From Beroe ovata (lineage: Eukaryota > Ctenophora > Nuda > Beroida > Beroidae): 46,983 nucleotides of DNA. The position numbers and the translations under genes are program-made. Where the stretch lies: positions 191,554 through 238,536 of the forward strand of contig CAMPET010000037.1 of NCBI GenBank assembly GCA_946803715.1, written 5' to 3'. How positions within the stretch are numbered: position 1 is the first letter of the stretch; the number at the start of each line of letters is the position of its first letter. The notes beneath the pieces are model-generated. The model made no database searches and was not told the origin of the DNA. It saw nothing but the letters and a program-made list of their open reading frames with translations. Positions 1-46,983 of the stretch are shown in pieces.

Positions 1-4
1 CCGC

Positions 5-7
<3 letters not shown>

Positions 8-75
<68 letters not shown>
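8..75. repeat. (AC)n microsatellite
   Basis: An uninterrupted run of about 34 AC dinucleotides sits at the left edge. Similar AC/GT tracts recur through the window at 15037-15285, 28784-28796, 34256-34330 and 37230-37273. Confidence 0.98.
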
Positions 76-77
<2 letters not shown>

Positions 78-3000
78 GCCATCCGTTCCGGTATACCATA
101 CCAAATGCAGCAGCAGCTCAGCTGATACAAAGTATAATCATGCTGTTTCCAACATGATAGACTCGCCCAGCTCGTTATTTGCAGGGGTTCTCTTTAAAAC
201 ATCGCATTTTTACATAGATAGCATACCAACATAAGATTCCTTGCCGGCTTGGGAACATTTATCCAATAAATTTAGACATTTGTTAACCTATATTTGAGTA
301 GTCTAATGATTCACGAGTGTTCATAGTCTAAAACTGTCAGGAGATTTTTGTCAGGCTTCCTGTGTTGGCACCAAATTACACTCTTACCTGTTGATAAACC
401 GACAAGCCGGAAGGTATACGCTACCATATATCATATTTGACATACAAAACAAGGAAATATTATGTTGTATCTCATGTGTATATCTCCCACACTACAATTA
501 TAACAGTTAAATAATTAGCCATGTATCAATCTATGTAATTACTCGATTCCTGCACACATCCAATCAGCGACTCTCGCACATGAATAAGGGGAGGGGGACA
601 CTTGAGAGCTGAGGAAGAGCCGGGTCAGGTGACATGTCTCTGATCACGTGACCTATAGTGCGAGATGTGTTAGCAGGTCGCGGCCGTGTAAGGTTTTAAC
701 GTAACTTGATCCGGGCTTTACCACTTTCTCTAGTTTCAGAATTATATAGCCTCATCCTCCCTGGCTGCCATCTCTCTCTCACTTCGCTCACTGGGATTTG
801 TTTCTTTGTTTCATCATGGTTAACGGGGACAATTGTGCGTTGACAGTCCTCAAAATGCCTTGTTTCTTGTGTATGACGTACAGATGCAACTCCAAATTGG
901 TAAATTCCACTGTGTTGTCCCAAGCTTGCCTTGTTGCTCAGTATATCCATATGCTGCAACATCATTTCCTTGTCCCGATCTTCCGATTATAGTGTGGAGT
1001 GATGATAAAGAAGATGATGCGAATTTTATCTGCTTCGATAATTGACTTTGATTGGGGTTATGCATCAAAACCTATACGAATAATTATCATACTCAAGATA
1101 AGATCATTATCCTGATTTTAAGGTACCTGTATCTGGGATGATATTATCGTGATGTTGATTTCAACCCATGTCAATTTACACTGATTGATGTTCATTTTGA
1201 TTCAATGATTCCATTTAACAAACAATCTTCTAGATGTTAGGCTTATTATAGGATCCTTTATCATGCTCAAAGTTGAGTAAAATCAAATTCAGCGGAATCA
1301 GATTAGTGCCTGATTTGCTCGGTTCCTGCCATCTGATCAACTGCACACTGATTGACTTGATTTAAAGTGACACATTCATGAAAACCAACATTTTGAAATG
1401 GTGATTCGCTATGATACCACGTGGTATAAAAGCACATTTTATACTATAAGAGTAGCAAAGAGTTATCATTTATAGGGTGGAAAGTTTAGGTAGTTAGGCA
1501 CATCATAGAGGGTGGCAAAGACGTGTTCTCAAGTTGGCTTTGATCCCAGCTATCCATAGTCTAAGATTACCCTTGTAATCAAAATTCTAAGAGTTGATTG
1601 TGGATTGCTGCGATCAAAGCTTGAAACAAGATATCCGCTAGACCGCCCTGTATATCGAATGATATTGAGACATTGAGATGATTGGGTTCATGTCTGAATT
1701 AGAGATATCTTAATTGATAGTTATTAACTGTAATGATAGCAGGACATAATAAGGACATGGTATAGTAGCTTTAGTACTTCTTCTTATACGAAAAGGTAGA
1801 AAAGATGAGATAGTATGTACTAAGAGTGTATGGGTGAACTCACAGCAATATATTATAGATATAGTATACTAGTACACACCTGCGTTATATAGTACAAAGC
1901 TCTGCTGGCTCTACAACGACTAAATAGTGGATTAAATTACACAAACACCTTCACTCGACGGAGCTTTGCTAACAAAACCACTTTTCCTCATTTATCGAAA
2001 ATTTTGACCTTGCGTTTACCTTCGAATATGCTTGAGTGATGCCTGCAATATAGCTGCTTGAGTGAGCAGAAGACTTTAGGTTTGTAACACAATTCTCTCC
2101 TATGACGGTATACATCTTACCATTGAGTCATTCTTCTTTCATGATAGATAGTTCAGTAAAATCCTGTTTATCTGTATTCAGAGCCCATGTGGGTGTCACT
2201 CTCAGCTGTACTAGCTTACTGTACTAGCTTACTAGACGGTATGATAAGTGTGAGTGTATAGTATACCTACATAGTACAGTTATATCTTGGGTAATGGGTA
2301 TATCATGTGTACTGCAGCTGCTGTGATTATAAGCAGCTCCAAGGAATTGATCCGTTATGTGAAAGTACTGCCCTGGGAGTCAATATGCTGTCAACAGCAG
2401 CCCACACAGGAGTGTTCCGCAGCATCAATACCGCGTACACGTACCGTGTTATACAGCCATACATCATTATGGAACATTGTTTGTATCATGTGTTATGTTA
2501 AAATTTGCGAGTCCAAGTTGTCATCAGAATTATGCTATGATACACAGGTCTGGTGGATTCAATATATACGCATTTTGATATGGTCTCTGACCTACATTAT
2601 GCTTCACTCGGCGATGCATTAATTTCTGAATAGTCTGACTCAAAACTGAGTACAGTTGAGAATCAGGGTTAATCCTCCTGATGTAAACTATCATGATGTG
2701 GATTATATAGACCTTCCTAGAACTATATTGTTCATAAATCGCACTGCATAGTGCATAATATTCAACCAATCTACTTGAGGGATTTTTACCAATGTGGGTT
2801 TGGAGCAATATAAGTTTGAATTATACGTCATACGTTAAGCAGAATGTAGCTGGGAATATATGATTGAATCTTCTGTCATGAAGGCTTTCAATGAACCTGA
2901 TCCAAATCCAATCATTTTGAGTTGCATGCCTGGAAATAACAAATTCAAACATCATTGAAACTATCAATGGTTTATTATGATCAATGATGGGGTGTGTATC

Positions 3001-3351
3001 AGCGGTACCTTACATATTGAACTGAGCTGTCTCATCATGGTCACTTGGGTGTGTATATGAGTTCGAAACAGTTGGGACAGCGGGTTGCAAAGTTGACAGT
3101 CATGGGTGGAAACTAGAGATGGTGGCAAATTATATTTCACTCGGTGCAGTAGGAAATACGTGCGTGTTTTCCACGTACTAAGTTCAGCGCATAGTAGTAG
3201 GTACTATAATATGACCAGCAATCAGGAGTAAATAATATTCAGATTTGAAGCAATGAGAAAATAGACACTTATTACAAAAGTTAATCAGCAAGACATACCT
3301 TTACATAATATACTTTGTACGTTATTCATAGAATCACTCCCCCACAGAGAC
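76..3351. other. Gene-free stretch upstream of the RRM gene
   Basis: No coding exon is recognisable; the open frames are short, AT-rich and unlike any family I know. A CACGTG E-box core lies at 645-650, and about 20 bp to its left is a partly inverted copy (GGTCAGGTGAC at 623-633). The neighbourhood is more GC-rich than its surroundings, so a promoter or non-coding first exon of the downstream gene could lie near 560-700, but nothing proves this. Confidence 0.5.
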
Positions 3352-6300
3352 ATGGCTGCATCGGGAGTTCCAATTCAACGGGAACATACACGCACTATGT
3401 CAGACGAAGGGGAAGGACAGACCCCCACAGAGCCGAAACTGGTGGATCTAATGAATAGGACTGGATACCCCATTTCCCAGACGAATGGACAGAGGAAATT
3501 TGGACCACCTCCAGATTGGAAAGGGCCCCCTCCCAAAGGATCAGAGGTGCAATATAAATGATGTTGCAATATTAGATTATGTGGCTTGAATAGTTGAAAA
3601 CCTGTGTAATTTGGACTATTTGGTGAATATATCAGGGAGGCGAGACATGTTCTCATTGACCCATGGTTTAAACTGCAAGAACAATTAAGGTTCCATGTGC
3701 GAAAAAGACGGTGACCGGTTAATTACCAATACCACCAGGTTTTTGTGGGGAAAATACCCCGCGATGTCTATGAAGATGAGTTAGTCCCTCTGCTCAGTCG
3801 GCAAGGTCGTATCTATGAGATGCGATTGATGATGGATTTCAATGGGAACAACCGAGGTTACGCATTTGTGGTTTTCACTGCTAAGAAAGACGCTCAGAAC
3901 GCTATTAGAATGCTGAACAATTATGAGGTGAGCTCCTGTCAAGTTGTTATCCATTTAAAACGAATTTGCACAATGAACATTCTATTGAATAGGAGCTTAT
4001 CCCCTATTAGCAACATACTTCACTTCTAAGATCCGGAGAGGGAAGAACATTGGTGTTTGCTCCAGTGTTGATAACTGCAGGCTCTTTATTGGCGGTCTTC
4101 CTAAAACTAAAGTTAGGGAAGAGATTTTAGAGGAAATGCAGAAGGTGAGTGAATGCAGAAGTCTTTGTCTTAAATTATAGCACGTGTAATTCTCTTCTCG
4201 ACTGTGTTACTATGCAAATTGCGAATTTGGTTTCTATTTCAGTAAATCATACCTTGATTACATTTCTTTAGATAACAGAGGGCGTTCAGAAAGTCATATC
4301 ATACCCTAGTGCCAATGATAAGAGCAAAAACAGGGGGTTTGCATTCGTTGAATATGACAGTCACCGATCAGCTGCTATTGCACGACGCAAGCTTCTTCGA
4401 CAGGTGAGAAGTAGAATCATATTGAAGATGATGTCTACGTCTAACTTAGTTGAAATGAGAACACTTAACTCTAAAAAAGAGTCATATGATAGTTTGCAGT
4501 TGCTAAAATATATATATTCCCACTGTTTATGCGAACCACAATAACAAGCATGCATCATGCAACCACTTAGCAGTTTTATTTGGTTTTCATTATTTAACCA
4601 TTTTTCAGATACCTCAACCGTTCAAGCTGTGGGATCATGTCATAGCTGTCGATTGGGCGGAGCCAGAGATTGAAGTTGATGAAGAAATCATGCTTCAGGT
4701 AATGCTTCATGTATAATTGGTATGAGAAATGTCGGGACGATTTTACACAGAAAATTTAAATCAAGTGTCATGATCGATCTATTATAAATCATTGCAGGTG
4801 GTTTAATAATATGAGGTTACCGATCTTTAATGATATCAAGCAACTACCTACGATTATGATTTTTGAAATTCCTCCTGCCTAAATTTGCCGAATTTATGAT
4901 CACGCCTTACGTAATGTTTCTCACATAACATGATAAAGAGATGGAAGGAATATCTTCAACGATTTATTTCTCCAAACCTCCATTTTCCTCCAATCAGGTG
5001 AAAGTACTGTACGTGAGGAATCTTCACATTGACACCGAGGAGGAAACTGTGAAGGAGGTTTTCCTGAAAATAGCCAATGTTGAACGGGTGAAGAAGATCA
5101 GAGATTACGCATTTGTTCACTTCACTTCGGTGGAAGATGCCAGGAAAGCTATGGAAGCGATCAACGGAACTAAGATTGATGGCTGCGTTGTTGAGGTGAT
5201 TATCTTTACCCACTGTATCAATCTGATTGCCTGTACTGTTATGCCGAATTTCCAATTATTGGCACCATTTATAGCTATAGTTACTACTGGGTATGCCATG
5301 AATTGGAAAGACTCTGAAATCACGAAATGGGCTGATCTCCCAGAGTTTATTATACTACCTATGTTCCTCGCATCATGCTAGACTAGGCTCTATTACCATA
5401 TAGCATCAGATTGGATTGAATCCCTACAGCTGTTGAGTACTGGGTGCTGATCACTGCTTATACATCTCCTCAATTCACACATGTGTAACATTGTGTGACT
5501 ATATATGTTATGCCATGGTAGTGTAGTTCATAGTGTATACCTGCCTACTTTTATCATAGGTGAACCCTTACAAGCCCAGCTGAAATTGAAGTGTCATGAA
5601 GATGAAATACTTTCCGGGTGGCAGGAATCAACCCTATGGCTATGGCAATTTTCTGAGTCTGTGCCAGTTATGTATTACTAACTCAAACTTCTCCTCTCAA
5701 GGTGACCCTTGCAAAACCTGTGGACAGAGAACAGTATGCAAGACACACCAAAAACAAGCAACTGATGAACCCAAGCGCAGCTGCCGGGGCATCAGCTGCG
5801 GCTGTTATTCCTGCAATGAACCCTTATGCTGGCTATCTCAACTTTCAGACTCTTTACCAGCCGTTCATGGTGCCAAACCTCAACCAACTCTCATCCCAGA
5901 ACATAGCCGCGGCTGCAGTAGCGGGCCAGCAGTCTCAGAGTGTTAGGTGAGTGATCAAGTGATGAAGTAGTGATTATAAGTGACATAGACTCATCTGCAT
6001 TGAATATGATTGTAACGCTTCAATGGCATGTAACACGGGAAACAATTGCGCAGGGGTCGTGGTCGACCACTAAGGGGAGCGGCTGGGAGCCGAGGGGCTC
6101 GTACAGCCTATGGTACTGCTGCAACTGCCGGAAGTCATGGCAGACAGCCAATGTATGGCGTGCCTTCCTTCTGGTACGATCCAAAGAGAAAGCGAGGATT
6201 GGACGGACCAGTAAGTATAATTAGGCCAAAAGTACGCAGTTTTTAGCCATATGAAGCACACAGACGCACAAAACTTTTTTTGTAAGGCTAATGTCACTGT

Positions 6301-9300
6301 TTCAAATGATGTCACACAATCTGGCACTTCAAGTAGGTTCCTAAACGCAGGATAATTGTGACAGGACTTTAGATCATGTAATTTAATGGCATGTACCACA
6401 CAATTCATTGGAGTGTCAAAGAAACATTCATCAAAGCAATCATAGAGATTCTGACAGTCGCATGCTGTTATATTGACGCAAATCAATTCCACTTCAATAC
6501 TCAGATGTTCATGTGCAGACAAAACTCACGAACTTTCTATACACACCCTATGCGCAAACGTGATCTACATTTAGCCATGACATATTGACATAAACGTTAT
6601 TTAATGCACTTAAAAATTACATAAGTCAAAATTTGAGTACTCGGAAGAAAATCGCTAACACGAAAGCTTTTGGTTATTTCCTTGCGGCTCGAAACATTTA
6701 AGTGCAACTCCTTCTCTCACACTCAAGCTGTACTTAACTCTGCGTGAGTGTCCTAACTTGGTGCGTTAGGGCAGCGTGAATATGAAGTTGACGCCCTACT
6801 TATCTCCTAAAAATTACTTAAAAGTTCACACTTAAATGGTATTTTTCAAAGCAAAAAGATAAGTGCCTTTGTATTGGAGGGACTCGCACTTAAGCCGCAC
6901 TTGTTGTCAAATTTCATGTTGTGGCCGGCAAAATCCGTATTTTACGAGCTGGGCGATGCATCGCAATCTCAATTATCATAGGCTCAGCTGATGGGCTGCA
7001 TAGCTCACTGTAATTTCACCTCATTCAGGAACGCATGTTTGATCTGATGCCTGGTATGGAGCTTACTGCTGCTGCTCCAGCTTACACTCTCAAGCCCCCT
7101 GAAAGCGCCAAATCACCAATCCAGGTATTACTCAATAGTCAATCGCCCGCGAGGCCTTATACAGAACCTCAAGTCAAAGATCTTTGCCCAATGAGATCAT
7201 GAAGCATACCTCGAATAGCATCGTGATGATTCATTGTGAATTGTAAGAATGTGTTTTGGGTTGAGCAAGCACTGATGAATATAGCATAACATTGGGAGCA
7301 CTTTACTTACTTAGCGCAAGCCTAATATGGAAATATTATGGAACCATACAAAATATAGAACATTCATTTGGCTTTGCAGACAATTCGAAATTTCGAATAC
7401 CTGTAGGTTTTACAAGACGTGGCTAACAAAAACAACTGGGGCGTTCCCAATTATGAACTATTTAGTGTAAAGGTGCAGGAGTGGCCCAATGTTTTGTATC
7501 TTTACAAGGTAAATACGTCATTCCCCATGATCGGGGTCCCATGAAATCATCAGTGTGTAATTATATTGTGATCAAAAAATTGTGTTGGTCGGATAATAAC
7601 GTTAGTGACAATTTTCTTCCAAAGATTTCATCGACCTTCAAACGTTTTTTGTTGATGTCTTTCGCTCTGATTTATGCGAATTCATGATTTATGTCTCATA
7701 AGGACTTGTCCCAAATGTAAGAATTTCAAACAATTGAGGGCGATTCAATGAACTATTGTCATATCCCATCACATCAAACTTGTGATACAGTGTACCAGCT
7801 CTGTAACTCTCCCATGGTCTAATTGTAGCAATTCTCCGCAAATTCATCCAAACTTGGCCTCAATTATTGTCATTTGATCCGCCCTGAAGAGCAGCTATAT
7901 CGAATTAACAATCCGCACATCTCATAACTGAAACACTTCTCAACGATCAACAAGAGCTCTCGAGCTGGTGTTAATTGAGTCACCATGTGTGCCCACATTA
8001 TCCCTGGCATGGCGAGTAGAATCTCAGTGTCCTCAGATGTAACTCGATACTGGTTTACTTGAAGACCTATGTGTTGATACTGATAGAACAAAATATATGA
8101 TTCTTTGCAGCAATGAGTCACTGGATTTCGGATACTTCATAGCATTGAAACAGCATTTATAAATTTTTGTCCATTATAACTACACCAATGGACACAATGG
8201 ACAGATATCTTGCTCATCTTTGTTTTCACAATGGACACAATATCTACCAAATCAGTTTAGCTGATGGACATAGAACTGGTATTTTAATCCAATGGACACA
8301 ATGGACAAATCTTGACCAATAGACACAGTATGTCCATTCTCCAATAAACATGGTGTGTACACATGTACAATGGACACATTCGACACATTGCGTCTGTTGC
8401 TCCCATTGTGCACAATGCGAGGATTGTACAATAAATCCAAATAGTTGTCCTAAATATAACAGTTCTCTAGTTTTAAAATCAAAGTACTCTGGCCCACTAT
8501 CTAGGACCACCATTTTTAAGATAGCTGTAGCTCCTAGAACATGCAGTATCTGTAGCTCTCATCACGGCATAGCCTTTGCTTTGCCTCGTACTCTTACCCC
8601 TACTTGGTAATTGAAATGTGGACGGGCCTCTTTGGCTGTGCCAAAAAAGCACAAGCACTGTCATGCCATTAAGTGGCTGCCGTATCGGGTAGTAGCTACA
8701 AACTCAAGATTGAGTGTGCATATTATGCAGCCCTCAATCCTCAAGCCCTAGGTAGTGAACATGCTGAGTCCAATGGACGTGATGTGACCAATGTACGTGT
8801 TCATTGTTTTTATTGGTCAAGATTTGTCCATTGTGTCCATAGGACTCAAATACCAGCTAAACTGAATTGGTAGATGTGTCCATTGTGTCCAACCAGATAA
8901 GCAAGATGTGTGACCACTGTCCATTGTGTACAATGGTGTACAATGGACAAAAATACAAAAATGCTGATGAGTGGACGTGACTTTGTGTTAGACACAATGG
9001 ACACATCTTCATTAATTCTTTTGACCCTTTTACCCAGAAATTGTCCATTTTTAAATCACTGAATTTGCTGCAAGCTTGTGATCAAAGAAGGCAGCAAAAA
9101 TCTTGCCCCCACTGCCACTACTGTCTCTGTGTTATTTTTCATTCATTATAACGTTGTAAACACATCACAACTTGTCAGCTTGATGACAGTCCCTCGATGA
9201 ACATTATAATGCAAGAATTGGTTTGTCAAATCTGTTATTAACATGGCACCTCACCCATTGCTCACTGCTAAAGTTAATAGTTTCTTGAGATCTATTATAT

Positions 9301-11069
9301 AATTGATCGCAGGTATCTTTCGCAAACCTTCCCGGATACCAGTCAGTGCCCAATAAGATATGCAAGACCCCAGAAGAGGCTGAGACTTATGCTGCCGAAT
9401 ACACACTCCAACAGATGAACTGCAACCTCGATGGTGAGTTTCATAGACAAAAAGATGTCATAACCAAACTTGTAATCTATCTTTTGACTGAATTGATGCC
9501 CTGGTCGACGCGACAAAACGCATTATAGTCGTCTTGTTCTTTTCAGACACCACAGAAATTGAAAACAGGCTCAATAAATTTGGTTTATCAGAAAATATGA
9601 GTCCCGTAGGTATTACCAAACAATTTTCTGAAAAACCACCGATAACTACCTATGAGATAATTGTTCAAAATTTATGTTGAGTTGATAATCGTCTCTCTCA
9701 TAATCTTTGTCAAGGGTTGCGGATTCCGTACCTTAGATTGATAACCTGATATAAGAAGAAGATTTGCTTCAGTGATGTTGAAATGATTGGTTTCCTCAAA
9801 ATCCACTGATTCGTAGCTGAACTATTAATAATTCATAGCTGAAGACTTTCAGATTGAATGATCCTCCATTCTATTATATGCTATAGTTTGATCCACTTAA
9901 ATGTCAGACTGCCCAATAATGATACCTAGGTACTGTTATCGATCAAAATGTGAATAATAGGTGCCAAATATCCTGGAGTTTTTGATTACCTCAGCCAGCC
10001 CTGATTTGCTGGAATTGCTCACTTTTTGCTCCATATGGGGGTTAATAGGGTTGCTGCAGGGTCAGTAAATCCTGTTTTCTCTTGACAAGTATGGAAGACC
10101 TAAGGTTATTGGCAGATTCCAAAATTGAAGACGCTTTTTTTTCCTAGATATAAAGTCTCTTATGCCTTAATCGATAGTCGGTTATAGTATCTTACTCATG
10201 AAATGGGCTACCAAACTAATGCAGCACTTTTCGCAACAAAAAAACTCGCAATAGGCAACTTGGTAGAATAAGAATCAACTGTTTACAATTTGACACATTT
10301 CAGAATGCACCAAGGCAGCTGAATTGATTAATCAATAGTTCATGTCCACGTCTAGTGCAGGTCCATCCATCTCAGTGAGAGCTTTGCACTCATGGCTATA
10401 TTGGCTACCATATACCACTTAATTTCCTCAGCTTATAACAGCCAGGTGTTGAATATTGCAAATATCAGCAGTTGGTGGTTTCCAATATTGCAAGGAGTAA
10501 CTTGTTACACAGAATTCCCTTATCTCAAAATGGCGTGACACTTGTGACCACCAATGGAAACCTCTTGATAATGAAATTATATACCCCCAAACACCATGAA
10601 CTTTTCCTCCTTTGGTGAAAGTTGACCCCCCTTATCAGCTTATCTTTGCAACTGATATATACACTCCGGCAAGGTTTCCGAATGTGATTCATAAGTGGAT
10701 AGTACTAGACCAGTGATTCTGTGGAAAAACTATGCTGGAATTTGATTGGCGCCTTTCTAATATCACAATATGATCTCAGGGCCCAATATGACATATAATA
10801 CATATCTTTCAATCGAAGAGGTCATTACCTCAAATATTTACATCTATTAATTCTGTATGGATGATTTCTCAGGCTCGTTGCTGATGGCAGCCCCCCAAGT
10901 AAGCACGGCTGCAGCTGCAGGAGCGCCTGCAGGAATGGTTCAGATGTTCGCCTACCCTGACATTAACCAAGCTGCCCTGTTCCAACAAGCTGCTGCCATT
11001 GACCCAGTAGCTTATGCTACAGCTGCCGCTGCCTACGGTCTGCAGCCACATCAGCTACAACAGTTCTAG
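3352..11069 (+). CDS. A1CF/RBM46/RBM47-type RNA-binding protein (3 RRMs + dsRBD), complete
   Basis: Thirteen in-phase exons: 3352-3546, 3739-3927, 4031-4144, 4272-4403, 4609-4698, 4998-5195, 5702-5946, 6054-6210, 7029-7124, 7407-7508, 9313-9433, 9547-9609 and 10873-11069, about 632 residues. RRM1 (from residue 66) has RNP2 VFVGKI and RNP1 [11 protein letters not shown]2 (from about 145) has LFIGGL and [12 protein letters not shown]3 (about 241-306) has LYVRNL and the atypical IRDYAFVHF, which lacks the usual Gly as in A1CF. Then come an Ala-rich linker, an RG-rich patch (GRGRPLRG) and a dsRNA-binding-like domain (about 467-550) with [10 protein letters not shown] and [13 protein letters not shown], typical of A1CF/RBM46/RBM47 rather than of hnRNP Q/R, whose RRMs are similar. 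Vertebrate relatives are about 590 residues long and act in mRNA binding and C-to-U editing or translation control. The tail is Ala/Gln-rich and ends LQPHQLQQF. The start was chosen as the first ATG of the exon ending in phase before RRM1; upstream non-coding exons are possible. Confidence 0.9.
8151..8966. mobile_element. Foldback (long inverted repeat) element in an intron of the RRM gene
   Basis: The left arm, about 8151-8320, is an imperfect inverted copy of the right arm, about 8812-8966. Matching landmarks in order are CAGCATTT, TTTTTGTCCATT, ACAATGGACA, ATCTTGC, ATCTACCAA, TCAGTTTAGCTG, GGTATTT and ACAATGGACAAATCTTGACCAAT. Both arms are studded with CAATGGACA motifs. No ORF or transposase remnant lies in the loop. 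It sits in the intron between the two dsRBD exons, so the pre-mRNA could form a hairpin of about 160 bp. Confidence 0.75.
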
Positions 11070-12523
11070 CAGGGACATGTCATACATCATATTATATTCA
11101 TGGGGGGTGTGTATCTCAAACATAACGAGGACTATCCATGAAGCTATAGTTCTCAAGTTGCTGTAACACATACTGCCATTTCATACACCTATGTCAGACA
11201 CTGATCAGACAGGGACTGCAGAATGTACTGATATAGGCAACAGACAATATATTATATCAGAACACTATTCAGCGCATTTTCTTCTTATCTTGTTTGCACA
11301 GATATACCTACTAATATCCCCACGTGCTGACATTGTATCATGGGGTGTTTAGGATCACCTACAGATGTGTAAATATGTATGATGGGTGAAACAATATCGA
11401 CTCCATTATATAGGATAAAGCTTTTGTAATAACGAAATAAGAGCTACGTTTTGTGTTACCATGTTTTCTTGTTTGACTATCTACATTATACAATGTTAAT
11501 ATTCATATATCGAGCCTCATGATGATGAGTAGGTCGAGCTTTGTAACTCTTTGTGTATAGTGAAATGTCAGATAATCGAAATTCAATGAACAGTATTGCA
11601 GAGGTACATGCTCTATTGTGTGGACTCTGCAATCTTTTGATTTTGCTGATCCTGATAATTGCATCATGCCCAGTCCATTTACAGGCAAAATTCATATCAG
11701 TTTCTTTTCACTATTACTTTGTCACCAGTGATAAGGAATGCCGGAATAAGGAATTAAGGATACCGGGAATTGTCAATCACATCCGATCTCAAGCCATATT
11801 ATCCTTTGTAAAATAAGACTGTGGTCCATAATGTTGACACCTTCTTGATGGACGCCATATGCTAGACTGATTTTGGGTATTACTGAGTCAATAAGAATGG
11901 CTGGGCTGATGTTTAAGGGCGCTGGCGCACTATATCAAGATATCAATCAGTTCACAACAATTTGATTATTAAACCATGCCATGATCTTTACCTAAACATG
12001 TTCCAATCATAACGCATACTGTAATCGCCTTGATTCAAGCTTTTTACCATTTAGGAGTATATATTTTAGTTGTTTGTTCTTTTTTGTGATAGTACTTCCT
12101 TAAAGCAGGTGGAAGCATTCAGTTTTGTTTATGATCTCTTGTTTTTAAGGGTACTTTTATCTTATGTAGCGTGTAAAACTTTCTGACTTTGACTATTTTG
12201 ATAAATTCTCATCCAAATTGCTTTGCAACATAACAGAAACCGATAGAAAGTATGAGAATTTTGAGAAATATTAAGGTTGGTTACTTTTTCTGAACAGGTT
12301 TGTTGTGCCAGTATTTCTCACTAAGGTAACAACAAGCCAGTTCCTATATTTTGTGCGTTTTTCAAGTATTTTTCCGTTTAGTGAGTAATCTCAGACGTGG
12401 CTCACATGACTAACACGGTTAGTCATGTCCATATTGCCCACTGCATGGACACTGCAATAATTTCATTTCTGAATGAGTTACTGAATAAAATTAGATGGGA
12501 AGGAGCAGAATTTCTAGAATAAA
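11070..12523 (+). other. Probable 3' UTR of the RRM gene
   Basis: This follows the TAG at 11067-11069. It is AT-rich and has no coding signal. The first AATAAA hexamers on this strand are at 12484-12489 and 12518-12523, so the 3' UTR may be about 1.4 kb; an earlier non-canonical site cannot be excluded. Confidence 0.4.
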
Positions 12524-13688
12524 GAGGCGTTCCCTTTTAAACATGTTAATATTTGAGGGTTTATGAATATTTATTTAACGCAATTTCGGTCTAATGCATC
12601 CAATCAAAAAGCAAAGAATAACAGAATAATCAGCAGCTAATCATCTTTATTTATCCAGATTCGCTAGAAATTTCTGTTGATTTTATCTGGAATGATCGAT
12701 GTGACTTAAACCTCTACCAGAACATTCAACATTGGTATTATAAGCACTTCTGCCTTGATAAGCACTTCAGCCTTGATAAGACACTTAATATAGTCATTGG
12801 TCCTGGTTTTTGAACAACTATATTATGATACGCCTTCTCCTTATGCTAGAGCTGAATAAAATTCAGTTGCGAATTTCTCCACTGGTAGTGGGTGCATACA
12901 TTGATATATTCCAGATTACTAATTTCATTAACTCAGCTAAGATATATTCTTTAAACGGATTTCGGTCATTAAGTTTAACTCTACAGGAAATTAATTGTTG
13001 CTTTCAGTAAACATTTATTGAATTTGTTATAGAAAATCTTATTTTAATATTGCCAACTTGTTTCGTAAACCTATTTGTCTATCTGTCTCTATACTACTGA
13101 GTCTTTCCCATTTTTGCAAAAAAAACTTAAACAAAACCACATGATCATGACTTATGAACTATGAAGTGATAATTGTTGATTTCAGAATTAAGTAAGAAGT
13201 ATCAAATCAGTCGAAATGGTAAAACTACCGCGGTGCTCCTTCTGTTCAACTTCATGCTACAATGTGGTGCACTGTTATCAACTGTGAGCCCCTATTACCC
13301 TCATAGGGGCTACCTGTGATCAGTATCTATACCGATACTCTACACCAGGCTAGTGTAGAATATGAAATACGCTCTCTATGATATGAAGGTTGAAGTTGAA
13401 CTCATTCAAAAACTGGGGAGCAGGGTCTGCCGGTCTGGTGAAGATAACACATGGTGTCACGTGACGACACGGTGTCACATGACGCTGCACCATCTCATGG
13501 TTTTCGGAACACCCTCATCTTGACATCCTACACATGGCCAGCACGTTTGTGGATCTACCTTGATAAAAGAAAAGCCGGTTTAGTGGCAGTGAGTTAACTC
13601 ATCATCTGGTATTCATCTTGAATTGGATCACAAATTCCATCAGTTTAACTCTTTTGTGGGTACCTAGCACCCACCTCAAATTCTTCAG

Positions 13689-13825
13689 GTCGGAAAGACA
13701 TCTCTGCCTCTAACTGTTGATCCACCTAGTGACAAGGGTGACAGGAGTGTCAGTGACAGAAAATATGTTAGCGAAAATCTTCAAAGTAAAGATCTTGATA
13801 GCCTCAGGGGATCTCTATTCTCTAG
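13689..13825 (+). CDS. Orphan candidate exon, unknown
   Basis: A 137-bp segment is flanked by a good acceptor (TTCTTCAG) and donor (GTAAAG) and is open in only one frame. It encodes a polar Ser/Asp-rich peptide (for example PPSDKGDRSVSDRKYVSEN). No partner exon in phase is convincing: a following acceptor near 13947 would lead to a quick stop. It does not fit the phase of the RRM gene upstream. I do not recognise it; it may be an exon of an unannotated gene or chance. Confidence 0.25.
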
Positions 13826-14695
13826 GTAAAGACTGAATGACTGGTCAAGAAACACTTATAGGTATAATCGATAATCAATCATGAACTGGATTAGTTAAAT
13901 TGAAGTTATCTATGACATCAGAATTGCAATAAACCTGCTCGCTTTCAGTGTTTTCTGAAGAATCATCTACGGCAGCGGAACTGTCTCCACAGATGTCTTG
14001 TCCCTGTGATTTGGGTCATGATCATTGATCATGGGTGTAACTGCAAGTAACAGGATTGCTCCCTGCATGTATAGTACTTTTAGCTAGCTCTCTATGATAT
14101 CAGAGTAAAATTTGGTTTTGATACACATCACATCATGATAAGTGTAGACTTAGAGGACACACACACATACATGTCAACTTACTGATTGACAGGGGGTGCA
14201 TGGAAACTGCAGAGTGTCTGAACTCATGTTGAGAATCAGCAGTGTGAATTATTGCACGCCTGATCTTGATTATATTCCATGAATATAGTATCAAACTATC
14301 AATTGTCAATAGATAAGTGTGTCACAATTCCACGTACTATGAACTACTAAGTGATCCAGTTAATTGGGCTGTTCATGGATCAAAATAAAGCAAAATCTAG
14401 CACTCAGCAACTGATATAAATAGTGTAATACATTATTTAGCTCACACAGCAACACCACATGAGATACCCGGCTTGGGCGTCGCTCATGAGTGTTCACCAC
14501 TGCTTTTGTATATGCAGTTAAATCATGTGCAAGTTTATACACACTTGAGAGGCATGGCACAAGCTTGCAGTCAACTATTATAGCAATGACCATGATGGGA
14601 TGGTTGCAAGCTCTAATCACTGAATTTTATAGAATACCGTCTCATATACATGTACCTACTGTTTGGCCGTGGTTATATCAATATGGCCTAATCTG

Positions 14696-14742
14696 ACGAG
14701 CTATATGTCTAACGAGCTACATGTCTAACGAGCTATATGTCA
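14696..14742. repeat. 16-bp tandem repeat, 3 units
   Basis: Three consecutive units of ACGAGCTAYATGTCTA, the last one diverging at its end. Confidence 0.85.
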
Positions 14743-15036
14743 GAACTGCCTTGATAATACCTATATTGTTAAACCAGTAGCAGCAATAATTTCCTCTTTC
14801 AGCAAAAGACGGAAAATTATTTCACTGGTAGAGAAAGTGGAATGAGACGTACGTACAGTATGCTGAACAGTATCCTGAACAGTATGCCATATGGCAGGGA
14901 AGAGAGAACAATATATGATAAGTTGGCCTGGACGCTTGTAATACAACAGACAATATACTGAATAGTACACAAAGCTATAGCACGGTGAGCGCTTCACATA
15001 TTATATACCTGTACCTACGTCCTACATGATATATTC

Positions 15037-15285
15037 TTGTGTGTACGTGTGTGTGTGTGTGTGTGTNNNNNNNNNNNNNNNNNNNNNNNNNNNNNNNNNN
15101 NNNNNNNNNNNNNNNNNNNNNNNNNNNNNNNNNNNNNNNNNNNNNNNNNNNNNNNNNNNNNNNNNNNNNNNNNNNNNNNNNNNNNNNNNNNNNNNNNNNN
15201 NNNNNNNNNNNNNNNNNNNNNNNNNNNNNNNNNNNNNNNNNNNNNNNNNNNNNNNNNNNNNGTGTGTGTGTGTGTGTGTGTGTGA
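15037..15285. repeat. (GT)n microsatellite spanning an assembly gap
   Basis: GT repeats on both sides of a run of Ns at 15067-15261 show that the gap is an uncloseable microsatellite. ORFs drawn through it are artefacts. Confidence 0.97.
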
Positions 15286-15622
15286 CTGTACACCATCAAG
15301 ATGGTTATACCACTGTGGTGGAGAGTCCACATTATACGGGGGAGAGGGAGAGAGTGTCTGTGTGTGTGTCTGTGTGTCTGTGTGTGTCCCTACATGAATT
15401 TAACCTCCTTACCCCCGTCTTATCAGGTCTGCTGGTGGTCACAGTTGTGGTTAGCAGGTGCGAACACAGTGAAACAACAGCTTCAGCTACTCAAAAACTC
15501 TATAATAGATCGGTTAGTTGACATGATATTTAACATCACTCAATATTCTATTCGATATCATTATCAATGTCATGATCTGTGCGAAAACATTGTTAATTTT
15601 TGATTGAAGACCAAAAACTTCT

Positions 15623-18331
15623 TCATTCTGATTCTATTCTTGGAGTAAAATGATAAAGATGGTCATGCTTTGGCATACAAAGAATGGTTTGAGCAGACTT
15701 TATTTTCAATGGTTGACTCTCGTCCCTGGCTATTTTGTAAGTTTTTAGTAGTTCACAAAGCAGTATTTTTAGCTCCAGCAGAGCAAAGTTTTTCCCAATG
15801 CACTGGCGAGGTCCAAGGAAGAACGGAATGTAGGTGTACGGTTTTGGAGAGGAGTTGATGAATCTCTCCGGGTCGAAAACACCCGGGTTATCCCAGTGTT
15901 CCTCCCAAAGATGCATTGCATACTGACTTCCAACTACCTGAGCGAGAGATACAGATCTCAGGGCAATTGATCAGTGAAAATGAACGGAATACTAGTTTAA
16001 TTGGGTGAGAAATCTTTGAAATGATTCAGAGAATCAGAGATAGATACAGGTGAGGAAAGACGGAACAATCTATTAGATTGTTACCATGGTTCCACGTGGT
16101 ATGTCATATCCACAGAACCGGACGTTCTTGTTGCAGTATCTGCGGAATATCTGAACTGGAGGGTGAAATCGTAGTGTTTCCTTGACAACCGCCTCTAAAT
16201 AATCCATCTTCTTGAGCACCTCTCCCATGTCGTAGGAATCAGTTTCAGAAGTAATTTCAGCTGATTTCCAGAGCTTATCAACCTGGTAATATGTAATGTA
16301 GATGATGATACGGTCTAGAAGATACTCATCTCAAAGAAAATGCCCATATCAAATCTTTCTAGACACGGCATGTATGATTACCTCATCTACAAGCTTGACC
16401 ATTGTATGTGGATTCCTGGTCAACTCTGCCAAGCACCAAAAGAGTGTTGTTTTCGTTGTTGCAGTACCCGCGAGATACATGGACATGAATTCGTCCAGAC
16501 AATTTTCTACGTTTAGGTCACCACTCTCTTTATCCATATTTGCACCTGAAAATGACCATAGTATTGATATCATTTCATCTAATGTGTAAGGAATGTTCGT
16601 CTTACTACAGGTTCATCTTACTACTTATAACTATTGGCTGCTAGACGTGCTGCACATCTTCATACTTATGATGAAGTCGAGGATATCGTCTACTTTCCCG
16701 AGGGACCCATCCGATATTCTGTCCATGACCATGCTCTTCCCAATTCCCCTGACCTTAGTTATGTCGGATGCAGCATCAAATATTTTCTTCCTTGACACAG
16801 GATCTATCATCTGAACAGCATGCATTCATTTGAATGCACGTACTTGAATGCGCGTACTTTTTTCTTCTAGCTAGTATCTAAGTCCACATGAAAAGTACAG
16901 ATTTCTTCCTGAACTATGAGCTTACCAATGTCACACGATTTGCCCCTTTGGAGATGATAGCTTCAAGGGCCTTTTGTCGTGTCCTTGGATCGACTGATCT
17001 GAGTAGCTCAATGTTCTTACTATTAGCACTGAATCCGGCTTTGCTGATTGCATCTACAAACACATAACGAGGTTGATCAGATCACTCGCTGGAGTTAGGA
17101 GTATTTGCATTGGTCTATCGAATGACGAGAAATTCAATGACATTTTTTCCTACCTGTCGTGGAATGGGCTGTCATGAGGTCCAAGTCCACGAGTGCCCCC
17201 GGGTTTGCTATCCTAGCTGCTTCAATGGTGTCGATAAGGGCTACTGCTATTTCATGAAATTTGCTCAAGTGTTTTGTTAAACGTTGTGTGCTGAATGCTG
17301 GATCAAGGATCTTCCTGTGGTATCATAAAGTAAGTTCAAGAAAGTATGACAACTTTGAATACGATAAGTTTTAACCCAATTCATCTGGAATTCTGCAGTA
17401 ACTCTGATTGGAGCTTACTTTTTGTGCTTCCAAACTGGGCCACCACTGCTTGTTAGAAGGGTGTCAAAGCCACAAAAGCGAACTGTACCCATTCTAGACN
17501 ATGAAATTTGCTCAAGTGTTTTGTTAAACGTTGGGTGCTGAATGCTGGATCAAGGATCTTCCTGTGGAATCATAAAGTAAGTTCAAGAAATTAGTATTAC
17601 AACTTTGATTACGATAAGTTTTATCCCAATTCATCTGGAATTCTGCAGTAACTCTGATTGAAGCTTACTTTTTGTGCTTCCAAACTGGGCCACCACTGCT
17701 TGTTAGAAGGGTATCAAAGCCACAAAAGCGAACTGTACCCATTCTAGACGTGTTGAAAGAGTATTGCCTGAGGATATTGGCCTTTCATTCCCAGCCTTTA
17801 TGTGACCCAAATATCATACTTACTCCAATCATACCTTTATGAAGATGACTCCTTACCAAATTACAGGAATGTACTAGTATACTACTAACCTGGCAAAGTA
17901 TTCCCGTGCTTGATCAGTAGATCTCAAGAAGGCACTGAAGTCTGTCACAAGGTCTCTTATAGCCACTGGGTCTGCGAGACACACCCCTGGGGTCGTGAAA
18001 AACCAGAATTGAAATATCTTTCCGTACTGTCTAACCATCTCAAGCCAGTATGTCCCAACACTGCCATCTTCGTTTATCTTCTTCCGTATTTGTAGTGCAT
18101 GCCCAAAGAAAAAACTTGGTCGAGGTGGACCAGGAATTTGGGAGTATTTCCTGCAGAAATCTGATTTCATTTTCTCAAATTATGAATCCAGATATAAAGG
18201 AGTGGAAAAGTTTCTATTATGATAGCCAACATCATCTCCAGCTGGGACGGAAACCTGTGTAGATAGTGGATGTAGAGTACTTGATACAGAACAACGCTGA
18301 GTACTAGGATCAATATGACCTCCAACAACAT
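15623..18331 (-). CDS. Cytochrome P450, copy A (microsomal, CYP46-like flavour)
   Basis: Nine exons in transcript order: 18331-18255, 18150-17890, 17767-17669, 17314-17154, 17053-16926, 16810-16666, 16545-16382, 16282-16085 and 15937-15623; all phases agree, giving about 515 residues. An N-terminal hydrophobic anchor (MLLEVILILVLSVVL) and a Pro-rich hinge (IPGPPRPSF) place it in the ER membrane. The K-helix ExxR is ETLR, the PERF motif is FDPERF and the haem loop is FFLGPRQCIGK with its Cys ligand. The I-helix reads LAGTATT, so the conserved acidic residue of (A/G)GxD/ET is Ala. Substrate is unknown; closeness to CYP46 is my impression from the FGHALQ and GPRQCIG regions. It is a tandem duplicate of the next gene. 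Exons 3 and 4 are partly duplicated around the N at 17500, an assembly fault described separately. Confidence 0.9.
17254..17749. repeat. Unmerged 246/249-bp overlap around a single N
   Basis: 17254-17499 and 17501-17749 are near-identical direct copies separated by one N at 17500. They differ at a few positions (for example TTGTGTG versus TTGGGTG) and by 3 bp in the intron. Each copy holds one truncated and one intact P450 exon edge: the left copy has exon 3 cut at its 5' end (17419-17499), the right copy has exon 4 cut at its 3' end (17501-17562). This is what two contig ends of different haplotype would give if joined without collapsing. Confidence 0.85.
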
Positions 18332-18653
18332 GATATATGACCCTATATATCAGAGTATTGGACAAGGTTAGTTTACATAGTCATACAAAGTTGCGAGGAG
18401 TTTCTATATTTATGCATGGGTGTACCTGCCCTTTTGTAACGCATTATAGATAAGAAACACAGAATTTTCTCCTTATTAATTAACCAGACATTGTTGTGTG
18501 TAATTGAGAGTTACCAACTCAAGCTATTCTAAATGGTAGGTATGCTTTTCACCAAGAATTAATTCATTAAGTATCAAAATAGTTGTAGAGCCAAATTTTG
18601 AGACATTGGCCAATAGCCATCAACTAAGTATCGACAATGATTGAACATCATCT

Positions 18654-21590
18654 TTATCCAGCCATGGTGCCTCTCCTCGAGAGGTGGAATTTAGTGTCCA
18701 GCGGCTGGCAGAGGAGTGCTTGCATTGACCGTATTTCCCACGGCTGACTTTCGTCTCTCTTCAAATGAAACTTCCCCAGAACCTCGCACAGGATTGTTTT
18801 GAGCTCGAAGTGAGCAAAGGTTTTCCCAATGCATTGCCGTGGTCCCAAGAAGAACGGGATGTAAGTGTATGGTTTGGGAGAGGAGTTCAGGAACCGTTCT
18901 GGGTCCAATACATCTGGGTTATCCCAAAACTTCTCCCAGCGGTGCATTGCGTACTGGCTGCCAACCACCTAAAGACAGAAAAATAGCTGTTTAATTATAG
19001 GCCGCAGCTACATGATCGCCCATCAATCCGAAATAAGTTACCAATTACTGTGACCTAATTAGTTACTGCATACTGTACTTCATGTTGAGTCAATCATGAC
19101 ATAATCACTGTGATAACTGTACTTAGCTTACCAGGGTGTAAGAGGGAATATCATAGCCACAAATTTTGATATTTTTAGTACAGAATCGCCTGAAGAGCTG
19201 GGTCGGAGGTCTGAATCTGAGAATTTCCTTCACAAATGCATCAAGATATGTCATTTCTTTCAGTGTCTCTGCAATAACGTCAGAGTGGGTGTCTTTGTTG
19301 ACGCCAAGTGGAACCCACATCTTGTCAATCTAGGATCGGTCGTAGGGGTTAACTTAGTTAAATAAGCTGGATATTTTTTATATTGAAGCATTGGATATTT
19401 TCACATGGAACTCACCTCTGCAACCAGTTTTTCCATGATGTGGGGGTGTCGGGTTAGTTCTGCGAGACTCCACAGGAGGGATATCTTGGTGGTGCCTGTT
19501 CCAGCTGCGTACATAGCCATGAAATCATCCACACACTCCTCGATATCCACTTTTCCAGCTTTCATATTGGCACCTGGGTTTATCTCAAGTATATACACTG
19601 TGAATTATGATGCACGTTCATTTGAAATTAATTTGGATTGACCACTTGACACTTGGCACTTATCGAAGCAACCTTTGATTAATCCTCTGAAATTTAGATC
19701 TATCTTACGATTTCATTGAACTAGAGTATCTGAGTGGTGTTTATACTCAGTACTCACTTATAACTGAATCCAGTATGTCATCTACATCTCCCAGTTTACC
19801 ATCTACAGTCCTCTCCATTATCATCCGCCTACCAACCTCTCTCACTCTCTTGATATCATCCGCTGCGTTAAACAGCTTCTTCCGTGATACCGGGTCTATC
19901 ATCTAGTCACAAGGCCAGGATGAGTTTTGTAAAAACTACTTTAACCAGGTATACTATGCTAGATAATAGATTTTCAGAAATCTAGATTTTGTCCGAACCA
20001 TAAGACTCTTCTGAAATAGATCAACCCTAGATTGCGGTAGTATATCAACCCTAGTGTCAACGTAATATCAATGATACTACGCTGATATACTAGAGTTGAT
20101 ATCAACCCTGGATGAGGATTTCACTGTAGCAAATTTTTACAGTATGTAGTTGTACCAATGTAAGGCGGTTAAATTGCTTTGCAACTATTTCCTGTAATGC
20201 TTTCTGCCGTCCTCTTGGGTCCACTGACCGTAGAGATTGCACGTTGCTATCATTGGCACTAAATCCAACTTTGCTTATAGCATCTGGGGGATTAATGAGG
20301 TATCAAGATAACATTTTGTTCACTGATTAAAGCACAGCTGGTTAAAGCATTGCAACACAGTACACAATGGGTGAGTGATCTGGAATCTTGATACTTCTGC
20401 AGTGATCAGCTTGTACTTGCTGTTTGGTTTAGTTGTTTCACAATTACCTGTAATCGTCTGCGCTATCATGAAATCTACATCAATGATTTCCCCAGGGTGA
20501 GCAGCCTGGGCTTCTTCTATAGCTGTTATGAGGGATGCCGCCACGTCATAGAATCTGTCCAGTTGTTTCGACAGTCGCTGAGTTGTGAAGGCCGGATCCA
20601 TTATCTTCCTGATAGTGATTATAATTGCTTATGTACTCGACTCTGTTTTTATGGAGAAATTCCTTGTGGGAAGATCACTATCGCAGGGATCGAATATTCG
20701 CAGCCCCATACGGTTATTGATTATTTGCCTCAAATGAATGTATCTTACTTTTTGTGTTTCCAAATGGGTCCACCGTCATCAGTAAGGAGACTATGAAAAC
20801 CACAGAACCGTACAAAGCCCATGCGAGAAGAGTTGAATGAGAATACCCTGTGTGGAGGGGGAGGGGGTAAATATTGTAAATCGTTCCACAGCTAGATGCA
20901 AGATAGACTCCGTGCCCTGCCTAAATCAGAGCAAGCTGACCATGACCAATAGTGAATGACTTTTAACCCTGACTATGGGTGAGTCAGAATAGCTTACTCT
21001 GCAAAATACTCTCTCTGATGTTCACTTGATCTTTTGAAGGTCTTGAAATCGGATACAATGTCCCTGATAGCGTGTGGATCGGCAAGACAAATCCCAGCCG
21101 TGGTTATCACCCAGAAGTTGAATATTTGACCGTATTCCCGGACCAAATCCAACCAGTACTTCCCAATGCAGCCATCGTCCTTGATTCGCCTGTAATTAGC
21201 CATGTTTCCTACTAGTACTATTATTACTACCACTACTGGTGCGTCGCTGTGTTTGAAGTGGTTCGGTAACATAAGTTATGATTAGATGAGCTCTGAGTTG
21301 TGAAATGTGTCCGTTGTCAAGAGTACTGCGGGGACTCACTGTCGAAGCTGGAGGGCGTGTCCGAATATGAAGCTCGGTCGAGGTGGACCAGGGATGTGAG
21401 AGTAAGTCCTGAAATTTATGTTATGCACCACTGCACATCACACTGCTCTCACACAATGCAGTACTGACTGCATGATGACACTGTCACACTGTTTGCTCAT
21501 GCAAAACACCCACCAATGTCGGTAGTGGAGGTAAAGGAGTTGTGAAATAACAACAGCCACAAGTAACAAGGCAATAATCTCGAGCAACAT
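18654..21590 (-). CDS. Cytochrome P450, copy B (complete)
   Basis: Ten exons in transcript order: 21590-21514, 21408-21340, 21189-20998, 20847-20749, 20608-20448, 20283-20156, 19902-19758, 19573-19416, 19329-19132 and 18968-18654, all in phase, about 513 residues. Features are an N-terminal anchor (MLLEIIALLLVAVVI), hinge IPGPPRPSF, ExxR as EILR, LDPERF, and haem loop FFLGPRQCIGK. The I-helix is AAGTGTT, with Gly in place of the conserved acid. Most exons have the same length as in copy A; copy A lacks the intron between 21340 and 21189, and its exon 7 is 6 bp longer. The genes are head-to-tail, with about 320 bp between the stop of B and the start of A, so they arose by tandem duplication and may share regulation. 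Substrate unknown. Confidence 0.93.
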
Positions 21591-23022
21591 GTCAGACAGC
21601 TATCGTAGATTATTGGACAAATTAGCAACGTCGTATCGTGAAACTATACTGTGGATGAAGCCCTGCTGACCCCTGGGCCCTGTCGTCTGCAGCTGACCCC
21701 CTACTGACCCTCTGGCGAATCTGGAAGATCCCCCTCTTGTACCTCTTTTTCTGGTGAAACCCTCGTGTCGGCGTGTCCCCCGGTCAACCCCTCCTGCCCC
21801 TGGTGAGCCCCACTTACCACCTGGTGAACCCCTCCTGCCCCCTTGTGACCCAGTCCTACTGTGCCCTGGCGACCCCGCTACCGCCCCTGTTTCAAGCAAT
21901 ATGGGGAACAATGGAACATATTTCAGTGTAGATGTTAACTGACAAACATGAAAGATAATCTGCTCGTGGAACGATTTTGCAGAATGAAACGAATAATTTC
22001 TGTAGCATTGAGGACTGAAAATAAGTGTTTGAAAGAAATCCTTGATTAATTGCTTTACCATTTTGTATTGTTGAACTTGGTAAGTTAATTGAATTCAAGG
22101 ATTTCTGCTCCTTTAATTAAAGGGCACGAAACTAATTTGCAGAAGGAGCACCAAACTCCGTGTGAACAATGAGCAGAGTGTATGCGCGCGCAAATTGATG
22201 AGCTCCCCGTGTGGGCGTGGTCCCAATTACACAGGAACTACGCAGTTATCATTGATTTAGAAACCAGGATGAGGATAACTTAATAACTAGCATTTATACA
22301 GGGCTTAGATCAGTATACACTGCAGTATCTTAACTACCCCCAAAGCGCATTTCACTAGGGACCACCGTATCGCAAGTGCCCACTGCCCACTGGCTTGTTT
22401 GAATGGTTATAATAGCAACTGCTATCTGACTATCAAGCTCTCTGATTGGCTGGTGTTTATGTCACATGGTATGCGTTATCTCGATCACGTTCAAATTAAG
22501 TGCGGTAATTTGAGGTGTTCGTGAAGGAAAAAATTTCACCTACTTTTAATCCAAGTGAAATCTTTGAAGTTGAGTAAAAGTTTCGTGAAAGAGGTCCTGC
22601 AGTCATAGGGATAAAATCCATCGGTGAAAATGACCTCTCACAGCTCATTTGCAATTGCAGAATCATAATCAATTTCACAGTTTCTTGAAATTAAGTATCA
22701 ACTAAAATCGATCTCAAATCATGCCGGATTCTGTCCAGTTTTCCGTTGAGCGCGGAAAGTCGGGCATGAAATGCGGCTGATTATTTAATGTCAATGACAG
22801 GGTGAGTCACGAGAACTCGGCTATCTGATTTTCATTACTCCGTTAGGCACTGCCAAAGTGGTTTGTGTAGGACGTGTTGGATGTGACTGTCAGTGACTGT
22901 GGATTCTGCTGGACTGTCGGAACGATCCCGATCGCACTCTGGAAAAGGTGAGGTTCATATCACGTAGCAGAGTTCGCTTAATCGTATTTGAATTTTGTGC
23001 CTTGCAGCCCGTCGATGAGGAT
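21591..23022. other. Intergenic, with a GC-rich degenerate tandem tract
   Basis: 21660-21900 is a C-rich degenerate repeat built on CCCCTGGTGAACCC-like units; the reverse strand reads as a Gly-rich ORF with no regular Gly-X-Y register. The rest shows no gene. TTTAAT at 22784-22789 (ATTAAA on the minus strand) may be the polyadenylation signal of the gene starting at 24185. Confidence 0.5.
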
Positions 23023-24185
23023 CTAAATATAACGATTGATCGATAAAAGTTCAGACCATGACGTGTCCCTAATAACCTGGGTTTTCTTGCTGTTACACCC
23101 ATATCGACTTGTATTCCCCTGCAAATTCCTGTCCATTTTGGGGTTTGTGTAGGCGTGCCTCATGCTTGTATCCTTGAAGTAGTCCTTCTTGCAAGATGAA
23201 CTCAGTGCTTTCATCCTTCTCTCTATCTCTGAAGCCTCCTCGGGCTGTGTACCGATGTAATCGTACTGTAATAAGATGAGGCTCATATTAAGTATTTGAT
23301 ATCATAGGATGAACCAATTTCGCACCCAAGATACCCCCTTTGTACCCCCTTTGTGCCCGGTGCGTGCCCAAAGGGCGACTCCTTTGTGCCTCCCTTGCTC
23401 ACCCTTTTCGCCTCCGAAAACTAAAAGGTGGTCTCTTGGGGCACGCATCGGGCAGAAAGAGACATTTTTGGGACGAGAAGGAGGCACTTTGGGGGCAAAA
23501 AGGGGCGTTTTTGGGGTAACAAGGGGGCGTTGGTCGAGCTTTCAATGACCGATTTTGGCATAATTTACTGCATAATATAGTGACAGTATATTGATAGCTA
23601 TATAATGAATACCTGATAGGAAGTAGTGAGTTGCTTCTTGAACACATCTCTCAGCTTTTCCTCGTCCACAAGGACTTGCTCCTCCCTGGCCCCACCCCTC
23701 GGTATCTTCCACTCCATAAACTCGCGGCTAGGGTGCGGGTTATTCCGTCTGAACCCACTCGATGTGGCTGGGGAAGAGTGCGTATATCAATTAGATTTAA
23801 CCATGGTAACGCTATACATGGTTCTACTTCTCTTGGGGCGTCTATATGCACCGTAAAAGTTGATCATATTATGTATAGTAGCTTACCTGAGTAAATGGGT
23901 TCTGGTTTGCTAAAATCCTTTGCGAAGTATTCCGACCCGTACGATGTCGAATGTTCCATCTTCATCTGAAATTTGATAACGGTGAAGACATGTGCACATT
24001 TTTTGACTCAGGATATGATATAGTCTTGATGTGGATATGAATCGAGATCAGCATGAAATTGAAATAAATGAGTGATTTCGTACGTTGACAACATTGAAAG
24101 GTGCTGTGGGTGGTCTTAAAAGAGTGCTTGGTTTCTTGTCTGAAATGTCTTTGAAAGTGGCTTGGTAAGTCGTACCTTGCTTCAT
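23023..24185 (-). CDS. Small four-exon protein, possibly TEX26-like (cilium/sperm)
   Basis: Exons in transcript order: 24185-24084, 23965-23887, 23767-23613 and 23265-23023, in phase, about 192 residues. There is no signal peptide or membrane segment; it is basic and Tyr-rich. A short motif recurs three times: GTTYQATFKDI, STSYGSEYFAKDF and TTSYQYDYIG. Also visible are GFRRNNPHPSREFMEWKIPR and NTSRYGCN. Such Tyr-Gln/Tyr-x-x-Phe repeats with an NNPHP-type block remind me of testis-expressed TEX26 and other axonemal microtubule-associated small proteins, but this is recollection, not a search. The start could lie further upstream: an in-frame ATG is at 24242. The last dozen residues could be read-through into an intron if another 3' exon exists. 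Confidence 0.6.
23325..23530. repeat. Imperfect foldback in an intron of the four-exon gene
   Basis: Inverted pairs include GTGCCCGGTGCGTGCCC on the left against GGGCACGCATCGGGC on the right, and an inner CACCCTTTT against AAAAGGTG. CCCCCTTTGT blocks at the left match rough inverse copies at the right. Sequence is C/G-skewed. Confidence 0.5.
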
Positions 24186-25508
24186 GCTGTAAGCTATGAA
24201 AATGAGGGTGATTTGAATTAATTGCCATGAATGATGCTTCAAACGCTGATCCTAGATCTACCGCTAGGAAAAATGGGTTCATTTGATGAATAGGGAGATC
24301 GATTCATGAGATTGAGTACCTAACTCACAAGTTTGCTTCAAGTAGAAGCTGACTCTATGATAGCGTGAAAGGGAACGATGATTACAAGTTCAACTTTATA
24401 CATTTGCCGTGTGAAGCATTTCTCGTTATGTCGACTATTATCATGAGCATGCTATCACAGATACCGCATAACTTAAACCATGTAAAAGACTGACAATAGT
24501 TCTTGATATATTTCAAACGCATTATATTATTCATGATATGCACATTGCCTTACTCTTAAGATACTTAGATCTTAGATTATTTCACCAGTGTCAAGAATCC
24601 AGGTACCTATAGAAACCTACCCCATTTAAGGCACGATTCATGAACATCTTGATCTCTAATGCAAAATATCAACTCGAGACTAGAAATTTCGATGTACTAA
24701 GTTAAAATCTCTACGTTGAAGCAAAGAAAAAGCGACCAGTGTTCAAATATCGGCAGCCCTCCTGAGTGGGATTGCACGAGAAAATTTCTTTAAACACGAG
24801 AAATGCTTGTGATGCAGCCTGGGACCGCCACTGCAGCACTTCTGTAGATCATTTGCAAAAGTTGTCGATCTTCAAAGACGAATATAATGGCACTGAAAAA
24901 TGATGAACAACCGATTATTCAAATTAATTCTGTTGAAAAATAGTCGAGCCGCGGATTGCGTCAGTAAATAGTGAACTGTTAGGGCATTTTCTGGAATAGG
25001 GAATAATACTTTGCTCCTTCATAATAGCGATCGAATTGGGACCCAACCCTAAAGTAAAATGCAAAGGTATGCATTGCATTGCCAGTATCTCCAAAAATAA
25101 ATCTTGATAATGATTCATATACCCAACTCAAACCGATTAATGTATTAAAATCAAATACAAATCACAAATAAATGAGTTATTCAATAATTTATGTGCTCGG
25201 TATTGGGTATGATTATTTTAATTCATATTGCCATTGTGATTGATCATCATCGAATTAAGAATTAAAGAAGCACTAAGAACTTGTCGATTCTCGAGGTTGC
25301 CAGATTTTATCTGTCTACTCCGAGTTGAATTCTGTGTCCCATGCCCGGGGGGGTCTTGATAATGATACACTTACTAACACTATCACGTGACAATTACGAG
25401 TACTCCGCACGAATTTTGTCCATGAAACCCAGACCTGTCTTCTTAACTTTGACGACTTACGATTACCAACACTTTTGGAAATTTACGAGTTCTCTCTAAA
25501 ATTAAAAA

Positions 25509-25613
25509 CCTTCGTANATGAAGGCGCGCGAGAAACAGGTCAGGTAACATCTGACAAATAAAATCTGACAAATCTGTCCTGAGTCCTCTCGCGCCGCGCG
25601 CCTTCATCGAAGG
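25509..25613. repeat. CpG-rich inverted repeat with a single-N join
   Basis: The left arm CCTTCGTA-N-ATGAAGGCGCGCGAG pairs with a right arm whose reverse complement starts CCTTCGATGAAGGCGCGCG. The loop carries two TCTGACAAAT-like blocks. Confidence 0.6.
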
Positions 25614-25907
25614 CCGAAACAACTGCAAGGATACTGTCTGGCTTTAAACAGCTGCAGCTGTAGCTGCGTGTCAGATTTTATCTGACCTAATGACCTATGG
25701 TCCTCGCGCGCGCGAACCGAATGCCCGCCTACGAAAGGCCCGCCTCTGTGGTTTGGAGCCGCGAATTTCCGATCGCATTGTACATTGTACTAATATAAAT
25801 ACAATGAGGGGCGCGCAACGTGTGCACTGTGCTTGTATGCAGAATAGAAATTATTGTCACTTGTCACTAACTTGTCACTTTTAGTAGCGTCAGATTTTAT
25901 GTGCACT

Positions 25908-25995
25908 TGTAGGATTTTACCCTACCCTCGGTGCGCGCGATTTTCAATCCGCCAGGGATAAAATCCCGCCAGCAAGGGTAGGGTGAAATCCTACA
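25908..25995. mobile_element. 88-bp foldback element
   Basis: Terminal inverted repeats of about 23 bp: TGTAGGATTTTACCCTACCC at the left, and its near-perfect inverse ending ATCCTACA at the right. The interior holds GGGATTTTATCCC-type palindromes. A related fragment lies at 38625-38690. Confidence 0.65.
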
Positions 25996-26057
25996 AAACT
26001 GAAAAGTCGGAGAAACCACGCGCGCCGCGCGGCCCTGCAGCAAATTGGGTGACGCAA

Positions 26058-26109
26058 GTGTGCGTTACACGTGTGCGTTACACGTGTGCGTTACACGTGT
26101 GCGTTACAC
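26058..26109. repeat. 13-bp tandem repeat, exactly 4 units
   Basis: Four perfect copies of GTGTGCGTTACAC in a row. Confidence 0.95.
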
Positions 26110-26418
26110 GTATATTTAACTGCGTTCCCACGTTACGTCGTTACGTGACCCAACCTCAAACCTGCCATGCCGCGCGCGCGTGGTTTCTACGATCAGTACA
26201 GTACGACTTTTTAGTTCACTGAGTAGGGGCGCGCCGCTGCGCCACGTGTGCACACGCAAGTGCACCGTCACCGTGGTAATAAGATTTCATGATAGTCTAA
26301 TTCTGTGACTCAGACCGGTTTCTCGCGATCGCGCAAGAACTGTAAGTGTAACATTAGATAGTGACAGTAGACTGTGACAGGCAAGTACACGTAAACTACA
26401 TGTAGTAGTAGTACATTT

Positions 26419-26446
26419 GATCCAGATCAGTGCACTGATCTGGATC
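26419..26446. repeat. 28-bp perfect palindrome
   Basis: The half-site GATCCAGATCAGTG is followed directly by its exact reverse complement with no spacer. Flanks carry GTAC on both sides. Confidence 0.95.
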
Positions 26447-27777
26447 TGTAGTACAGTCATGTTGCAGAGTTGCAACTTTCATATATTAGCGCTGAACACT
26501 GACAGTCATGAATGACATTGACTGTCGTACTGTAACTGCTATTAATTACAGCAAACACGCCAATCATTGATCATGCTACTGCATACTGCATACTGCTCGA
26601 CCAATAAAGTTTTTTAGGATTAAGATTTCATCTGTCATCACCCGATCCCTGTTGACAGAGTATTGCTATGCAGAACGTGTATCACGTGATCTTCACTCCC
26701 ATATCCACGTGCAGATCTCTGTCAGCTGAGCCCGGTCATACATCATACTATAGAGTTGGAGCGTATGTTTAGAAGTGTTTACTTTTGTTGTTCATGTTAT
26801 TGTTCTAAAATTCTATATAGCTTCACGATGGAATTCATTATTTTAAATTCAATGTAGTTAAAGTAAAAAATTTTGATTTCACACCTCTGCAATTTTAACT
26901 TATTTTTATACATCCATACAACAGGATAATCCATGAGACCTTCCCATTTCTAGCCCGATTTTAGCGTCTGAAGACAGTCACGCGTATTTTGTTTATGGTC
27001 CGCTGTAGTTGGAAATATCAATATTCAGGTGAAAATTGGATTATAATGGCGTAGGAAATCGAGTTGTCTTAAAGTTATATGGATTCAAAACAGAATGAAA
27101 TATGCCCGGACTACAATACATTGTGTACATACATTGCTCATCACGTTATGGCACACACACAGTAGGTACTTATAAATATACCACTGATGATGTTGGGAAC
27201 TACCTGGCGAGCGATATATTTGGGATTCGTTAGTTTGTTAACGCGTATCGCACTTCTTTGATATGAGTTTCTACTTGATATGAGTTTCTAGTACTAGTTC
27301 GTTTAGCCGTAGTGCGTTCCCGAATGCGGCAAGTGGGTACTTCCACGGCTAAAACGGGGATAAACTCGGAAAAATTGCGTCATACTCAAACTCATTAGGG
27401 GTTTTGGCGCATTTTGGTGGATCTTTAGCGTATTTTGACGTAAGTAATAGTATTAGCGCATTCTGACGTAATCTTATTCTTAGTCGTGGAACATAATTAT
27501 CAATTGGCAATATCGGTCCGTTTGTCACTATGAATATGATATAGCAATTATATAACGCCTACTGCCTAGTTGATAACGCATCAAATTACCAGCTACACCA
27601 TTATAAAGCTGAGCTAAAGTAGGTACTACTACTAGCGGTGGTAGGGAGAAACGGCATGCATATCCCACTCTGCAAATCCCTATCTGCAAGAGTATAGTCG
27701 TAGTCATTACACTTGCAGATTGGGATCTTAATCTTATAAAGGACCTCCATATCATCTACTTCATATCTGCTCCATAT

Positions 27778-27862
27778 CTGTGTACAGTGTACAGTGTATG
27801 GTGTATACTGTACACTGTATACTGTACTACTGTGTACAGAGTACACTGTACAGTATACAGCC
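27778..27862. repeat. GTACA/TGTAC palindromic cluster just upstream of an exon
   Basis: A dense run of GTACAGTGTAC- and GTATACTGTAC-type inverted units ends 13 bp before the ATG at 27875. It could form a hairpin or be part of the promoter or 5' UTR of the junctophilin-like gene; no specific site is recognised. Confidence 0.6.
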
Positions 27863-27874
27863 CTGTATCATAGG

Positions 27875-30800
27875 ATGAGGAAGATATCAGACGCGGTGAA
27901 CAACACCCTAACAGAACTATTTGCCCGTAACGCTATCAGCCGATCTAACTACGAGTCAGATGATGATTTTAGTGGGAAGTTCCCCGGTAACAAAGCTCGG
28001 AGAGGCAGTAAGGCGGGTCAGCCACGGCCTTTCTTCATCATCACTGAGGAGACCGGTTCTGTAGGAGGTAAGAGCTGAGGGATGACTAACAGCCTGGGCC
28101 GCGATGCTAGGCCCAGCTGACGCGAGCCGCGAAGCGAAGACGGGACCATCATCGATATAGGCAAAACAGCTACTGAGTTCACATAACTACTGAGTTTGCG
28201 GTATCACTATGATTGCAGTTCGGCAGCTGGACTAGCAATAACTCCAAGTCGTGCACCTATTATAATTAATAGTACCTACTACTCTGAAATATTATTATTA
28301 TAGTCTTCCGAAAATACATCAAAATCAGGGGTTGCTATTTATATAAATTTAAAAACTCTTTCTAACTCGATGACACATACCGAATTCTCGCGGCGTTTTA
28401 ACAAGCGCACGAACCAGCTATGGAGCTATTGTATGTGTGTGTGTGTGTGTGGCTGCACGGTAACCTGCAACTGTAATATACAGGGCGGTGTGTCAAACTT
28501 TAGACACACATATTGTAGTACACATAGTACCTACTACTGCTCGTGATATATAGTTGTCTTCGAATCTGACAAGTTCGTAGAGCTTATAAAGTTAAACTGT
28601 GGGTTCTTATTGTTGTTTACTTGTTTGTTGTTGTTATTTCGTTTTCCGTAGTTTTCGAAAACCGAGAGATTTTCTCAAACCGTCTCGTGCAGTACACGTG
28701 TACGCGATAGCAACAGCATCTCAACTGCGCGACTTGCTGCAGATAGAAGCTCTCATCACAATTCTCGTCACAGGAGGAACACACACACACACACACTAGA
28801 TCATGCCTCTGTCTCGCAGAGGATCAAACAACAGCGATTCCTTCCTCCAGTCCATTATCCAGGGGGTTAGACAGGAGTTTAACACGTCTGATGACCGTAC
28901 TCTCGCGTTCAACATGCTGAACATCCCTCTTAACGGGGGGACCACGCCCATTCACTCCCCTGCTGCACCCCACCGGCACCAGCTTCTGCCCCCCTCTCCC
29001 CTCGTCAGAAGCTCGCCTTCTCACCTCCGCAGGACCGTCTGCACTAAACCGGGCGGGTCATCGGCTCGTGCTTCCCTCGTCCTTGTCAATGTCAACTCAC
29101 CGAGTTTCGACAGAATAGATCGGCAGCTGATTGACAATTACGATGATGTGGATTCCATCAATGGGGATGTGGCGGAAACAGACAACTTCATGCTGTCGCC
29201 CAAACTGCCGGCATTCGCCAAGAACTCGCCCCGATCACGGAAATATAGTCTGCAGATACCGATGCAGGTTAAATCGTTCAAGGAGATCATGCTCAACAAA
29301 CGGAGACACAGCGAAGCAAAAATGCCTGGTCCTGGTAAGTTCAACTTCAGAATAGTTGTACCACTGCAGTAAGTTAGTATTACCTACTGCATTTGATTTA
29401 AATGTTAGCCCCAGAATATGGTGTTTTAGATGGACTCAGCGGTTTCTAATTCTTCAATTTAAACAAATTTCTAAGTCTAACCGCGTGCAGGGTGCAATCA
29501 ATTGCACTCAGCCCGGGCTGGGCACGTTATATCTATGCTCTGGTGGAATGTTGTATCATAGGCTAACCTAAATAAGTTCAAGATGTTGTGGGATTGTTTG
29601 TCATGGGTGCCAGTTATCAAACACAAGGAAATATTATGCCAGACCAAAATATATAAATGAACAGACAAAATGGAATCCTAATTGTAATGTGAAAATCTTC
29701 AAAAATGCATAATTCAGACAAATTAACGTTACCACCACTCCCCCTGAGCAGTTTCAACTTTTGAAGATGTAAATAAGAAACCCTAAACCCTGACAACATA
29801 GATCACAATACCAACTCAGGTTGGCTGTATATTTGAAGTTTACTCTTCAAATCCAGCGCTTCAAAGGGCGATTCTTCCTCAAGAATCGACATCAATTTGC
29901 TACATATAGTGTCAACAGTCCGAATTCCCGACATTTTCATCTTGTCCATGACTTTCCACTTTGATATAATTGATGCTGAATCCTTCGAAGTTACGAACAC
30001 TTTCCCCACCTTATTCGTAGTGTTTTTCATCCTGTCTTCAGCTTGGCCAGTCGTTGTGTCTCTTACAAAGTCTTTAAGGTATGCCGGCATAGCAAGACCA
30101 ACATGATTGTAAATTGTGCTCGATGTCTCCACTGGGTTGAGGCCTAGTTCCGTGTGAGTCACAAGCAAATACCTCTCTTTCAGCCAGGGTTCCGCCTCCA
30201 GAAGTCTCATTGTCTCCAGGGCATTAGAGCAGTAGACATGAGCCTGCCATGCTCGAATTGTCTCTAACTCCTGCTCCGGGTATGTCTCGACTTTGGCCCA
30301 AAACCTGTACGGTTTATAATCGAATCTGCTCCAACCTTTACGAGCATTCATGATGCCGATAGGGTGTCGGAGGAGGTGCACCACTCTGAAATCCACATTC
30401 TGTATGTCCCCGATCAGGAGCAGGTCTCGGAGCGAGGATAGGCGGATAACTTTCACCACAGTGGTATCGCGAGACTCACACACTGATGTCATCAGCCTGA
30501 TCCGGTCATCATCACTACCAACTTGTGAGTCAAGCGGACACTCCGATCCCTCAAATCTCCGCAAATTTTCCTCCTCGCTCCCACAAATCCGGTACTTCTC
30601 CACATATCCCAGTTTGTTGGGAAACACCTCTCCGCACTCGATTAGCTGTTTGAGATACAGTATACGCTGCTCTCTGGGAGTGTGCTGCAGAGTACACCCG
30701 CTCAGACGATCCTGGTTTCTCATCATCAATGCCAAGCCTCCGCTGTGCAGCGGCTCGAACAAATACTGCACATCGGGATTCTCCTCGAACAACTTTCCCA

Positions 30801-33800
30801 AAAACGTGCTACCTCCCCGGAAGGAAGTGAGAAGGATGACGAAACGTTTTGTGGAGTTGATGGGAGCACTGAGTCCCGGATCGGGGGTGTACGGGATTAC
30901 ACGCGGGGAGGATTTCCCGACATCATGATGGGTTGGGATCATGGTGTGTCTCGCGGGGGAGATAAGATTGTCTGAAGAAGAGGAGATGATCTCTGTTATG
31001 AAGTTCTGTGTAGAGGAATAAGAGAGGAGCAGTAGCACGATTGAGGAGAGAAGTAGGAGGGAAGTGAGGAGGGGGAAACTGCTCGCTGGTCTCATGATGT
31101 TGATATGATCGTGCAGTTTGCACCCTGGCTATTCTTGCGCCGGACCTCAAATATATAGATGACAACAAGTCGACAGATTTGATACTCTAGTGAACAGCTC
31201 GGAGAAGAAATGGGCATATTATTAGTATAAGCTGCATGTAGCTACATTTCAGCGTGGTGTGATCAATGACACACAGCATGCCTGCAGATGTTGTCTGAGT
31301 GTTCGCTTCTCCTCCCCAATCGATGTCTGATTGTACTGATTCGAGAGTACGAATGAGAGTACACTTACAGCTGCTGTAGAGCTACGTGTGAGATCAAAGA
31401 TCAGTCATCTTCTCAATGTATTTTCCATTGCAGTCAATTGTAGAAGACACTGGACAATGAGTGGTGTTGTGTCCGGCATAGCTGCAATGTGCGGACTTCC
31501 GATCACCTCAGGGAGGGGGAATTATTCTTAACTCAAGCTTACATTGCACAGTTTACAGCTGTCAAAATAGAGGCAAGATCCTTCAGAATAAGAAATGAGA
31601 CCAACAAACAAAGTGGGAGGGCGACACTTACAAATACTAGTGCACTGCAGCCAAAGTAAGCAAACATTTGATTAATTAACTAATTTATTAATTAATCAAT
31701 TGAATTTGAAGTTAATTAGCTTCAAATATTTCGCTTGCTGTAGTGCACTAGTATTTGTAAAGCGCGATTTAAGTACCACTAAAGTCCATAGAAAGTTGCC
31801 TTGAATCCAGTAAAAACAACAGCCGGTCTAAGCTTTCCCTAATTTGTTGTGGTATCGCCATCGGCGAATCACACTGCATGCTTTCAATACCTATTATTAC
31901 ACTGTCTAACAATTACTAACTCCTCATACACACGTGATGGCAGATATTGCGCAACCTTTCATCAAAATCATCTTTTGTTTTATTAAATCAACAATCAAAT
32001 CAATGACTAAGGTCATTGTTCCTCTGGTCACTATAGTTATACTACAACCTGTTGCTATAATAGTCGTGTCACAAAACAGCTCTGTCGGTTTGACGCTATA
32101 CCACACTATAGTTTGCGAAGCGCATTTTCCAAAATCAATAAGTTGCCAACAAAAGTTGTTTTTTTGAAATTTTGATGAGGTCATTTTGGAGTTCTCACAT
32201 CCGTCTTGGCCTACCGCCAGCTTTCATTTCCAAAACTCCTGAACCGAATGTTGCAGAAGGTAAGCTAACTGCCAATACTATAGTCCAACACACTGTCAAA
32301 CCCTTCGCACCTTTGGCTAGAATTCTTGGGATGGCTAGAATTCTTGGGATGACCACTCAACAATAATACCCTGACATATGTATTCTCAGAGGAAGGCGGA
32401 CAGCAGGAGGGTGCAGGTACAAAAGCAGGGAGCAAGCTGCTGAGGTACGAGTTTACCAAGGATCAGGTGTACCTGGGCGAGGTGGTGGACTATAAAGCAC
32501 ACGGTCACGGTGTACTCCACTGTAAGGAGTGCGTCTTCGGGGGACTGTGGGAAAACGGGATGGAACGGATAGGTGCGTGTGTGTGTGTCTGTGTATGTGT
32601 GTGCTCGTCTGTTTGTCCAGTGTCTGACTCTGTCCACTCCACCCTTGACACAAATTCAATCTTGACACACGCAGCATCATTGACACCCCATAGTGACACC
32701 CCATAGTGACACCCCACAGTGACACCCCACACTAGGAAGCTACCTGTGGCCGAGTGGAGTTCAGTATCACGGTACTTGGGAGAAGGGATATCGGCAGGGA
32801 ACAGGGGTTGAGAAACACGCTCACTATCACTACAAGGTTAGCTATGACTGTGAGTTGCCATGACTGGAATTGGTGAGTTGCTATGGCAACAACGTGTGAG
32901 TTGCCATGACTACATAAACATTGTCATTGGTGTACAATGAACTATACCAGTGCTCTGTGCAGGGTGAGTGGGTGAAGGACTGTAAGCAGGGTTACGGGGT
33001 ACTGGGAGGGGAGACAGGGGGAAAGTACGAGGGAACTTGGCACAACAATCTCAGAGATGGATATGGTATGGAGATATATAAGGATGGAGGTGAGATTGAT
33101 ATAACTTCCCAGCTATCCTCGACTTTTATCTGAATTTCCAAACTCTACGTTATCACCACTATCAAAACTCCAAACATGTACGGAGTCATGTATCACTACA
33201 ACTATCAATAGCCATTAGCCCCACCGATGAGTTCAATATCCAGCGAAACTGTGGTTTTCATCTCCCTATTTTCTGCCCCCCCCCCTTTCTCCCACTCGTG
33301 CAGGTTTCTATGTTGGGCAGTTCAACAAAGGGACCCGTGAAGGACAGGGTGTCCGGGTTTTCAGTCCCAATGCCAAGCTCCGGGACGCGTTTACCAATCT
33401 CACAGGATCGGACAGCACGGCTGAGGTGCCGTCAGCTGCGGACTTGGAACAGAAGCATGGGGTGGCTATATTTGAACAGTTCGAGCACAATGATGTGAGT
33501 GACAATGAATACAGTGTGTGGGCTTGCTTACTGAAAGTATGGTCTAATATGACCAACCCCTGATCAAGTGATACATTCTCCCCCAGTAACGTCTACGTAA
33601 TACTATCGACTATAACCTACCTAATACTATCGACTATAAATATACCGGGCACGTGCTATTTCTATGATCTGCCGACTCATGAGCATGATTCCTCACAGAA
33701 AACTGAGATATACAGAGGCCACTGGAAGGAGGATAAGAGGAATGGACCAGGGGCTGAGCGAACATCCTCAGGTGCGTGGCATGATCCATTCTGTGATCAC

Positions 33801-35173
33801 TGTTCCTACTAATTGATATAGCGAGTCCAATCGAAACTGAGAGAAGAGCACTTACCTATGGAGGGTGGTCCCTCTATACGATGGTGGTCCCTCTATACGT
33901 GGTCCCTCTATACGTGGTCCCTCTATACGTGGTCCCTCTATACTATTACTATGGTGGTCCCTCTATACGTTTAGTAGTCCCTCTAAACGATCTTTTTACA
34001 CTATACCTACTTCCTACAATGGTGTGTGCCACCACACCATGCAACCTTGATCTCACTTCACAATTCACAACCCAAAATTAGCAACCTTACTCCATAACAA
34101 CCCTGACCACTATTATAGGCGAGGTATACGAGGGTTACTTCAAGGATAATATGAGACATGGGTACGGAGTGGTTTGCACTACTGAGGGTGTGCTCTACTT
34201 CGGGAGATTCAAGAAGAACAAAGTGATCAGGAGTACACGAACTGTCATTAGACGGGTGTGTGTGTGTGTGTGAGTGTGTGTGAGTGTGTGTGGGTGAGTG
34301 TGGGTGAGTGTGAGTGAGTATGTGTTTGTGTCTGTGTCTCTTTCTCTGTCTCTTTCTGTGTACCCACTTTCCCCACAGTCACACAAGGCAGCAGAGCTAG
34401 CTAAAGAAGCGTGCACCAGTGCACACCGCAAAACATGGCTCGCCTTGTCACGAGTGCATGGGGCTCGCAGGTTCGCATCGTGGGCCGACTTGGCACAGAG
34501 AGAGGCATACAAACACTCTATACTGGCAGAAAACAAGGAACAAGGTACGAGAAAATCGATATGAACATTATTACAATCATCGAAAAGCTGGCATTGAAAA
34601 ATGCCGCCCACTTTGACATACTGCCCAGCGATGAAACATAAACTCGACACCAATATCTTATTGACACAAGATCGACATCCGGCAGTACCGCGTTATCACA
34701 TTCACACTATTGCAGAGACACGGTACTTAATCCAGAGTGGGGCTGTTCCCAGTATCAACATCGTGGCCGAGGCCAAGTCTACCAGTGGGGTACTCAACAG
34801 TCCAGCTAACTTCGCTAGAATCGGACTCCACAAACTAACTGACATGTTCTCTCCCCTACCTTCGCGGAAAAGTTATAATTCAGTGAGTCTCTATAAATAT
34901 CTATTCTTTACTTGACGTAGAATCATTGCCAAGTGGTACGAGGGTACCAGGGCAGATACTACTTCCCTGATTATTCCCTCGATTTCGATTCCGTTAACCA
35001 TTAATCCACATTCACGTGCTCTATTTGGGAATGCACGGTAACTGTATATACTGATCTCCCTTCATCACGTGAAACATGCATCCTCTCTGCAGAGTTGCAG
35101 TGACGGTGATGACATGAGCCCCGTGCCGAACAGGAAAACACCCGTCTCACGACAGTTTCTCAAGCCGGTATAG
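27875..35173 (+). CDS. Junctophilin-like MORN-repeat protein with long N-terminal extension
   Basis: Twelve in-phase exons: 27875-28067, 28822-29334, 32221-32259, 32390-32572, 32736-32836, 32963-33089, 33304-33494, 33699-33771, 34119-34255, 34379-34544, 34716-34882 and 35093-35173; about 656 residues. Residues 1-260 are polar and apparently disordered, with kinase-type sites RRGS and KRRHS. Then come six MORN motifs (for example KAHGHGVL, WPSGVQYHGTWEKG, KYEGTWHNNLRDGYG), a joining segment of about 45 residues, and two or three more (EIYRGHWKEDKRNG, EVYEGYFKDNMRHGYG), followed by an Ala/Lys-rich helix. This 6+2 layout and the WPSG...YEGTW...DGYG series match junctophilins, which tether plasma membrane to ER. 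Junctophilins end in a transmembrane anchor; none is visible here before the stop. An alternative start at 28803 (MPLSRRGSNNSD) would give a shorter isoform. The join of the first two exons to the MORN exons rests on phase only. Confidence 0.8.
29803..31095 (-). CDS. Golgi carbohydrate sulfotransferase, intronless, nested antisense
   Basis: One 430-residue ORF. It is a type II membrane protein: a short basic N-terminus, then a hydrophobic anchor (about residues 8-26, LLTSLLLLSSIVLLLLS), a stem, and a lumenal catalytic domain. The PAPS-binding 5'-phosphosulfate loop is TSFRGGSTFLGKLF (from about residue 89) and the 3'-phosphate site is VVHLLRHPIGIMNAR. These are typical of the CHST1/2/3/4/7 family, which adds sulfate to GlcNAc, Gal or GalNAc at C6 of keratan or chondroitin chains; the exact acceptor cannot be read from sequence. 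NST and NTT glycosylation sequons are present. It lies wholly within the intron 29335-32220 of the opposite-strand junctophilin-like gene. Confidence 0.88.
   Translation of the reverse strand: MRPASSFPLLTSLLLLSSIVLLLLSYSSTQNFITEIISSSSDNLISPARHTMIPTHHDVGKSSPRVIPYTPDPGLSAPINSTKRFVILLTSFRGGSTFLGKLFEENPDVQYLFEPLHSGGLALMMRNQDRLSGCTLQHTPREQRILYLKQLIECGEVFPNKLGYVEKYRICGSEEENLRRFEGSECPLDSQVGSDDDRIRLMTSVCESRDTTVVKVIRLSSLRDLLLIGDIQNVDFRVVHLLRHPIGIMNARKGWSRFDYKPYRFWAKVETYPEQELETIRAWQAHVYCSNALETMRLLEAEPWLKERYLLVTHTELGLNPVETSSTIYNHVGLAMPAYLKDFVRDTTTGQAEDRMKNTTNKVGKVFVTSKDSASIISKWKVMDKMKMSGIRTVDTICSKLMSILEEESPFEALDLKSKLQIYSQPELVL
31150..31158 (-). promoter_or_regulatory. Possible TATA box of the sulfotransferase gene
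   Basis: On the minus strand a TATATATT lies about 55 bp upstream of the ATG at 31095. Position is compatible with a short 5' UTR; no other element supports it. Confidence 0.35.
31628..31760. mobile_element. 133-bp MITE-like element
   Basis: Terminal inverted repeats start TTACAAATACTAGTGCACT on both ends (one mismatch further in: GCAG versus ACAG). The interior is AT-rich and has two nested palindromes (TTGATTAATTAA/TTAATTAATCAA and ATTTGAAG/CTTCAAAT). No clear target-site duplication is seen beyond the ends. It lies in the large intron of the junctophilin-like gene, upstream of the sulfotransferase. Confidence 0.8.
32680..32731. repeat. 13-bp tandem repeat next to a splice acceptor
   Basis: About four copies of AGTGACACCCCAT run up to the acceptor of the exon starting at 32736, supplying its pyrimidine-rich tract. 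Confidence 0.85.
33864..33989. repeat. 15-bp minisatellite
   Basis: About seven copies of GTGGTCCCTCTATAC, some interrupted, in an intron of the junctophilin-like gene. Confidence 0.92.
34256..34330. repeat. GT/GTGA microsatellite that begins at a splice donor
   Basis: The tract starts with the donor GT of the exon ending at 34255 and continues as GTGTGTGT then GTGAGTGT units. Confidence 0.9.
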
Positions 35174-35803
35174 ATAGGGAGGTGAGATGGGGGAGTGTTC
35201 CTGAAAAATGTGATGGCAATATGCCATCTCATTCAAAAACAAAAGTGGAATGTTCACGAACGTGACGAGAACTTTGAAAAAAAAAGATGTCAACGGTCAA
35301 CTTTCAGCTGACATGTGTAGAACTCATTGTGCAGTGTACAGTCATTGTACAATGTACATTTTTCATTGTACATTTTTCGTTATACATTTTTCATTGTACA
35401 TTTTTCATTGTACAAGATAGTAGCACTGTAAGCGGAATCGCTTTTGTTGATTTGTCCGAAAAAGTTTGATCTTCAAGGAAATTTAGTGGACGTTTTTGCT
35501 AGGAAATTTCTGAACCGCGGAGATGTTTGTAGATTTTTATTGGGACTAATCTTAACGAAGTACTTTTTGTAACGTTTTGTACTTGAACGGAATCATATTA
35601 TAAACAATTTTTACATACATATATACATACTTACACAAATCTCAATGGCTGCTTCTGTTGAATGTGAGTCCAATATTTGGTCATGTTCCGTCCTTTCTTC
35701 CGATGAAATCTACGATTCTCGACACAAAAAAACATTTCCTTGTGTTTGACAAGACCTCTCTCTCTCTAACCGTCCTGCAGCTAGCTAATCGCTTCACACA
35801 ATA
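35174..35803. other. Region between two convergent genes
   Basis: It holds the 3' ends of the junctophilin-like (+) and kinesin-tail (-) genes. A 14-bp repeat (CATTGTACATTTTT type, about five units) spans 35331-35417. AATAAA on the minus strand at 35541-35536, about 265 bp after the stop, is the likely polyadenylation signal of the kinesin-tail gene. No canonical signal was found for the plus-strand gene. Confidence 0.55.
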
Positions 35804-38800
35804 TCAGTGTTTGTTTTTCCTAATCGGATGAAGAACATTCCGCCTACCGATAGATGAGTCGTTGCTAAGACGGGAGTTGTTGCCAGAGAAACCGTTGCTC
35901 TGGAGCAACCTGTTTTCCTCCAGGAGTCGTTGTTGCCTGGTTGTCTTGAAGTAGTCTGAGTTCGTGGCTGTGTTCGACAGCTTGGCTCTGATCCGCGTGT
36001 CGTCTGGCAGATCCATGTACGATGGTTGTATCATGCTCTGGATATTGAAATTATATTGTTATTTTCATCGTTTCACTCGACAAATATTGGAAACCGCAAA
36101 TTTTGCTAATTGAATGAAAGGGTCGATTTCCAGTTGGGGAAGCACTTACAGCACGGTATTTAGGGTAAAAGGCTAACTTAAGAAAACCATAATTCCTCTC
36201 AGTCTCTGTATTATACCTGTCCGTTGTTGTTTGGCTGGTGTTGCTGGGGTGGTAACTTGGTCTGTGAGATGATGACTGGTGGTATAAACCAGGTACCACT
36301 CTCCTCATTCCACTTGCTGTCCCGCTTGATAGCATCCAGATTGTAGTAGTTACTATCACGTCGTAACAGCGGCTGAACCTAGGATACAGATATATTCTTG
36401 TTACGCGAGAGCCTCCCACCTTTATAGCACACCCCCCATCATACTGCTTGGAAATGGAACTGCATCTATCCACGAAACATTGTCCCTCCTTTACTCCTAC
36501 CTACATATTCAATTCTTAAAAACCGCGATTTAATTTATTTTCAAAACCATGCCAGCAGCTAGGATACATGAACTATATCGTATTAAGATCTGATCCTTCA
36601 CGTTTACCTGCTGTAGTATCTGCTCGAGTAACTTGCATTCCTTGCTCTGTTCCCGTATAGAGTCGAGGTAGTCCGCTCTCTGAGTCTCAAACTCCTCCGT
36701 GATGTCGCTAATCTCGCTCATCTTCTCCTTGTACTTGTCCTTGATCTTAGCGAGCTTCTTGTCACGGAGCTCAACCTCGCCCACCTATAGAGTCTGTATT
36801 ATAAACCCTGCTGTCTACATTTACAGACAGCAGGGTGACTGCTAGTACTGTGGTCAACGTGGTGCAATGCATGGTCAATGGTCATGGTGATATTATTGGG
36901 TCTGGACCAATCATGATTCATGATGCAAGATACGATTTATATTGGGTCACATCATTATAGGATGCATCACAAGTCAATATATAATAGCTCCGATATAGTT
37001 TGTAGTGTTAACAATATTTATGTGAAGCAAGAGTCAGATATAAATTAAAATAGATTAAAAAGTGCTACGGAATGTTCAAAGTTCATAATACGAAGTAGAC
37101 TTTGCTTTGTGCGGTTGTTTTGCTTGTTTTGAGAGGGAAAAAATTGATGTTTTCCAAATCGATTACGCATAATGCACATGCCACGCCCATCTTTCATTGG
37201 GATATTGTAGTACGGAATGTGTCTGTCTGTGTGTCTGTCTGTCTGTGTATGTGTGTGTTTGTGTGTGTGTGTNTGGATCTCTCAATATAAGACTTAATTT
37301 CTTTTCACTTACACTTACAACACTGTCATATACACAAAACATATATTGCACGATCAAAAAACACGAAGTCTCATGTACCTTCTTGCTGGACTTGACTTGT
37401 AAGTCAGCCCCCGCAGTCACCACATTCCCCTGGAGTTTCTGTAACTTGAGTAAAGCTTCCTCCTGCTCCCTTGTAGTGATGGTGATGTTGGTCGGCTCGG
37501 AGTTCAGTGCTTCCCGCAACCCTTCACCAGTAGAGGTGTCGGGCGCACCACCTGGTGCTGGTATTTGGAGTGCACCTGGTGCACCACCTGGTGCTGGTAC
37601 TTGGGGAGCACCACCTGGTGTTTCTGGTTGTTTGGAAGCAGTTGCAGTGGGTAGCTGTGTGAGAGAGGACGATTCGGCGACGGTTGGGAGATCCTGTGGA
37701 GATATCAGTGGGTTGAGAATTGATGGAGTCTATGATATGCTGTGATTACAACCCAAGTGGGAAATTCAGGATGACTTCAGCTGACCAATAGGAGGGAAAC
37801 GTTTTGTGTCATGTGTTTTGGTACGGATTTTCGGGGAAGCTCTACTAATAAGAAGCTCTATACAAACCTCGGGTGTTTCCTCTGGTATTGATGCTGGGAT
37901 ATCAGCCTTCCTTTCCTTTCTCCGGAATGTTTTGCTCGATCCTGTGAGTCTAAGGGCTGAGATGTATCTGTTACAATTCCATGCTCACAGTCACTATACA
38001 ACACAATACACTTTACACTGGGCATTGGACACTAAGTCACAGACACACTTTACACTGGACACTGCGTCACAGACACACTTCACATTGGACACTAAGTCAC
38101 AGACACACTTTACATTGGACATTACGTCACAGACTCACTTTACATTGGACACACTATACGTCACATTGTTCTATCAGCATATTGAGCGGTATATTGAGGC
38201 CGGCAACGCGCTATGAGATTGAGTATTGAGTTAGGGTACCATGCCAGCGCTGACATTGTCCAACCAGTAAACAACATGTTCTGCAAGGCTCCGAACCGCC
38301 TTCAAGCACTCAACATTCAGACTCCCAAGTCAGCATAACAATAACATGATAGATTCCTCATGTTGAGTTTTATCGGTTTTTGGCGGCATGGCGCGACGGC
38401 GTGTCCCAACGAGAGCATGTGAAAACTGGCTGCAAAAACTCAGACAATCTAACTCACAATCACGTCCATTCCCACGACACGTAGACAATTATAGTGAATC
38501 GGCTGAAACTATTCACAGTGGTGCCACACACGTTCATAATGTAGCACGTTATTGATGATTATGAGTGAAAAGTGCATGACATGGTGTGATAACTGATATT
38601 GATTAGAATAAAATGAGATTATATTCCCTACCCTCGCTGGCAGGATTCAATCCTTAGCGCGATGCAGAGAAGCCAGAAATCCTACAAGATTAACATAAAA
38701 CAAGGTGAGAGATCGGCATTTGTGCCGGTTTAGACTGCAGATGCAACAATAACACAGCAATAAGACAACAATAAGGCAACAATGAGACAACAATAACACA

Positions 38801-41800
38801 GCAATATCACATGCTATAGCTCACCCTCCAGCAGGAGGTTACAGTGCTCCGTGGCCCCAGCCGACTTGGCCAGATCCTCTTTCTGAGATTGGGACAGATA
38901 GGACACCTGCTGACTGGACAGGGACAGATCTGTCACTTGGGACTTCGTGAGGACAATACGGGATATGTCCTCGGCAGTTACCACAGAGGAACTGGTCTTA
39001 CCTGTAGCAGCAGGGTGTGTACTATAAGTGGCAACATGGGTGTCAATACTTACTCACAGTAAACATGTTGACACATGTATACTTGGGTGTCTATGATTGG
39101 GGTTGTCAGCAGGAGGTACCTATACGTTACATTTGGGTCCATGCTTTGGTACTGGAATATTGGTTCATTAACCGGCTTTATCATGATTCTTATTGGAATG
39201 AAGTATGAAGATACGCGAATGAAAAGTAGCTATCAGAAACTCACCCAGTCTAGCAAGTTGTGACGGTGTCAGGTTTAATTTAGCGATCTGTTCATCTGAC
39301 AACATCTCCGCTTGATCTGTTGTCAGTGACAACATTCCATCCTCGTCCGTTGTACGGAGATAGGCTAACTGACAACAATGAAAAGGGGTTACCACCTGGC
39401 ACAATATGATGTGTCGAACCTTGAGACAGAGCCCAGAGGGTGGCAAGAAAAGACAGTTCAGCAGTCGAAAACTCTCCAAATATGTCACTCTCACATTGGC
39501 GCATGATGTTTACCTCATGTATGGCAGATGTCACAACTTTCTTGACAACTTGTTTCTGCTGTTGTGTAAGTGACGCCATTTGACTGTCTGACAGCTTCAA
39601 TTGGAGTATCTGAGGACAATTGTTTGATATACTTAGCCGAGATAAACTCAGTGATGCAATTACAGCACAATACGTGGTTGATGCTGACTATAACCGGTTT
39701 CCATCATGAAACTACCAACCTCAATTATAGAACCACTCAACATCTACGTCACAGCAATGCAACAAAACTGAGTATTAACGACCCGAACATATCAAAATTG
39801 CCATACCAAACTGACAACTATCATAGTAACAACTTGTGCTACATCAAGCTATAACAGCTATAACAGCTGTGTAGTGCAGACTACCAACCTCAATAAAAGT
39901 ACAACCACTCAACATCTACCTAGTAGCAGTGCAAAACTAGTGAAAATTAACGACCCGGACACACCAAAATTGCCATACCAAACTGACAACTATTATATTT
40001 ATGGTAACTACCTGTGCAATCTCAAACTATACCAGCTACCTGTGTACTCACCTCCAGCTATCTGGAACTAACCTGCTGTCCGTTGAGTGAGATAAGTGAT
40101 ATCTCACTGAGACACAGTGTCTGTCCTGGCACCATGCCCAGGGCGTCGCACTGCTCAGCTGTGAGCTGTAGTCTCTGCATCTGTTCCTCACTCAGCGTCC
40201 TTACCTGTGTGGTGAGATATGTGGTGAGTGAGTGAGTGAGTGAGTGAGTGAGTGAGTGACTACCAATCAATATAATTATAGTGAGGGGGAGAGATGAAGA
40301 TTTGAATATTCTGAGAGATGTGACATTTACAAATTTTACTTCTCCTCAATATACTGTGTCTAATTTTGAAATATTGAGGAAACAGTACAACCTCAATTTA
40401 TCAGAGTTGTGATTGGGAGGGGGCTATGTTGTGGGTTGCTGTGGGTTTTCATTGTTAATCAAATTGTGCACGTGAATTTTACTCGCAGAAGGTCCTCTCT
40501 AGCGTGCTGTTGATCTAAGTATGATAGAAAGTTTCACCCCCACCCCCAATCCAGTGTGTATATATCCCTGAGTAGGTACTAACCTGCGCATCGCTGAGTG
40601 TGATGCCCAATTCTGTGAGTGGAGTTGTGTCCTTCAGTCGCTTGAGAGCGTCCTGAAATTGCAGATTAATTTTGATTAATTGCATATTAATCTAATTAGT
40701 TTTGATTAGCTTGCACTTCGCACCTCTGAGCTTCATGTCGAGTTACAGTTGTGATACGCCATCTCTCTCTCATGTCATGCACAGATACGACCGCAATGGG
40801 GTGCCTACATAAATTCTTGTGTCTAAAATTCTATACTACCGATGTTTTCTAAAGATGCTCTACATACGGATGATTGTTTCATATCATTCGGAGATCTCAA
40901 GTTTAGTTTTGCATCAACATTTGAGACAGCTCAATGTTTCAATACACGTGTAGAGTTTGTACCACAATGTGAATCATACTGTATGATATACACAGACACA
41001 TACAATCACACATACACACGCAAACAAGACACAAACTTCACACACACACACACAAACACACACGTCATGCAAACTCTCTCTGTGCCTCATTCTTACCGTT
41101 GGTGTGTTAGTGTGCAACACATACAATTCTGTGTTGCGTGTCGATGTGATTTGATATGTGTTTGTACGCTCTAGCTTTTACATAAATTATGTTAAAATAA
41201 TGACGATGCTTTCTCTTGTTACGGAAAACACTTTCTTAGTAATGATGACGTCGCGTTTTATTCTACAAGCTTGTTGAGCTATCTTGAGACGCTCGTCATT
41301 TAACGATTTTCGTTCCACTATTTATTGCAATATGAGAGAAATTTATCGGCTGATTTGTAGTTTATACCCGTGCCACACCTCCTTCAAACCCGCACCAAAC
41401 CCGCACTAAACCTGCATAATACATATCAGACCTGCATTATAGACCTGCATGATGAATTGGCGCAGCGCCAATATTTGTCAGGCGGACCTATGCTCGACTT
41501 ATCGTGTATTTTTTATTGACTGCATTGACTGTCGGTATATTAATATGTGACGTATATATTGGCTGTGTGTCATTATAATACGTCTCAGCATAATAATTGT
41601 GAGTAAAACAATTGTCGGTATAATTAGTGTCAGTATAATAAGTGTCGGTATGAAAAGTGTCAGTAAAATAAGTGTCAGTAAAATAAGTGTCGGTATAATA
41701 AGTGTCGGTATAATAAGTGTCAGTATAAAAAGTGTCAGTAACATGTGACATTAGCAGGAACGATGTTACGGAAACCACGTAACCTAATCCTAATCCTGAC

Positions 41801-44800
41801 AGCACTCCTCTCCTCCCTCCTCCTCCTTCTCTACTACTTGTTCATCCACGACACCATGACACCATCGCCCGGTATCAGGAAAAACATGAAGTACTACGAG
41901 ATATACGAGCACAGCGGTGACGTGTCGTTCGGTTGTCATGACGACGAGTATACCATGGTAACGGACGCGCAGTATTACCTCACTGAAGGAGATATGTCGG
42001 AGTCATGTTCATTTCACACGAGGACTAAAGAGCTCATCGAGGGAGAGTGTAGTTACAGGAAGTGGTGCAGGTTTGACCCGGACAGGGACATTTTCTACGA
42101 GCCGTTGTGCCCGCGGGGCGGCGGGATGAAAAAGTTGGAGGTACATTTCCACTGTTATCACTGCCCGGCGGACCACTATTTTACCCCGGGTAAGGGTTGT
42201 TATAAGTGCCCGCGCGGGCTGCACTCAGAATCAGGGACCCCACGATTCTGTATGGCGGGCTATGGGCACGGGGCTGGGGTCATGGGCCAGGAGCCAGAGC
42301 ATCACCATCAACACTAGCAGTAAGGATTACAGTGGGGGACCTTGCAGAGGTACTTATATGTCGATGTCAGGATGTTATTCTGGGAATTGATTTCTATAAA
42401 GTGTGCTACATTGGAGTTAGTAGTGAGAACTCCAATTACAATTTACAAGTGAAGTGTACACCTGTCGAATACAACTGATATCCACAAATATAGTGTTCAG
42501 AAGTTTGCATGAACAATAGTTAGCATGGTCTTTTGTTTTCATTTCGAGTTTATTTAATAAGTTATTGACTGCCGACTGTGAGTTGATACTTCTGTATAAT
42601 TCAGTGCATTATTTTGAATTGTTTTAAACAGCGATATCAGGTTGTATCTTAATCTATCCATGATCCCTCAATCAATATAACTCAATCTTGAACCAAACAG
42701 TCGCTGGTTTATGACCGTTCGGTCTTAGACCAAAAATACTCCAAAAGTATGGGAGTTGTTTCCCATGGATAACTACTATCTTTACCTGTTTGACGAGTTT
42801 CTGTTTTGCGAGATGGCAAGCCTCTCTCTGGTCAGGATCCAGGGGAGTATCGGAGCTGATCGCTAGTTGTGTGATCTGCCCTGGTGTCAACACCACTCCG
42901 CCCAACTGAGAGCGTGCGGTGAGGTGGTAAAGGTGGTGAGGTGTGAGGTGTTAAGGTGAAGGTGGTAAAGGTGGTGAGGTGTGAGGTAGTGAGGTGGTGA
43001 GGTGTGAGGTAATGAAGGTGAAGGTGGTGAGGTGATGAGGTGTGAGGTAATGAAGGTGATGAAGGTGGTAAGGTGAAGAGTCGTGAGGGGTGAGGTGAAG
43101 GAAGTGAGATGGTGAGGTGGTTAGGTGAAGAGTCGTGAGGTGGAGGAGGGTGAGGAGATTGCGATGAGAATAAGGGGATATATGAAGGGTTGTAGTTTTG
43201 TTTTTGTTTGACCATATCAAAGAGATGCTGTTTGATGGAGCAGTATCCATCTTCAAGCGAGAACAGCTCTACAGAACAATCGTCAAGCTGAGTGCGGACA
43301 CAGAATAACCCAGTCCAAACTCACATCCTCGGAATCGAGGTGTCTCCCTGCCTCAATCTGGAGCGAGGTCTGCTGCTCCTTGGTCGGACCCACACTTCCA
43401 GCTACCTGAGCAGAGGATTCATGTGGATTGCAGTCTACCTTTTCAGGGTGGAAATTATGTCACAAGGAGCCACTCCTCCTACCTGAGATGCTTGCTCATG
43501 AGTCAGTACCAGATGTGGCTCCGGACTTGAAGTTTCTGTGAGCTCAACCAACGTAGCGGACTGTTTCTTCAACTGAGGGAACCACGTACTGGTAACAATA
43601 ATATCCCGAGAAAGAGTGATCCCCATGTTATTAACCAAGTACTTGAGATATAATGAGAGGCAACACATTCTTCAGCAAAACATTCGCACTTACTTTTCCT
43701 ATCACTTTGCCATGCTTATCAATTCTTTTCAACTTCTTGGCTTTGATCATCTGTCTTTGTTCCTCTGTCAGCTGCATTTGGTGTATTTCTAAAGGAGTAA
43801 GAGTCAGTGACTCCGCCAATCCTGTCTCAGCTAGAGCACTGTCCTGTGACACAGCAACCTGAGGATGTGGTCAATTGTGGGTCACATGACAGCAGGATAG
43901 CATTGAAACGATGTGGCAAGCCTGGTATCCACGGTAACCACCCTAGCAACCATGGTAACCTGTATTTTGGCGAGCTGCTCTTTGGTGATAGTTGCTGCCT
44001 CAGCGGGGGTCAGTGTGACTGCTTTTGTCAGACCTTCCTCCATATCTACCATCGTGGATATGGCTGCGTTTTCTACATAAGTTTGCGTTTCAATCGACTT
44101 GACAACCTGAATGAATTGTAGATTTTTCATGGAAATTTCGTTCCATGGAAATGTTTCTTCATCAATCTGTATCTTTCCACGCTATGAGGCGCGAGACTCA
44201 CTTTCTGTGTCTGTGTCTTGTCCAGAATGCATGACTCCTGCACCTTGAGATGGGTCACTTGGTGTGGAAGTAGCGGGATCTGGTCTAGGTCACTCACTTC
44301 TGGGTGGGGGGGATTATGTTGCTTCAACTTGTACTTGGATCTTCAACTTGTAACTTTAAATTAGTTTTCACGTGATAGATGCAGTCGCCAGTCAGTCAGA
44401 GTGCAGGACGTATACAGCACTGAACACTGAGCGTACTTGTTAAAGCCAATGGCCATGAGTGGATCAAAGATATTCATCCCTGGTGGTTATGGCCTTGATA
44501 AATATTTTAAGAGCATTTTCCACAAAAAGCTAGGAGCTTGTCAAAATAGCATGCTTTATTTGCATAACGCATAAACGCAACTGGAATAGTCATAGGATAG
44601 GAAAAGAAATTGCAAAAAAGAAATGCTTGTCACGCGAAAATATTACCCGCATGAGTAAAGGAATCCTTGTACTCCTTTATAATCTGAGTTTGCATGTCCG
44701 TCAGCGACATAGACTTCACTAACTTGTCATCTAGCTGAGTTGCTTGCGCTGATGTGAGCTAAAAAGGGGACAAAATCACAAACAGTTTCAGAGTGATTTT

Positions 44801-46926
44801 AAGTTCACTCTTTATCGAGAAGAAGCTAGTGGAACGATTCGTTACAGAGCTGAGAGACGATTCATGGTGTCTCAGCTGCACAACTGGCACTAAGCTGTCC
44901 CCATCACGCAGCTGTCAGCTGTCACGGCTATACTCACAGTGACAGTGGGTAAATTCTGCAACTTCGGATCACTCAGCAGACACATCAGTTCTTGACGTTT
45001 CATCAGAGTCGCCACTTTCTCAACAGCCTGTGAATAGCATACCGCTGCTATCATTCAGTTCGATACTAAAACTATTCACGAGAAACGAAACATCGAGTCA
45101 AGAAATTCAAAACGTGTGAGATATCAAAGACAACCACAACACAAAAATTCTCATGACGTGATCTGAGCTATTTGCTGACCTCAAACTGGTCGTCGTCCAG
45201 TTCATCAAGTTGCTCCTCTGTGAGTTTCAGTTGAGCAACTTGTGCCGGGGTCAACTTCAACTCTGCTATCTGCTCCAATGTCAGCTCCTGGGAGGAAATA
45301 AATGAGCAATTTTCACTTGTTTATTTTGATTTTTCGAGTGAATAGTGGACTACGTCCGTCGTCCGGCGATTAAGTAAATACTGATCCAGGAATCAGATTT
45401 CTCAAAACATTATCGAAATCAGTAGCGGCAAGGTCAGCAACAGTTAGAATCATTGATTCAATTTATCAATCATCCTGCATCTTGGACATGAGATTCAATG
45501 AAATGACTGACTGCCGTGCGATAAATGTTCGGACCATGCGCGGCGCGCGCGTTTTGTATAACAGAGTCGATGCGAGCGTTGACAAGCTGCATGTACTTTC
45601 TGCGTTTGGTTGCCGCGCCATCCGTTTAACACTGTTCTACTTTGAGTGAAGATATGATAATTGATCCAATGAACCAACATCAATTCACTTGTAATGCATC
45701 ACTTTAGCGCGCCTATAAATAATTAAATGTTAAGAGGGATTGAGTCATATTCCCATGCATTGTGGACAGATTATTGAACCAAAACGCACACTTAAAGTAA
45801 TTATCGACTATGTTACTGCATTGAGATATGTATAAATAGTTATCATATCATAGCATGCATTTAACAATCACACTTTTTACATCATACGTGATTCAATACA
45901 GTAACGTGTGTACATTGTGTACTTGATAAAGTTGACACCTTCACTCGAATAACGTAATCATGATTCAAGCTGATATGATATGTGTGACACAAGTCGATCA
46001 TCGAGAGCATTTGAGTGGGATGAAGTGTGGTAGTGTCAAGTGTAGTAGTGTCAAGTGTGGTAGTGTCACAGAAATCAAGTTGGAGTGGTACAAAAATAAG
46101 AAGAAAAAAGACGACAGTGACTATTAATAAGTGGGTACTATTGAGTAGGTATTCGGCAGTTGACACAGCAATGCCACCAATGACCTGACACCAGTTACAG
46201 ACACATTCGCCTTACAACAGTGACCGACACATTGACGCCCGTGACCTGACACCAGTCACCGACACACTGACACCACTGACACTAATCACCGACACATTGA
46301 CACCACTGAGACCGGTAACCGGCACATTGACACCACTGAGACCGGTAACCGGCACATTGACACCACTGAGACCGGTAACCGACACATTGACACACCTGTG
46401 CAGTAGCGGCCCCCTTGCACTGTTTACTCTGTTCCTTGTTGAGGACAAGCGTTGCAAGCTGTTCAGCTGACAGCGTTTGTGCTTGTTCGAATGTGAGTTG
46501 AAGTGGGTCTGTATCCTTCAGTAGGTTTACATAGGAGAGCAGTTGGGTGTATGCCAGCTCTTCACATTGGGCATCTATCTTGTTAATCTGGGAGTTAATC
46601 ACAAATGAGGCATTCGCCTGCTCTTCTTATATACCGAACAAAATAACATGTGAAAATGGAATATGATAGGTACTAAAATCTCTGAAATGGACAAAACAGA
46701 AATGAAAAAAGGAAGAAAAACAGGAACTGTTTCTTACAGCACTGCTCTGGGCAGGGGAGAGCAAGCTCTTCTGTTCCTTGCTCAGTTCTAGCTGCATGAT
46801 CTGAGCCCGGGTTAGAGGCAAGCACGCTACATGTGCTGGTGTGAGTGGTCCGTCGTACCCTAGCATTCTCGTCTGACCAGGGGTCAGGACCAGGTTTGAC
46901 AACTGCTTCGTGGAGAGTGTCTCAGC
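35804..46926 (-). CDS. KIF17/OSM-3-type kinesin tail with a long LT-x-x-Q repeat array; 5' end beyond window
   Basis: Twenty-one in-phase exons in transcript order: 46926-46738, 46617-46396, 45287-45180, 45027-44938, 44758-44647, 44299-44202, 44106-43960, 43858-43694, 43572-43483, 43405-43325, 42905-42786, 40652-40584, 40204-40073, 39609-39514, 39368-39245, 39001-38825, 37941-37868, 37693-37379, 36784-36608, 36378-36217 and 36037-35804. The last five exons (about 320 residues) hold a Pro/Gly linker with PAPGGAP repeats, a coiled coil (DKYKEKMSEISDITEEFETQ, then DYLDSIREQSKECKLLEQIL), the tail signature VQPLLRRDSNYYNLDAIK with SKWNEESGTWFIP, and TNSDYFKTTRQQRLLEEN. This is the tail layout of homodimeric kinesin-2 (KIF17/OSM-3), the motor of intraflagellar transport. 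The first 16 exons encode repeats. The first exon has no start codon, so the motor, if any, lies to the right. Confidence 0.82.
36805..36836. repeat. Perfect 12-bp hairpin just upstream of a splice acceptor
   Basis: ACCCTGCTGTCT and its exact reverse complement are separated by 8 nt. On the minus strand it lies 20-50 nt before the acceptor of the coiled-coil exon starting at 36784. Confidence 0.9.
37230..37273. repeat. TG-rich microsatellite ending in a single N
   Basis: TGTC and TG units end at an N at 37273. It is intronic in the kinesin-tail gene and probably an assembly ambiguity. Confidence 0.9.
38011..38160. repeat. 30-bp minisatellite
   Basis: About 4.5 units of TTGGACACTAAGTCACAGAC plus ACACTTTACA, diverged by a few bases each, in an intron of the kinesin-tail gene. 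Confidence 0.9.
38625..38690. mobile_element. Degenerate copy of the 25908-25995 foldback element
   Basis: It shares CCCTACCCTCGCTGGCAGGATT with one end and GAAATCCTACA with the other end of the 25908 element. The middle differs. It lies in the intron between repeat exons and kinesin tail exons; its reverse strand has a stop soon after a possible acceptor, so it is not taken as an exon. Confidence 0.5.
39711..40031. repeat. Tandem duplication with 169-bp period
   Basis: The segment starting ACTACCAACC at 39711 recurs at 39880; both contain CCACTCAACATCTAC, ATTAACGACCCG, and TTGCCATACCAAACTGACAA. It is intronic, between two repeat-encoding exons (39609-39514 and 40204-40073). Confidence 0.88.
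40222..40262. repeat. (GTGA)n microsatellite beside an acceptor
   Basis: About nine GTGA units lie immediately upstream (on the minus strand) of the acceptor of the exon starting at 40204, giving a CTCA-rich pyrimidine tract. Confidence 0.9.
41595..41743. repeat. 15-bp minisatellite directly upstream of the SUEL gene
   Basis: About ten units of AGTGTCGGTATAATA (with CAGTA variants) end roughly 20 bp before the ATG at 41763, so they occupy the promoter or 5' UTR. The unit length is divisible by three, and the reverse strand therefore reads as an open TDTYY repeat, which is not taken as coding. Confidence 0.93.
41763..42317 (+). CDS. Membrane-anchored SUEL/Gal-lectin domain protein with Cys-rich module, intronless
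   Basis: 184 residues from ATG 41763; an upstream GTG at 41745 is in frame but not a likely start. MLRKPRN is followed by a strongly hydrophobic segment (about residues 8-29), giving a type II signal anchor. Residues 45-130 fit a SUEL (rhamnose/galactose-binding) lectin domain: early Cys in VSFGCHDDEY, MVTDAQYYLTE, ECSYRKWC, then the diagnostic EPLCPRG and KKLEVHFHC. A second small Cys module follows (CYHCPADHYFTPGKGCYKCP, then FCMAGYG), resembling GCC2/GCC3-type EGF-like repeats. The end is His-rich. SUEL domains bind rhamnose or galactose, but many are binding-dead. It is nested antisense inside the kinesin-tail gene. Confidence 0.7.
   Translation: MLRKPRNLILILTALLSSLLLLLYYLFIHDTMTPSPGIRKNMKYYEIYEHSGDVSFGCHDDEYTMVTDAQYYLTEGDMSESCSFHTRTKELIEGECSYRKWCRFDPDRDIFYEPLCPRGGGMKKLEVHFHCYHCPADHYFTPGKGCYKCPRGLHSESGTPRFCMAGYGHGAGVMGQEPEHHHQH
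42908..43165. repeat. GGTGAGGTG-type minisatellite
   Basis: A purine-rich degenerate tract of GGTGAGGTG, GGTAAAGGTG and GTGTGAGGTA units. It abuts the acceptor of the exon starting at 42905 and provides its pyrimidine-rich side on the minus strand. The reverse-strand His/Pro-rich frames are products of the repeat. Confidence 0.9.
45288..46395. other. 1.1-kb intron of the repeat gene with two minisatellites
   Basis: No exon was recognised. It contains a 15-bp repeat (GTGTGGTAGTGTCAA, three units, 46018-46075) and a 30-bp repeat (ACATTGACACCACTGAGACC plus GGTAACCGGC, about four units, 46225-46392). The second runs up to the donor of the exon ending at 46396. Confidence 0.7.
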
Positions 46927-46933
46927 CTGGTGA

Positions 46934-46983
46934 GAGAGGGGGGTGAGAGTGGGGAGTGAGAGTGGGGAGTGAGAGTGGGGAGG
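46934..46983. repeat. 13-bp tandem repeat at the right edge
   Basis: Three or more copies of GAGAGTGGGGAGT. It lies just upstream, on the minus strand, of the acceptor of the exon starting at 46926. Confidence 0.9.

Follow-up and report, generated by a model that had tools for sequence, protein, structure and literature searches.

With a probability of about 0.7, a chain of 21 exons on the minus strand of a Beroe ovata contig is the half of one ctenophore KIF17 gene that encodes the array and the tail; the product would be a homodimeric kinesin-2 in which the elbow of the stalk has become a long modular arm. The identity and architecture of the gene, a ctenophore KIF17 that carries an array of tandem units, are close to certain. 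KIF17 is a kinesin working in cilia; KIF17/OSM-3 motors are homodimers that are autoinhibited by folding back and that bind IFT-B. We describe below the exons, the tail and the array found in the window (the whole stretch of 46,983 nucleotides that was analyzed), two ctenophore proteins that join all parts of the motor protein, and a possible role for the arm.

Exon chain and tail

Splicing the minus strand from 46926 to 35804 joins 21 exons across GT-AG introns, with 20 out of 20 junctions in frame, into 983 residues; a TGA stop closes exon 21 at 35804. Exons 1-16 contribute the 663 complete residues of the array and exons 17-21 the remainder. An earlier sequence-only reading of this DNA had proposed sixteen array exons coding for about 670 residues and five tail exons, all joined in frame, and this arrangement was fully recovered. 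Its two phase-1 junctions, 39245/39001 and 38825/37941, were also right, and a third, at 44647/44299, can be added to its list. Of the 16 array exons, 12 have phase 0 at both ends. Outside the window lie the first residues of the array (about 8, belonging to its first unit, D1) and all N-terminal parts of the protein.

In order to find relatives, we used the tail as a query against about 5.8 billion proteins (E ≤ 1e-3; 7991 candidates were scored). Only two proteins matched: P0001 from Mnemiopsis leidyi (1189 aa), publicly named "hypothetical protein", and P0002 from Bolinopsis microptera (1655 aa), named "KIF17 isoform X2". The array of P0002, used as a query in a length-limited, word-based search (7991 candidates), returned the same two proteins only. 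Both possess a full kinesin motor (PF00225), followed by the array and then by the tail. The window protein aligns end to end with P0002, at 50-74% identity per array unit, and with P0001 over units D1-D4 and the tail but without D5-D7; P0001 departs from the array at the border of window exon 8. The features of the gene are as follows.

35804..46926, minus strand: 3' portion of the probable ctenophore KIF17 gene, with 983 residues in 21 exons (splicing; alignment to P0002 and, except for D5-D7, to P0001)
46498..46926, minus strand: array unit D1, residues 1-93 (its first ~8 residues off the window), 68.8% identity to Bolinopsis D1
44938..46497, minus strand: array unit D2, residues 94-193, 62.0% identity to Bolinopsis D2
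44014..44758, minus strand: array unit D3, residues 194-294, 74.3% identity to Bolinopsis D3
44080..44088, minus strand: TQT of the TQTYVEN stretch in D3, candidate docking motif for LC8, the dynein light chain (alignment)
43507..44013, minus strand: array unit D4, residues 295-389, 70.5% identity to Bolinopsis D4
40599..43506, minus strand: array unit D5, residues 390-482, 63.4% identity to Bolinopsis D5
39327..40598, minus strand: array unit D6, residues 483-577, 55.8% identity to Bolinopsis D6
38826..39326, minus strand: array unit D7, residues 578-663, 50.0% identity to Bolinopsis D7
37379..37941, minus strand: exons 17-18, proline-rich linker ending in the conserved LLKLQKLQGNVV..ADLQV coil (splicing, alignments)
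36217..36784, minus strand: exons 19-20, KIF17/OSM-3 tail coiled coil, RRDSNYYNLD stretch and kinesin-2 beta-hairpin (tail profiles)
36289..36312, minus strand: beta-hairpin W-N-E-E-S-G-T-W, with W at -3 and +4 of the acidic apex (sequence)
35804..36037, minus strand: exon 21, KIF17 C-terminal region and stop (splicing, alignment)

A query with the P0001 motor matched 7970 out of 7970 candidates, from which we used the best 120, including P0001 and P0002. The 118 other listed relatives are 60-77% identical to the P0001 motor over the aligned part; 85 of them are named as KIF17 or OSM-3, the remaining 33 have generic names or are unnamed, and no sponge, placozoan or choanoflagellate is named among these 118 (best 120 of 7970). 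A profile built from the three ctenophore tails, the window's included, was run against this set of proteins already picked by motor similarity and matched 116 of the 118 at E ≤ 1e-3, or 118 of 120 when P0001 and P0002 are counted (the misses are P0004 and P0031), as compared with 0 of 120 reversed sequences; the tail is thus of the KIF17/OSM-3 type that had been suggested for it. The window tail alone reached only the two ctenophore proteins at E ≤ 1e-3, with the KIF3A tail at 0.01, and a profile of ten KIF17 tails matched the solved KIF3A/KIF3B tails with E values of 4.5e-8 to 1.8e-5. When the genome was queried with the tail, 3 matches were obtained, all in this gene.

Like the window tail, the KIF3A/KIF3B tails combine a coiled coil with a W-acidic-W beta-hairpin. 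An excerpt of PMC12527917 describes a hairpin with an acidic apex and aromatic residues at -3 and +4 as the motif by which kinesin-2 motors are kept inactive, and residues W875-N-E-E878-S-G-T-W882 of the window protein fit this definition; a low-confidence model of P0001 places two strands (1070-1072/1077-1079) at the hairpin. The same excerpt distinguishes KIF17 and OSM-3 from KIF3A/KIF3B by an extra loop ahead of the hairpin, to which the RRDSNYYNLD stretch of the window probably corresponds.

The linker encoded by exons 17-18 is less alike: residues 664-768 share 27.6% identity with Bolinopsis. We attribute a similarity between exon 18 and a TRIM3 domain (E 0.0074 over 34 residues) to chance. 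Between exons 18 and 19, the window protein lacks a tail segment of 40 residues (EIKEKL..FNLQ in P0002) that P0001 and P0002 share and that has an equivalent in the consensus of ten KIF17. The segment was absent from intron 18 in all three frames searched, and a separate search gave no match to it; loss and an assembly error are both possible causes. Intron 18 (37378-36785 of the window) contains a CA-type repeat and a single N at 37273.

Other open frames were noted in the window. On the plus strand, inside intron 11, a frame of 191 residues (41742-42317) shows a weak match, below cut-off, to a SUEL lectin domain (E 1.4e-4) and may be a nested gene. A frame of 441 residues on the minus strand (29803-31128) resembles a sulfotransferase family below the cut-off (E 4e-5), and a plus-strand frame (4929-5381) contains an RNA recognition motif (RRM_1, E 1.1e-14).

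The repeat array and its units

The 663-residue array contains 26 L-[TS]-x-x-Q motifs, whereas 1000 shuffles gave 2.0 on average and never more than 8. Spacings of 8 or 10 residues are the commonest (18 of 35, with a looser motif), and the strongest self-match of the array is a shift of 95 residues (score 113 vs 50 for the best of 10 shuffles). Cutting at this period yields seven tandem units of ~95 residues, D1-D7, most of which hold several short L-T-x-x-Q motifs. The L-(T/S)-x-x-Q repeats recognized earlier are therefore real, but they are parts of a ~95-residue unit present seven times. These units are small, probably helical domains. A low-confidence model exhibits a longer helix about once per unit. 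AlphaFold2 applied to the array (2 sequences) gave a mean pLDDT of 34.4, too poor for structure comparison; applied to the whole of P0001 (10 sequences), it gave a low-confidence model (mean pLDDT 45.7) in which the array is flanked by a predicted helix (397-448) on one side and by the tail helices on the other.

For each of the seven window units, the best Bolinopsis match is the same-numbered unit (7/7), suggesting that the seven-unit array was probably complete before the Beroe and Bolinopsis lineages split. The Bolinopsis array has part of an eighth unit, which, when compared with the window, matched only exons of other units. The 663-residue query had 16 matches in the genome, all to this gene on C37 and none elsewhere. 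Outside ctenophores, the array is absent from the 118 other listed relatives (best 120 of 7970), which have 0-2 motifs each; these proteins and the length-limited, word-based searches are the basis on which the ~95-residue unit is so far assigned to ctenophore KIF17 only.

We also compared the array with known repeats. Searches of Pfam, NCBIfam and the PDB with the array or its units gave nothing over cut-off except a match of the unit profile to HeliScrew4 (PDB chain 9zem, E 1.5e-9). Both contain runs of short L-T-P-x-Q-type units; nevertheless, the aligned part of HeliScrew4 consists of regular 8-residue runs in a 120-residue chain, whereas the array shows 8- and 10-residue spacings inside ~95-residue units. 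We consider the match a similarity of repetitive sequences, from which common descent would not follow. The Pfam ALTTAQ repeat (PF20080), a short repeat with a similar motif, gave weak matches to 3 of the 15 unit copies (best E 0.0075; the copy shown scored 16.4 bits, below the cut-off of 26.4), and a search of the genome with this family gave no match over cut-off. One further array match, at E 0.8, was attributed to chance. The HeliScrew4 stretch with 8-residue LTPEQ-type units itself matches TAL-effector chains and, weakly, mesothelin, which are not known to be related; their repeats have LTPxQ-like units as in the array, yet the array matches neither.

The open-licence PMC literature yielded no paper on HeliScrew or ALTTAQ, nor, in articles on ctenophore KIF17, kinesin-2 or intraflagellar-transport kinesin, a description of the array. 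The array had been called novel by the sequence-only reading. This holds in that no Pfam family passes its cut-off, but has to be qualified by HeliScrew4, by the weak ALTTAQ resemblance and by the public gene models, which already include the array under names that are only KIF17 or hypothetical protein.

Probable position of the motor

The right edge of the window adjoins a run of N (C37:238537-271180; 32,644 bases, ~32.6 kb, all but one base of which was read). Since motor, array and tail occur together in the ctenophore proteins, the motor has probably been retained off the window, in this N stretch along with the first coil; its continuity with the window exons is deduced from the relatives. 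A kinesin family search of the genome gave 84 matches, none on C37 among those listed. With the Bolinopsis motor as query, 54 matches were obtained, with 50% identity for the top long match and 72-80% for the top short exons; the highest short-exon identity to the ctenophore KIF17 motor is 85% over 47 residues, on C491. In the readable genome, no motor stood out as particularly similar to ctenophore KIF17. The exons on C491 and C378 resemble sea-urchin and ctenophore KIF17 about equally, and they were rejected as the KIF17 motor orthologue for this reason: the Bolinopsis and Mnemiopsis motors are 93.9% identical, so a true orthologue should be clearly nearer to ctenophore KIF17. Moreover, C491 scores best to KIF3B (167.1 bits vs 156.0 for OSM-3), and C378 does not separate the two (140.8 for KIF3B vs 138.5 for OSM-3).

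Two other explanations place the motor differently. Loss of the motor in this lineage, with tail and array kept as a motor-less adaptor, had been offered earlier as an option and would agree with the 50% identity of the best long match among the 54 in the readable genome. We regard it as very improbable, because both ctenophore relatives keep a full motor ahead of the array and because the ~32.6 kb of N directly upstream leave room for the missing ~550 residues. It is extremely improbable that the window holds two neighboring genes, an upstream one for a repeat-array protein and a downstream KIF17 tail or KIF17 gene remnant. The window by itself shows no motor, and the phases shift near the border of array and tail (exon 16 is 1-1), unlike in most array exons, which would fit two genes; however, the junctions are in frame throughout, and motor, array and tail are joined in two annotated ctenophore proteins, whose gene models imply a transcript running across exons 16-17, in agreement with the single gene originally proposed. 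We retain a single KIF17 gene, its motor probably to the right of the window.

Proposed role of the arm

From the relatives, the order of the complete protein would be motor, neck, first coiled coil, an array of ~700 residues in seven units, second coiled coil, kinesin-2 beta-hairpin and C-terminus. The ctenophore form shares with KIF17/OSM-3 the motor (in the relatives), the coiled coils, the RRD-NY-N-D stretch, the beta-hairpin and the C-terminal region, and differs by the ~700 residues of tandem units between the first and the tail coils. A short hinge between coiled coils 1 and 2 is a usual, not a defining, feature of KIF17/OSM-3, and here the region between the coils holds the 663-residue array. 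The large stalk insertion that the sequence-only reading gave as one option is borne out by the distance from motor end to tail, which is 1116 residues in P0002 and 649 in P0001, compared with 164-505 in the 116 other listed relatives in which it was measurable.

According to an excerpt of PMC12158429, the elbow of OSM-3 is located between coiled coils 1 and 2, and OSM-3 is held inactive by phosphorylation at this site; part of PMC9454703 indicates that KIF17 is autoinhibited in a similar way. The array of P0001 occupies the matching position in the low-confidence model. We tentatively suggest that the array replaces or alters the hinge or elbow at which KIF17/OSM-3 folds its tail onto the motor. 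As a long modular arm, it would change the reach of the hairpin and the ease of its contact with the motor, and it would provide a surface for ctenophore partners. The arm could also be shortened by exon skipping: most array exons have phase 0 at both ends and P0001 leaves the array at an exon border, so that a variable length is possible. For P0001 itself, exon skipping, omission from the gene model and loss are equally possible reasons for the lack of D5-D7.

The TQTYVEN stretch of D3, identical in the three ctenophores (window, Bolinopsis and Mnemiopsis), is a candidate LC8 docking motif. TQT is an LC8 anchor, but many TQT peptides fail to bind, as stated in an excerpt of PMC6607443; TQT also occurs in 7 of the 118 other listed motor relatives (best 120 of 7970), and a second TQT of the window protein, at residue 259, is missing from both ctenophore relatives. 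For these reasons, the stretch is only a lead.

Alternatively, the array could serve only as a passive spacer, having drifted neutrally into a tolerant linker, and lack any function of its own. This agrees with the variable length of the region among KIF17 (the 164-505 residues of the 116 listed others), with the greater divergence of D6-D7 (50-56%) and with their absence, along with that of D5, from P0001. In contrast, D1-D4 are about as conserved between the window and Bolinopsis (62-74%) as the tail coil and hairpin (66.7%), and the order and identity of all seven units have been kept between the two lineages, which makes a passive spacer rather unlikely. The most far-reaching version of the modular arm is speculative and, in our view, unlikely: the ~95-residue unit would be a new helical module, by which the elbow became a splice-adjustable arm with its own docking sites (e.g., LC8 at TQTYVEN), resetting autoinhibition and cargo choice.

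Ctenophores are an early animal branch, and their comb plates are very large compound cilia. An excerpt of PMC6406257 describes the macrocilia of Beroe as very large compound cilia as well. With a chain of units at the place of the elbow, this natural variant is a test of how much stalk OSM-3-type control requires and of whether the distance from motor to tail is tuned. The array-bearing KIF17 is in addition a specific candidate for a change in ciliary transport particular to this lineage.
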